From an uncultured bacterium (GTDB lineage: Bacteria > Spirochaetota > Leptospiria > Leptospirales > Leptonemataceae), in assembly GCA_937928085.1 (NCBI GenBank), contig CALFVU010000006.1, forward strand, positions 1 to 64,000: a stretch of DNA of 64,000 bases, given 5' to 3'. A program made the position numbers and the translations under genes. The notes below the pieces were generated by a model. It saw only the letters and a program-made list of their open reading frames with translations. It searched no databases and was not told the origin of the DNA. Below are positions 1 through 64,000 of this stretch, in pieces. Within the stretch, counting starts at the first letter, position 1; every line of letters begins with the position of its first letter.

Positions 1-36
1 CCGAGAGATACTAATATGCCGTGAGTCTTGACCATA
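1..36 (+). rRNA. rrl: 23S ribosomal RNA, 3' end (partial)
   Basis: Sequence 'ccgagagatactaatatgccgtgagtcttgacc' resembles the conserved 23S 3' terminus (E. coli ...ccgguacuaaugaaccgugaggcuuaacc). Exact 3' end approximate. Confidence 0.75.
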
Positions 37-69
37 TTATCCAGAGTTAATTCCACTTAACTCTGCTCT

Positions 70-100
70 AAAAACCCTGCCTCGTGCAGGGCTTTTTATT
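70..100 (+). terminator. Rho-independent terminator of the rRNA transcript
   Basis: AAAAACCCTGC-CTCGT-GCAGGGCTTTTTATT: GC stem with T tract just after the 23S end. Confidence 0.85.
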
Positions 101-342
101 TTATATAAACCTCCATAACTTCCTCTATCGCTAAAGTGTATCGTATCATATATGCAATTGAGTTTATGATTATGAATTTTTCTTTATATATTTATAATGT
201 GAATTTCATATAATGAAAAAATATAATATATTTTTATTATATAATTTCATATTACTCATTTATTAGAAAAATTTCTTCATAGGTTTTGTTGAATAAGTCT
301 AATTTTATTAGAGATTCAATTTCTTATAACGAAAAATAATTT

Positions 343-858
343 ATGAACAAAGATGAATTTATTGAACAAAGAGAAAAAGACAAAATCATTGAACAATTAA
401 AAGAAGGTAAAAACAATGAATTAGTAGATTTTTTATTAAATATAGGAGAAATTATTAAATTTCATCGAATGAAACAAGGGCTACGTATCGAAGATATTTC
501 AAAAAAAGTATTAGAAAAATATAATGTAGAAATTCATCCTTCGATTTTATCGAGATATGAAAATAAAAAATTACCAATAAAAAATCATCATATTGCATAC
601 TTATGTGATGTATTGAATATATATTTAGAAACTTTATTTTCTAATAAAATAGTTATTGTAGAATTAAAAGGTTTAACTACAAATTTAAAATTTCAATATT
701 TAGTAAAACAATTAAGAAATTTTTTTAGTGATGGAGAAATCTTACATATGATCCTTACCGAATTAGAAAACAAAGTGAATGATTCGTGGAAAGCAGTTGA
801 AAGTTATTTTAGAAAACATTCCGGTAAATTGAAAGTTTCAGAAAATCAAGATGTTTAA
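343..858 (+). CDS. XRE-type helix-turn-helix transcriptional regulator
   Basis: ORF; HTH-like 'GEIIKFHRMKQGLRIEDISKKVLEKYNVEIHPSILSRYENKKLPIKNHHIAYLCDVLNI'. Confidence 0.75.
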   Translation: MNKDEFIEQREKDKIIEQLKEGKNNELVDFLLNIGEIIKFHRMKQGLRIEDISKKVLEKYNVEIHPSILSRYENKKLPIKNHHIAYLCDVLNIYLETLFSNKIVIVELKGLTTNLKFQYLVKQLRNFFSDGEILHMILTELENKVNDSWKAVESYFRKHSGKLKVSENQDV

Positions 859-1233
859 GTTTCAATTTATCTACATTCATGCTATGCTTTTTGTATGGTT
901 AAAAAAATCTTTACTTCGAAAAATTGAAATTGATGTTTTTAAAAATTTGTTGATTGAACCTTAGAATCACTCACTAAAAATATAAATCTATTTAAATAGA
1001 AATATTAGATTTTTTTATTCATAAAATGAAAAATCCTGGTTTATGATAATTAAAATAACAAAAATGAAAGATTATCAGATCAATAGATCTTTATACCAAA
1101 AGAAGTTGATTAAACGAATAAATTTTGATTTGTTACGGTTTACAAATTCAAAAAAAAGTATTTTTAAAAGTTTACTCTTTATACATCCGAATGAGTATTG
1201 TTTTTTGTTGATTAATTCCAAGAGATTTTAGAA

Positions 1234-1290
1234 AACTTACGTTGGCTTCTTTTGTTTAAAGAAATTCCAACGTAAGTTGTTTTTATTTTT
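1234..1290. terminator. Strong inverted repeat, likely bidirectional terminator
   Basis: Perfect 12-bp arms AACTTACGTTGG (1234-1245) / CCAACGTAAGTT (1267-1278), inner TTCTTT/AAAGAA stem, flanking A/T tracts. Confidence 0.7.
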
Positions 1291-1604
1291 TAGTTTCCTC
1301 GAACTACAGAACAAAACTTAGAATAAACCCCTAATATGCTAAAAGAATCAAAATCTACGGTTGCAACATTTGTAATTCCCCCATCCACTTTAGCTGCGTG
1401 AATACTGGCATCACCAAATGCTACAAGTCCCAATATACTTGTTGCACAAGCTTCTCCTTTTTTTTCTGCTTTTCCGTTATTAGAGTCAATAGGTCCTTTC
1501 ACTGATGTATAAATAACCCCGATCACTGGTGTTTGGACACTAGCGCAATTCGCAAAAAACCATAAAGCAAGAAGTGTAGCCAAAATAAGCGAAATTTTCT
1601 TCAT
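1290..1604 (-). CDS. TRL-like family lipoprotein
   Basis: Lipobox 'WFFANCAS' and 'GVIYTSVKGPI...GEACATSILGLVAFGDASIHAAKVDGGITNVATVD' pattern of TRL-like proteins. Confidence 0.75.
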   Translation of the reverse strand: MKKISLILATLLALWFFANCASVQTPVIGVIYTSVKGPIDSNNGKAEKKGEACATSILGLVAFGDASIHAAKVDGGITNVATVDFDSFSILGVYSKFCSVVRGN

Positions 1605-2345
1605 GTTTTACCTCCAATTGTTAATCAATTTGCCTTAAATGATAAGGCTAACAACTATTGAAATAACTTTGCAATTATAATCAAGTATTTTTTTAAAGTT
1701 ATGAAAAAAAATCAATTGATATGTTTTTACATTCTTTAAAAAATTAAGTTTAAATTAGTAATTTGTATGAGTAAAAATTTTATTTTATAAATCTATTAAA
1801 TAAACTTTGATGTTTATTTCAAGCAAAATGTTTAAAAAAATTGGTAAGAACAAACACAAAAAATTTACATAAAATTGCTTTAGTTTCTTATAATGATCAC
1901 AGATTAAGAGTTATTTGATTTATGGAAAAATTGTTATCAGATCATTTATATTGACAATTAAAACATACAAATCAAAGTTTTATAAAGGATCTGCCAAAAG
2001 AACTGTTTAATTCAATTTTAGTGTTTAGAAAAAAAACGAAACAATTTTTTTTCGAAAAAAGTAGTTTTTATTAGTAGTTTTTGATAAAAAAATTCAAATG
2101 TAAATCCAGTTCAAAATTTGTTAATTTAGTTCAAAAACATATATTGCTAACTACAACATTTTTTTTTGCAAAGTTCTAAAAAACTGTTTTAAAAAATTTA
2201 TAATATTAATTTCTAAGTTTGTTGTAGTTCAAATTTTATATTCAATTTAAGATAAAAATTATAATTGAGTATTCACGAAAGAAGAGATTACTATGATTAA
2301 AAAAAATATTGAGTTCAATTCTATCATAAAAAATTTTGTTCCTAA

Positions 2346-3266
2346 ATGATCAAAGTAGAAAACTTAACTCTCAATTATGGAAATTATTGTGCGGTTGATC
2401 ATATTTCTTTTTTTGTATCGCAACAGTCTGGCATAACTGGTTTATTGGGTCCTAATGGGGCAGGAAAAACTACTACTATGAGAGCACTAACAGGATATTT
2501 AGAACCCACTTACGGTTCCATAGAAATAGATTCCATACCCCTAAATGAAAAAACCAAATTAGAGATAAAAAGAAAAATAGGTTATTTGCCTGAATCAAAT
2601 CCTTTATATTCAGAAATGCTTGTTGAGGAATATTTAGAATTCATGGGCAAAATTCGGGGGGTTAATCATCAAACTTTAAAAGAAAGTAAAGAATTTCTTA
2701 TCGAAACTTTAGAATTAAAATCACATCTATATACACCTATTGGGTTACTTTCTAAGGGATTCAAACAAAGAACAGCACTTGCAGCTACTTTAATACATAA
2801 CCCGTCAATTATTATTTTGGATGAACCCACATCAGGTTTAGATCCAAATCAAATTGCAAGTATAAGAAATTTTATAAAAACATTATCAAAACATAAAACC
2901 GTAATTTTATCAACTCATATACTAAAAGAAGTAGAAGATATTTGCGAAAGGGTCATAATTATACATAAAGGAAAAATTGTTGCGGATAAAACAATTTCAG
3001 AACTACAAAAATCAAACTACCGAGTGTTAATAGCAAAATCTGCTCAAAATGATATAAACCAGATTTTAAAAAAAATCAACTTAATTTCAGAAGTAAAAGA
3101 AGAATCGATACCCAATTCAGAATATAAAAAATTTATATGTAAACTAAAAGAAGACAATCCCGAGTTGTTATTTCGAGAAATCAAAAAATATGATTGGGAC
3201 GTAATTGAATATTCTCCTTTAGAAAAATCTTTAGAAGAAGTTTTTAAAGAATTAACTTATCAATAA
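2346..3266 (+). CDS. ABC transporter ATP-binding protein, GldA-like
   Basis: Walker A GPNGAGKTT, signature LSKGFKQR, Walker B IIILDEPTSGLDP; followed by GldF/GldG-like genes. Confidence 0.88.
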   Translation: MIKVENLTLNYGNYCAVDHISFFVSQQSGITGLLGPNGAGKTTTMRALTGYLEPTYGSIEIDSIPLNEKTKLEIKRKIGYLPESNPLYSEMLVEEYLEFMGKIRGVNHQTLKESKEFLIETLELKSHLYTPIGLLSKGFKQRTALAATLIHNPSIIILDEPTSGLDPNQIASIRNFIKTLSKHKTVILSTHILKEVEDICERVIIIHKGKIVADKTISELQKSNYRVLIAKSAQNDINQILKKINLISEVKEESIPNSEYKKFICKLKEDNPELLFREIKKYDWDVIEYSPLEKSLEEVFKELTYQ

Positions 3267-3275
3267 GAGGTAGTT

Positions 3276-4004
3276 ATGGAACAATTAAAATTTTTTTATA
3301 AAAAAGAATTATCAAGTTATTTTAATACACCTACGGGATATGTCTTTATTGTAGTTACTATTTTTTTTAATTTTTTGTTTTTCTTTTTGGGTATTTTTGA
3401 TTTGATACCTGGTTTTTGGAACGCAAAAGTTGCTTCTGTAGAATCGTATATGAATTTATTACCGTTTACATTTATTTTTTTAGTACCTGCTGTTACTATG
3501 AGAATCTGGGCAGAAGAAAAAAAGACTGGCACAATAGAAATTCTAAAAACTCTGCCACTAACAGAATTTCAGTTAGTATTGGGTAAATTCTTTGCCTGTT
3601 GGACTTTTGTTTCTATTGTAATTGTATCCGCTATTCCTTTAACCCTAACGATTTCTCTTATGGGTAATATCGATTGGGGTAGAACCATAACATTATATAT
3701 AGGATCTATATTGATGGCTGGAGCTTATATCAGTACTGGGATGGTGATTTCTGCTTTGACGAGAGAACAAATCGTTGCTTTTGTTATTACATTTTTCATT
3801 AGTTTATTTATGTTTTTAAGCAATTATTATTTACTAGTACAACATCTACCTGCAGAATTTAATTTTTTGATTGGTTTTTTTTCTCATAGTTTTCATTTTT
3901 CTAGTTTTTCAAGAGGTATGATCTTCTCTGGCGATTTACTTTATTTTGTTTCTTTTATTGCTTTCATGCTTTATCTTAATGTAGAAATTATTAAAAAATC
4001 GTAA
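3276..4004 (+). CDS. ABC transporter permease, GldF-like
   Basis: Multi-TM ORF; 'ELSSYFNTPTGYVF...MRIWAEEKKTGTIEILKTLPL' typical of ABC-2 permeases. Confidence 0.85.
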   Translation: MEQLKFFYKKELSSYFNTPTGYVFIVVTIFFNFLFFFLGIFDLIPGFWNAKVASVESYMNLLPFTFIFLVPAVTMRIWAEEKKTGTIEILKTLPLTEFQLVLGKFFACWTFVSIVIVSAIPLTLTISLMGNIDWGRTITLYIGSILMAGAYISTGMVISALTREQIVAFVITFFISLFMFLSNYYLLVQHLPAEFNFLIGFFSHSFHFSSFSRGMIFSGDLLYFVSFIAFMLYLNVEIIKKS

Positions 4005-4014
4005 GGGGTGAGTA

Positions 4015-5733
4015 ATGGATATAAAAACATTATTAAACTCAAAAAAATTTATTTATGCTAATGTAATCATTTTGTTTATTTTGATTAATCTAATTGGCTA
4101 TAGTTTAAATCTTCGATTCGATTTCACAAAAGAAAAAATCAATTCTGTATCGGAAAGTGCAAATAAAATCCTCAATCAATTAAAGTTGCCATTATTAATC
4201 GAAGCATATATTTCTAGAGATATACCCGGTCAGGTTTTATCTCAAATACAGCCTATTATATATCAATTAGAAGATTTTCGAAGAGTTGGAAAAGAAAAAA
4301 TTAAACTTAAAATTATAAATCCCACAACAGAAGAGTTAAAAAATCTTGCAACAAAGCGAGGTATTCAAGGTATACCAATCGAAGAAGCAGATATTGATAA
4401 AGCATCTGTACGATTAGGCTATTTTGGAATTTATCTACAATATGGTGATAAAACCTCTACTGTTTCTTTAGTTGAACAGGGAGGAATTGTCGGTAATTTT
4501 GAATATTTATTGTTAAAAGAAATCAAAAAGCTTATTTCAGATGAAGAAAATAAAAAAAGTGGAATTGGTTATGTGAAACTCAATGGTACATTAGATTTTC
4601 GTAGATGGCAAACTCGTTTAGATATGGAAAAAGACAATTTATATGCTTTTAAAGTTTTTATTGAAAAAGAGTTGGGCACTATACAAGAAATCAGTTTAGA
4701 TGAACCTATACCCGATACTATAGAAACATTATTGATTGTGGGGCTTCCAAAATTTACTCAAAAACAAGAAGTGTTTTTGGATCAATTCCTAATGCGGGGC
4801 GGTAATTTATTTTTTATGCTAAAAGGTTTTGATTTTACAATAACACCACCCAATCCTCAACTATTGCAAATGGGAATTTCGTCCGGTACCGGAGGTATGA
4901 TTTTTATACCAGAAGAAGTTGATCGAATCAATGAGTTTTTAAGTCGCTATGGTTTACAAATTCAAAAAAGAGTTTTATTAGAACCCACTCTCTCTGCACC
5001 TGAGTTAGATGTTTTAGGTCAGTACTTTGGAAAATATCCAAATCCTTCTTGGGCTGTGTATTCTCAGGAATATGGGAATATTGATCAATACGAAGAAATC
5101 ACCAAAAATATTTCTTATGTGATTTTTCCATGGTTTTCGGATATACAATACAATCCAAAAGTTCAACCAAAAGTAGAATATAAAGTATTAATACAAACTT
5201 CCACTAAAGTGATTGAGAAAAAAGAAATTGCTTTGAATTTAAAAGAATTGCAGTCTATACTAAGAAGCAAAGAAGAAACTTTTATTAATCAAAATTTACC
5301 GGTTATGGTACTGGCTAGAGGTAAATTTGTTAGTGGGTTTAAAGATGAATACGAAAATCAGCAGTTAGAGATAGAAGAAAATATCAAAAAAAATTTTTTA
5401 GTAGGGCAATTGGGTAATACAGAAGGTAAAATTATACTCATTGGCACGCCTTACATAGCTTCAGATATTTTTTTTCGTAACGAAGGAAATCTTGAATATT
5501 TTAAAATTAATATGATATTTCTTAATAACATCTTAGAATATTTGCAAGGTGATACTGATCTTTTAGCTGTGCGTTCTAAAGTAGCAATTGTTCCTTTTTT
5601 AAAATTTTCTTTTGATAAAACTTTTGAAATGATTTTTTCGTGGTTTCACACACTTTTAATTCCAATATCTTTATCAATTTATGGATTTATTCGGTTAAAA
5701 AAAAGATATAAAAAACAGGGGGTAGAAGAATGA
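4015..5733 (+). CDS. GldG-like ABC-type auxiliary protein
   Basis: N-terminal TM, 'RFDFTKEKINSVSESANKILNQLKLPLLIEAYISRDIP', C-terminal TM; position in gldAFG-like locus. Confidence 0.85.
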   Translation: MDIKTLLNSKKFIYANVIILFILINLIGYSLNLRFDFTKEKINSVSESANKILNQLKLPLLIEAYISRDIPGQVLSQIQPIIYQLEDFRRVGKEKIKLKIINPTTEELKNLATKRGIQGIPIEEADIDKASVRLGYFGIYLQYGDKTSTVSLVEQGGIVGNFEYLLLKEIKKLISDEENKKSGIGYVKLNGTLDFRRWQTRLDMEKDNLYAFKVFIEKELGTIQEISLDEPIPDTIETLLIVGLPKFTQKQEVFLDQFLMRGGNLFFMLKGFDFTITPPNPQLLQMGISSGTGGMIFIPEEVDRINEFLSRYGLQIQKRVLLEPTLSAPELDVLGQYFGKYPNPSWAVYSQEYGNIDQYEEITKNISYVIFPWFSDIQYNPKVQPKVEYKVLIQTSTKVIEKKEIALNLKELQSILRSKEETFINQNLPVMVLARGKFVSGFKDEYENQQLEIEENIKKNFLVGQLGNTEGKIILIGTPYIASDIFFRNEGNLEYFKINMIFLNNILEYLQGDTDLLAVRSKVAIVPFLKFSFDKTFEMIFSWFHTLLIPISLSIYGFIRLKKRYKKQGVEE

Positions 5734-6743
5734 GAATTTTAAATTTTTATAAAGAAAATTTAGGAATTTCTTTATTTTCTACAAATCTTATTTTATTGGT
5801 GATTTATTTTTTACTTCATGATCCTTTTTTTATTTTTAGTAAAACTTACGAAAAAGCTCCAACTCTTCTAAAGATTGATTGGAATCAACTTGATCAAATT
5901 CAGATTGAATTTCTTGACAAGAAAATTCAATATCATTTAAAAAGAACAAATCAGAAGAAAGAAAAATTTAAAGATCAAAAAGAATTTTTAGAAAATACAG
6001 AATGGACTTTTAGTTTATTAAAAGAAAACCTTCAACAAGAATACGATATCGATAAAGATAACTTTAAAAATTTTTTAGAAGAACTTATAAATTTAAAAAA
6101 ATATTATTATTTGGAAAAGACACCAGAAAATGATGTGCTTTCCGGAATTCAAAGTTCTTCTATAAAAATTCGAATTTTTTATAATCAAAAACTTTTTTAT
6201 ACACTTACTTTAGGATATGCAAGTATAAGAAATAATACAACTTATGTGAATTTAAATAATGAAGACAAAATTTATCAAGTGGAAGGAAATTTAAAAACAA
6301 AAATTGGTTATGACGATACTAATTATTTTAGAAATCATATAATTCTCGATATTGATAAGCAAAAACTTGTGAAAATTATTATACCAAATCAAAATCTTCA
6401 TTATTCAAAGACGGGTAGCGATTGGCAAACTTTACAGCCTAAACCCGAAAAATTACAAACCGTTGCTTTCGAAGGTATTTTACAAGAAATAAGCCGTTTA
6501 AAAGTATCCAAGTTTTTTGATCAAAATCTGCCAAAAGAAACATTCGAGAAATTTAATGTAATCATAGAATTATATTTTACCGAAGAGAATCAATTAGGGG
6601 AACTACGAAAAGAAGTGATTGAATTTATTGGGAAGAAAGATTACATAAAATATATTTTTAAGTATAAAGGAAATTATTACGAAGCATCGTTATATCGAAT
6701 TGAAGATTTATTACAACCGGAAAAACTAATCGAGAAAAAATAA
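5730..6743 (+). CDS. DUF4340-like domain protein
   Basis: ORF overlapping the gldG-like stop (ATGA); usual partner of GldG-like genes. Confidence 0.65.
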   Translation: MRILNFYKENLGISLFSTNLILLVIYFLLHDPFFIFSKTYEKAPTLLKIDWNQLDQIQIEFLDKKIQYHLKRTNQKKEKFKDQKEFLENTEWTFSLLKENLQQEYDIDKDNFKNFLEELINLKKYYYLEKTPENDVLSGIQSSSIKIRIFYNQKLFYTLTLGYASIRNNTTYVNLNNEDKIYQVEGNLKTKIGYDDTNYFRNHIILDIDKQKLVKIIIPNQNLHYSKTGSDWQTLQPKPEKLQTVAFEGILQEISRLKVSKFFDQNLPKETFEKFNVIIELYFTEENQLGELRKEVIEFIGKKDYIKYIFKYKGNYYEASLYRIEDLLQPEKLIEKK

Positions 6744-6744
6744 A

Positions 6745-8379
6745 TCAATACATTTTGATTTTTGAGAAAAAAAGTTCATCTTCGATTTTTTTTAAAAGCT
6801 TATCCAGACCAATTTTATACAAAGCACTTATTGAAATCCAATTGTTAGAATTTAATATCATTTCTTTTTCTTTACCTTCCAATTTGTCTATTTTGTTATA
6901 CACTAAAATTTGTGGTATATGAGATAGATTTAGATTCTCTAAAATTAAATTTACATCTTGAATTTTTAGATCTCTTAAAGGATCAGAAGCATCAACACAA
7001 TGAATCAATAAATTAGAATATTGAAGCTCTTCTAAAGTGGCTTCGAAAGCTTTTTGTAGTTCCGGTGGTAAATCGTAAATGAAACCGACAGTATCTGCAA
7101 CTATCACTTCTTTTTCCTCAGGAAATCGTATTCTTCTTGTAGTGGGATCAAGAGTTGCAAATAAAAGATTTTCTGTGTAAACATCAGATTGGGTTAACGT
7201 ATTCAGTAATGTGGATTTTCCAGAATTTGTATATCCTACAATAGAAATTACTGGTATTCCACTTTCTTTTCTTGATTGCCGATTGATTTCTCTTCTTTGT
7301 TTTATTTTTTTTAGTTCTTGTTCTAATCGATGTATTTTTTCTTCTACTCTTCGCTTGCCAATTTCTAGTTTAGTTTCTCCCGGTCCTCTTCCTCCAATAC
7401 CTCCAGTTAAACGGGACATGTTATCATCTTTTTCGCTAAGCCTACCTTTTAGATATTTTAATTGAGCTAGTTCTACTTGTAATTTTCCATCTCTGGTTTT
7501 AGCATGCTTTGCAAATATATCAAGAATCAGTTGAGTTCTATCAATTATTTTTAAGTTTGTTTCTTTTGAGATTTTTATAGCTTGACCGGGGGATAATTCT
7601 CTATCAAAAATCAATAAATCAGCATTTTTTTGAACAGCCAAAAAACAAATTTCTTTTAGTTTGCCTGAGCCGATTACTGTAGAAGGTTCTATTTTATCTT
7701 TTTTTTGTATTACTGTTTCTACAGGTATGACGCCAGCAGTTCTACATAATTCTTTTAATTCTAAAATAGAATCTTCTGGTTTTCTTTTCTTTCGCATTTC
7801 GGGGGTATAAACTCCTACTAAAATAGCTCTTGGTAAAGAACTTGCAATTTTTGTAGATTCGACAAAATCTTTATATTCGATATCAATTAAAGAAAAAATT
7901 TCTTTAAGTTTATATTTGTAGTGTCCCAATTTCTCTGGCTCTAAAAGTTCATAACCTTTAGGATTTGCGGGAGACAATCTTGCACTAAAAATAGTATCCG
8001 GCATGCCATTATGATCTATCGTAATAGCGGAAATTAAATCTAGTTGTAGCAAAGTTAAATCGTACAAATCTTCTTCTGTTAAAAATTCTTTTTTTAAATG
8101 AGTATGGATTAATCGTAATTCTTTTAAACGATTGCTTCTTTCTCTTTGGAATTGAGGGATAAGGATTCTTTTATCATCACCTACGATAAGAGTTTTAATT
8201 TTTCCGCTTCTCTCAACTAAAAGACCTATTTGTCTAAAAAGCTGATAAGAAACCAAACTGATTTCTTTTGCAATCTCAGGATTAATCATCACATTTTCGT
8301 CTATTTTTCTTCGTGTAAGTTTTTTTAGTTTATCAATTTGTGAGGGTTTTAAACCTTCTAAATTTCCTATAACAATCAA
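6745..8379 (-). CDS. hflX: GTPase HflX
   Basis: 'VGVYTPEMRKKR', 'GRGPGETKLEIGKRRVEEKI', G1 'GYTNSGKSTLLN', 'DTVGFIYDLP'. Confidence 0.95.
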   Translation of the reverse strand: MIVIGNLEGLKPSQIDKLKKLTRRKIDENVMINPEIAKEISLVSYQLFRQIGLLVERSGKIKTLIVGDDKRILIPQFQRERSNRLKELRLIHTHLKKEFLTEEDLYDLTLLQLDLISAITIDHNGMPDTIFSARLSPANPKGYELLEPEKLGHYKYKLKEIFSLIDIEYKDFVESTKIASSLPRAILVGVYTPEMRKKRKPEDSILELKELCRTAGVIPVETVIQKKDKIEPSTVIGSGKLKEICFLAVQKNADLLIFDRELSPGQAIKISKETNLKIIDRTQLILDIFAKHAKTRDGKLQVELAQLKYLKGRLSEKDDNMSRLTGGIGGRGPGETKLEIGKRRVEEKIHRLEQELKKIKQRREINRQSRKESGIPVISIVGYTNSGKSTLLNTLTQSDVYTENLLFATLDPTTRRIRFPEEKEVIVADTVGFIYDLPPELQKAFEATLEELQYSNLLIHCVDASDPLRDLKIQDVNLILENLNLSHIPQILVYNKIDKLEGKEKEMILNSNNWISISALYKIGLDKLLKKIEDELFFSKIKMY

Positions 8380-8564
8380 GAACTTTATACCTCCTTATTA
8401 GTAAAAAGAATCAATAAATGATAAAAAATCAAGAAAAAATTATGATTTAAGTGTTTTCAAGTCTTCAATTAAATATTTAAGAGTTTTAATTTTGAATTGA
8501 CATTTTTATTACTTTTATTTTTATGGAAATCTAATGTTGATTTCACTAAATAAAAGGAGAAAAT

Positions 8565-9009
8565 ATGAAAAAATCTATTTTGATATTTTTTTTGAATATT
8601 TTGATTTGGGTTGCTTTTTTTGATTGTAAAAAAGAAGAGCAACAACAAACAATAGAACAAAAAAAATCTTCTTAATAATCTCGAAGTAGGACCTATTCAG
8701 TCAAAAATAGAGTTGGGAGCTATTGATAAAAATCTTGTTCAAAAGGGGCAAAAAATTTTTAACGAAAAATGTACAGCATGTCATAAAATCGAAGAAAGAT
8801 ACGTTGGACCTGCTCTTAAGGATATTACGAAAAGGCGAACTCCAGAATGGATTATGAATATGATTCTTGAACCGGTAAAAATGACTCAGGAAGATCCAGA
8901 TGCGAAAGCTCTTTTGGAAGAATATCTAACCCAAATGACAAATCAAAATGTATCTTTAGAAGATGCTAGGGCAATCCTTGAATATTTTAGAGAAATTGAT
9001 AGTAAATAA
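8565..9009 (+). CDS. c-type cytochrome associated with nos cluster (NosC-like), frameshifted at an A8 tract
   Basis: N-terminal piece MKKSILIFFLNILIWVAFFDCKKEEQQQTIEQKKSS* (8565-8675) then, in frame +1, NLEVGPIQSKIELGAIDKNLVQKGQKIFNEKCTACHKI... with CxxCH; intact part is ORF 8713-9009. Confidence 0.8.
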
Positions 9010-9042
9010 TGCACAAATAAGAACATATAATAGGAGTGAATT

Positions 9043-10179
9043 ATGAAACCTCAAAACAAATTCATTTCATTGGTTTTGGTTTTGACCAGTGTTTTAAGCA
9101 TTGGTTGTGGTGGTAAAGGTGGTGGCAAAGTCGGTTTGGCCTCTGATGCTGCTCAAAAAGTTTATGTGGCGCCTGGAGATAAAGACGAGGTGTATCTTTT
9201 TACTTCTGGTGGGTTTAGTGGACAAGTGGGTGTACATGGAATTCCTTCTGGAAGACTTTTTAAAATTATCCCAGTATTTTCTGTTTGGCCAGAAAATGGA
9301 TATGGCTTCGATGAAGAAACCAAAGGTATGTTGATGACTTCTCATGGTTTTATTCCTTGGGATGATAGTCATCATCCTGAAGCTTCTATGACTAAAGGAG
9401 AACAAGATGGGCGATGGTTATTTATTAATGGAAATAATACACCAAGAATTGCAAGAATTAGTTTATCTACTTTCGAAACAGTAGAAATCATCGAGATACC
9501 TAACAGTGCGGGTAACCATGCATCACCTTTTCTAACTTGGAACACAGAATATTTAATGGCAGCAACAAGGTTTTCTGTTCCCATTCCCCAAAGAGATATT
9601 CCTATCGAAAGCGCCAAAGAGGGCAAGTTTAATGGAACTATCACTATGGTAGCTGTGGATAAAAATACAGGAGCAATGAGTATCAAAGTTCAAGTTTTGG
9701 TACCGGGTTTTAATTACGATTTATCTGCATGTGGAAAGAATCAATCCGGTGATTGGTGTTTTTTTTCTATGTATAACACAGAACAAGCTTATGATCTTTT
9801 AGAAATCGAAGCATCTAAAAATGACAAAGATTATATTTTAGCTTTTAATTGGAAAAAAACAGAAGAATGTGTAAATCAGGGTAAGGGAAAAGAGGTTCCA
9901 AGTGTCTATTACAGAAATTATAAACCTCATGCGAAGCCAGCGATTTCTGAAAGAAAAACAACAGTAAGAATGATGGAACCTAAAGATTGTCCAGGGATAA
10001 TGTATTTTTTACCCACTCCCAAAAGTCCCCATGGGGTGGATGTGGATGATACGGGAGAATATATCGTAGGTGGTGGAAAATTAGCAACAGTAATACCAGT
10101 ACATTCTTTTAGTAAATTTGTAAAAGTTAAAGATGATCCTCAAAATCATATAATGAAAATTATGGATATTCCAGTTTAA
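9043..10179 (+). CDS. nosZ: Nitrous-oxide reductase NosZ, N-terminal part (gene frameshifted near 10176)
   Basis: Lipoprotein-type signal peptide 'VLSIGCGG', 'DDSHHPE' Cu-ligand motif, 'SPHGVDVDDTGEYIVGGGK'; continues in the next ORF in frame -1. Confidence 0.9.
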   Translation: MKPQNKFISLVLVLTSVLSIGCGGKGGGKVGLASDAAQKVYVAPGDKDEVYLFTSGGFSGQVGVHGIPSGRLFKIIPVFSVWPENGYGFDEETKGMLMTSHGFIPWDDSHHPEASMTKGEQDGRWLFINGNNTPRIARISLSTFETVEIIEIPNSAGNHASPFLTWNTEYLMAATRFSVPIPQRDIPIESAKEGKFNGTITMVAVDKNTGAMSIKVQVLVPGFNYDLSACGKNQSGDWCFFSMYNTEQAYDLLEIEASKNDKDYILAFNWKKTEECVNQGKGKEVPSVYYRNYKPHAKPAISERKTTVRMMEPKDCPGIMYFLPTPKSPHGVDVDDTGEYIVGGGKLATVIPVHSFSKFVKVKDDPQNHIMKIMDIPV

Positions 10180-10205
10180 AATACGAATCAACTTTATATG
10201 GCGAA

Positions 10206-10961
10206 GTGGATAAACCTTGTTTGGGACCACTACATACACAGTTTGATGGAAAAGGTAGAGCTTATACTTCTTGTTTTGTTTCTTCTGAAATCGTACAGTG
10301 GGATATAAAAAATTTAAAAGTTTTATCTCGTCTACCCGCATATTATAGTATAGGACATTTAAGTGTAGTGGGGGGACATTCTACTAAACCTTATGGAAAA
10401 TATGTAGTTGCTCTTAACAAAATTACAAAAGATCGATACCTACCAACAGGTATGGAATTAGTACAAAGTGCTCAATTATATGATATTAGCGTAGATCCTC
10501 CTCAATTATTGTTAGATTTTCCTACAACTGGAGAACCCCATTATGCGGAGATGATTCCAGCGAGTTTGCTTCTTAAAAACAAAATCCAACAGATTCTTCC
10601 ATTAAATGAAAATGATCATCCATATGCAACGAAAAGCGAAAAAGAAGCAAGAGTAGAAAGAAAAGGCAAAGAAGTACATGTTTATATGACAGCAATTCGT
10701 TCTCATTTTAAACCATCAAAAGTAGAAGTCAAGTTAGGAGATATAGTGTATTTTCATGTAACTAATCTGGAACAAGATTTTGATATACCTCATGGTTTTG
10801 CGATTTATGGTGCACCTCTACCTAATATTTTGATTATGCCCGGACAAACAAAAACTTTGGTTTGGGAAGCTAAAAAAATTGGAGTGTTTCCATTCTATTG
10901 TACTGATTTTTGTTCTGCATTGCATCAAGAAATGCAACATTATATTCGGGTATCACCTTGA
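10206..10961 (+). CDS. nosZ: Nitrous-oxide reductase NosZ, C-terminal part with CuA domain
   Basis: 'CLGPLHTQFDGKGRAYTSCF' and CuA motif 'FYCTDFCSALHQEMQHYIRV'; the same frame reads upstream through 'LKYESTLYGEVDKP'. Confidence 0.9.
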   Translation: MDKPCLGPLHTQFDGKGRAYTSCFVSSEIVQWDIKNLKVLSRLPAYYSIGHLSVVGGHSTKPYGKYVVALNKITKDRYLPTGMELVQSAQLYDISVDPPQLLLDFPTTGEPHYAEMIPASLLLKNKIQQILPLNENDHPYATKSEKEARVERKGKEVHVYMTAIRSHFKPSKVEVKLGDIVYFHVTNLEQDFDIPHGFAIYGAPLPNILIMPGQTKTLVWEAKKIGVFPFYCTDFCSALHQEMQHYIRVSP

Positions 10962-10985
10962 TAAATAAAACTAAATTTTATTTTC

Positions 10986-11008
10986 TAAGCCGGTTTCATG
11001 CCGGCTTA
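10986..11008 (+). other. Intercistronic hairpin nosZ / nosB-like
   Basis: TAAGCCGG-TTTCATG-CCGGCTTA perfect 8-bp stem. Confidence 0.6.
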
Positions 11009-11045
11009 ATCTTTCTGTATACAATTATACACTTTGGAGGTAAGT

Positions 11046-11648
11046 ATGTTTTCCTTATTAAATCAAAAATTGAATCAAACAAATCGTATACTAGTTTTAA
11101 TAGTGGCTTTTTTAATGTTTTTAGTATATTTTTTGCCTTTATGGGTAATAAACTTAACTGCTCCTCAATACCCCGAAACTTTAGGTATGTATATTTATGT
11201 TAATGATATTAAAGGTAAAACACCATATGATCTACAAAATATTAATATTTTAAATCATTATATTGGAATGCAAAAAATTGCAGCAGATTCTATTCCAGAA
11301 TTACAGTATATGCCTTATATTTTAGGTTATATGATTTTTGGAGCTGTGGTTACTTTTTTTTTTAATAGAGTTTTTATGGTTTTTTTAGGAGTTCTAAATA
11401 CGGTTTTAGTGGGGATCGCAGGAATCTATGATTTTTGGCGATGGGAATATAATTACGGTCATAATTTAGATCCGAATGCCCCTATACAGGTACCCGGCAT
11501 GAGTTATCAACCCCCTTTGATTGGTTGTAAAGAACTTTTAAATATTAATGCTTGTAGTTGGCCCTCTATAGGTGCTTTGTTGTTGTTTGTTGTATTGGGT
11601 ATATTGTTTTGGATATTATATACAGAATTCAATACTCAAAATCGCTAG
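11046..11648 (+). CDS. NosB-like integral membrane protein of nos cluster
   Basis: Hydrophobic ORF between nosZ and nosL; 'ETLGMYIYVNDIKG...NILNHYIGM...IYDFWRWEYNYGHNLDPNAPI' pattern of membrane proteins in clade II nos clusters. Confidence 0.7.
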   Translation: MFSLLNQKLNQTNRILVLIVAFLMFLVYFLPLWVINLTAPQYPETLGMYIYVNDIKGKTPYDLQNINILNHYIGMQKIAADSIPELQYMPYILGYMIFGAVVTFFFNRVFMVFLGVLNTVLVGIAGIYDFWRWEYNYGHNLDPNAPIQVPGMSYQPPLIGCKELLNINACSWPSIGALLLFVVLGILFWILYTEFNTQNR

Positions 11649-11659
11649 GAGGACTATGT

Positions 11660-12130
11660 ATGAAAAAACTATTACCATTTATTATCTTTTTTTTCTTTTT
11701 TTCCTGTACGCCAAAAGCACCTGTAGATATACAAGCTGGAATGGAAGAATGCAGTTTATGTAAAATGAAAATTGTAGATTTAAAGTTCAATGCTCAGCTT
11801 CAAACTACAAAAGGAAAAATTCATCATTTTGATAGTATTGAATGTTTGGTAAAATGGATTGAGCAAAATAAAGATATAGAAATAAAAAATGCATGGGTTA
11901 AAGACTATCCTTCAGGTAAGTGGGTAGAATATAAAAAAGCTTTTTATTTAGTGTCGAAAAACCTGCCTTCTCCGATGGGTGCTTATCTTTCAAGTTATGA
12001 AACTTTAGAAGAAGCGCAAAAGATACAGAAAGAAAAAGATGGTCAAATTCACGAATATAAAGATTTAAGCAATTATTTAAAAAGTTTAAACAAAGATGAA
12101 AAACATCATCATCACCATCATCATCATTAA
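11660..12130 (+). CDS. nosL: NosL-like copper chaperone lipoprotein with C-terminal His8
   Basis: MKKLLPFIIFFFFFSCTP signal; 'CSLCKMKIVDLKFNAQLQTTKGKIHHFDSIECLVKW'; ends DEKHHHHHHHH*. Confidence 0.88.
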   Translation: MKKLLPFIIFFFFFSCTPKAPVDIQAGMEECSLCKMKIVDLKFNAQLQTTKGKIHHFDSIECLVKWIEQNKDIEIKNAWVKDYPSGKWVEYKKAFYLVSKNLPSPMGAYLSSYETLEEAQKIQKEKDGQIHEYKDLSNYLKSLNKDEKHHHHHHHH

Positions 12131-13355
12131 TTTGCTTACACCGATTTATGCAGAGACTTTAAGAGTTTGCACAGGAGCTTGCAAGTATCGAAATTTGCAA
12201 GCTGCTATCGATCAAGCTCCTCCTTATTCCAATATTTTTGTGGAAGAGGGGATCTATATTTTAAGCGAAGAAATCGTTATATCGAAACCTATAAAATTAA
12301 TTGGAAAAGAAAAAAAATCTATCCTTGATGGTAGTAAAATAAAAAATGTAATTAAAATTTCACAGACTTATGATGTAGAAATTACAGGTTTTACAATCAA
12401 AAATAGTGGTTACAGTGATATTCAAGAATTTGCAGGAATTTATATAGAGAAATCGAGCAACTGTAGAATTTATAATAATAGTTTGTTAGATAATACATAC
12501 GGTATTTATTTAGCTTATGTCCAAAAATGTATCATAGAAAACAATCAAATTATTTCAAATGCTATCAACGAAGTTCAAAGTGGTAATGGAATCCATTTAT
12601 GGTATAGCTACGAAAATCAACTAAAAAATAATTTCGTACGAAAACATCGAGATGGATTTTATTTTGAATATTCAGAAAATTTAGTTGTAGAAAATAATAT
12701 AAGTGTTGAGAATATTCGGTATGGAATTCATTTTATGTTTTGTCATAGGGCAAAAATTTTTAATAATCTATTTTTAAAGAATGAAGCGGGGATTGCTCTA
12801 ATGTATTCAAATCGATTAGAACTCAATGCGAATCAAATTCAATATGCGTGGGGAAGAGGATTAAAAGGTTTACTTCTAAAAGATATCAATGATAGCGAAA
12901 TTGTACGAAATATTTTTTCCAATAATACTACTGCATTTTATACTGATAATTCGAATCGAAATAAAATTTATAAAAATCAATTTTTAAGCAATGGTATTGC
13001 TATGGAAATTTTAGGCAATTCATACGAAAATGAAATTTTTAATAATTATTTCGAAAATAATCTTTTTGATGTAGCGACGAATTCGAGAAGTAATCCAAAT
13101 CTTTTTAAAGAAAATTATTGGGATAAATATAAAGGCTACGATCTAAATAAAGATGGATATGGAGATATTTTTTATAGACCTATTACTTTATTTAGTTTTT
13201 GGGTAAGCAAGTATCCTGATATTTTTATTTTACTTCGTTCTCCAATGATTGATTTTTTGGAGACTTTAGAAAAAGTCTTTCCTGTTGTAATTCCCTCCCA
13301 ATTAAAGGACGAAAAGCCTGTTTTGAATAAAAAGATCATTTTAGATACATTATGA
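12096..13355 (+). CDS. nosD: NosD periplasmic copper-processing protein
   Basis: Parallel beta-helix repeats 'NGIHLWYSYENQLKNNFVRKHRDGFYFEYSEN...GIHFMFCHRAKI', in nosLDFY order. Confidence 0.92.
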   Translation: MKNIIITIIIINLLTPIYAETLRVCTGACKYRNLQAAIDQAPPYSNIFVEEGIYILSEEIVISKPIKLIGKEKKSILDGSKIKNVIKISQTYDVEITGFTIKNSGYSDIQEFAGIYIEKSSNCRIYNNSLLDNTYGIYLAYVQKCIIENNQIISNAINEVQSGNGIHLWYSYENQLKNNFVRKHRDGFYFEYSENLVVENNISVENIRYGIHFMFCHRAKIFNNLFLKNEAGIALMYSNRLELNANQIQYAWGRGLKGLLLKDINDSEIVRNIFSNNTTAFYTDNSNRNKIYKNQFLSNGIAMEILGNSYENEIFNNYFENNLFDVATNSRSNPNLFKENYWDKYKGYDLNKDGYGDIFYRPITLFSFWVSKYPDIFILLRSPMIDFLETLEKVFPVVIPSQLKDEKPVLNKKIILDTL

Positions 13356-14062
13356 TTCGAATAAAAAATTTAAACAAAATTTTTAAAAAACAAAAAGTTC
13401 TAAAAAACATCAATCTTGAAATTCCAAAAAATGAAATTGTTTGTTTTTTAGGTCCGAATGGTTCTGGAAAGACAACACTAATCAAATGTCTTTTAGGTTT
13501 GGTGATTCCAGATCCAGATTCTAAACTCGAGTACGAAAATAAAGAAATCGAATTTAATTTAGCAAAGTATTTTCAAGTTGGATATGTGCCTCAGATGCCT
13601 TTATTTCCAAGAAATGTATTAGTAAAAGATTTAGTGGATTATTTAACAAATTTAGAAAATCATAATGAAGAAGTGAATCGTAATATCATTGAGCTCTTAG
13701 GTATTCATTCATTTTTTGATAAAAAAATATCTGAGCTTAGCGGAGGAATGAGGCAAAAACTGAATTTATTACAATGTTTTATCAAAGAAAGGGATATTTA
13801 TGTGTTGGATGAACCTACTGCAAGTTTAGATCCTTATCATAGCCATTTATTAAAAAAATTAATAAAAGAAAAAAAACAGACATCTTATGTGTTATTTATT
13901 ACTCATAATTTATCTGAAGTGGAAGAATTAGCAGACAAAATGGTAATTCTAATTGATGGACAGATAGTTCTAATAGAAAGTCCAAAAGAATTTATTCAAA
14001 ATCAAAATGCATTGAATTTAGAAGATGCATTAAGTAAAATTCATGAGTATATAAAAATATGA
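13352..14062 (+). CDS. nosF: NosF ABC transporter ATP-binding protein
   Basis: Walker A GPNGSGKTT, LSGGMRQK, Walker B YVLDEPTASLDP; follows nosD. Confidence 0.9.
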   Translation: MIRIKNLNKIFKKQKVLKNINLEIPKNEIVCFLGPNGSGKTTLIKCLLGLVIPDPDSKLEYENKEIEFNLAKYFQVGYVPQMPLFPRNVLVKDLVDYLTNLENHNEEVNRNIIELLGIHSFFDKKISELSGGMRQKLNLLQCFIKERDIYVLDEPTASLDPYHSHLLKKLIKEKKQTSYVLFITHNLSEVEELADKMVILIDGQIVLIESPKEFIQNQNALNLEDALSKIHEYIKI

Positions 14063-14847
14063 TGTTAAAAAATTTAATCTTATTCGAAATTTTGGATTTA
14101 TTGAAAAGTAAATGGTTGTTTTTATATGCAATTGTGTTGTTTATCTTTCATTTTATCGTCATTTATTTTTCCGCTGGAACTACTGATGAAATTTTAGCAA
14201 CTATCACAAACTTTTATCTGCTAATTATTCCTTTGTATACAATGATTTTTAGTATTGTAAATTTATATGAGAATATTCATTTTCAAAGTTTAGTGATTGT
14301 AAGAGGAATTTCTCGAAATTCAATTTACAAAGGAAAGTTTTTAGGTCTATTTTTTGGTTTGTTATTTGGTTTTCTTTTTGGTATACTCCCCTTTTTTTTA
14401 TTTTTTATAAAGATACAAAATTTTTTTTATATTTTGTTTCTTTTAGTATTTTTTGGGATTTTGTTACATTTCATTTTTTTAGGGGTTGGATTTCTAATAT
14501 CCCAATTCAATTTTCGGTTAGAAATATCTTTAGGAGTATCTATCATTTTGTGGTTTTTTGGCTATATCATTTATGATAGTTTTATTTTTTTAATAGCTGT
14601 AAATTTTGGAGATTATCCATTAGAATCTATTCTTATAGTATTATTATTTATGAATCCTATGGATTTAATTAGAACAACTCTTTTTATACAAGGAGATCTG
14701 GCTATGTTGATGAGTTATAGTTCTGCGATTTATCTTCAGATTTTTGGATCTAAATGGGGAATTTTTACCGGTGTTTTATATTTATTATTTTTTGGTATGA
14801 TGATTTATTTTCTAGGTCAAAAAAAATTTTTTAGTAGAGATTTATAA
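14059..14847 (+). CDS. nosY: NosY-like ABC permease
   Basis: Multi-TM ORF overlapping the nosF stop (ATGATG), terminal position in nos cluster. Confidence 0.75.
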   Translation: MMLKNLILFEILDLLKSKWLFLYAIVLFIFHFIVIYFSAGTTDEILATITNFYLLIIPLYTMIFSIVNLYENIHFQSLVIVRGISRNSIYKGKFLGLFFGLLFGFLFGILPFFLFFIKIQNFFYILFLLVFFGILLHFIFLGVGFLISQFNFRLEISLGVSIILWFFGYIIYDSFIFLIAVNFGDYPLESILIVLLFMNPMDLIRTTLFIQGDLAMLMSYSSAIYLQIFGSKWGIFTGVLYLLFFGMMIYFLGQKKFFSRDL

Positions 14848-14849
14848 AG

Positions 14850-14922
14850 CGCTCCGGGCAGGATTCGAACCTGCGACCGCTGGATTCGAAGTCCACCACT
14901 CTATCCCCTGAGCTACCGGAGC
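14850..14922 (-). tRNA. tRNA-Arg (anticodon TCG)
   Basis: Reverse complement GCTCCGGTAGCTCAGGGGATAGAGTGGTGGACTTCGAATCCAGCGGTCGCAGGTTCGAATCCTGCCCGGAGC; loop CTTCGAA. Confidence 0.93.
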
Positions 14923-15005
14923 ATATTAAGAAAGAAAAAATTTACTTGTTTTAGAGTCAAATCATTTCGAAATAACTAAGAATATTTATTTTTTTCTTTA
15001 CAAAA

Positions 15006-15021
15006 AATATAATATTATATT
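15006..15021. promoter_or_regulatory. 16-bp perfect palindrome upstream of Fur-family gene (candidate operator / -10 region)
   Basis: AATATAATATTATATT, 8 nt before ATG 15030; contains TATAAT. Confidence 0.45.
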
Positions 15022-15029
15022 CTTACGTT

Positions 15030-15515
15030 ATGCAAAATTCAAAAAATCATATCGATGTGCATAAAGAATTAGTAAAATTTTCTGAATTTTTGAAAAAAAA
15101 GAATTTAAAAATTACCGGTCAAAGGTTATTGGTTGCACAAAAAATTTTTTCTACAAAAGAACATTTTCGTGTTGAGGATCTATTTGATTTATTAAAAGAT
15201 AAAAAAGACGAAATTTCTAGAGCTACTGTGTATAGGACTGTAGCTTTATTGGTAGAAAGTGGACAATTAACCGAACATGATTTTGGTCAAAATTCAAAAT
15301 TTTATGAATTTTGTTCGACTTCCCAATATCATCATGATCATATTGTTTGTTTAGATTGTGGAAATATAGAGGAGTTTCACGACGAAAGAATAGAAAAAAT
15401 ACAAAAAGAAGTTATAAAAAAATATGATTATACATTAGTAGATCATTCACTAAATTTATATGGAAGGTGTAACCAATTAAAAGAAACAGGAACTTGTTCA
15501 AAAAAGAAAAAATAA
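15030..15515 (+). CDS. Fur-family metalloregulator (Fur/PerR)
   Basis: 'ISRATVYRTVALLVESGQL', 'HHDHIVCLDCGNIEEF', C-terminal Cys residues. Confidence 0.9.
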   Translation: MQNSKNHIDVHKELVKFSEFLKKKNLKITGQRLLVAQKIFSTKEHFRVEDLFDLLKDKKDEISRATVYRTVALLVESGQLTEHDFGQNSKFYEFCSTSQYHHDHIVCLDCGNIEEFHDERIEKIQKEVIKKYDYTLVDHSLNLYGRCNQLKETGTCSKKKK

Positions 15516-15525
15516 TAAAAATTAA

Positions 15526-17589
<2,064 letters not shown>

Positions 17590-17592
17590 TCC

Positions 17593-18837
17593 TTACGAAG
17601 AAAAATATAAAGAAGCGATTCCACCTGTAAATAAATCTGCTAACGTCGCAGAGATTAAAGCCTTAAACGAGATTTGTGATAAAACTTTTGTCTTTTCTGG
17701 AATAATAGCCTGAATTCCACCTAAAAAAATTCCTAAAGAAGGAAAATGAGTAAAACCACATAATACATAAGAAGCAATGACTACAGATTTTTGCTGTATT
17801 TGATTTTCTTTTATTAACAAAGCTAAGTCCTGATACGAAACTACTTCTGTTAAAATAAGTCTTTCTCCAATTAAAAGTGAAATTTTTGTAACATCTTCTG
17901 TAGGAACACCGATCATCCATAAAAACGGATAAAATAAATATCCAAAAAGAATCTTTAAAGAAAAATTGATTTCAAAAAAATTGCTAATATAAATGATCAA
18001 AACATCTACTAATGTTACTAGTCCGATCATTGATAAGAGAAGGGCAGTAATTCCAAAGATTAATTTTAAACCATCTTGTGAACCTTGAATGATAGCCTCT
18101 ATCAAAGAATTATTCTTAGGAATTTCTAGTGCCAGTTCTTTACCCATCGTCAGTGGAACTTCCGTTTCTGGAACTAGAATTTTCGAAAACATTATACCTG
18201 CAGGTGCAGACAAAATCGAAGCAACCACTAGATGCCCAGCAATCTCAGGAAAAACTTCCCTTAATGAAAATATATACACAGCCATTACATTTGAGGCAAC
18301 AGTAACAAATCCTGAAGTCAAGACGGTATGTAGTTCGGAACGAGTCATAGTTAAAATATATGGGCGGACTGTTAAAATTGATTCAATCCCTACAAAAATA
18401 TTACTAAAAGCAACTAGAGATTCAGCACCTGAAATTTTAAAAACTTTGTTAAAAAGAAAAGCAAAAAATTCAATTATTTTATTCATAATTTGATAATAAT
18501 ACAAGATAGAAATTAAAGCAGAAAAAAACACGATTGTAGGTAGTCCCTGAAAAAACAAAATAAATCCAAAAGATCCTTCCATACCGGGAGGTATGGCAAG
18601 AGTACCGAATAAAAATTTGGAGCCCTCTGATGCTATATCTACGAGTCGAATTATGATTTTGTTAATCAAATTAAAAATCCATAACCCCCATTGTTGCTTT
18701 AAAAGGAAATAGCCAAGTATCAATTCCAAAAAAAATATACCGAAGATAAGACGAAAATTTTGTTTCGTTTTTTTTTCAGACATTAAAAAAGCTAAAAAAA
18801 CTAAACCGAATAAACCAAATATACTATACCAATTCAT
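17593..18837 (-). CDS. Concentrative nucleoside transporter (NupC/CNT family)
   Basis: 'FGFILFFQGLPTIVFFSALISILYYYQIM', 'GAESLVAFSNIFVGIESILTVRPYI', 'CGFTHFPSLGIFLGGIQAIIP'. Confidence 0.9.
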   Translation of the reverse strand: MNWYSIFGLFGLVFLAFLMSEKKTKQNFRLIFGIFFLELILGYFLLKQQWGLWIFNLINKIIIRLVDIASEGSKFLFGTLAIPPGMEGSFGFILFFQGLPTIVFFSALISILYYYQIMNKIIEFFAFLFNKVFKISGAESLVAFSNIFVGIESILTVRPYILTMTRSELHTVLTSGFVTVASNVMAVYIFSLREVFPEIAGHLVVASILSAPAGIMFSKILVPETEVPLTMGKELALEIPKNNSLIEAIIQGSQDGLKLIFGITALLLSMIGLVTLVDVLIIYISNFFEINFSLKILFGYLFYPFLWMIGVPTEDVTKISLLIGERLILTEVVSYQDLALLIKENQIQQKSVVIASYVLCGFTHFPSLGIFLGGIQAIIPEKTKVLSQISFKALISATLADLFTGGIASLYFSS

Positions 18838-18943
18838 AAAACTAATTTTTTAAAAACCTTTTTTAAAGAAAATGATTTTTAGAAATTCAATGAATATAAT
18901 TTTTTACAATTGACTTTTTTTTTATAAATATAATTTTTAATAT

Positions 18944-20251
18944 ATGAATCCTTCTCGTTTTAGAAAGAACGTTTTTATTGTGTCCCGAAGTTTTGAACAA
19001 AGGTTAGTTTTATCTCGTGAGTTTTCTCAATATGGATTTCAGATTTATGAATTTGAAAAAACTCAACAAATTGTACCTTTTGTAAAAGTACAAAAACCAG
19101 ATGTTTGTATTATTCATTATGATAGAACAGAAGAAAATATTGTATTTCATATATCCCATGTATTGGAAGAAACACAGCATAAATGTTTTGTAATCTATTT
19201 GTTAGATCTGAAATATAAAGAACAAGAATTTCAAACAAGATTGGAGTTAATAAGAATTGGTGCGAATCAAATCAGTTATTTAGAGAACAATAAAATTAAA
19301 GAATTGAATCTTATTCTTAAAGAAATTGATGATTATTTTGAATTAGAAATAGAAAATATGGATTATATTTTATACATAAAAAATAATGAAGAATTTAACA
19401 ATTATTATATTCAACTTTTAAAACAAAAATTTAAGGTGGATGAGTTTTCTTATCAAGAAATTCAGGAATTATTAAATTCTAAAAATATCTTCATTTTGAA
19501 AGAAATGTATTTTATGATTATACTAAATATGTATTATTCGGATTTTTTAGGTGTAGAACTTGCCAGTATGATACGACAATTTCCATTACTAAAACATATC
19601 CCTATCATTTTCATTTCTAAGGAAAAAGAAATAGGAAAATTGCTACATACGATTCAAAAAGGAGGAGACGAATACTTAGTTCATCCGATCGATTCACAAA
19701 TTTTCTTTACTTTTATAAATTCACACTACAAAAAATACAAACTTTTAAAAAATAGTTTAGAAAAAGATCGAATGACAAATCTATACAATCATCATTCTTT
19801 TTTAGAAAAGTTAGAAGCAAAAATTAGAATTTTTCAGAAAGCATCCCAAAATTTTGCTTGTTGTATGGTAGATATCGACAATTTTAAAAGTATCAATGAT
19901 ACTTATGGTCATTTAGCTGGAGATCAGGTGATTATCAATCTTGCAAGATTTTTAAAATATAATCTTCGAAATTATGATTTTATTTGTCGCTATGGAGGAG
20001 AAGAATTTGCAGTGATATTAAATGTAAATGATAAAGATTCAGCAATAAAAATTATGGATAGAATTAGAAAAAATTTTTCACTTTTAAATCATCATTTTGG
20101 CGAAAATTCGTTTAGTTGTACTATAAGTATTGGAATTGCAATGTTTTTTGATTTTTTAGAAATGAAAACATTATTACAGGCTGCTGATAGTGGACTTTAT
20201 ATTGCTAAAAAACAGGGTAAAAACAAAGTAATTTTAGTAGAAAAATTATAG
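18944..20251 (+). CDS. Receiver-like / GGDEF diguanylate cyclase (PleD-like)
   Basis: 'DRMTNLYNHHSF', 'MVDIDNFKSINDTYGHLAGD', 'FICRYGGEEFAV' GGEEF motif. Confidence 0.9.
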   Translation: MNPSRFRKNVFIVSRSFEQRLVLSREFSQYGFQIYEFEKTQQIVPFVKVQKPDVCIIHYDRTEENIVFHISHVLEETQHKCFVIYLLDLKYKEQEFQTRLELIRIGANQISYLENNKIKELNLILKEIDDYFELEIENMDYILYIKNNEEFNNYYIQLLKQKFKVDEFSYQEIQELLNSKNIFILKEMYFMIILNMYYSDFLGVELASMIRQFPLLKHIPIIFISKEKEIGKLLHTIQKGGDEYLVHPIDSQIFFTFINSHYKKYKLLKNSLEKDRMTNLYNHHSFLEKLEAKIRIFQKASQNFACCMVDIDNFKSINDTYGHLAGDQVIINLARFLKYNLRNYDFICRYGGEEFAVILNVNDKDSAIKIMDRIRKNFSLLNHHFGENSFSCTISIGIAMFFDFLEMKTLLQAADSGLYIAKKQGKNKVILVEKL

Positions 20252-20282
20252 TCTTTATAGTCATCTAAAAAAAGTTAACAAT

Positions 20283-20891
20283 ATGATTTTAGATTTGAGT
20301 AAATTTTCACCCAATCAGATTGATTTAACTATGATGCAAACTCTAATACCGAGACCTATAGCTTGGGTACTTACTCAAAATTCCGATACAACTTATCATT
20401 TGTCTTTTTTTTCTTATTTTAATGCTATAGCCAGCGATCCTCCTTTAATTTTTATTTCGGTAGGGAAAAAAGATAAAAATACAAAAAACAATACTTGGAC
20501 TAATATAGAAGAACGAGATGAATTTATTGTACATATTCCCGATGTAGATTTTGTAAGGGAAGTTAATCAAACTTCGGAAACTTTGAACAGCGAAGTTTCC
20601 CAAATAAATAAACTTTCTTTAGAGTTAATGTTTTTAGAACCTAAAATTACTTCTTTGCCAATTGTCAAAAAAATCAAAATTGCTTTTATTTGTCAAAAAT
20701 ATCAGATTATCGAAATAGGAAATATATCTCAGGGTTTAATTTTTGGAAAAGTTAAATTTATTTATGTAGAGGATTCTTGTATTGCAGGTAAAAAACATAA
20801 AAACCTAAACATCGATCCTTTAAAAATTAACCCTTTATCTCGATTGGGTGCGGATACTTTTGCTACATTGGGTAACCTAATCTATATATAA
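20283..20891 (+). CDS. Flavin reductase-like (FMN-binding) domain protein
   Basis: 'LIPRPIAWVLTQNSDTTYHLSFFSYFNAIASDPPLIFISVGKKDKNTKNNTWTNI'. Confidence 0.82.
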   Translation: MILDLSKFSPNQIDLTMMQTLIPRPIAWVLTQNSDTTYHLSFFSYFNAIASDPPLIFISVGKKDKNTKNNTWTNIEERDEFIVHIPDVDFVREVNQTSETLNSEVSQINKLSLELMFLEPKITSLPIVKKIKIAFICQKYQIIEIGNISQGLIFGKVKFIYVEDSCIAGKKHKNLNIDPLKINPLSRLGADTFATLGNLIYI

Positions 20892-20902
20892 GGATCTATG
20901 TT

Positions 20903-21267
20903 ATGATCTTTTCGAAAACTTTTACTTTTGAGGCTTTGCATTATTTACCTAATTTGCTCAATAGTCATAAATATAAAAGATTACATGGGCATTCTTTTTG
21001 TTTTGAAATTTTGTGAAAGGTCCTATGAATCATACGTATAATTGGGTGATGGATTATGAGGAAATTTCAAAAATTGTAAAACCCATTGTTGAGAGATATT
21101 TGGATCATCGATGATTGAATGAAATAAAAAGTTTAGAAAAATTTACATCGGAACAAATAGCAATTTTGTTACGGAAAAAAATTTTTCCTAAATTATCAAG
21201 TTTGAAGCAAATGATTGTCTACGAAACCTCTACACCAAAAGCAATTTACTTTGGAGAAAAAGAATGA
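20903..21267 (+). pseudogene. queD: QueD / 6-pyruvoyl tetrahydropterin synthase-like, degraded
   Basis: MIFSKTFTFEALHYLPNLLNSHKYKRLHGHSFCFEI then (-1 frame) VKGPMNHTYNWVMDYEEISKIVKPIVERYLDHR*LNEIKSLEKFTSEQIAILLRKKIFPKLSSLKQMIVYETSTPKAIYFGEKE. Confidence 0.88.
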
Positions 21268-21950
21268 ATAAGGCTATTGTGTTATTAAGTGGCGGAATTG
21301 ATTCAGTAACGACTCTATATTTAGCGAAAAAAAAATTTAAGATTCTTGCCCTTATATTTGATTATGGACAAAAGCATAAATACGAAATTCGTTTAGCTAA
21401 AAAACACTGTCAATTAACAGATAGCGAATTGATTATTATCCAGATTAACAATCAAATCTTTAAAAATAACGCTTTAGTAAATCCAGAAATCGAAGTACCT
21501 AAAAATCGAAAATTAGATTCTAAAGAAATACCCATTACATATGTACCAGGAAGAAATTTATTATTTTTGTCTTATGCTATAGCAATTGCAGAATCCAGAA
21601 ATATTAGGGATATTTTTATTGGTGTAAATATTATAGATTATTCTGGATATCCCGATTGTAGACCTAAATTTATCCGTTCATTTGAAAAAACAGCAAATTT
21701 GGCAACTAAGATGGGAGTTTCTGGAAATTGCTTTCAGATTCATACTCCTTTGTTATACAAAAATAAATCCGAGATTATCCAAATAGGCTTAAAGAATAAT
21801 CTTGATTATTCATTAACTTCAAGCTGTTATCAACCAGCTCTGAATGGAAAACCCTGTTTAGAATGTGATAGTTGTCAAATTCGATTAAAAGCTTTCAAAA
21901 AAATTGGAATGGAAGATCCTTTGTTAAAAAAATATAAATTGAATCTTTAA
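21264..21950 (+). CDS. queC: 7-cyano-7-deazaguanine synthase QueC
   Basis: 'VLLSGGIDSVTTLYLA', 'YVPGRNLLFLSYAIAIAE', 'SCYQP...KPCLECDSCQIRLKAF'. Confidence 0.95.
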   Translation: MNKAIVLLSGGIDSVTTLYLAKKKFKILALIFDYGQKHKYEIRLAKKHCQLTDSELIIIQINNQIFKNNALVNPEIEVPKNRKLDSKEIPITYVPGRNLLFLSYAIAIAESRNIRDIFIGVNIIDYSGYPDCRPKFIRSFEKTANLATKMGVSGNCFQIHTPLLYKNKSEIIQIGLKNNLDYSLTSSCYQPALNGKPCLECDSCQIRLKAFKKIGMEDPLLKKYKLNL

Positions 21951-23689
21951 ACAAATTCTTTTATTCTTCTGTGCTTTGCTAAATAAAGGGGAGTTCGGAA
22001 ATTTCTAATTTTATAGACAAAATAATATCTTGCAATATGATACGAAGGATCAAACCCAAAAAAATTTTTTTTAAGTTGTTCTAATTCTTCGTTTTTATAA
22101 TCTTGTAAAGGTTTTTGAGATTCATCTTCTTCCCTTTGTTTTTTTTTATTAAATAAAAATGTGTTGTAATCTATCGATTTTATAAATTTTTTTATATAAA
22201 CTTTTATATTTTCTTCGAAATTATTGACATCTCCTTCTATTTCTTTGTCAATAAATCCTAATTCTTTTGCTTTTTTCGTACTAATTGGTAATCTCAAATC
22301 GATAATTTTTTTTATATTTTCTTTTGATACTCGTTTTGGTAATAAGTATGTCCAAAATTCTGAACCATAGAGATTTCCCATCGATTTATAATGGGGATTT
22401 AAAATAATACCTTTTCTTGCCAATATGAAATCACAACTTAAAGCTAAATAACATCCTCCTGCACCAGCATTTCCCCTAAATACAGAAATTGTTATATGTT
22501 CAATATCTTTGATAATGACCTCGCATAAATCATCCATTTTAAGGATGTTATTCCATGACTCTAGTGCTGGCGACTTAGAATTTTCAATTATATTGAGATG
22601 AATCCCATTCGAAAAAAAATCTTCGCCTCCCATCAATACAATCACATCAATTTTTTTATTTTTTAATTCTAAGTAAGCATTTTTTAACTTTTCACATTGT
22701 TCTCTGCTCATTGCACCATTATAAAAATTAAAATATAAATAACCAATATTCTCTTCTATGACATAATAAATTTCTTGAAAAGTTCCTTCTTCTTTAGAAA
22801 AACCAATCTTGATTTCTGGAATTTTTTCAGCTATTTCGGGAATAACATAACAAGAAGGAAGCTTAAGCGTAGGTAAATCTTTTTTTAACTTCATTGTTTG
22901 AATCCAAATTGCACCGTCTAAAGTTTTTCTTAAAATCGCATGATCTCTTTTTGCAAGAAATTCACCTGGTTTTCTATTTTTAAATTCTTTAAGAAGTTGC
23001 TTTTCTTCAAAGGCATTAAAGAGATAAATTTTTTTATCTTCTATTTCTTCTAAAACACCGGGAAAACCATCTGAAGCATATATTTTTTTTAGTATAGTTT
23101 TGGTAAGATCTTTTTCCCAATGTATTTTTCGTTGATCTTGCTTTAGATAAGGATTCCATTTTCCTTTAATCTCTGGTTTTGTATAATCTAATGGTTCTGG
23201 TAAAATTCCATATTGAAGTTTTTCTAAAGCCGAAAAAATTCCTTTTATTGCACAATCAGAAACTTCATTTCTATAAATAGAGCTTTTTTTTGCAAATCTC
23301 ATTGGAAATTCAAAAGATGCCCAGATATCTCCTGCATCCCAATCCATACTTGCTTCTATGATAGTTACACCCCAAATTTTTTCTTCGTTTAGAATTGCAT
23401 AATCTAATGATGAAGGTCCTCGATCTCCTTTAATACCCGGATGTACGATCCAACATAAAACCTTTTCAAATATTTCTTTAGGAATTGCACTTTTTAAATA
23501 AGGTGCTATGATTAAATCGGGTTGAAACAATTCTACAGCTTCTTTTGTAAGATCTGAATTGATATCAAACTCTATGGATACATCGTAACCATTTTCTTCT
23601 AACTCTACAAATATTCTTTGAGTTAAACTTTGGAAACTATCTGTTAATAATAATATTTTTTTGATATGATTCTTGTATATATATTTCAT
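21947..23689 (-). CDS. hypX: Hydrogenase maturation factor HypX/HoxX (formyltransferase + enoyl-CoA hydratase-like)
   Basis: 'VHPGIKGDRGPSSLDYAIL', 'GVTIIEASMDWDAGDIWAS', 'GGEDFFSNGIHLNIIENSKSPALESWNNILKMDDL'; probable start MKYIYKNHIKKILLLTDSF. Confidence 0.9.
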   Translation of the reverse strand: MKYIYKNHIKKILLLTDSFQSLTQRIFVELEENGYDVSIEFDINSDLTKEAVELFQPDLIIAPYLKSAIPKEIFEKVLCWIVHPGIKGDRGPSSLDYAILNEEKIWGVTIIEASMDWDAGDIWASFEFPMRFAKKSSIYRNEVSDCAIKGIFSALEKLQYGILPEPLDYTKPEIKGKWNPYLKQDQRKIHWEKDLTKTILKKIYASDGFPGVLEEIEDKKIYLFNAFEEKQLLKEFKNRKPGEFLAKRDHAILRKTLDGAIWIQTMKLKKDLPTLKLPSCYVIPEIAEKIPEIKIGFSKEEGTFQEIYYVIEENIGYLYFNFYNGAMSREQCEKLKNAYLELKNKKIDVIVLMGGEDFFSNGIHLNIIENSKSPALESWNNILKMDDLCEVIIKDIEHITISVFRGNAGAGGCYLALSCDFILARKGIILNPHYKSMGNLYGSEFWTYLLPKRVSKENIKKIIDLRLPISTKKAKELGFIDKEIEGDVNNFEENIKVYIKKFIKSIDYNTFLFNKKKQREEDESQKPLQDYKNEELEQLKKNFFGFDPSYHIARYYFVYKIRNFRTPLYLAKHRRIKEFV

Positions 23690-24809
23690 TTGTCTGTTCA
23701 AAGTTTTTATATAAATAATAAGCAGCACATGCTCCTTCTGAAGAAACCATACAAGAACCAATTGGATTTTCAGGTGTACAAGCAGTACCAAAAATCGGAC
23801 ATTCATTAGGTTTTTTTAGACCTCTAAGTACATGACCACAAATACAAGCTTTGTTTTCTTTAGGTTTTGATAATTCTATTTTAAATTTTGCTTCTCCGTC
23901 AAATTGACTATATAGTTCTTGAATTTGAAGTGCACTATAAGGAATAGTACCTAAACCACGCCATTTAAATTCCTTTCTTAGCTCAAAAACTTCAGAAACT
24001 AATTTTTTGGCTATGATATTTCCTTCTTTTGTAACAGCACGTGATAGTTCATTGATCAATATTGGATTTTTTTTGTTTATATTTCTTACTAGATAAAGAA
24101 TGGATAATAACAAATCTTCGGGTTCAAATCCAGAGATAGCTACTGGCTTTTGAAACTCCTCGACAAAATATTCATAAGGTTCATAACCAATAATGGTACT
24201 TACATGTCCCGGACCGATAAAGGCATCTATGGGTACTGAATTCATTTCTCTGAGTTCAGGAGAATTCAAAATGTGTTGAATTGCAGATGGGGTCAACACA
24301 TGATTACAGATAACGGATATGTTTCTTATATTATCTTGCTCTATAGTTTTTAATAATACTGCGGTTTGTGGAGTTGTTGTTTCAAATCCCAAAGCAAAAA
24401 AAATTATTTCTTTTTTAGGATTTTCTTTTGCAATTTTTATAGTTTCTAAACAAGAATATACCATTCGAATATCATAACCCTCTGAACGAAGATGTAACAG
24501 ACTTTTACGGTTACTTCCCGGAACTCTTAGTAAATCTCCATAAGAACAAAAAATACTATTTGGTATTTTTGCTAATTCTAAAGCATAGTCAATTCTTTCA
24601 ATTGGTAAAACGCAAACAGGGCAACCCGGTCCGTGTACCATTTCTATTTCTTTGGGAAGTAAATCAATAATACCATATTTTAATAATGAGTGTGTATGCC
24701 CTCCACAAAATTCCATAATATAGTATTTTCTGTCTTTTTGGACTTCGTTTTGAATTCTTTGAACCAAATTACGAACTTTATCTTTTTGAAAAAATGCAAG
24801 AGTTTTCAT
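23637..24809 (-). CDS. hypD: Hydrogenase maturation protein HypD
   Basis: 'MEFCGGHTHSLLKYGIIDLLPKEIEMVHGPGCPVCVLP', 'NHVLTPSAIQHIL'. Confidence 0.96.
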   Translation of the reverse strand: MKTLAFFQKDKVRNLVQRIQNEVQKDRKYYIMEFCGGHTHSLLKYGIIDLLPKEIEMVHGPGCPVCVLPIERIDYALELAKIPNSIFCSYGDLLRVPGSNRKSLLHLRSEGYDIRMVYSCLETIKIAKENPKKEIIFFALGFETTTPQTAVLLKTIEQDNIRNISVICNHVLTPSAIQHILNSPELREMNSVPIDAFIGPGHVSTIIGYEPYEYFVEEFQKPVAISGFEPEDLLLSILYLVRNINKKNPILINELSRAVTKEGNIIAKKLVSEVFELRKEFKWRGLGTIPYSALQIQELYSQFDGEAKFKIELSKPKENKACICGHVLRGLKKPNECPIFGTACTPENPIGSCMVSSEGACAAYYLYKNFEQTNEIYIQESYQKNIIINR

Positions 24810-25495
24810 AAATTCATATATTTAATTTGATGATTTTCTATAATCCAGAGACCTAATTCTTCTATTCCTACACTTGTTTTTGCTGAGATTTGAAAAATTT
24901 TTGAGTCCGGATTAATCTGTTTTATATTGGTGATGATTTGATTCATATCAGTTTCTAAGATAGGTGCCAAATCGATTTTATTGATAATTGCACTTTGGGT
25001 TTTTCTAAAAATCCCTGGATATTTTAATGGTTTATCTTCGCCTTCTGTTACCGAAAGGATTACAAGATTTTTATCTGAACCTGTATCGTAACTTGCAGGA
25101 CATATTAAATTCCCTACGTTCTCGATTAAAATTATATCAATTTCTTCTTCTTTTAATTCTTCAATAGCGCCTAAAATCACATTCGAAGCTAAATGACAGC
25201 TTCCTCCAAATCTTGATGTATTGATTAATGCTATAGGAATGTTATGATGCTGCAACTTTTTAGCATCATTATCAGTTTGGACATCTCCTTCTATAATTCC
25301 AATTTTATATCCTTTAGAAAGTAAAAAAGGGATTAATTTATCTAACAAAGTAGTTTTTCCAGAACCTGGAGAGCTCATAAAATTAAACATTGACTGTTTT
25401 TTTGAAACAAGAATTTCTCGAATCGTATTTGCTAATTGGTTGTTTTTTTCCATTACATTCTTAACAATTTTTATTTCTTTTAATATTGTTTCCAT
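24806..25495 (-). CDS. hypB: Hydrogenase nickel-incorporation GTPase HypB
   Basis: 'NFMSSPGSGKTTLLDKLIP', 'GDVQTDNDAKKL', 'ENVGNLICPASYDTGSDKNLVILSVTEGEDKPLKYPGIF'. Confidence 0.96.
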   Translation of the reverse strand: METILKEIKIVKNVMEKNNQLANTIREILVSKKQSMFNFMSSPGSGKTTLLDKLIPFLLSKGYKIGIIEGDVQTDNDAKKLQHHNIPIALINTSRFGGSCHLASNVILGAIEELKEEEIDIILIENVGNLICPASYDTGSDKNLVILSVTEGEDKPLKYPGIFRKTQSAIINKIDLAPILETDMNQIITNIKQINPDSKIFQISAKTSVGIEELGLWIIENHQIKYMNL

Positions 25496-25507
25496 AAAGT
25501 AACTCCT

Positions 25508-25843
25508 TTAATCGTATATAATGATTTTATCTATAAACATTTCTTGACCTTCGATAATTTCTAACCCATTGTTACATTTAGGGCAAAGAAAAAATAAATC
25601 ATCAATTGAATATTTAGTTTTGCATTGTATACATTTTCCTATTAAAGGTTGATATTCAATCTTTAACTCTGCTTCGTTTAAATTCTGATAATCCATTTTT
25701 ATTATATCAAAATAAAACATTAAAGAATCTGCTACGATTTGATCAATTTTGCTTAACTTTAAGTGGATTTCTTTTACTATTTTATGATTTGACTCTTCTA
25801 TAGCAATTTCTACAATCGTTTTTGCAATACCCAACTCGTGCAT
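25508..25843 (-). CDS. hypA: Hydrogenase nickel metallochaperone HypA
   Basis: MHELGIAKTIVEIAIEE..., Zn site CIQC...CPKC; start chosen at MHELG. Confidence 0.92.
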   Translation of the reverse strand: MHELGIAKTIVEIAIEESNHKIVKEIHLKLSKIDQIVADSLMFYFDIIKMDYQNLNEAELKIEYQPLIGKCIQCKTKYSIDDLFFLCPKCNNGLEIIEGQEMFIDKIIIYD

Positions 25844-25844
25844 T

Positions 25845-26849
25845 TTAGCAGATTCTTGGCAATATTTCATTTGATAACATATCCAACATTCGTTTTCCGC
25901 CTATGTTTGTTTTTAGGACAACTTTTGATGGATAACGGTTAGTGACTTCTCCAATTACAGAGGAATCTTTGGAAATTTCAAAATTTTTTAAAATTGATAT
26001 TGCTTTTTCTACTTCTTCTTCTGCAAGAATACAAACAAATCTACCTTCGCAAGCCAAATGAAATACCTCTAATCCCAATATATCACAAACACCTTTTACT
26101 TCCTCTTTTATAGGAACTTTTTCCTCCCAAATTTCGATTCCCCAATTTTGATTTCTTACAAACTCATTGAGTACAGTTGCTACACCACCTCTTGTAGGAT
26201 CTCTTATAATTTTTATAGTTTTACAAGAGCTTAATAAATTTTGAATTACAAAATTTATTGAATTACAATCACTTTTAATATCGACATTAAAATCCAAAGA
26301 GTTTCTTAAAAGGTAAAGAGAAGCTCCATGATCGCCCATTGTTCCTGAGAGAATTACTTTATCTTTTTCCTTCACTGTGCCTAGCCCTGTGGGAATATTC
26401 TCTAACAAAACTCCGATGCCTGTTGTAGAAATAAAAATTTCGTCAATTTCTCCCTTTGGTACAACTTTAGTATCACCTGCAATAAATTCTACTTGATTAT
26501 ATTCTAATTCTTTCTTCATAGATTCTAAGATTTTTTGCAAATTAAGTATAGAAAAACCTTCTTCTATAATAAAACTTGCAGTAATAAAAAGAGGTTTCGC
26601 TCCAACAACAGACAGATCGTTGATCGTGCCTGTAATGGCAAGCTTTCCAATATCTCCCCCTGAAAAGAAAATAGGTTTAATTACATGGGCATCTGTAGTA
26701 ATTGCTATTTTTTGATTTTCTATAAAAACTTTTGCGCTATCTTCTAATTGGAAATTGTTGTGATTTAAATATTTTAAAAAAACATTATGAATTAATTCTT
26801 GAGTTTGTTTTCCTCCATTTCCCTGTGTTATATGGATATAAGGATTCAT
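25845..26849 (-). CDS. hypE: Hydrogenase expression/formation protein HypE
   Basis: 'ITQGNGGKQTQELI', 'DPTRGGVATVLNEF', C-terminal 'NEILPRIC'. Confidence 0.96.
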   Translation of the reverse strand: MNPYIHITQGNGGKQTQELIHNVFLKYLNHNNFQLEDSAKVFIENQKIAITTDAHVIKPIFFSGGDIGKLAITGTINDLSVVGAKPLFITASFIIEEGFSILNLQKILESMKKELEYNQVEFIAGDTKVVPKGEIDEIFISTTGIGVLLENIPTGLGTVKEKDKVILSGTMGDHGASLYLLRNSLDFNVDIKSDCNSINFVIQNLLSSCKTIKIIRDPTRGGVATVLNEFVRNQNWGIEIWEEKVPIKEEVKGVCDILGLEVFHLACEGRFVCILAEEEVEKAISILKNFEISKDSSVIGEVTNRYPSKVVLKTNIGGKRMLDMLSNEILPRIC

Positions 26850-27136
26850 ATTTCTTTATTAAATTTAATAAATTGAGTTTCTTTAGAATTTAGATCAAAT
26901 TCTTCCGGGAAAAGCTCTTCTCTTATCTTACTTTCTTCTTCTAAAATTTCCATAGTTTTGTAAAACTCTTCTTCATCAATTTTTTGTATTGCAAAACCAG
27001 TGTGCACTAAGACATAATCACCAACTTGAATTGGACTTACTAAAGAAATGTTGATTTTTTTCTTGACTCCTTTGTATTCTACTATGGCAGACTCTCCTTC
27101 TAAGGAAATGATTTTCATGGGAATAGCTAGACACAT
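26846..27136 (-). CDS. hypC: HypC/HupF hydrogenase chaperone
   Basis: MCLAIPMKIISLEGESAIVEYKGVKKKI...VGDYVLVHTGFAIQKID. Confidence 0.95.
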   Translation of the reverse strand: MCLAIPMKIISLEGESAIVEYKGVKKKINISLVSPIQVGDYVLVHTGFAIQKIDEEEFYKTMEILEEESKIREELFPEEFDLNSKETQFIKFNKEI

Positions 27137-27145
27137 AACTAACTC

Positions 27146-29518
27146 CTAATCTGATATCAGTGCATTTGAAATTACTATTTGACCCAGAGATATATTTTCA
27201 TCATTTGGCGAAAGTTCTTTATGAAAGTATACTTCGTAATTTTGAACGGTTAATTTTTCGTAAAATGTCTCTAATAAATATTGATTCTGAAAGCACCCAC
27301 CTGAGAGCACAACTTTATTGATTTTTGTTTCTTTTCTTAAAACATTTAACATTTCAATAAATCCAAAAACTATGGCATTATGGAATTTCATTGATATTTT
27401 AGATAAGTCTAAGTTTTGTTTTATGTCAAGCAATAAATTTCTTATAATATATCTCCAATCAAGGTATAGTATGTTGTTTGAATGTTTGTAGATTTTGTAT
27501 TCGTAAAAATCATTTTTATTAAATTCTTTAGCATAATATAATACTTGTTCCAAAGCAATTGCTGGATGACCTTCGTAATCAGATGCTTCACATAATCCTA
27601 GAAAATATGAAATTCCATCAAATAATCTTCCACAACTCGTTGCTTCATAAATCTGAATTTTTTTACTTACTAATTGTTCATAGAATTTTAAATTTTTTAT
27701 TTTTAAAAGCATTTTGCTGAATTCTTTTATAAAATCCAAAAAATTATATTGCGGATAAAAAGTTTTATATACCTCGTATGCTAAAGCAAAAGCAATTCTT
27801 TCTATCTCTTTTGTAGCTTTGTCTCCACCTATAAGGTATATAGGATGAATACTTCCCATATGTTGAAAGTTTTTATACGTTGTCAAATATACTTCTGCAC
27901 CGCAAATTAAAGAATGATTTTTGGTGATTCCATAGCCAAGACCGTCTAAAGCTAAGCCAAGGACTGGTTCTTGAATTTCGTTTTCAAACATACAAGAAAC
28001 GATGTGAGCATGATGGTGTTGAATCATCAATATTTTTGTATTAGAGAAATTTTCTTTAGCCCATTTGTTTGTAACAAAATTTGGGTGATAATCAATGGCA
28101 ACGTACTCAGGATTAAAATAATATAATTTTTTAAATAATTCTACAGTTTTTAAGTGGTGTTCGAAAGTTTCTATGTTTTCTAAATCCCCTATGTAAGGAG
28201 ATACGATGATTTGATTTTTTTTTGTGATAGCAATTGTATTTTTTAGTTCAGCACCTAAGGCTAAAATTGAAAATTTAGTGTTTAATTGAAAAGATTTAGG
28301 GCAATAACCTCTACTTTTTCTATGAAAAATTATAAAATTTTTACTTTTAGAAATTACTGAATCATCACAATAATTTATAATTGCTCTGTCGTGAGATAAA
28401 ATATAATCAGCAAGTTTAAATAAATTTTCCCAATCTTCTTTGTAGATAATAGGTTCCGAAGAAATGTTTGCACTCGTCATAACTAAAGGTTTTTTATAAA
28501 AATGAATAATTAAAAAATGTAGAGGTGTATATGGTAGAAAAACACCCAAAAAATTTTGATGACCTGGTATAATTTTTTTAGATATAGAGATTTCTTTTTT
28601 TAATTTTAATAGGACTATAGGAGCTTCTTCGGATTGTAATAACTCTTCTTCTTTAGAATCCATCCAACAATAGTGACGAATAGATTCAATGTCTGGAAAC
28701 ATAACTGCAAAGGGTTTATAATTTCTTTTTTTTCTGATTCGCAGTTTTTCTATAGTATCTTCATGCTCTATACTACATGCAATATGGTACCCCCCTATAC
28801 CCTTGATTGCTAAAATGTTGCCATTTTCTAATAATTTAGCGATCGATTGAAAAAGTGATTCATAATCTGTTACGTTTTTTTGAATGGGTTTTATGTTTGT
28901 TATATCTTCTTTTGATAATAAAAAAAGTCTTGGACCGCAACTAGGACAACAAGTAGGTTCTGCGTGAAATCTTCTATTTTGAGGATCATGATATTCTTTT
29001 TTACATTCTTCGCACATTAAAAAAGAATTCATAGAGGTATGAATGCGATCGTAAGGGTGTTCAAAAATGATTGAAAATCTAGGACCACAATTGGTGCAAT
29101 TCGTAAAAGGGTATAAAAATCTTCGATCATTAGGATTTTGTATCTCATTTTTGCAATCTTCGCAGATCGAAATATCTGGTAAAATATCCGAAGAAATAGA
29201 ATTAATTTTTTCACTTTTTTTAATCAAAAAATCAGTTTCTGAAATCAATTCTAAATCTTTAATCTTGATTGATTGTATTTTAGCCAATTTTGGTTTTTTG
29301 ATTTCGATATTTCTAAGAAATTTCTTGATATCCTCTACTTTTCCCTGAACTTCAATAAGAACTTTGCCCGATTGATTGAGCACAAAACCTGTTAACTTAT
29401 GTTCTTTTGCTAAACGATAAATAAAAGGGCGAAATCCAATTCCTTGTACATATCCTTGTATTTCGATTTGTTTTCTTGTTAGAGTTGGTTCAGTTGATGG
29501 ATATAGTGCTGGATTCAT
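27146..29518 (-). CDS. hypF: Carbamoyltransferase HypF
   Basis: Acylphosphatase domain 'GYVQGIGFRPFIYRLA', two zinc fingers (CEDC...CTNC, CEEC...CPSC), YrdC-like and carbamoyltransferase domains. Confidence 0.95.
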   Translation of the reverse strand: MNPALYPSTEPTLTRKQIEIQGYVQGIGFRPFIYRLAKEHKLTGFVLNQSGKVLIEVQGKVEDIKKFLRNIEIKKPKLAKIQSIKIKDLELISETDFLIKKSEKINSISSDILPDISICEDCKNEIQNPNDRRFLYPFTNCTNCGPRFSIIFEHPYDRIHTSMNSFLMCEECKKEYHDPQNRRFHAEPTCCPSCGPRLFLLSKEDITNIKPIQKNVTDYESLFQSIAKLLENGNILAIKGIGGYHIACSIEHEDTIEKLRIRKKRNYKPFAVMFPDIESIRHYCWMDSKEEELLQSEEAPIVLLKLKKEISISKKIIPGHQNFLGVFLPYTPLHFLIIHFYKKPLVMTSANISSEPIIYKEDWENLFKLADYILSHDRAIINYCDDSVISKSKNFIIFHRKSRGYCPKSFQLNTKFSILALGAELKNTIAITKKNQIIVSPYIGDLENIETFEHHLKTVELFKKLYYFNPEYVAIDYHPNFVTNKWAKENFSNTKILMIQHHHAHIVSCMFENEIQEPVLGLALDGLGYGITKNHSLICGAEVYLTTYKNFQHMGSIHPIYLIGGDKATKEIERIAFALAYEVYKTFYPQYNFLDFIKEFSKMLLKIKNLKFYEQLVSKKIQIYEATSCGRLFDGISYFLGLCEASDYEGHPAIALEQVLYYAKEFNKNDFYEYKIYKHSNNILYLDWRYIIRNLLLDIKQNLDLSKISMKFHNAIVFGFIEMLNVLRKETKINKVVLSGGCFQNQYLLETFYEKLTVQNYEVYFHKELSPNDENISLGQIVISNALISD

Positions 29519-29984
29519 TTAATAAGTCATAGATTTCTTTTTTGACAGCCTCGTAGATTTCGCTAAACTTTCTTTGCATTTCTTCTGATAGATGAATGCT
29601 TAAAGTTTCAGGAACTTCTTTTATGCTAATTGTGATTAATACAATTTGGGGTAATTCTTTACCTGTTAAATAAAATGTATCTAATAAGTCTTTTAGTCCT
29701 ACATCATGAGCGGTAAGAGTGCGAGGATAATCCGAAGAATACTTTGGCAATAGTTTCTTAACTGTTCCTAATGGATTATTATCTTTAGTAGCATCCAAGA
29801 TCAATATTTTTTTTGCATTATGAAAGTATTCCAAAAGGTGAAAGCCTCCAACTCCTCCATCAAGGAGTTGGACACAAGATGGGAGATTTTCTTTTTCAAG
29901 GTGGTGAATCAGATGCACACCGATTCCTTCATCTCCCATTAAAAAATTTCCTATGCCTAATACTAAAAGTTGGTTTGAGTTCAT
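29490..29984 (-). CDS. Hydrogenase maturation protease (HyaD/HupD family)
   Basis: 'VLGIGNFLMGDEGIGVHLIHHLE', 'LLDGGVGGFHLLEYFHNAKKILILDAT'. Confidence 0.92.
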   Translation of the reverse strand: MNSNQLLVLGIGNFLMGDEGIGVHLIHHLEKENLPSCVQLLDGGVGGFHLLEYFHNAKKILILDATKDNNPLGTVKKLLPKYSSDYPRTLTAHDVGLKDLLDTFYLTGKELPQIVLITISIKEVPETLSIHLSEEMQRKFSEIYEAVKKEIYDLLNESSTISIN

Positions 29985-30658
29985 TCTTTTTCTTTAGGAA
30001 TAAATTTCCAACCGCTTACAATTGAAGACATTGTACCTCTTCCTTCTATATAGTCATGATAAAACACTATATAGACATGTATCATAAAAAAAATAATAAA
30101 GAACCAAGTAGTTATGTGATGAATCATTCTTATATTATATTCACCACCAAATAAAGGAACTAACCAGGTAAATAATTTAGGTAACCAAAAATTACTCATC
30201 TGAGAGTAATAAGCAAATCCTGTTGCTAATTGTAGTACTGTTACGAGAAAAAAAATCCAATATGATAAAATTGCTAGAGGATTATGTCCTAATGAAATTT
30301 TACCTTCTAATTGATATAAAGTAATATCTACTTTTAAAACTTCCTTTAATTCTTCTCGCTTTGCTTTTGAAAAAGGATTCCAATTTTTCCATTGAACATA
30401 TTCGGAACCTACAAATCCCCAATAGATTCGAAATATAAAATTAAATACCCATACATAAGCTAAAATAAAGTGGATCATGCGTACTTTTCCAAACCAGAAT
30501 TGTTCCGAAGCTTCTAATTCAGAAAGAATTGCTGGTGGATTTCCGATAAGAAATCCGGTTATTATTAATCCTATAATACAAACAAAATTGATCCAATGAA
30601 AAGCTCGTATGGGAAATTCCCATACGTATTTTTTTTCATAAATTTTATCATGATGCAT
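29981..30658 (-). CDS. Ni/Fe-hydrogenase b-type cytochrome subunit (HyaC-like)
   Basis: 'VWEFPIRAFHWINFVCIIGLIITGFLIGNPP', conserved TM histidines, 'HHITTWFFIIFFMIHVYIVFYHDYIEGRGTMSSIVSGWKF'. Confidence 0.93.
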   Translation of the reverse strand: MHHDKIYEKKYVWEFPIRAFHWINFVCIIGLIITGFLIGNPPAILSELEASEQFWFGKVRMIHFILAYVWVFNFIFRIYWGFVGSEYVQWKNWNPFSKAKREELKEVLKVDITLYQLEGKISLGHNPLAILSYWIFFLVTVLQLATGFAYYSQMSNFWLPKLFTWLVPLFGGEYNIRMIHHITTWFFIIFFMIHVYIVFYHDYIEGRGTMSSIVSGWKFIPKEKE

Positions 30659-30668
30659 AAATTCCTCC

Positions 30669-32393
30669 TTATAGAACTTTTACTTGAGTAATATGATTTC
30701 CCTTGGGATCATAGAGATGTACAGCACAAGCGATACAAGGATCAAAAGAATGGATCGTTCTTAAAATTTCTACAGGTTGATCCAATCTCGCTAATTTTGT
30801 ACCAATTAAAGATTCTTCGTAGGCAGATCGTTGATTGTTTGCATCTTTAGGTGAAGCATTCCAAGTCGTGGGAACAACTAATTGATAATTCTCTATTTTT
30901 TTATCTTTTATTACTATCCAGTGAGCTAACGCACCACGCGGGGCTTCTGTCATACCTACACCTTTAGCTTCTTTAGGCCAGCTAGAAGGATCCCATTTTT
31001 CTTTGGAATGGGTTTTTGTATTACCATTCTTTATATTCTGAATCAATTTATCATAAATTTGTAAAGACCAATCTGCAATAAGTTGAGTTTCTATACCTCT
31101 TGCAGCTGTTCTTCCCAAAGTAGAAAATAAAGCTTCTACAGGAGCATTTAATTTTTTTAAAACACCAGTTACAGCTTCTTGAACTTCTTTTTTACCAGAC
31201 GCATAAGCAACTAACATTCTAGCTAGAGGCCCTACTTCCATTGGTTTACCTTTCCATCTCGGTGTCTTTAACCAAGAATATTTTTGTTCTACTTCTAAAT
31301 ATTCATAAGGTGGTTTAGGTCCTGTATAATTGAATTCTGTTTCTCCTTCCCAAGGATGTAATCCTTCATTATCTCCCTTTGAATATTTATACCAGGAATG
31401 TGTGATGTATTCTTTTATACCGTCTTTATCTGTAGGATCTACTTCGTGAACTTTTGTTAAATCTCTATCTAGCACAATTCCTCTTGGAAATAAGAAACCG
31501 CTAGGATCATTAATTCCTCTTGTAGGTAAATCTCCGTAAGATAAATAATTTTTTAATCCACCACCATATTTTGTCCATTCTGTTTTGTAAAATTCAGCAA
31601 TGGCAAGTAAATCAGGAATATACACTAAATTTACAAAATCTTTTGCTTCTTTAAAAAGTTTTTTTATGTAATTTAATTTTTCTGTATTAAGAGCATTAAC
31701 TTCTTCTAAATTAATAGCACAAGGCACACCACCTACTAAGTAATTCGGATGAGGATTTTTACCTCCAAGAATTGCATGAACTTTTACAATTTCTTTTTGC
31801 CATTCTAAAGCTTCTAGGTAATGAGCAACAGCAAGTAAATTCACTTCAGGGGGTAGCTTATAGGCTGGGTGTCCCCAGTAACCATTTGCAAATATACCAA
31901 GTTGACCACTTTCTGCAAAAGCTTTTAATTTTTTTTGTAAATCCGAAAAATAACCCACAGAACTTTTTGGCCAATTCGAGATTGATTGAGCAATTTGAGA
32001 AGTTACTTTTGGATCAGCTTTTAATGCACTTACAATATCTACCCAGTCTAAAGCATGTAGATGATAAAAATGTACAACATGATCTTGCAGATATTGAGCG
32101 CAGAACATTAAATTTCGAATTAAATCTGCATTTTCTGGAACCTTGATTTTTAAGGCGTCTTCTACAGCTCTTACACTAGCTAATGCATGCACAGTTGTAC
32201 ATACACCACAAGCTCTTTCTGTTATTGCCCAAGCATCTCTTGGATCTCGTCCTTTTAATATAATTTCTAATCCTCTTACCATTGTTCCAGAACTATAGGC
32301 TTCGGTAATGATACCGTTTTCATCTACAATTGCTTCGATTCTTAAGTGACCTTCTATTCTTGTAATTGGATCTACAACGATTCTTTTTGCCAT
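30669..32393 (-). CDS. [NiFe]-hydrogenase large subunit (group 1)
   Basis: 'DPITRIEGHLRIEA', L1 'RACGVCTTVHALASVRAVE', L2 'DPCIACAVHLYDPKGNHITQVKVL' with cleavable tail. Confidence 0.96.
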   Translation of the reverse strand: MAKRIVVDPITRIEGHLRIEAIVDENGIITEAYSSGTMVRGLEIILKGRDPRDAWAITERACGVCTTVHALASVRAVEDALKIKVPENADLIRNLMFCAQYLQDHVVHFYHLHALDWVDIVSALKADPKVTSQIAQSISNWPKSSVGYFSDLQKKLKAFAESGQLGIFANGYWGHPAYKLPPEVNLLAVAHYLEALEWQKEIVKVHAILGGKNPHPNYLVGGVPCAINLEEVNALNTEKLNYIKKLFKEAKDFVNLVYIPDLLAIAEFYKTEWTKYGGGLKNYLSYGDLPTRGINDPSGFLFPRGIVLDRDLTKVHEVDPTDKDGIKEYITHSWYKYSKGDNEGLHPWEGETEFNYTGPKPPYEYLEVEQKYSWLKTPRWKGKPMEVGPLARMLVAYASGKKEVQEAVTGVLKKLNAPVEALFSTLGRTAARGIETQLIADWSLQIYDKLIQNIKNGNTKTHSKEKWDPSSWPKEAKGVGMTEAPRGALAHWIVIKDKKIENYQLVVPTTWNASPKDANNQRSAYEESLIGTKLARLDQPVEILRTIHSFDPCIACAVHLYDPKGNHITQVKVL

Positions 32394-32404
32394 AATCTCT
32401 CTCC

Positions 32405-33529
32405 TTATGATTGATTTTCTTTATTTTTAGTTTCTTGTAAAAGTTTCCTTTTTCGAATATTGGTTGCAATAGCATGTGCAACAATACCAACACCTACTCC
32501 TACGGTTAATGCCCCTCCAATTTTATCTGCAGTCTGTTCAGCACTTAGTTCAGTAACGCCACCCAAATGTTGATAAAAGGGAGCATTATCCCAGAAATCA
32601 TCCTCGCTACAACCAATACAAGGATGTCCAGATTTAATTGGAAAGCTAATTCCGTTATTCCAACCAACTACACCACAAGCATTATATGTGACGGGTCCTC
32701 TACACCCTATTTTGTAAAGACAATATCCTTTCCTAGCATTTTCATCATCCCAAGATTCAACAAAAAGACCGGCATCAAAATTTGGTCTTCGGTAACAAGT
32801 ATCATGAACTCTACGAGAATAAAATTCTTTTGGTCTTCCTCTTGAATCTAATTCAGGTATTTTTCCAAAAACTAAAATATGAGTTACAATTCCGGTCATC
32901 ACCTCAGCAATCGGTGGGCATCCTGGAACTCTGATTACCGGTTTCGAAATTAGTTTATGAATTGGGGTTGCGCCTGTAGGATTTGGCTTTGCAGCTTGAA
33001 CACATCCAAAAGAAGCACAACTACCCCATGCAATTACGGCTGCCGCATGTTCTGTAACTTCTTTTAAGATCTGAAGAGCTGTTTTTCCTCCAATAGTACA
33101 ATAAATTCCTCCATCTTTTGTAGGCACAGAACCTTCTATCAATACAATATATTCTCCCTTATACTTCGTAATCGTATCGTGTAAGGATTTTTCTGCTTGA
33201 AACCCTGCTGCTGCTTGCAATGTTTCTGTATAGTCCAGGGAGATTTTATCTAAAATGACATCAGCTACTATAGGATGATTCGAACGAATAAAGGATTCAC
33301 TACAACAGGTACATTCCTGAAAATGCATCCAAACAACGGGTGGCCTTTTTTTATTTTCCATTGCATAAATCACTTTATCTAAATTCGATAAAGCAATACC
33401 CGCAGTTGCCGCAGCATAGCTACAAAATTGTAAAAACTCCTTACGAGTATATCCTTTTTGCAACATATACCCAAGTATGGATTCTTTTTCTTTTTTTTTG
33501 CTTGACTTTTGATTGTTTTTTATCTTCAT
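32405..33529 (-). CDS. [NiFe]-hydrogenase small subunit, six-Cys proximal cluster type
   Basis: 'HFQECTCCSESFIRSNHP', 'WGSCASFGCVQAAKPNPTGATP', 'VPGCPPIAEVMTGIV', 'SGHPCIGCSEDDFW'; N-terminal export signal, C-terminal hydrophobic helix. Confidence 0.95.
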   Translation of the reverse strand: MKIKNNQKSSKKKEKESILGYMLQKGYTRKEFLQFCSYAAATAGIALSNLDKVIYAMENKKRPPVVWMHFQECTCCSESFIRSNHPIVADVILDKISLDYTETLQAAAGFQAEKSLHDTITKYKGEYIVLIEGSVPTKDGGIYCTIGGKTALQILKEVTEHAAAVIAWGSCASFGCVQAAKPNPTGATPIHKLISKPVIRVPGCPPIAEVMTGIVTHILVFGKIPELDSRGRPKEFYSRRVHDTCYRRPNFDAGLFVESWDDENARKGYCLYKIGCRGPVTYNACGVVGWNNGISFPIKSGHPCIGCSEDDFWDNAPFYQHLGGVTELSAEQTADKIGGALTVGVGVGIVAHAIATNIRKRKLLQETKNKENQS

Positions 33530-33656
33530 ATCGAATACCCTCTCGATTAATGATTAAATTTTTACTATATCTTAAGTTATAATTTTATTAAATGCAATTA
33601 TTTTTTTATTTTAGAGTATAAATATCTTAAAATATGGTTGATTTTAAGACTCAATT

Positions 33657-35423
33657 TCAGTATTTGAGATGCCAACACGAGTCATATTTTTTAAATTCGG
33701 GAGGATTTTGATCAGGTAATTTAAGGATTTCTATATTATAAGTAACTTCGATGAGTTTTAAATACTCAAAAATTTTTTTGTTCTCTGCTAATGTTGAATT
33801 TTGAATTTTTTTATAAAATTCTTTTAATTTTTGAATTTTTTCCATGTATTGTGAACCTAAACGAAATAGAAAATTGGGTTCCAAATTGATGATAGGAAAA
33901 AAATTAGTATACATTATAGAATCATATTCTTGATTTTGAAGTGAGCAAAAAAGAACTTTTCTTTTAATCACATTTTCTGTACTAATACTTTTATTATGTC
34001 CTACTCTTTGCCATATGGTTTTGCCAGTTAAAGCTACTTCTTTATCAGTTATTCCTAATTGATCAATTAAAATTACTTTTGGTCCTGCTGCGAATCCAAA
34101 ATATCCTAATCCATAATCGTCATCAGGTACACATTTTGCGTCAAGCCAGGAATTAGTGATAATAAAGGGTTCATATTCTAAGCATTTTTGTAATTCTTTA
34201 AAAACTTCTCCTCTTTGATACCATTTGTGTTCAATTTTATACCATTTTTCTTTCCAAGGTTGTTTTTTGTTTTCGTAAAATTTGTATTCATGAACAATCT
34301 GATATTTTCCTACAACGGGTGTATGAATTTTTTGCACAAAAAGATAATAAATACTAATCAAAAATAAACTTAGATTTCCAAATACAAAAAATGATTCTTT
34401 TTGAATCCATCTGGAAAAATATAAAGTAAAATATACATAAAGAATCGTAAGTTCAGGTAAAATCATTCGATAAGCCATAAAATCACCACCGATAAAGATC
34501 AAATAAAGGAGATGTAAAAAAACGGGAATCATGTCTCTAATCAAATATTTATATTGAGTTTGATGTTTTTTTAAAAAAATCAATATTATAAAAACTAGTA
34601 ATGTAATCAAAAAAAAAGGGGAGTAAAAAAAACTATATCCGATGTAATAAATTCCTTCTTTCCACAAAATTTTGGAAGATTTTGCATAAAAAGTAGTAGG
34701 GAAGAGGTCAGAATAATAAAACCATCGAAATAGATGATAACCTCCTGCAAAAATCAAAAAAGGAATTAAATATAAGATGATATTGCTAAAAATAATTTTT
34801 AGATTTTTCTTTGAATTTTGTTTGATAGATTCCAGAAAAAGTATTAAACCATAATATAAATAAAAAATTCCTCCTAGTTCTGGGCGATTTGTATAAAGTA
34901 AAGAAAGTATCATAGAGACTTGAAAAGGATTTTGTATGTTTTTATCTGCTACATAAGTTAAAAATAAAGACAATAAAAAAAACGTTAGAGAAAATTCCAT
35001 TCCAGAGGTCCAAAAATCTCGAAAACCATCGTGAATGATAAAATAGTAGGGTATGATCAAAAAAGATTTATAAAAAAAATTTAATTTATTTTGTTTATAA
35101 ACAAAATTATAAAAAAGAATTAACATTCCCGAAGTGGTAAAGATTACACCCAGTAAAAGTGAGCTTAGATGCAAAGAAAAACCTAATCCACTAAATAAAA
35201 TTAAAAGGAAAACCCATAAGGGATGTGTAAATCCTTCGATCTTGTCATTAATATTGAATGTTAAGCCATAACCCTCTAAAAAATTCTGAATATGTCGAAA
35301 CGTGATATATGCATCTTCTGCAACCCAAATTCTACTTAAAAAAGAATAAAAGAATAAAAGTATCATTAAAAATAGAAAAACAATAGATACGAATTTCGAT
35401 CTCCATAAACCCATAATTGACAT
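33657..35423 (-). CDS. Multi-TM glycosyltransferase-like membrane protein (AftB/GT39-like)
   Basis: 'WVAEDAYITFRHIQNFLEGYGLTFNINDKIEGFTHPLWVFLLILFS' loop typical of C-type sugar transferases; many TM segments. Confidence 0.65.
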   Translation of the reverse strand: MSIMGLWRSKFVSIVFLFLMILLFFYSFLSRIWVAEDAYITFRHIQNFLEGYGLTFNINDKIEGFTHPLWVFLLILFSGLGFSLHLSSLLLGVIFTTSGMLILFYNFVYKQNKLNFFYKSFLIIPYYFIIHDGFRDFWTSGMEFSLTFFLLSLFLTYVADKNIQNPFQVSMILSLLYTNRPELGGIFYLYYGLILFLESIKQNSKKNLKIIFSNIILYLIPFLIFAGGYHLFRWFYYSDLFPTTFYAKSSKILWKEGIYYIGYSFFYSPFFLITLLVFIILIFLKKHQTQYKYLIRDMIPVFLHLLYLIFIGGDFMAYRMILPELTILYVYFTLYFSRWIQKESFFVFGNLSLFLISIYYLFVQKIHTPVVGKYQIVHEYKFYENKKQPWKEKWYKIEHKWYQRGEVFKELQKCLEYEPFIITNSWLDAKCVPDDDYGLGYFGFAAGPKVILIDQLGITDKEVALTGKTIWQRVGHNKSISTENVIKRKVLFCSLQNQEYDSIMYTNFFPIINLEPNFLFRLGSQYMEKIQKLKEFYKKIQNSTLAENKKIFEYLKLIEVTYNIEILKLPDQNPPEFKKYDSCWHLKY

Positions 35424-35543
35424 TTTTTTCTAATCAGTGTTAAGTAAAGATTATTTTAGATTATTAAATAATTAAATTTATAATTTTTTTTATCTATTAA
35501 GAAAATGATAGACAAATTTAAAAAATAAATATAACTATACTTT

Positions 35544-36041
35544 ATGAGTACAATAGTAAATTTTAAAGGAAATCCTATATCATTAGTTGGGAATACTTTA
35601 GAAGTTGGAAGTTATGCTCCTTATGCTTTATTGATTACGAAGGATTTAACTGAAAAATGGATCGGCGGCAAATCTGACAAAAAGCAATTGATCATTACAG
35701 TACCTTCTCTTGACACATCGGTTTGTGAAAAAGAAACTAAAACATTTAATCAACAATTAGAAAAATATACAAATGTTGATGTTACTGTAGTATCTATGGA
35801 TTTGCCTTTTGCACAAAAAAGATTTTGTGAAAGTTTTAACATAAAGAATCTTACTGTTGCTTCTGATTTTCGATATCGCGATATGGAAAAATGGGGAGTC
35901 GTAATTGCGGATGGTGCTCTAAAAGGATGTCTTGCAAGAATTGTTTTTATTGTAGACACTGATGGTAAAATTTCATATAGACAAATTGTGCCCGAGATTG
36001 GACAAGAACCAAATTACGAAGATGTTTTAAAACATTTATAA
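35544..36041 (+). CDS. tpx: Thiol peroxidase Tpx
   Basis: 'ITVPSLDTSVCEKETKTFNQQL', 'VVSMDLPFAQKRFCE', 'LLARIVFIVD'-like region. Confidence 0.95.
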   Translation: MSTIVNFKGNPISLVGNTLEVGSYAPYALLITKDLTEKWIGGKSDKKQLIITVPSLDTSVCEKETKTFNQQLEKYTNVDVTVVSMDLPFAQKRFCESFNIKNLTVASDFRYRDMEKWGVVIADGALKGCLARIVFIVDTDGKISYRQIVPEIGQEPNYEDVLKHL

Positions 36042-36082
36042 AACAATTGACTTAAAAAATTTGTTTTAAAATTTGTTTGTAA

Positions 36083-36155
36083 CGGGCTGTAGCGCAGGGG
36101 TTAGCGCACACGTCTGGGGGGCGTGCGGTCGCTGGTTCAAATCCAGTCAGCCCGA
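36083..36155 (+). tRNA. tRNA-Pro (anticodon GGG)
   Basis: CGGGCTGTAGCGCAGGGGTTAGCGCACACGTCTGGGGGGCGTGCGGTCGCTGGTTCAAATCCAGTCAGCCCG; loop CTGGGGG. Confidence 0.94.
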
Positions 36156-36433
36156 TTCGATATTATATTTTCTTCCATATTTTCTCGTTCTACTTTAAAT
36201 TTCTATTGTGATATTCGATTAAAAAATAATTTTAGAGTTTATATTCTTTAGGTTTTGTAGAAAAAAGCCGTTTTGAAATTTTTAAGAAAAAAATAAAAAG
36301 CTAAAGGTTTTTTCATTAAAATTTTGCTATTCATTAGGTTGGTAGATATGTGTTTTAATTCAAATGCTTCTCATAAAAAAATAAAACAATAAATTTTGCT
36401 TTTATTATTCAAGCATAAAAAAAAACTGAATTT

Positions 36434-36871
36434 GTGGATTTTCAAATTCCAAAAAAACGATTTACTTTTCTCCATAAGCAATATGTAGCTTGGGGAGAGA
36501 TGGATTCTTTCTTACATTTAAATCATGTTGTCTATGCAAAATATTTCGAAAATGCAAGAGTAGAATTTTTTAGAAAGTTAAATATTTGGAACACTGAAAA
36601 AAAAATTAATCAAGGCCCTGTTATCACAAATTTGTACCTTAGATATATACGACAGGTATCCTATCCAGATTTTTTAGATATAACCTTAGGTATACTAAAA
36701 TTGGATTCAAGAAGTTTTCGTATGGGATGCACGATGTGGAATCAAAATAATGAGTTGGTTTGTCTCGCTTCTGGGGATTTTTTATGGTTTGATTTTCTTA
36801 TTCAAAAAATCATTTTATTACCCGATATACTAAAAGAAACGTTAGAATCTTATAAAATTGATCTTTTATGA
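36434..36871 (+). CDS. Acyl-CoA thioesterase, 4HBT/YbgC-like
   Basis: 'VAWGEMDSFLHLNHVVYAKYFENARVEFFRKL' hot-dog motif. Confidence 0.82.
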   Translation: MDFQIPKKRFTFLHKQYVAWGEMDSFLHLNHVVYAKYFENARVEFFRKLNIWNTEKKINQGPVITNLYLRYIRQVSYPDFLDITLGILKLDSRSFRMGCTMWNQNNELVCLASGDFLWFDFLIQKIILLPDILKETLESYKIDLL

Positions 36872-36875
36872 ATTT

Positions 36876-38234
36876 ATGAAGAAACTTCTTTATATTCTAT
36901 TGTTCGTTATTTTAAGTTTTTTTTTGTGTTCGAATCAACCCTACACTTATCGAGTTGTGATTGATCCCGGTCATGGGGGTGCTCCTACAGAGTTTAATGA
37001 TGATCGATGGGATCCCATAACAAAAACGTATTTAGATAAATACAATTTTGGAATGAATTATAAAGATTATTATGAATACAAAATTGTACTACAAATAGCA
37101 AAAAAAGTTCATTATTATTTAAGTTTAATTCAAAAAGATTGGAAGCAATTCGAAACAATTCTAAAAGATTTTTCTGATCAGAAAGAATTTAAAAAAATCA
37201 ATATACAAAGTTTTTTAACAAGAACGATCAATTGGGAAGATACAAAGCTAAAAGAAAACGATCCTAAAGTGAATCATCTTTTTCGAATGTATGATTTTCC
37301 CAGTGAAAATAAAATTGAATTAGGAAGAATATCCAGAATCAATGCATTAAAACCTCATTTAGTAGTTAGTATTCATTTAAATCCGGGAGGGACAAAACAT
37401 CCCGGAGGTATGGCAGTAGTTCTTGCCCCTGGTTTTCAGACTTTTCAATTGATTAAAGACATTTTCTTAGGTAAAAGAAAAAAAGAAGAATTTTATAAAC
37501 TTCCTTGGGCTCCCTATTGGTTAGTTAATGAAAAAGGATGGACAAAATTAGAAATGGCTTTTTCTGATACTTGGGTGTATTTTCATGGTTTTAGATGGAA
37601 TAAAGATACAAATAAACCTTGGTTAGAGAAAAATCGAGGGATTCGCTACAATATGATCCATTGGACGTATAGGGATGAACCCAATTGGATTGAAAAAGCA
37701 ATAGAACAACGCGAAAAAAACCTTCCTGGTTCTTATACATTAGATTATACAAAACACATACCAGAAGGAAAATTCTGGGAAAGAGAAAAATCTGAACAAG
37801 AATACTGGAGGCGAGAGACTCCAATAAAAAAATTGGGTATAAGGTTTGGAGGTGATAACCACTATGCATCTGATGAATTGCTTCGATATATTCAATTTGG
37901 AGTTCCTATTTTGTTAAAAAAAAATCATAAAACAATACGAATGGGTAAAATATTAGATCCTTTTGTGAGCACTTATAGTTTGCCAACTTTAGTCAATGCG
38001 ATTTGTGCTTATTTAGAAATTGGTTTTTTAGATGTAAAACGGGATAGGGAATTTGTCTTAAAATATCAAGAGGAAATTGCAAAATCTCTTGCAGTAGGTA
38101 TTTATTCACTTTTTGTTGGTTTGGAATTAAAAAAAGATTTTAAAACAAACTTTAGACCAAGGGGGAAAAGTGTCGATTTTAAAAAATATATTGAGCATAA
38201 AAATGGAAATTATTTCGAAAAAGTTGTGGAATAA
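36876..38234 (+). CDS. N-acetylmuramoyl-L-alanine amidase-like (Amidase_3-like)
   Basis: 'YRVVIDPGHGGAP', 'PHLVVSIHLNPGG'; signal peptide. Confidence 0.7.
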   Translation: MKKLLYILLFVILSFFLCSNQPYTYRVVIDPGHGGAPTEFNDDRWDPITKTYLDKYNFGMNYKDYYEYKIVLQIAKKVHYYLSLIQKDWKQFETILKDFSDQKEFKKINIQSFLTRTINWEDTKLKENDPKVNHLFRMYDFPSENKIELGRISRINALKPHLVVSIHLNPGGTKHPGGMAVVLAPGFQTFQLIKDIFLGKRKKEEFYKLPWAPYWLVNEKGWTKLEMAFSDTWVYFHGFRWNKDTNKPWLEKNRGIRYNMIHWTYRDEPNWIEKAIEQREKNLPGSYTLDYTKHIPEGKFWEREKSEQEYWRRETPIKKLGIRFGGDNHYASDELLRYIQFGVPILLKKNHKTIRMGKILDPFVSTYSLPTLVNAICAYLEIGFLDVKRDREFVLKYQEEIAKSLAVGIYSLFVGLELKKDFKTNFRPRGKSVDFKKYIEHKNGNYFEKVVE

Positions 38235-39018
38235 ATATATTTTATTTTTGATTTTTTTATCAAGAATCATATTTTCTCAAGAATTAGAGCTTGCAAATAA
38301 AGAAGAAATGGATATTTATGTAGAATTATTAAAAACAACAGGAGAGAACCTGTTTATTCCATCTCCTGAAGACGTAGATACTTTGGTTCAAAATTATTTA
38401 GGTGAACTTTATGAAAGCCAGCAACAACTAAAAGAATTCTATAAAATATTAAAAACCTTAGGTTATATCAATGAAAATAATATAATGGAATTAGAATTAA
38501 GAACTTATAAAGAACATTTTTTTGAACGTAAAGAAATGGAAATTTTTTCTGAATATATAAGAATTGAATGGGAACAGGATAAACCCAAATGGATTATTTT
38601 TAGAAGTAAAAGTAGTATAGAGCCAAAATTAAACATACGTAATACAATTTTTGTTTTGCCTACGATTACTTTTGTAGATAATTCTGATCATTCACAAAAG
38701 AAAAGATATAATGAACCTTTTTTACAGGTATTAGCAACTTTAATTTATTCTGCTGGAATAGGAGAGAAATATAGTTTTTATTTTCCTGGTAAAGAAAAAG
38801 ATTTAACAGAAATAAAAACTTCAGTTCAAATTTATGATTTTTCAATCAGAAATGTTTATCCTCGCATAATTGATGATGCAAGATTAAAAATACTGACTTT
38901 TCAATATATCGTTTATAGAATGAGGTATTTAGATGTTAGAATAAGAAGTATTATAAGAAACCGATTGAAGAAAAACATTTCAGACTTTTATAGAAGTATT
39001 CCAGATAGTAGATATTAA
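38203..39018 (+). CDS. Hypothetical exported protein
   Basis: ORF with N-terminal signal-like 'KLWNKYILFLIFLSRIIFSQE'; overlaps preceding gene. Confidence 0.6.
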   Translation: MEIISKKLWNKYILFLIFLSRIIFSQELELANKEEMDIYVELLKTTGENLFIPSPEDVDTLVQNYLGELYESQQQLKEFYKILKTLGYINENNIMELELRTYKEHFFERKEMEIFSEYIRIEWEQDKPKWIIFRSKSSIEPKLNIRNTIFVLPTITFVDNSDHSQKKRYNEPFLQVLATLIYSAGIGEKYSFYFPGKEKDLTEIKTSVQIYDFSIRNVYPRIIDDARLKILTFQYIVYRMRYLDVRIRSIIRNRLKKNISDFYRSIPDSRY

Positions 39019-39348
39019 TCATTGTTTTTGTTTGCCATAAAAATATAAACCTTTTTTATAAATAAGACCTTTTTCGTATAAATTTTGAGCTATCAAAATT
39101 AAGCTTTTGATGATTTGTTCTTTTTCTAAATCAGAAGGTTTTTTTTCGAACAAAGTTGCTACAGATAAAATTTCCTTTTGTTTCTCAGTTAAAATGGTAA
39201 ATATGCTGTTTGCTATCTTTGTATCGATAACCATAATGGCTTTTGCAAGAAGCGTTAAAGGAGTTTCTTGAACTAAGTAAACTAAAGCTAAATTATCAAA
39301 AAAAAGAAGGTCATTGATTTTGATTTGGTCTTTTTTATTTTTATCCAT
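39019..39348 (-). CDS. Small protein resembling FliG-type domain
   Basis: 'LTLLAKAIMVIDTKIANSIFTILTEKQKEIL' FliG-like pattern; next to FlgM-like ORF. Confidence 0.45.
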   Translation of the reverse strand: MDKNKKDQIKINDLLFFDNLALVYLVQETPLTLLAKAIMVIDTKIANSIFTILTEKQKEILSVATLFEKKPSDLEKEQIIKSLILIAQNLYEKGLIYKKGLYFYGKQKQ

Positions 39349-39368
39349 CTAAGAATGGTATTTTTGAT

Positions 39369-39686
39369 TTATTTTTTTCTCAGGATTTGGATCAAAAAAT
39401 CACGGGAGGTATCGAATAAATTGTCTGCTACTTTAGAAAAAACTTCCTCATTTAAATTTTCATAAAAACCATTTTTTAGTTTTTCTTTAATTTTTTGAAG
39501 TTTTTCTTCTCTATCTTCTTCTATTGTATTCGTATCTTTTATATAGTTGATTAAATTTTGGATTCTTGCTTCTTCAGAAATTTCTATTGTATCTTGTTTT
39601 AAATTACCAGGAGATAATTCATTGATCTTATTTGCTCTTTTTGGATTATATATAGGACCTATATCTCCAACTTTATTTACATTCAT
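39369..39686 (-). CDS. FlgM-like (anti-sigma-28) small protein
   Basis: 'DTIEISEEARIQ...REEKLQKIKEKLKNGFYENLNEEVFSKVADNL' follows FlgM-like pattern. Confidence 0.5.
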   Translation of the reverse strand: MNVNKVGDIGPIYNPKRANKINELSPGNLKQDTIEISEEARIQNLINYIKDTNTIEEDREEKLQKIKEKLKNGFYENLNEEVFSKVADNLFDTSRDFLIQILRKK

Positions 39687-39765
39687 TTTTTTTTACCTCT
39701 ATTTTAGTTTATCGGTTTTTTAAAACTATTTTTAAACAAATTTTTATGTATATATATATTTTTTT

Positions 39766-40464
39766 TTAATATTGTTTAGGTGCAATTAAAATTGTAAATT
39801 CTCCTTTTTTTGGAATTAAAGAAAGGGTTTCTTTAAAAGAATTCGAATGTAGTACTATATATTGCTCATACATTTTTGTCATTTCTCTTCCGATCAAAAG
39901 CTTTCTTTCGGGAAAATACTCTTGAATTTCTAAACACAAAGTCTCGATTTTATGTACTGATTCAAATAAAACAATACATCCTTCGAAATTTTTGTATTTT
40001 TCTAAAATTATTTTTCTTTTTTTAGTTTTTGGGCTTAAAAAGCCCAGAAACAACATTGGTTGATTTTTCCATCCCGAAATGCTTAAAATAGTGGATAAAG
40101 AAGAAGGACCGGGAACAGGTAAAATAGGAATTTCGGGGTAGTTTTCCCTTATAGTTCTAACTAAATGAGTTCCGGGATCAGAAATTCCTGGGGTTCCAGC
40201 ATCTGTAATGAAACCAATAGCTTTATTTTTTAAAATTTCCCGTATAGCAAAATCAATGTCTTCTTGCAAATGATGAGTTCGAAAAGATTTTAATGGAGTG
40301 TGTATATCATATTTGTGAAATAAAATTTTTGCAGTTCGGGTATCTTCTGCTAAAATTAAATCGCAATATTGCATAGTTTCTATGGCACGAAAAGTAATAT
40401 CTTTTAGATTTCCTATAGGTGTAGAAATTACATATAAGCAGGGTTTTTTAATAAGAGAATCCAT
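39766..40464 (-). CDS. rsmI: 16S rRNA 2'-O-ribose C1402 methyltransferase RsmI
   Basis: 'LYVISTPIGNLKDITFRAIETM', 'LAEDTRTAKILF', 'ITDAGTPGISDPG', 'PVPGPSSL'. Confidence 0.95.
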   Translation of the reverse strand: MDSLIKKPCLYVISTPIGNLKDITFRAIETMQYCDLILAEDTRTAKILFHKYDIHTPLKSFRTHHLQEDIDFAIREILKNKAIGFITDAGTPGISDPGTHLVRTIRENYPEIPILPVPGPSSLSTILSISGWKNQPMLFLGFLSPKTKKRKIILEKYKNFEGCIVLFESVHKIETLCLEIQEYFPERKLLIGREMTKMYEQYIVLHSNSFKETLSLIPKKGEFTILIAPKQY

Positions 40465-40999
40465 AACAAGGAGATTCTACAGGGCATAAAAAATCTTTAG
40501 GAACTGCACAACTAGAAATTTCGGGGCTAGGTAAGGATTGTATACCATTTCTTAAAACAGCTTTTAATCGAAAATAATATCTTTCGCAAATATAAAAAGG
40601 GATTTCAGAGGGGGCAGGTTTTAGATTGGGAATTCTTTTTTGTTTTAGATCTTTTGATAACGTACTTGCCTCTTCTTTTGTGTGAAAAAATGTAGGTTCA
40701 ATTCCATTGGGTAAATACGGACTAATTCCAATACCTGCTTGAGCAAATTGGGGAGAGATAGAAGAGGTATTGATATAAAGGTTATATCCAATAAATTCAT
40801 CTTCTTTATTCGTTACATAATAATAAATATCAAATTCGATTCGAATTTTGTTATCACTAGTCTGAACTTCAATGGGTTTTATATCTACAATAGATGTAGA
40901 ACCTACAGAAAATAAATTATAAATAGAAAAAACTGGTATATGAGTATTTGTTCCGCAATGAAAAAATACAATGAAAAATAAAAAAGCTTTTAGCTTCAT
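40448..40999 (-). CDS. Hypothetical lipoprotein
   Basis: Signal 'KLKAFLFFIVFFHCGTN' with lipobox-like Cys. Confidence 0.6.
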   Translation of the reverse strand: MKLKAFLFFIVFFHCGTNTHIPVFSIYNLFSVGSTSIVDIKPIEVQTSDNKIRIEFDIYYYVTNKEDEFIGYNLYINTSSISPQFAQAGIGISPYLPNGIEPTFFHTKEEASTLSKDLKQKRIPNLKPAPSEIPFYICERYYFRLKAVLRNGIQSLPSPEISSCAVPKDFLCPVESPCYGFSY

Positions 41000-41006
41000 T
41001 ACAATT

Positions 41007-41339
41007 TTACTTATTTTTTTGATGTTTTTTAGACAGAAAAGTAAAATTTTTATTTAAAAAAATGAATTCTACTTTTTCTGGAATTGGATCTTCATAACCT
41101 ATATTAAAAGGATGGCATCGTAGAATTCTTTTTATAGATAAATAAAAGGCTATGGGGAAAGAATAATTTTTAAAACTTTGTATAGCATATTGAGAGCAAG
41201 TAGGAGTAAATCTACAACTAGGACCGAAAAAATAAGTTAGTATAGGAGAAACAAAATATTGATAAATTTTTATAAAAAAAATTATTAAATAAGCTATTAA
41301 AGTGTTAAGCATATCAATCAATGTTTTTAGCATATACAA
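41007..41339 (-). CDS. yidD: Membrane protein insertion efficiency factor YidD
   Basis: 'FIKIYQYFVSPILTYFFGPSCRFTPTCSQYAIQSF...IKRILRCHPF'. Confidence 0.93.
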   Translation of the reverse strand: MYMLKTLIDMLNTLIAYLIIFFIKIYQYFVSPILTYFFGPSCRFTPTCSQYAIQSFKNYSFPIAFYLSIKRILRCHPFNIGYEDPIPEKVEFIFLNKNFTFLSKKHQKNK

Positions 41340-41347
41340 TCAGCCTT

Positions 41348-42517
41348 TTATTCTGTTATAATCAAAATTTCTACTCTTCGATTTTTTGCTCTATTTTCTT
41401 CTGAATCGTTGGGGTAAAGTGGTTTTTTGTCTGCATATCCTTTGTAAGAAATTTGATTTTCTGATAAGCCATTTTGAATTAAATATTTAGCTACCGCTTC
41501 TGCTCTTCTTTCTGATAATTCTTGATTATAACTTTCTTTTCCAATGTTATCTGTATGACCTGAAATTTGAATTTCTTGATCGGGATATTTTTTTAAGATT
41601 TGTATGATAGCATTTAAAGTTTTTTTTGCATTATCTTTTAATTCATAAGAGTCAAAATCAAACAAAATTTGGTGTAAATCAATCGAAATACCTCTTTCTT
41701 GTTGTCTTATAGTAAAATTTTCTTGATCTGGTAATTTGTTTAACTTTTCTACAATTTCTTCTTTATTAATTTTTTTTATTTTTTTATACCAGGTTTTGAT
41801 TGAAAAAGATTCTTTGTAATTTTGATTGTTTTTTAATAAAAAGTCATAAAATATTTTTTGTTCTTCGTATAAAGGTATATGTAATTCTGTAGAAAAAAAT
41901 ACAATTCCGTTTGATTTTCCTTTAATAAATTGTATTGGACCTGTTGCTGGAACTACTTTATGGTTTAGTTCGTATTCATATTGAATTTTGTGTGCAGGGA
42001 CTTTATTTCCGTAGTAAAGGATTTCTTCTTGCCCTAAGTAAGTATAGTAAACCATAAAAGGAACAACGATTTTTTTATTTATTTCTAATAGATTGATAAT
42101 TTCTTTTGCAGGCTTTTTCCAATTTTTTGGTATTTCTTGCAATGAGGGGATTTTCGGAAATGAAGGAATACTTTGAAGATTTGGAAATTTATATTTTTCA
42201 TCTACGATATATTCTCCATTTGGTAGAATTTGGAAATTAGATATATACTCTTCTTCTTTTTTGAATTCTTTTTCTTTAGGAATCATTCTTGAATACGTAG
42301 TAAAAACACCATTAAATCCATAAAAATCTGGATTCTTTTCTATTAGTGTTAAGTGAATTTTATTTTTCTCTTCTCTTTCTTGCAAGTGGTTAAATACTCT
42401 TTGGTATTTTTCAATAATAAAAATTTCATTAGGTTCAAAATCAAATTCAAAAGATGGTGGTTTAGAAAAAATTAGGGTATTGAAAAAACACAATAAAATC
42501 AAAATTTTTTTTATCAT
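41348..42517 (-). CDS. OmpA-family protein
   Basis: C-terminal 'ILFDFDSYELKDNAKKTLNAII...ISGHTDNIGKESYNQELSERRAEAVAKYLIQNG...NRRVEILI'. Confidence 0.92.
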   Translation of the reverse strand: MIKKILILLCFFNTLIFSKPPSFEFDFEPNEIFIIEKYQRVFNHLQEREEKNKIHLTLIEKNPDFYGFNGVFTTYSRMIPKEKEFKKEEEYISNFQILPNGEYIVDEKYKFPNLQSIPSFPKIPSLQEIPKNWKKPAKEIINLLEINKKIVVPFMVYYTYLGQEEILYYGNKVPAHKIQYEYELNHKVVPATGPIQFIKGKSNGIVFFSTELHIPLYEEQKIFYDFLLKNNQNYKESFSIKTWYKKIKKINKEEIVEKLNKLPDQENFTIRQQERGISIDLHQILFDFDSYELKDNAKKTLNAIIQILKKYPDQEIQISGHTDNIGKESYNQELSERRAEAVAKYLIQNGLSENQISYKGYADKKPLYPNDSEENRAKNRRVEILIITE

Positions 42518-42592
42518 ACTACTTAAGTCGACTTTTAAAAAAAAATCTTAATAGCTTTTTAAAGGATTGAAAAAATATGAATTCAATAATTT

Positions 42593-42976
42593 ATGTCAAT
42601 TATGGTAGTTATTGAAAATCTTGATCATATAAGTTTGGGGACAGCGAATCTAAAAAAATCTTTAGAATTTTATCGAGATATTTTAGACTGTGAAGTTTTA
42701 GAAGAAAACGAGAAATATGCTATTCTTGAGCTGGACAGGATCATTATCAAATTAAATCTCATACCAAATTATAAGTTTCCGATAACCAACCCCGCTGCTT
42801 TTACATTCTCTTTTAGTTTAGATGTAGATGATTTTACAAATGCAATTATTGAGTTAGAAGAAAAAAATATCCCTATTGTTCACGGACCTATACCTATCGA
42901 AGGGGGAGAAACCTTACTTATTCGGGATCCAGATGGTCATTGGATTGAATTGCAATATAAAGAAGATTCAGACTGA
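42593..42976 (+). CDS. VOC/glyoxalase family protein
   Basis: 'ENLDHISLGTANLKKSLEFYRDILD...LLIRDPDGHWIELQ'. Confidence 0.88.
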   Translation: MSIMVVIENLDHISLGTANLKKSLEFYRDILDCEVLEENEKYAILELDRIIIKLNLIPNYKFPITNPAAFTFSFSLDVDDFTNAIIELEEKNIPIVHGPIPIEGGETLLIRDPDGHWIELQYKEDSD

Positions 42977-43189
42977 TATATCCACAATGCTTCCTTTTAC
43001 TCTAAACGTATCTATTGATTGAGATGGCAAAATTGCTGATTGGGCTCTTTCTTGGTTTCTAAAAAGCTTTCCTTCTAAAGGTTGTCCAGGAATTGATGGT
43101 TCTTTAGTGATAGGAGGTTCTTGTTGATTCAATGGTCTATAGTAATCGACGTTTTTTAAACCAAGTTCAGGTGCAATTCTTATATGCAT
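42968..43189 (-). CDS. Small hypothetical protein
   Basis: 73-aa ORF, non-low-complexity, divergent from DegT gene. Confidence 0.5.
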   Translation of the reverse strand: MHIRIAPELGLKNVDYYRPLNQQEPPITKEPSIPGQPLEGKLFRNQERAQSAILPSQSIDTFRVKGSIVDISV

Positions 43190-44419
43190 AATTTGATCAA
43201 TAATGATAATGTTAATTATGTCAACAAAAAAAACTATGTTGAAAAAAAAATAATAAATTTTTCTAAACCTGACATTACAGAAAAAGAGATTCAGTCAGTC
43301 ATTAATGTTTTAAAATCAAACTGGTTGACAATGGGTAATGTTACTCGTATTTTCGAAGAAAAAATTAAAGAATACTTGAATGTTTCTTATGCAATTGTTT
43401 TAAATTCTGCAACCGCAGGCTTACATTTGGGATTACGAGCTCTAGATTTAAAACAAGGAGAATCTGTGCTTGTGCCTGATTTTACTTTTACAGCAACAGC
43501 TGAAGTAGTTTTTCGTTGCAATGCGATTCCTTTATTTATAGATGTTGATCGTAAAAGTTATTTGATCACAATAGAAACAATACAAAATTTTTTAAGAAAA
43601 TACTGTATTTGGAAAAACAAACAATGGATCCACAAGCCCACCCGAACAGTTGTTAGGGGAATTTTATGTGTTGATTATGGTGGAAGAGTTTGTGATTTGC
43701 ATCAATTAAAACAATTTGCTAAAGAAAATCATTTTTTTTTAGGAGAAGATGCTGCCCATTCGTTTGGTTCAGAATATAAAAATAAAAAAATTGGTAGTTT
43801 TTGTGATTTTACGGTATTTAGTTTTTATTCTACTAAAAATTTAACAACAGGAGAGGGAGGCGTTTTAACTACAAATTCTAAAACGATTGCAAAAAAAGTT
43901 CAACATATGCGTTTACACGGAATTGATCGCGAAGCTGATAAAAGAAAAACTCCTTTTTATGACATAAAAACCGAAGGTTATAAATACAATATTTCGGATA
44001 TACTTTCAGCTATTGGGGTAGCTCAAATCGAAAGATATACCGAGATATTAGAAAAAAGAAAAAAAATTCACGAAATATATCAAAAAGAATTTTCTATGTT
44101 AAAAGGAATTCAACTTACTCCAGAATACGAAGGTTCTTCGTATCATTTATATACGATCGAAGTTGAACAACGAAACCAATGGATAGAACAATTAAGACAA
44201 TTCGGTATCCAAACCAGTGTACATTTTAAACCTCTCCATATGATGACTTACTATAAAAAAAAGAAACTCTATACTGCTAAGGATTATCCTTCATCAAGAG
44301 AAATTTTTAAAAAAATTTTATCATTGCCTATTTATAGTACCATGTCGCAGGAAGATATTCAGCATGTAGTTTCTTCTGTAAAGACTGTATATCAAAATTT
44401 ACATTTAAAGAAAAACTAA
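43184..44419 (+). CDS. DegT/DnrJ/EryC1 family aminotransferase
   Basis: 'NSATAGLHLGLRALDL', 'GEDAAHSFGSEYKNKKIGSFCDFTVFSFYSTKNLTTGEGGVLTT', 'YNISDILSAIGVAQI'. Confidence 0.92.
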   Translation: MHNLINNDNVNYVNKKNYVEKKIINFSKPDITEKEIQSVINVLKSNWLTMGNVTRIFEEKIKEYLNVSYAIVLNSATAGLHLGLRALDLKQGESVLVPDFTFTATAEVVFRCNAIPLFIDVDRKSYLITIETIQNFLRKYCIWKNKQWIHKPTRTVVRGILCVDYGGRVCDLHQLKQFAKENHFFLGEDAAHSFGSEYKNKKIGSFCDFTVFSFYSTKNLTTGEGGVLTTNSKTIAKKVQHMRLHGIDREADKRKTPFYDIKTEGYKYNISDILSAIGVAQIERYTEILEKRKKIHEIYQKEFSMLKGIQLTPEYEGSSYHLYTIEVEQRNQWIEQLRQFGIQTSVHFKPLHMMTYYKKKKLYTAKDYPSSREIFKKILSLPIYSTMSQEDIQHVVSSVKTVYQNLHLKKN

Positions 44420-47168
44420 ACGAAAACTGTTCTTCTGTTCCTTTTGCATAAATAAAGTTGATATAAAAAGGCAAGTAAAACATATAAACTTTCCAATTGC
44501 TTCGAATACCCCTTGAATGTATGATCCATTGTTTTTCGTTTATATATCGATCAAAAGATTTTCCTATTTCGTAAAAAGGAGCAAAAGAAATCCAGTGGAT
44601 TCCAACTTCGGGAAGAAACCATAAAATTCTTTTAGAGTAATATAACAAAGGAAATCTATATTCAAAACTCAAAACAATATTTCCCTTACCAAACGGTGAA
44701 TCTTTTGGGGATAATCCCATTTGATAATTTGATAATCTATATTGAACGAGATCCCTATCCTTACCTAAATTATAGTTAATGAACATAGAAACATAAGGAG
44801 TGTGATTTTTTAAATACCATGGAATAAAAAGTTCAAGTCTACTAGAAACATTTAAATACTCATAAGATATTCTGGAGTTTTGATCTACAAGCACAGAATT
44901 CCAAAAATAAGGAAAATATTCTATACGAAAATTAAATTGAAATCCATTTTCTGGACTAATGGAAAGATAATATACATCGAAATAAGAAAATTGTATTTTA
45001 AAAAAAATTGAGTTTTGAATTAGATTTTTATAATTTGATACATAAAAAGAATTAACATTTAAGTTTTTATGATTTCGATTTGCTACACCAAGTGAGTACC
45101 AAGTATTCAATATTCTAAAACTATATGGATAAGAAAATGAAACACTGATTGCTTCGAACTCATAAAAAACTTTGCATATGTAGTTTTTTAAAGATTTGTC
45201 TAGAAATAAAGGACAATTTTGATTCGAGTGTACTGGTTTTGTTTTGATAAAACTACTTTCCAAATACGGTAAAAATCTAAAATAATAATAATTTAGAAAA
45301 TAAATATAATTTGAATCTAATTTTCCTATTCCAAATTGTAATTGATGTCTAAATAAAGGATCGATTCCAGAAATTTGGAGAGCATATTCGAAATTTGTAT
45401 TTGTAAATATGCCATCTAAAAAAAATTGAAAAAATCCTAAATGATAATCAGAAATAGACTCCAGTATAAAGATTTGTTCAGTTTTTTTATTTTTAGGTAG
45501 TTCAAAATGATTTACGGTAATGTTTGGAATTTCTTTGTTTAGTAAATTTTCTTCTGGAATTCGAAAAATTTCATATCCATTATAGGTTTCGCCAATTCCA
45601 TATAAATAAGATTCAAAAAAAACTGGAAATTTAATTGATAACAAAGAATTCGTTAATTGATATAATTTTTTTAGTGAAAGATCAAAACGATAGATTTCGA
45701 AATTTCCATCTAAATCAGAACTAAAAAGGATTTGTTGATTAGAAAATTTTTGTAACGTCGCAATAGTACATGGAAGTTGTAAGATTGTTTGGCAATTTAG
45801 GTTCAATAAATTACATTCTATGATTGAGTGATGGATAGAGCTTTGGTTTTTGTAAATAAAATATATAAAATCTCCTAACAAAACAGGATGATTGATCACA
45901 TCTAAAAAATCTCCTTCGAAAATTGTATGTTTTGATTGTATTTGATTATCTTTGAAAACAGCTTGAATAAGTTTAGGTATTTCTTCATTGATTTCTACAT
46001 AATAAAGAAAATTCTTATCTAAAATCGGAAATTGCATAGAGGTTTGTACTTCGGGATTGGCAGTATAAAAAAAAATTTCTTTTCCGTTTATGAATAAAGC
46101 TGAGTTTTGGAGATTACCCATTTTTTGGATTTCAGAAGTAAGGATATGGGTTTGATCTATACTAAAATCATACACAAAGGGAGTTCGATAAATCATTTTT
46201 TGATCGATTTGATAAATTCCTGAATATCGATAAGAACTTTTTTCGAAATAATAAATCTGATTTTGTTGAATCTTTAAATATTTTTTATATCCTCCATTGT
46301 AGGTTAGTTGCTCGTAAGGAGTAATTGGATCTTGTAATTTTTTTGCAATCCAGTTTTTTAAAAATATATATTCTTTTTTTATAAAATCTTTATAATAATC
46401 TTCCGGATCTTTTAAATTTTGATTTTTAAATTTTCTTCTTAGCAAAATAGGAAGTGTATTAGAAGAAAAAATTTCCAGAAATTGATCCTTTTTTTCTTGT
46501 TGTAGAATGGATTGTAAATAGCGAGCGCCATAAAGATAAGGGATATCTCCTAAAGGCCATTGATAAGAACCACCAAGAATTTCTTCTAAAGAAGGAAATT
46601 GATGATATAAAAATTGTTGTCTTAAAATTGAATTTGTATTGGTATCCCATAATCTACCAACAAATTCTTCGCGTGACTCTTCGATTACAGAAATACCTTC
46701 GATGATGCCATCTGGAAATGATAAATTCGGAGGAACACCAAATAAAAATCGAAATAAAGAATTCCAAAAGCCTTGATAGTTTCTTAATGTAAGAATATGT
46801 GTGTATTCATGGATTAGCAACTGATCCATCCAGTTTTTATAATTCGCAAATTCTCCTACCATCGGAGGTCTTAGATAGAAAATCATTAAATCTAATCCGT
46901 ATACAATGGTGATTGCATTTGTAATATCCTGACGAGGTATAATTACAAGATGGACTTTTTTTTGATTATCTTTATAATCTAAAGACAATTCAGAATGTAG
47001 TTTTTCGATTTTAAAAAGGACCTCTGTTGCAAGCTCTAAATACTCTTTTGGAAAATGAATATAAAAATGTTTAGATCGTATTGTCTTATAGTCAAAATTC
47101 CAGGGAGTTAAGGGAAATGAATAAATAGAAGAAGTAATGAAAAAAAAAAAAATAACAAATTTTTTCAT
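44328..47168 (-). CDS. Exported HExxH metalloprotease-like protein with beta-propeller-like region and C-terminal beta-barrel-like region
   Basis: Signal peptide; 'DQLLIHEYTHILTLRNYQGF...DGIIEGISVIEE' gluzincin-like motif; repeated strands; alternating aromatic C-terminal strands. Confidence 0.6.
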   Translation of the reverse strand: MKKFVIFFFFITSSIYSFPLTPWNFDYKTIRSKHFYIHFPKEYLELATEVLFKIEKLHSELSLDYKDNQKKVHLVIIPRQDITNAITIVYGLDLMIFYLRPPMVGEFANYKNWMDQLLIHEYTHILTLRNYQGFWNSLFRFLFGVPPNLSFPDGIIEGISVIEESREEFVGRLWDTNTNSILRQQFLYHQFPSLEEILGGSYQWPLGDIPYLYGARYLQSILQQEKKDQFLEIFSSNTLPILLRRKFKNQNLKDPEDYYKDFIKKEYIFLKNWIAKKLQDPITPYEQLTYNGGYKKYLKIQQNQIYYFEKSSYRYSGIYQIDQKMIYRTPFVYDFSIDQTHILTSEIQKMGNLQNSALFINGKEIFFYTANPEVQTSMQFPILDKNFLYYVEINEEIPKLIQAVFKDNQIQSKHTIFEGDFLDVINHPVLLGDFIYFIYKNQSSIHHSIIECNLLNLNCQTILQLPCTIATLQKFSNQQILFSSDLDGNFEIYRFDLSLKKLYQLTNSLLSIKFPVFFESYLYGIGETYNGYEIFRIPEENLLNKEIPNITVNHFELPKNKKTEQIFILESISDYHLGFFQFFLDGIFTNTNFEYALQISGIDPLFRHQLQFGIGKLDSNYIYFLNYYYFRFLPYLESSFIKTKPVHSNQNCPLFLDKSLKNYICKVFYEFEAISVSFSYPYSFRILNTWYSLGVANRNHKNLNVNSFYVSNYKNLIQNSIFFKIQFSYFDVYYLSISPENGFQFNFRIEYFPYFWNSVLVDQNSRISYEYLNVSSRLELFIPWYLKNHTPYVSMFINYNLGKDRDLVQYRLSNYQMGLSPKDSPFGKGNIVLSFEYRFPLLYYSKRILWFLPEVGIHWISFAPFYEIGKSFDRYINEKQWIIHSRGIRSNWKVYMFYLPFYINFIYAKGTEEQFSFSFSLNVNFDIQSLQKKLHAEYLPATWYYK

Positions 47169-49229
47169 TTATTTTACAATCGAGCCCGCATTGACGTCTT
47201 TTTCTACGGTGATTAAAGAAAGATTGTTTTCTTTACCAGTAGCTAATATCATAGCTTCTGAAATACCAAACTTCATTTTTCGAGGTTGTAAGTTGGTTAC
47301 CGCAATTACTTTTTTTCCGATCAATTCTTGTGGGTTATATGATTTTTTGATTCCTGCAAAAACATTTCTTGGCTTCTCTTCGCCCACATCTAAGATTAAA
47401 TTTAATAATTTATCTGAACCCTCTACTTCTCTAGCATCTATAATCATTCCAACTTTTAGTTCTATTTTCGAAAAATCTTCTATAGTTATGTATTTTTGAT
47501 TTGATTCTAATTTCGATGTTTCCAGTATTTCTTTTTGTTCTTCTTTAAACATATTCTCCACCATTTCTTTTGTAATTCTTGATGCCAGATGTTTGTAAGG
47601 ATTTATTTTATGATTTTCTGGCAAAAACTTCTGCGTTTGAATGTTTTGTGATAATAATCCAAAATCCTTTGGATATTCAAAAGGTACATTTAAAAAAGTT
47701 TCAACTCCTTTACAAAACGAAGGAAGAATTGGTTTTAAGTATATACTTAATAACCAACCAGCATTTAAAGCATTAGTAAGGATTTGTCTTGCTTCCTCTA
47801 TGTTGGTTTTGATTTGATTCCAAGGTTCTTTTTCGGAAATATATTTATTGATCTCGCTTCCTAATTCTATGATCATTTTAGTAACTTTATGGTAATTTCT
47901 TTCTTCGTATTGTTGTAAAATTACTTTTTTTTTAGATAATATTGATTCAATTAGTGAGAGTCCTTCTTGATTTACATTTTTAGAAAGTTGATTATTTAGT
48001 GTTTCTAAAAGTTTTGCACATCTCGAAAAAATATTTGCAATGTTTCCTACGATATCACTGTTATATTTAAATATAAAGTCATCAAAGTTTAAATCTATAT
48101 CGTCAATCGAGTTAGATAAACGAGAAGCAAAGTAATACCTTAAAGCTTGAGGATCTAAATGTTTAAGATAACTTTGAGCTTTTATAAAAGTACCTCGTGA
48201 TTTCGACATTTTTTCTCCATTGATAGTAAGAAAACCGTGAACGAAAACTTTATTCGGAGTACGAAAATCAGCAGTGTTTAGAATAGCTGGCCAAAACAAA
48301 GTATGAAAATAAATAATATCTTTACCAATAAAATGATACACTTCAGTTTTCTTTTCTTTGTCTTTTGACCAAAATTCATCAAATCTATTTTCTAAATTAT
48401 GTTTTTTAAAGTAATGATAAGAGCTTGAAATATATCCAATAGGTGCATCTAACCATACGTAAAAATATTTATTTTCTTCATCTGGGATACGAAATCCAAA
48501 ATAAGGTCCGTCTCTACTAATATCCCAATCTTTTAATCCTGCTTGAATCCATTCTAACATTTTGTTTTTTATACTTTCGTCTGTATGAGTTTCTAACCAT
48601 TCCTCTAACCATGAACTAAAAGCAGAAAGTTTAAAAAATATATGATCTTCTTCTTTTTCTATAGGGATTGTACCACAAATAGCACACTTAGGTTCTATTA
48701 AATCAATAGGTCTATAAGAAGCTCCACATTTTTCGCAACAATCACCGTATTGATCTTTAGCACCACATTTTGGACATATTCCTTTAACATATCGATCGGG
48801 TAAAAACATTTTATCATGGGGACAAAATAACTGTTTTACTTTTTTTTTATAAATATAACCTTTTTCTTTTGCTTTTTTATAAAAAGTTTCGGAAAAATAT
48901 TGATTTTCTTTTGAATTTGTGGAGTAATAGTTGTCAAATTTGATTTCAAACAAAGAAAAATCTTTTAGATGTTCCTCATATATTTTTTCAATTAGTGCTT
49001 CAGGAGTTAGATTTAATTTTTTTGCTGTTAGCATGATAGGAGTTCCATGAGTATCGTCTGCACAAAAATAATATGTTTCATTTCCACACATCTTTTGGTA
49101 TCTTACCCAAATATCAGTTTGAATGTATTCCACTAAATGTCCTAAATGAATCGGACCATTTGCATAAGGAAGTGCAGAGGTAACTAAAATTTTTCTTTTG
49201 TTTGAGGCTATCATATTTAAGGATACCAT
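47169..49229 (-). CDS. metG: Methionyl-tRNA synthetase
   Basis: '[27 protein letters not shown]', '[14 protein letters not shown]' KMSKS, C-terminal tRNA-binding domain '[26 protein letters not shown]'. Confidence 0.97.
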
Positions 49230-50056
49230 ATTCTAAAATTTTGCTTTGGCAAGTCTGTTTTTCTCCATTCCATCCAAGAACCTAAAAATACTTTTACATC
49301 TTTATATTTACATTCTTTTAATACTAAAGCTGTAAAACAAGAACGAGCTCCATTAAAATCATATAAAATTGTAGGTCTTTCTAAAATCAAGTTCGAAGAT
49401 TTTAGTTTTTTTAAAATTTCTTGTCGAGAAAGCAAATAACCATTTTCATCATATAATTCAAGCCAATCAAAATGAATCGCTCCTGGGATTTTTCCACAAA
49501 TACTACCTGCTTCTGGGTTTGTGAGTCTTGGAATTTTTCCTTCGAATTCTTCTTTTGTTCGAACATCAATCAATTGTACTTTTACTAAATTCGCTTGAAC
49601 ATAACTTAAGGTAACAATGTCTTTAAAAGAAAAGGGCCTTTTTAAATTTGATTCTGTGATTATATGACTACCGGGTTCTAAATATTTTTCTTCTATTTCT
49701 TGAAAATGTTTATTAAGGATAAAAGCATTTTTTAAGTTTAAACTATTTAATAAAAATAGAAGCTTACCAGAAAACATTCCTAGCCCCTCATCAAAAATGA
49801 CAACATTTTGATAATTGTTTGCTAAATCTAAAACAGATTTTAAGAAATTTGATAATTTAAGTAATGATTTTTGACTTGAAGCATGCGGTTTTGTAATTAA
49901 ATGAGCACTATAAGCTCCTTTGATTGTTTTTTCTTGATAATTTTCAATAGTACGACAGTCCAATAATAAACTATTTTCTGGAATTTCATCAATTAAAAAT
50001 TTCCACTCTGTTTTTTTAGCAGTTTCTACTTCGCGCTGAATATTCTTATCTTCCAT
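49217..50056 (-). CDS. Tandem rhodanese-domain protein (sulfurtransferase-like)
   Basis: '[24 protein letters not shown]', '[14 protein letters not shown]...[14 protein letters not shown]'. Confidence 0.82.
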
Positions 50057-50182
50057 CTTTAAAGTACAAATTTTTTTTTGTCATTCATTAATCAAAAAAA
50101 ATGTAATATCATATTTTAAAATTTATTTTGAATTTTAAAATTTCTAGAAAATCAATTTACTTTGCAAACTAAATCGATTTAA

Positions 50183-50926
50183 TTGTATTTTATGAAATTT
50201 GTATTCATTACAGGAACTAGTAGAGGGTTGGGTTTCTCATTAGCCAAGAATTTTTTAGAAAGAAATTACTCTGTTCTTGGAGTTTCTAGGAATCCTTCTA
50301 ATTTAGAAGAACTTTATCCCAGTCGTTATCATCATCTTTTTTATGATTTAAACGATATACAGAATTTTTCTTTTTCTTTAAGAAGTTTTTTAGATTTGTT
50401 TTTACCATTCGAATTAGAAATTGTGATTTTAAATGCAGCTATATTAGGAAATATTCAAGAAATCCACAAAACACAAATAGAAGAGCTGGAATGTATTATA
50501 AGGATTAATGTATGGTCTAATAAAATTTTATTAGATACAATTTTGGATTTACAAAATCAAAGAAAGATTCAAAGTTTAAAATATATTCTAGCAATTTCTA
50601 GTGGTGCTTCTATTAAAGGGGAAAAAGGTTGGTCGGGGTATGCAATTTCTAAAGCTGCATTAAACATATTGATCAAACTTTATGCGAACGAATTTCCAGA
50701 TAAAAAATTTATTTCTTTAGCGCCAGGATTGGTTCTTACCAAAATGCAAGATGAAATTTATCAGAATGTAGATTTAGAAAAATTTCCAAATTTTAACCGA
50801 CTTATTACAGCAAGACAAACAAATCAAATGCAAACTCCGGACGATACAGCAGGAAAAATTATCGAAAATTGGGATAAAATCTTTTCTTATGAATCTGGCT
50901 CTTATGTAGATTTAAGAAATTTGTAA
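50183..50926 (+). CDS. Short-chain dehydrogenase/reductase (SDR)
   Basis: 'FITGTSRGLGFSLAKNF', 'ILNAAILG', 'YAISKAALNILIKLYANEF'. Confidence 0.92.
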   Translation: MYFMKFVFITGTSRGLGFSLAKNFLERNYSVLGVSRNPSNLEELYPSRYHHLFYDLNDIQNFSFSLRSFLDLFLPFELEIVILNAAILGNIQEIHKTQIEELECIIRINVWSNKILLDTILDLQNQRKIQSLKYILAISSGASIKGEKGWSGYAISKAALNILIKLYANEFPDKKFISLAPGLVLTKMQDEIYQNVDLEKFPNFNRLITARQTNQMQTPDDTAGKIIENWDKIFSYESGSYVDLRNL

Positions 50927-50927
50927 T

Positions 50928-51533
50928 ATGATTATGTTTTTTATAGGTTTCGTTGGAGTATGGCTTCCTGGACCTGATATGTTTTTAATCTTTCGAACAT
51001 CCATCAATGATGGCTTTAGAAAAGCTATCTATACTTTGTTTGGTATTCTAACTGGGAATCTCATCTATATACTTTTCGTTATATTGGGAATTTCTTTATA
51101 TTTAGAAAAATTTATAAATTATATTTTACTTTTTGGTTCTTTATATATTATTTATGTTGGATTTTTTTCTCTAAAATTAAAAAAAGATAATCTTATAATC
51201 AAAAACAATTCAATTAAAAACCATTCTAATTTTACAAAAAAAAGCTATTATTTAAATGGTTTAATGACAAATTTATCCAATCCGAAAGCAATTCTTTATT
51301 TTACTTCGGTATTACTTCCAGCTTTTTACGAAGAAATCTTATTGTGGAATTTTGTTTTATTTTTTATTGGAGTTATTTTTGCTTTTCTATCGATTATTTT
51401 TATAGGAGTATTTTTGGGAAATAAAATACCAAATGAATTTTTGTATTATATAAATTTAGTATTTAGTTTAGTTTTTATTTTTTATGGACTTTATTTGGGT
51501 TTCGAAGCAATCCAATTTCTTTTTGATTTATAA
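50928..51533 (+). CDS. LysE family translocator
   Basis: 'VGVWLPGPDMFLIFRTSINDGFRKAIYTLFGILTGNLIYI', 'GLMTNLSNPKAILYFTSVLPAF'-like motif. Confidence 0.85.
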   Translation: MIMFFIGFVGVWLPGPDMFLIFRTSINDGFRKAIYTLFGILTGNLIYILFVILGISLYLEKFINYILLFGSLYIIYVGFFSLKLKKDNLIIKNNSIKNHSNFTKKSYYLNGLMTNLSNPKAILYFTSVLLPAFYEEILLWNFVLFFIGVIFAFLSIIFIGVFLGNKIPNEFLYYINLVFSLVFIFYGLYLGFEAIQFLFDL

Positions 51534-51579
51534 AACAAAATTTTCTTGTCGTAAATAAAATATAAAAAATCTAAAACAT

Positions 51580-53175
51580 ATGATAAACTTAAAAAATTCA
51601 GAAATACAATTTAACATATTCAAAAAAGGTTTTAACATTACATTTCAATTTCAGTTATTTTTAATTTTTCTTTTTTATTTAGGTGCAACCTTAGCAATTT
51701 CAACATCCACTTTACTCGAAACTATAGCGTATTATACGGGGACCACTCTTTTATTGATTACAAATTTACTAAGTTATTTTTATGCAAAAAATAAAACAAA
51801 TTATTTAACAATCCAACGAGTTGCCATAATCAATCTTTATATAAGTCTGGGTATCATTATTGTTACTTTTTTTTGTCATTTTTTTAATACAAGAGAAGAC
51901 GCTGCGTATTTTTGGAAAAATCCAATTTTACTTATGGTTCCCAGTTTTTATATTTTAATGTTTAGTTTTTTTATAACTAGAAAGAGAGAAATTTTTTTTT
52001 ATATTTTTTATTTACTAATAGGTGTTTTTTTATGGATTTTTTTTACCTATTCCAAAGGTGTGGAAATCATTCAAACTAAAGCTCTAAAACCTGAACAAGG
52101 AGACATAGTAGTTTTAGTTTTAATTCCAGTATTTTATTTGGCTTTTGGTTTTATTGCTATTTTATTAATTGACTTTATTAAAGATTCTATAGCTATTTTA
52201 CAAAATAACCAAATAGCATTAGAAGAAAGTTATTTAAGAATCCAGAATTTGAATAAAGCTATTTTAAAAAATACTCAAGAGATGGAATGGTATATTGATT
52301 TTCTTTTTAATTTTTCGAATCGTTTTATTAAAGAAGTTCAGGATCAATCTGCATCGATAGAGGAAATTTCTTCCACAGTAGAGCAAGCCACTCAGATAGC
52401 TCTAAACAATACGGAGATGGTATCAAGAGAATTTAAAATTATTGAAGAATTAGAACAAGAGACTCGTAATTTACAGAAGATTTTACAAGAGATTGAAATT
52501 AGTTTAACGAGTCTTACTACGGAGCTTTTAAAAATACGACAACAATCTTTGGAATCAAATAAGGTTATGGACAATTTAAAAACCATAATGGATCAGATAC
52601 AGACATCGTTTCAAAGGGTTTCGGAAGTAACGACGATTATGACGGAGATTGCGGACAGGACGAATTTATTGTCTTTGAATGCCTCGATTGAGGCGGCTAG
52701 GGCTGGAGATCATGGTAAGGGTTTTGCTGTAGTTGCGCAAGAAGTAAGTAAATTGGCTGAAAGTAGTATGCAGAATGCGAAGAATATCAATAAAATTATC
52801 AAAGAGAATCAAAAAGTATTAAAACAAGGAGAAGAAAATCTTTTAAAGACATTTTCGGTAGTGAATTTACAGAATCAAAATATAGAAAAAACTTTATCTT
52901 TTTTTGAAGGAATGATGGAAAAATTAAAGCTTCAGATAGAATTTAATCATAAATTAATCGAATATATAAATAGTATTTATCAATCTAGCAAAGAAATTGA
53001 GGGGCAATCTAAAGAGCAGGCGAAAGGTATGGAAGAGATTACCAAAACGATAACGTTTATGGAGAAATCGATACAGAAAACGGTGCAGAAATTTTTAAAT
53101 TTAAATGATCAAATTTTAGGTTTAAAAAATTTATCACAAACATTAAGAAATTATGCGAATCAAAACGAAACATAA
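51580..53175 (+). CDS. Methyl-accepting chemotaxis protein
   Basis: Multi-TM N-terminus; hairpin tip '[41 protein letters not shown]'. Confidence 0.93.
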
Positions 53176-53194
53176 AATAATTTTTGTATACTGA

Positions 53195-54598
53195 TTAGTT
53201 TTTATTGAATATTGATAAAACGTTTTTTTTAGATTTGACGAGGTCTATCATAGGTTTTGGGTATTCTTTTGTATTCCATTCTGGAACCCATTGTTTAATA
53301 TATTCAAAGTTTGGGTCAAATTTTATTTGTTGTAAGATAGGATTAAAAATTCGAAAGTAAGGAGAAGCATCTACACCTGTTCCAGCGACCCACTGCCAAT
53401 TTCCTACGTTAGAGGCAAGTTCAAAATCCATTAGCTTTAAGGAAAAATATTTTTCTCCGAATCTCCAATCGATTAGTAAATTTTTTACTAAAAAAGAAGC
53501 ACAGTTCATTCGTACTCTATTGTGTATGTAGCCTGTTTCTGAAAGTTCTCTCATACCAGCATCAACTAGAGGAAAGCCAGTTTTGCCTGATTTCCAGATT
53601 TCAAAATCTCTTTGGGCTTGCTGATCTTTTTCGGGATTTCTCCATATTTGACTTAAATATTCATATTTAGGATTCCATTCAGAATGTTGTTTTTTTGGAA
53701 AATAAAATAAGATCATTATATAGAACTCTCTCCAGATTAATTCTTCTAAAAGTTTTTTACTTAGCTCTTTAGCAATAGAAAGCATTTTGCGAACGCTAAC
53801 CAATCCAAATCTTAAATAGACACTTGCATTTGTTGTTCCCTTTTGAATGTAGGGGTAATCTCTACGATTTTGATATTGGGTAATTACTTCTTCTTCCGTA
53901 TATAATGGTTTTAGGATATAAGAAACCTTTTTGAATTTAAATTTTTCGAGTTCAGGTTCTGGAAATCTACCATCATGTAAGATTTCTAAATTTTTATAAA
54001 TGTTTTGATGTTTAGAAAAAACATTGAGCCAGGTTTTGTGATTGTTAAAGATATCTTTGTTTTTTATAAAATTATGAATGTAGTCTTCGCTTTTATAAAA
54101 TTCAATTTCTTTTTGATGAAATTCTTTCCACCACTGTTTTTTATATTGGGAGTATACTACAAATGGTGTTCCTTTACTATTTAAAATTTCTTGAGGTTTA
54201 AAAAAGACATGATCCACAAATGTATATACTGGAATGGAATGTTTTTTATATAGTTCTATGATTGTATCGTCTCTTGTAATTGGGTAGTATGGTTCAAAAT
54301 CTTGATTAAAATATAAATTTTTAATTTTGAAATTTTGAATTAAATTCTGATGAACTTCTACAGGATCACCATATAGAATTAAAAAAGAAGAATGATTTTT
54401 TTCTAAGGTAGATTTCATTTGAATGATTACGTCAAAAATCAGATTTACTCTTTTGTCTTCTTTTGGAAGGGATTTTAAAATATGAACATCGAAAATAAAT
54501 ATAGGTACTACGTTTGAATTTTCTTTTAGACAATAAAACAAGCCTTTGTTGTCATTAAGTCTTAGATCTCTTCGAAACCAAAAAATTGAAATTTCCAT
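53195..54598 (-). CDS. Deoxyribodipyrimidine photolyase / cryptochrome family
   Basis: 'SIFWFRRDLRLNDNKGLFYCL', 'WKSGKTGFPLVDAGMREL', 'HNRVRMNCASFLVKNLLIDWRFGEKYF', 'NWQWVAGTGVDASPYFRIFNP'. Confidence 0.94.
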   Translation of the reverse strand: MEISIFWFRRDLRLNDNKGLFYCLKENSNVVPIFIFDVHILKSLPKEDKRVNLIFDVIIQMKSTLEKNHSSFLILYGDPVEVHQNLIQNFKIKNLYFNQDFEPYYPITRDDTIIELYKKHSIPVYTFVDHVFFKPQEILNSKGTPFVVYSQYKKQWWKEFHQKEIEFYKSEDYIHNFIKNKDIFNNHKTWLNVFSKHQNIYKNLEILHDGRFPEPELEKFKFKKVSYILKPLYTEEEVITQYQNRRDYPYIQKGTTNASVYLRFGLVSVRKMLSIAKELSKKLLEELIWREFYIMILFYFPKKQHSEWNPKYEYLSQIWRNPEKDQQAQRDFEIWKSGKTGFPLVDAGMRELSETGYIHNRVRMNCASFLVKNLLIDWRFGEKYFSLKLMDFELASNVGNWQWVAGTGVDASPYFRIFNPILQQIKFDPNFEYIKQWVPEWNTKEYPKPMIDLVKSKKNVLSIFNKN

Positions 54599-54634
54599 AA
54601 TACCAATATAACTTATTAAATTTTTTTGGCAAAC

Positions 54635-54667
54635 ATTGTCAAAAGTTTGTACAAAACATTTGACAAT
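54635..54667. promoter_or_regulatory. Nested palindrome in divergent photolyase/carH promoter region (candidate CarH/LitR operator)
   Basis: ATTGTCAAA (54635-54643) ... TTTGTACAAA (54646-54655) ... TTTGACAAT (54659-54667); TTGACA hexamers on both strands facing outward. Confidence 0.6.
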
Positions 54668-54695
54668 TTTTTAAATTTAATTTTGTTAAGAAGTG

Positions 54696-55496
54696 ATGAA
54701 ATATCTTATAAAAGATCTAGCCAATATTTCTGAGTTACATCCAGATAGAATTCGAAAATGGCAGGAGCGTTTTCATTTTTTAAGACCGGAATTGGGCAAA
54801 AATGGATATTATTATTACTCTAACGAAGATTTAAAAATTTTATTATATGTAAAAAATGAAATATTAAAAGGGAAAAAGATCAATGAAGTTGTGTCAAAAC
54901 CTCGCGAAGAAATATTAAAAGAAATTTATTATTCGAATGAATTCTCAAAAGAAGAATTGAATATAATCGAAGCTATATCTAATTTTAAATACATAGACAT
55001 CGAGAAAAGATTGATTTCTCTTTATAAGAAGCAAGGATTTTATGCATGGTTAAAAGAAATTCATAGATTGATAATTCTAACTGGAAAAGCTTGGGAAAAA
55101 AATTTCATTACCATTTCGGATGAACATAGCTTTTCTAATTGGCTTAAAGCAAACATATTAACGTATGTAGTACGTAATTTCCCTAGTACAAAACCTATAT
55201 GGCTTGTATGTACTTTTCCCGGCGATCCTCATGAACTAGGAGCATTATTACATTACGTAAAATTATTAAAGTTTAAGGTTCCTGCAAGATATGTGGGTAA
55301 TTTACCAAAAGAAGAATTATTGAAAGAAATTAAAATGAATAATTATAGAGTAGTGAGTATAAGTATAGTTCTTCCAAAGAAATGGAGTGTAGTTAAAAAT
55401 TTAAAAGCACAAATAGAAAAATTTGGATCTATCAAAGTTTTATTTGGAGGTTATGGTTATAAACTTTTAAAAAATAAACAAAATCAAAAGGAGTAA
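54696..55496 (+). CDS. MerR-family B12-binding regulator, CarH/LitR-like photoreceptor
   Basis: MerR HTH 'IKDLANISELHPDRIRKWQERFHFLRPE'; W-x9-EH motif 'WEKNFITISDEH'; B12 motif 'GDPHELG' (DxHxxG); 'FGGYG'. Confidence 0.85.
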   Translation: MKYLIKDLANISELHPDRIRKWQERFHFLRPELGKNGYYYYSNEDLKILLYVKNEILKGKKINEVVSKPREEILKEIYYSNEFSKEELNIIEAISNFKYIDIEKRLISLYKKQGFYAWLKEIHRLIILTGKAWEKNFITISDEHSFSNWLKANILTYVVRNFPSTKPIWLVCTFPGDPHELGALLHYVKLLKFKVPARYVGNLPKEELLKEIKMNNYRVVSISIVLPKKWSVVKNLKAQIEKFGSIKVLFGGYGYKLLKNKQNQKE

Positions 55497-55498
55497 GT

Positions 55499-56761
55499 AT
55501 GAAAATAGCAATCGTTGGTAGTGGTATTTCGGGATTGACTTGTGCTTATTATTTATCAAGAGATCACGAAGTACATCTTTTCGAAAAAGAAAATCATTTA
55601 GGTGGACATACAAACACAATAGAAGTAGAAATAGACAATGAAATCATTCCAGTAGACGCAGGGTTTATCTTGTTTAATCTAGTGAACTATCCTAATCTGA
55701 TGAATTTTTTTGATGAATTAAATGTAGAAATTACTAAATCCAATATGAGTTTTTCTGTTTGGAATCAAAAATTGAATCAATATTATGCTGGAACACATAT
55801 CAATACTTTTTTTGCAAAACGTTCTAATTTTTTTAATAGTATTCATTATAAATTTTTGTTGGAAATCATACGTTTTAATAAATTATTGAGTAAAACATTA
55901 CAACATGAAGATGATTATATATCATTAGGGGAATTTCTAGATTCAAACTTTTTTAGTGAATATTTTCAAGAAAATTATATTTTACCTATGAGTTCTGCTA
56001 TCTGGTCTATACCGATGAGTCAAGTAAAACAATTTCCTCTAAAAGCTTTAGGAAAATTTTTCTCAAATCATGGTCTATTAAGTTTTAATGGACATTATCA
56101 ATGGTATACGGTTAAAAATGGAAGTTATCAATATATAAAAAAAATATTACAAGAATCAAAATTTCGTTATTATCTGAATGAACCTGTGATCGAAGTAGTT
56201 CGTTTAATAGATAAAAATAAAGTTTATGTTAAAACTACAAAATCTCAAGATTTTTTTGATATTGTTATACTAGCAACCCATGCTCCTACTTCTAGGAAAA
56301 TTTTAAAAAATATAACACCTCAAGAAGAATCTATTTTAAGAAATTTTAAATATCATCCAAATGTTGCTATTTTACATACAGATGATAAAATTATGTGTCC
56401 AGAAAAGCGTATATGGTCTTCGTGGAATTATAAAATTGGTAAAAATGGTCAAACAAGTGTGACATATTATATGAGAGAATTACAACCTTGGATCAAAAAA
56501 AATATCTTCGTTTCTATTAATGAGTTTGAAAAACTCGATAAATCTAAAATTATTAAATATATAGAATATGAACATCCTATTATCGACGCAAAATACATGA
56601 TTGCTCTAAAAGATTTAGATACATTAAATAACAATCATCTTGTATATTTTTGTGGTGCATATTTTAATTATGGTTTTCATGAAGATGGTTTAAACTCTGC
56701 ATTAAAAGTTATAAATAAAATTAACCTTAGGTTATATTATGAAACCTTCAAAGCTCAATAG
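55499..56761 (+). CDS. FAD-dependent amine oxidase-like protein (COG2907 type)
   Basis: 'IAIVGSGISGLTCAYYLSRDHEVHLFEKENHLGGHTNTIEVE...IPVDAGFILFN', 'GAYFNYGFHEDGLNSALKV'. Confidence 0.88.
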   Translation: MKIAIVGSGISGLTCAYYLSRDHEVHLFEKENHLGGHTNTIEVEIDNEIIPVDAGFILFNLVNYPNLMNFFDELNVEITKSNMSFSVWNQKLNQYYAGTHINTFFAKRSNFFNSIHYKFLLEIIRFNKLLSKTLQHEDDYISLGEFLDSNFFSEYFQENYILPMSSAIWSIPMSQVKQFPLKALGKFFSNHGLLSFNGHYQWYTVKNGSYQYIKKILQESKFRYYLNEPVIEVVRLIDKNKVYVKTTKSQDFFDIVILATHAPTSRKILKNITPQEESILRNFKYHPNVAILHTDDKIMCPEKRIWSSWNYKIGKNGQTSVTYYMRELQPWIKKNIFVSINEFEKLDKSKIIKYIEYEHPIIDAKYMIALKDLDTLNNNHLVYFCGAYFNYGFHEDGLNSALKVINKINLRLYYETFKAQ

Positions 56762-57180
56762 TTTTTATAAATGTATTGTTATCCAAAAAATCATTTTCAT
56801 TTGTAGTTAAGTTTTTATGTTTAGTTTTGACCTGGATAAGCTTGAAAAATTTTATAAAATCTTATAGTTGATCAAACTTTAATTATGTATGAGAATACTC
56901 ATTTTATTTTTGATAAACCTCAGCGAACAATCAAAGTAAATCTGTTTAACTACTTAAAATCAAAACAAAAAATATCACACAATAAAGTATATTTGCTTAT
57001 AAATCTGCATTGTTTAACTACATGTGAATCCTGTAAGTTTTTAAGATTTTTTAAAAAAGACGAATTTATATATATGAAAGTCTTGAAGTCTCTACGTAGA
57101 ATGACGAATTGTGTATATAGGACTGATAATAGCTTACAAACCTTATTATGAAAATTAATTTTTTATAAAGGAGGAATATA

Positions 57181-57639
57181 ATGATACTATATAGAAAACA
57201 ACTGGTAAAGTCTGACATGGAAAAAGTTTGGGAGTTTTTTAGTAATCCAAATAATCTACAAATCATTACACCTCAATATATGAATTTTAAGATTATCAAT
57301 GAACTTCCAGAAGAAATGTATGAAGGATTAGTGATTGAATATAAAGTATCCCCTTTGTTTGGTATTCCTATCAAGTGGATTTCGGAAATTACACATATTA
57401 AAAAATATCATTATTTTATTGATGAGCAAAAAGTTGGTCCATATCGCTTTTGGCATCATACACATTTATTTACAAAAACAAATGAAGGTATAGTTATGGA
57501 AGATATCGTTTTTTATGAGCTTCCTATCCCTTTAATTAGTAATATCTTCCAATCTTTTATTCGTAGCCAGTTAGATGAAATTTTTAATTACCGTTTTAAC
57601 AAAATAGAAGAGATATTTAATCATAAATCTAAAAGCTAA
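57181..57639 (+). CDS. SRPBCC family (polyketide cyclase-like) protein
   Basis: 'VWEFFSNPNNLQIITPQYMNFKII...FGIPIKWISEITHIKKYHYFIDEQKVGPYRFWHHTHLF'. Confidence 0.85.
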   Translation: MILYRKQLVKSDMEKVWEFFSNPNNLQIITPQYMNFKIINELPEEMYEGLVIEYKVSPLFGIPIKWISEITHIKKYHYFIDEQKVGPYRFWHHTHLFTKTNEGIVMEDIVFYELPIPLISNIFQSFIRSQLDEIFNYRFNKIEEIFNHKSKS

Positions 57640-57838
57640 AACAAAAAAAACTTTAAGTTTTTTATAAAGTTTTGATTTTGGGTAGGAGATTATCTTAATC
57701 TTTTTTTATAACATATTCTCGCTTATTTGATATGGGGATTTTTATATTTAAATAACTTTTTAGCTAAATATACTCAAAACGAGTATTTTTCAATATTCTT
57801 TTAAAGTAATGATAAATAAATTTAAAAATAAATCATGG

Positions 57839-59179
57839 TTATAGCTTTTGTTGTTTTAAAGAAAACTTAATTAGTATATATCCCATAATTCCGCTAAATA
57901 AAGAACCTAATAGGATTCCAATTTTTGCTTCGTCAATAAGTTTGATTTCCGTATAAGCAAGATTGTTAATAAAAAGAGACATTGTAAAACCAACACCACC
58001 TAAAAACGCTAATCCAAAATAATGTAACCAGTTTGTGTTTTCAGGCAAATGAATCCTAAATAGTTTCAAAACTATGTATACTCCAGAGATGATTCCAATC
58101 AATTTTCCAAAAGATAAAGAAACTGCAATATAAATTGACAAAGTACTAATTTCTGTATTTCCTAAATAAACCCCAGCGTTTGCAAAAGCAAAAATAGGCA
58201 TAACCCAAAATGCAACGAAACTATGTAATTGATTTTCCAATTTTTGTAAAGGGGACTGCACTTCTCGAATACTTTTACTCAAAAACTCTATAGATTCTAT
58301 TTGTTCTTCGTTTAATAAAATTTTATGATTTGAGTTTATATGTTTAGAAAGATTTTCTTTAGCGTTTTCTAAGTTGTTGATAAAGTCCTTAAGATTGACT
58401 TTAGGTCTGGAAGGTATAGTAAAAGCTAAAATTACAGCAGAAATTGTAGGATGAATTCCACTTTTTAGAAATATAATCCATAAAATAATACCTAAAATAT
58501 AATATAGACTTAAGGTTCTTAAATGAAAATAATTAAATAAAATCAAAAGCATTACAATTCCGAAAGCAAAAAAAAGTAAAACATAGTTTATCGAAGAAGA
58601 GTAAAATATTGCTATAATAATAATAGCTCCTAAGTCATCGATGATTGCAAAAGCTGTTAAAAAAACTTTTGATGATAAAGGGATTCGATCACCTAAAAGT
58701 TTTAAAATACTTAAAGAAAATGCAATATCGGTAGCCATGGGTATTCCCCAACCTTCTTTTCCCTCTTGATTTGCAATTAGTAATAAAAATAATACAGCTG
58801 GAGCCAACATTCCCCCTATTGCTGCACCTACGGGTAAAATTGCTCTTTTTATATCTTTTAATTCTCCTACTAAAATCTCTCTTTTGATTTCTAAACCGAC
58901 TAAAAAGAAAAAGAAAGACATTAAAGCATCGTTAATCCATAACAAAAGACTTTTTTCTAAAAAGAGATTTTCAAAACCTATTTTAAATTTATATTCTAAA
59001 AAAGATTCATAAAAAACTTTTACTGGAGAATTCGATATTATAAAAGCTAAAATTGTCATTACAAAAAGTATAATTCCCGAAGAAGATTCATATTGAAAAA
59101 AATTAAGAAATGTATTTTGAATTTGCTTTACAGATCTTTGCATAATAATGCAAGAAAAAAGCTTATAATATTTTGTCAA
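57839..59179 (-). CDS. nhaA: Na+/H+ antiporter NhaA
   Basis: 'LWINDALMSFFFFLVGLEIKREILVGEL', 'GWGIPMATDIAFSLSILKLLGDRIP', 'TAFAIIDDLGAIIIIAIFY'. Confidence 0.95.
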   Translation of the reverse strand: MTKYYKLFSCIIMQRSVKQIQNTFLNFFQYESSSGIILFVMTILAFIISNSPVKVFYESFLEYKFKIGFENLFLEKSLLLWINDALMSFFFFLVGLEIKREILVGELKDIKRAILPVGAAIGGMLAPAVLFLLLIANQEGKEGWGIPMATDIAFSLSILKLLGDRIPLSSKVFLTAFAIIDDLGAIIIIAIFYSSSINYVLLFFAFGIVMLLILFNYFHLRTLSLYYILGIILWIIFLKSGIHPTISAVILAFTIPSRPKVNLKDFINNLENAKENLSKHINSNHKILLNEEQIESIEFLSKSIREVQSPLQKLENQLHSFVAFWVMPIFAFANAGVYLGNTEISTLSIYIAVSLSFGKLIGIISGVYIVLKLFRIHLPENTNWLHYFGLAFLGGVGFTMSLFINNLAYTEIKLIDEAKIGILLGSLFSGIMGYILIKFSLKQQKL

Positions 59180-59193
59180 AATATTTCTTTTGA

Positions 59194-60021
59194 TTATAGT
59201 TCTTTAGGTATTGGAGTAATGTGTAGTACTCTTTGATTTTTTTCTAAAATTACATATAAAATTCCTTCTTCCTGAAGTTCTATTAAGGTTTGTGCTAATA
59301 TGGATTGTAGTTGTCTTCTTAAATTACCGCCTAATACAAAACCATTATAATTTAAAAAATTCTCACAATATTGTAAAAATTCAATTTCACATAAATTTTC
59401 CAAAGCTACATAATATTCATCATAAAAAATATCGATACTCATTCCATAAGAATGAGTTGAATGTTCCACAGCATTAAGATTATTATTTTTTAGTTTTTCT
59501 TGATACGATTTTGTTCTTAATGCAGAAGAAATAGCTATTTTGATTGTTATTTTATAATCTTTAAAATCAATTTTTTTGTTTAATCTCTCTCCAATTAGAA
59601 GCAATGTATGATAAATATTTTTTCTTACATATCGATTTTCTTTTGGTATATTATAAAAAAAATAATACTTTCGAATTTCTGGGTTATCTATAAATATTAA
59701 ATTTTTTTTTTGAATTTCTTGATTGAATTCCTCTACATTTTTGATTGGTTGTAAATTCAATTTTTTGACTATTTCGAGATGCTTTGGATATAGATATTTT
59801 CTTAGGGTTTGAGATTTTTCATGATCAAGATAATCTTCAAAAATGGGATAGTTCATAATAATATAAGATTGAAAGTCTTTATACATCCGATTATATGTTT
59901 CTATATTTTTTAAAATTTTTCTATTTTTTTCTTTTTCTTGATAAAAAGAATAACTAAAAAAAGAAGAAATGAGAATTAAAATTATAAAAAATAAATACAA
60001 ATAATTTTTAAAAAATTTCAT
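59194..60021 (-). CDS. DUF5715-like / peptidase M15-like exported protein
   Basis: 'ISSALRTKSYQEKLKNNNLNAVEHSTHSYGMSIDIFYDEYY'. Confidence 0.65.
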   Translation of the reverse strand: MKFFKNYLYLFFIILILISSFFSYSFYQEKEKNRKILKNIETYNRMYKDFQSYIIMNYPIFEDYLDHEKSQTLRKYLYPKHLEIVKKLNLQPIKNVEEFNQEIQKKNLIFIDNPEIRKYYFFYNIPKENRYVRKNIYHTLLLIGERLNKKIDFKDYKITIKIAISSALRTKSYQEKLKNNNLNAVEHSTHSYGMSIDIFYDEYYVALENLCEIEFLQYCENFLNYNGFVLGGNLRRQLQSILAQTLIELQEEGILYVILEKNQRVLHITPIPKEL

Positions 60022-60075
60022 CTTATTTGACGTTTTTTATCAATATAACACAGTTGTATTTTTTATTGTTTAAGA

Positions 60076-60408
60076 TTAATCAAATACATTTTTTGTAATA
60101 AAAACACTTTTTTTTGTAGAATGATCGAATAAGATCCATCCTATAAAAATTTTGTTTTTTAGTTCATACGAGATTTCTAAATAGATTTCTGTAATTTCTG
60201 TTAAGAGATAAACCTTCCATAGTAAATTCCAGTTTTTTAAATCTACAAAATTCAAAAAATCTTTGATTGGGTAAATCGGGAAATTTAAGATTTTTTTGAA
60301 CATAAGCGAGAAGTTCTGTAAAGTTTTCGAAAAAACGAAATACGCAAAAAAAAGAATAAAAACACTAAATAAAATTATAGTTTTCTTAATAGTACTATAG
60401 CGAAACAT
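60076..60408 (-). CDS. Small hypothetical membrane-anchored protein
   Basis: ORF with N-terminal TM overlapping ispF 3' end. Confidence 0.45.
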   Translation of the reverse strand: MFRYSTIKKTIILFSVFILFFAYFVFSKTLQNFSLMFKKILNFPIYPIKDFLNFVDLKNWNLLWKVYLLTEITEIYLEISYELKNKIFIGWILFDHSTKKSVFITKNVFD

Positions 60409-60863
60409 CCTATCCCTTCTTTACGACCGATAAATCCTAAAGTTTCGGTTGTAGTTGCTTTAATTGCGATTTGTTGAGTATCTATATTGCATAGAATGGA
60501 TAAATTTTTTTTAATTTTTTCTCGAAACGGTTTAATTTTTGGAACCTCTGATAGAATTGTAATATCTATGTTTTGTATTATAAATTGTTTTTCTTTAGCA
60601 ATTTCAAGAGTTTTTTTAAGTATTATTTTAGAATCTAGATTTTTTGTTTCTTGAATATCATCTGGAAAGTACTCTCCAATATCTTTTTCTCCTAAGGCTC
60701 CTAAAATAGCATCTGATAAAGCATGAAGAATAATATCTCCATCTGAATGGGCAATAATAGTATAATTTGATTCAATTTCAATTCCTCCTAAAATCAAAGG
60801 CTTTGGATTTGTTTCTTTTGTAGTAATTTTATGAAAATCAATACCTTGTCCTATACGAAACAT
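60375..60863 (-). CDS. ispF: 2-C-methyl-D-erythritol 2,4-cyclodiphosphate synthase
   Basis: 'RIGQGIDFHKI', 'HSDGDIILHALSDAILGALGEKDIGEYFPD', 'KATTTETLGFIGRKEGIGCFAIVLL'. Confidence 0.97.
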   Translation of the reverse strand: MFRIGQGIDFHKITTKETNPKPLILGGIEIESNYTIIAHSDGDIILHALSDAILGALGEKDIGEYFPDDIQETKNLDSKIILKKTLEIAKEKQFIIQNIDITILSEVPKIKPFREKIKKNLSILCNIDTQQIAIKATTTETLGFIGRKEGIGCFAIVLLRKL

Positions 60864-60864
60864 A

Positions 60865-61314
60865 TTAAAAATAAGGATTTTGGTTTTTAGATTCTTCGAT
60901 GGTGCTTTCTTCGTATTGTGTTTTTAACGGAATAGAAATCTGATCCAAAATTTGATTCCACTCATCTTGTTGAATTGCACTTGTAATTGCAAATAAAAAA
61001 TAAAAAGTAAATAAAGAACCTATATCTAAAATCAATACAATATTCGAAGAGTCATCCCCCGATAAATTATATTTTTTTCGTATTTCATGTAATTGTTTAG
61101 AAATTTTATAATCTACATAAAATCCCCATAAACCGCAAGTAAATATAGCTAAAAACAAATCTAGCCAATAAGAATTTTTTGTAGGAGTAGAGTTGGTAAA
61201 GCTTTGTAGTTCCTTATAAATTTGATAATACCAAAATATAGAATAAATTCCACAAGTAATTAACATAAGAACTACGACTAAAACAGGACTTCTTTTTTCT
61301 ATAGTTTTATACAT
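60865..61314 (-). CDS. DUF4234-like membrane protein
   Basis: 'RSPVLVVVLMLITCGIYSIFWYYQIYKEL', second TM hairpin. Confidence 0.7.
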   Translation of the reverse strand: MYKTIEKRSPVLVVVLMLITCGIYSIFWYYQIYKELQSFTNSTPTKNSYWLDLFLAIFTCGLWGFYVDYKISKQLHEIRKKYNLSGDDSSNIVLILDIGSLFTFYFLFAITSAIQQDEWNQILDQISIPLKTQYEESTIEESKNQNPYF

Positions 61315-61391
61315 ACTCCTAAACTATTTTTATCATAAAATGAATCAATATATTTTTATATTTTTACTATACATTACATTCTATAAAAACT

Positions 61392-61844
61392 TTAGAAGAC
61401 TCTACGGGATCCCACAAAATGTTTCTTCCAATAAGGATTTCTTAAGTCTGCGATTTCTACTGATTTACCTGTTCGTGGTGCATGGATAAATTTAAAATTA
61501 CCTATGTATAAACCTACATGGCTTACTTGATTTCGATAAATAGTAAAAAATACTAAATCGCCCTTTTGTGGAATTTTTATTGGTTCTAAATAAAAATATT
61601 GATCAGAGGTCGTTCTTGGTAAAACATATCCTGCTTTTTTATATACAAATTGAGTAAATCCAGAACAATCAAATCCTTTTGGAGTGTTTCCCCCTGATTT
61701 GTAAGGATATCCTAAGTATTGTTTTGCAATTTTTACGATTTCCTCTTTGTCTTTTACAGTAATTTTTTTTTCTAAGTTTGATTCATAAGAAAAAATCGAA
61801 AACGTAATAAAATAAACTATGAAAACATAAAAAAAAAGCTTCAT
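61392..61844 (-). CDS. NlpC/P60 family peptidase
   Basis: 'AKQYLGYPYKSGGNTPKGFDCSGFTQFVYKKAGYVLPRTTSDQ...QKGDLVFF...SHVGLYIGN'. Confidence 0.95.
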   Translation of the reverse strand: MKLFFYVFIVYFITFSIFSYESNLEKKITVKDKEEIVKIAKQYLGYPYKSGGNTPKGFDCSGFTQFVYKKAGYVLPRTTSDQYFYLEPIKIPQKGDLVFFTIYRNQVSHVGLYIGNFKFIHAPRTGKSVEIADLRNPYWKKHFVGSRRVF

Positions 61845-61897
61845 ATTTATTGTTTCGACATATTTTTAATGAAAATTCTTCATTCGAAATTAGTTTT

Positions 61898-63823
61898 TTA
61901 TAAAGTTAAGGTTTTTTTTATTTCTAACAAGTAGTCTAAAAGTACACTCTGATGCGGTAGTTTAGAACTTGATTGTAACATTTCTATAGTTTTATTTAAC
62001 CATTGGATATTGTATAAATTGCTTTTTCGAATAAAAAGATATTTTATATTTTTTAAAGGTTTGATTTCTTCGTATTTTTGTTCTTTATCGTAGTATAGTA
62101 TCGAATATAATTCTTCAATATCTTTGTGGTTTAAAGCAAGAGAAAGTTCATCTATCCAAATAAGACCTTGATGTTGCCTTTCGATATATTCAATTGCTTT
62201 TTCTATTCTTTCTGGGATAGTTTTCATTTTTTCTTTTGGGATTTGAGTTTTTCGTTTCTGAATCAATTTAGTTTTATTTTCTTGGACTACTTGATTTGCA
62301 GGTAAAAAATGACCTTCTTGGTCTTGTTCATTTGGTGCAATCGCGAATAATTTTTTTAACCAATTCCATAATAACACAAAAAGACTTTTTTTTGGTTTTT
62401 TTTGTTTTTCCCATTCTTTTATTGCTTGATGTAATTTTACTTGTTCTTCTATGATTTTTTGGGGAAGTGATAATTTATTTTTTTGATTTATGTCTAAAAG
62501 AAAATCATAAATACCATTCACATAACCAGAATTTTTTAGAATTAAATGAATCAGATTTCTTTGATGTTTATTTCGAATAAAACACTGAGGAATATTAATT
62601 TTGTAAATACAATAATACAATTTTTCTTTTGATTGGGATTTTGATTCATACACAATGAGTTCTGGATTTGATTTAAGTCTTTTGATGATTTGAAAAAAAA
62701 TATTATGTTTTTCTGTGTTTAAGTTTTCTAAAAAAGATTTCGGAATTTCAAAGTTTTCTAGTGAAATAACTTCCAGAGAGAAATTCATATTGAATTTTTT
62801 TAAAAAAATCTTAACAAGTTCTTCCAGAAGAATGTTAGAACGGATTACTTCGAATTCTTCGCATATATGGATTAAATGATGTACTGTTTCTAATAGCTCT
62901 TTCACATTAGGCCATAATTCTTCTGAATAAATCGAAGGATGAGAATTTAGTATAGAAAAAATTGTATTCCAGTTTAGGTCAAAATTTTCGGAATCAAAAT
63001 CTGATTGAAGATAACGAATGAGAGATATAAAAATTTCTTTTGCAATTTCTAAAAAAAACTCCAATTCATTTTGGGAAACAGAAATTTCTTCTGTTTCTTC
63101 GTTTATAAGAAGAGTTCTTTCTAAAGTGGGATAATAAAATAAAAATTTATTTGATAGTTCCACAATTAGAGGACGTTGTCCTTTTTCCAAAAGATATTGT
63201 TTGGATTGTTCGTCCATTTCTTTGTTATTGATTAAATAATCGTAAATTTCTTTTGAAGATTTTGTTAAGAGATTATATAAGAAATTCCATAGGTTTTGAT
63301 TGATTTTAAGTTGATTAAAAAATACATTTAGCGAGTAAGAGAAAAATTTATGAATGGTTTCCAAAATACCACTTTTGGTAGATGTATTTTTAGAAAAAAT
63401 ATTTTCTTTGATCTGTTGCATTAAAATTTGAGAGTTATTATTAAAATTTAGTTCTTTATAATAAAGAAATCGAATTACAGAAATTAAAGAATATTCATTA
63501 CAAAGTTGAATTGCTTTTTCCGCATCTTCTTTTTTTAGAGAAGTAGGTCTAATCAATACTAAATTTTTTTTTAAATTTTTTGTAGATTGTTCGAATTCTA
63601 AATACTCATAGCTTATAAAAACGAAACGGCTTTCTAATAATTTTAAGTTTGTTTCGTAAATGTTAGTTAAATCAGAAATTTTTTTTAAACTCTTGGGAGA
63701 ATGAGTCATCATAATAGACGCAACGGTTCCTTGTTCAATACTTCGAATATCTTTTTCTATAGAAGGATTAAATCCTATTAAAACTGCATTTAGTTCAATG
63801 GCAGAAGCAAAATCTTTTTGCAT
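61898..63823 (-). CDS. Hypothetical protein, 641 aa
   Basis: Long intact ORF; no domain recognised by eye. Confidence 0.6.
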   Translation of the reverse strand: MQKDFASAIELNAVLIGFNPSIEKDIRSIEQGTVASIMMTHSPKSLKKISDLTNIYETNLKLLESRFVFISYEYLEFEQSTKNLKKNLVLIRPTSLKKEDAEKAIQLCNEYSLISVIRFLYYKELNFNNNSQILMQQIKENIFSKNTSTKSGILETIHKFFSYSLNVFFNQLKINQNLWNFLYNLLTKSSKEIYDYLINNKEMDEQSKQYLLEKGQRPLIVELSNKFLFYYPTLERTLLINEETEEISVSQNELEFFLEIAKEIFISLIRYLQSDFDSENFDLNWNTIFSILNSHPSIYSEELWPNVKELLETVHHLIHICEEFEVIRSNILLEELVKIFLKKFNMNFSLEVISLENFEIPKSFLENLNTEKHNIFFQIIKRLKSNPELIVYESKSQSKEKLYYCIYKINIPQCFIRNKHQRNLIHLILKNSGYVNGIYDFLLDINQKNKLSLPQKIIEEQVKLHQAIKEWEKQKKPKKSLFVLLWNWLKKLFAIAPNEQDQEGHFLPANQVVQENKTKLIQKRKTQIPKEKMKTIPERIEKAIEYIERQHQGLIWIDELSLALNHKDIEELYSILYYDKEQKYEEIKPLKNIKYLFIRKSNLYNIQWLNKTIEMLQSSSKLPHQSVLLDYLLEIKKTLTL

Positions 63824-63827
63824 AAGG

Positions 63828-64000
63828 TTAGGAAATCCATTTAAGTTTTTTTAAATTATCTTGTATATTTCCTTTAAATATTGCAGAGCCGGCAACGATA
63901 ATGTCTGCTCCTGCATCAAGAATTTTTTTTATATTATTTTCAGTTATACCGCCATCTACTTCTATTAATGTTTTTAAATTTTTATTGAGGATCAGTTCTT
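63828..64000 (-). CDS. rpe: Ribulose-phosphate 3-epimerase, C-terminal part (truncated by window edge)
   Basis: Minus-strand translation ...EVDGGITENNIKKILDAGADIIVAGSAIFKGNIQDNLKKLKWIS*. Confidence 0.92.
   Translation of the reverse strand, partial: ELILNKNLKTLIEVDGGITENNIKKILDAGADIIVAGSAIFKGNIQDNLKKLKWIS

Follow-up and report, generated by a model that had tools for sequence, protein, structure and literature searches.

How can one run of CAT and CAC triplets serve two proteins of a nos cluster, and for which of the two was it made? In the 64,000-nt stretch of DNA analysed here (the window), the 3′ end of nosL reads GAT GAA AAA CAT CAT CAT CAC CAT CAT CAT CAT TAA, and the same bases, taken in another frame, are part of the 5′ end of nosD, ATG AAA AAC ATC ATC ATC ACC ATC ATC ATC ATT AAT TTG. 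This double decoding had been described in a first-pass annotation and is borne out by the sequence; the interval given there, 12060-12175, encloses both the tract and the overlap. The reading we favor, with a probability of roughly two in three, is that the overlap of the two genes is real, lies on the same strand and was shaped by the His reading, that lengthening of the His tail created the hydrophobic core of the NosD signal, and that the tract has putative roles in export and in copper handling. The features concerned are:

11660..12130, plus strand: nosL, copper chaperone lipoprotein of 156 aa (PF05573, CxxCxM motif, end DEKHHHHHHHH)
12096..13355, plus strand: nosD, 419 aa, the periplasmic component NosD of the transporter NosDFY (TIGR04247, PF05048, PDB 7o0y)
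12096..12130, plus strand: overlap of nosL and nosD, 35 nt including the nosL stop codon
12104..12127, plus strand: (CAT)3 CAC (CAT)4 tract, encoding His8 for NosL and Ile/Thr for NosD
12105..12128, plus strand: hydrophobic core IIITIIII of the NosD signal, entirely within the overlap
12096..12152, plus strand: predicted NosD signal peptide MKNIIITIIIINLLTPIYA with cleavage before ETLRVC (from hydropathy and cleavage pattern)

Both genes belong to the families after which they are named. NosL matches the PF05573 profile with 59.7 bits (cut-off 24) and is the single nosL match in its own genome; the gene is preceded by AGGAGG, a Shine-Dalgarno-like sequence. The motif C31-x-x-C34-x-M36, invariant across 18 sequences, places it with the clade II type NosL, of which CxxCxM is the motif (PMC6530538). 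NosD scores 395.4 bits against TIGR04247 (cut-off 300), also matches PF05048 and resembles PDB 7o0y (E 1.2e-33). The gene order is clade II-like: cytochrome c, nosZ, a 200-aa protein, nosL and nosD are followed by an ABC ATPase at the nosF position and by a 262-aa protein, which matches no family, at the nosY position. The same nos gene order is kept in two congeners and in a further genome, G008.

Only two in-frame start codons precede mature NosD, ATG 12096 and TTG 12132. That NosD starts at the latter or is not exported, so that the Ile run would never be translated, appears very improbable to us. ATG 12096 has no Shine-Dalgarno match, which would speak for the downstream start, but the same is true for 71% of the first ATGs on the contig. 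TTG 12132 comes too late for a signal and leaves no hydrophobic core; ATG 12096 is the sole in-frame start that yields a signal peptide, and the congeners begin at the same place. The start proposed in the first-pass annotation is supported, and at the junctions of the two congeners examined NosD likewise does not start downstream of the tract. The best 9-residue hydropathy of the signal is 3.03 inside the overlap (IIITIIIIN) versus 0.94 outside, and the cleavage pattern I-x-[AG]-[EQ], common to both congeners, together with the hydropathy fits an N-terminal Sec signal. Export of NosD by the tract-encoded signal is predicted, and the protein would then work together with NosF and NosY.

Was the His or the Ile/Thr reading the earlier one? 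In this phase, His runs can decode only as Ile/Thr. Six of the seven Ile codons in the tract are ATC, versus 17% ATC on the contig (P 1.5e-4, in a test that assumes independent codons, an assumption broken by tandem duplication). The His codons, seven CAT and one CAC, follow the normal usage (86% CAT on the contig). When the NosD peptide was recoded with the codon usage of the contig, a mean of 1.3 His arose in the NosL frame and 8 His in none of 200,000 draws; most draws of the recoded His tail had 5-7 Ile of 7. Since the Ile codons are biased towards ATC, the His codons are normal and a His run forces Ile/Thr, the tract looks as if it had been His first, with the tail of NosL as the primary reading. 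The polarity is drawn from few points, because the overlap is carried by three species only. Moreover, the tract consists of two near-identical 12-nt units (12104-12115 and 12116-12127), its codons are therefore not independent, and the enrichment of ATC may stem from the repeat and not from selection for His. The codon and overlap statistics were taken from contig C6 (349 kb).

KatS3mg129 and SKW199, the two congeners that carry nos genes, have the overlap in the same phase as here: it is 17 nt in KatS3mg129, with the NosL tail KKHEHHH, and 23 nt in SKW199, with the tail KDEEHHHN. Differences between CAT and CAC among the congeners alter Ile/Thr in NosD. In both, the NosD cores (IVLIYFFFI and LYLLFFLFI) are encoded 3′ of the nosL stop codon, and among the three congeners only the species studied here has the core within the overlap. 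The earlier proposal that the tract supplies the NosD core thus holds for this genome but not for its congeners. In the NosD tree the three form one clade (99/99), with this species outside the other two and G008 outside the clade. In G008, NosL ends in SMHDHGNH and a stop about 44 nt beyond the end of nosL precedes the open NosD frame; consequently, the two genes do not overlap. This short tail favors an expansion of the tract in the lineage studied here, although it does not prove it. Outside the genus, the nosL-nosD junctions that could be placed are tight, slightly overlapping or separated. In four Ignavibacteria loci (L028, L032, L038 and L040) the first ATG of nosD lies 23 nt inside nosL, in the same phase and without a His run, a value that depends on the first ATG being the start and is therefore uncertain.

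From these data we infer the following course of events. The nosD start inside the NosL tail, in the other phase, is an arrangement common to the genus members with nos genes. In this lineage the His tail would have been lengthened, probably via a 12-nt tandem duplication, and a longer tail would automatically have given an Ile-rich NosD N-terminus, because each His codon followed by another reads as Ile/Thr in that frame. In view of the near-duplication, one step may therefore have lengthened both proteins. The Ile-rich stretch would then have become the core of the Sec signal in place of the older one 3′ of the nosL stop, which would have been lost; the longer tract does accompany this loss, since the signal predicted here is 19 residues long, versus 22 in both congeners. 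NosL, in turn, would be exported as a lipoprotein carrying a flexible His8 tail. In an AlphaFold2 model of this NosL the core has a pLDDT of about 97 and the final residues of about 56. Metal binding by the tail is putative but plausible, and it probably binds or holds copper near the CxxCxM site.

A neutral expansion is the alternative that has to be taken most seriously, although we consider it rather doubtful. According to it, H8 is a product of slippage or duplication without value for NosL, and only the NosD signal, for which any hydrophobic run would do, keeps the frame. The 12-nt near-duplication speaks for it, as do the Ile/Thr changes among the congeners, which are tolerable for a signal peptide. 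Most NosL homologues have no His tail: among the 37 surveyed, at least three His in the last 20 residues were found only in this genus and in G008, and a His tail is therefore no general need of NosL; a His run was not seen in any of the NosL tails read outside the genus. On the other hand, both congeners keep 3-4 His in their tails at a NosL identity of only 54-63%, and His-rich tails recur in NosL of G008 and Pseudomonas stutzeri and in a NosL-like protein of G065. Furthermore, the tract is unique in its genome: (CAY)6 occurs in the 2.3 Mb at this site alone, with a chance expectation of about 0.001 sites if the run has 6 units and of 8e-7 if it has 8, and among 315 ORFs of the 349-kb contig nosL alone has at least three His in the last 12 residues.

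It is unlikely, in our view, that an assembly error or gene decay has produced a tract whose length and frames differ from those of a working operon. The suspicion arises from nosZ and from the fact that the data for this species come from one assembly:

9043-10961: nosZ, its frame broken in two by the loss of 1 nt from a T/A run at 10174-10180

The deletion is absent from the congeners, nosZ is intact in G002, G003 and G008, and a second copy was not found in the genome. The frameshift reflects either an ongoing loss of N2O reduction in this lineage or an assembly error; the nos cluster may be non-functional, since the only nosZ is frameshifted. However, nosL, nosD and the next two genes are open and of full length, an error in the tract would need to be a multiple of 3, and the overlap recurs in two further assemblies. 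Equally improbable is a two-way dial in which the number of CAT units tunes the copper capacity of NosL and the export of NosD jointly under selection.

An overlap as such is not unusual: of 189 closely spaced, co-directional gene pairs of the contig, 23 have the first ATG 10 nt or more inside the preceding gene. What is distinctive is the double use, which is seen in this genome only. The first-pass annotation had further suggested that the overlap couples the translation of the two genes. Termination-reinitiation is reported to operate at stop-start distances of about -8 to +6 nt, and long overlaps to be typically uncoupled (Huber et al. 2023, PMC10666635). At -35 nt, nosL and nosD lie outside this window; coupling by reinitiation is thus not supported and that suggestion was dropped. 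Between 11000 and 13400 no terminator-like sites were found, and promoter-like sites are not in excess.

The double-use tract is a variation on known overlaps and known His tails and not a new kind of arrangement. UreE and Hpn are metal-handling proteins with His-rich tails, and like these, and like two Spirochaetota proteins described below (L088 and L093), NosL ends in a C-terminal His run. A close counterpart is NosL of P. stutzeri (PF05573; PDB 7osf/7znq), a lipoprotein of the same family and CxxCxM type whose C-terminus is also His-rich. It ends in SMQHGGMHDHAPNGAHNAHAGH, and a query aligned with PDB 7osf_H across all 64 residues and up to the last one; that tail is a mixture of His, Met, Gly and Ala, in contrast to the His homopolymer found here. 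The long phase-1 overlaps of prokaryotes (PMC10666635) are likewise on the same strand, in phase 1, tens of nt long and in tightly packed operons, but the overlap studied here includes a low-complexity tract able to serve both proteins. In the literature on His tails of NosL or on overlaps of a His tail with a signal, nothing on point was found. The locus is a clear, small case of bacterial dual coding with a simple rule, that a His run becomes Ile/Thr in one sense-strand phase, and a metal-binding tail can in this way turn into the hydrophobic core of the signal that exports the product of the following gene. Similar cases can be searched for wherever an operon has a His-tailed protein before an exported one.

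Of 394 Spirochaetota genomes scanned, nine contain (CAY)6 followed by TAA or TAG. At the 20 such places read, the run closes an ORF of more than 100 aa only in the nosL studied here, in a thioredoxin-like protein (G001) and in a CDF-like transporter (G320), and no overlap with a gene start was seen besides that of nosL. The thioredoxin-like membrane protein (L088) of the congener G001 ends in HGHHHHHHHH, and the protein from G320 (L093), which resembles cation diffusion facilitators, in HHEAHHHHHHH; unlike NosL, neither overlaps the following gene. A search of G001 for nosL and nosD gave no match save a weak, partial one to the NosL family.

One more gene of the cluster deserves mention:

11046-11648: protein of 200 aa encoded between nosZ and nosL, without a match in Pfam or NCBIfam

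It is 78% identical in the congeners and 65% in G008, and judging from its position it may be NosB, the membrane protein of clade II clusters.
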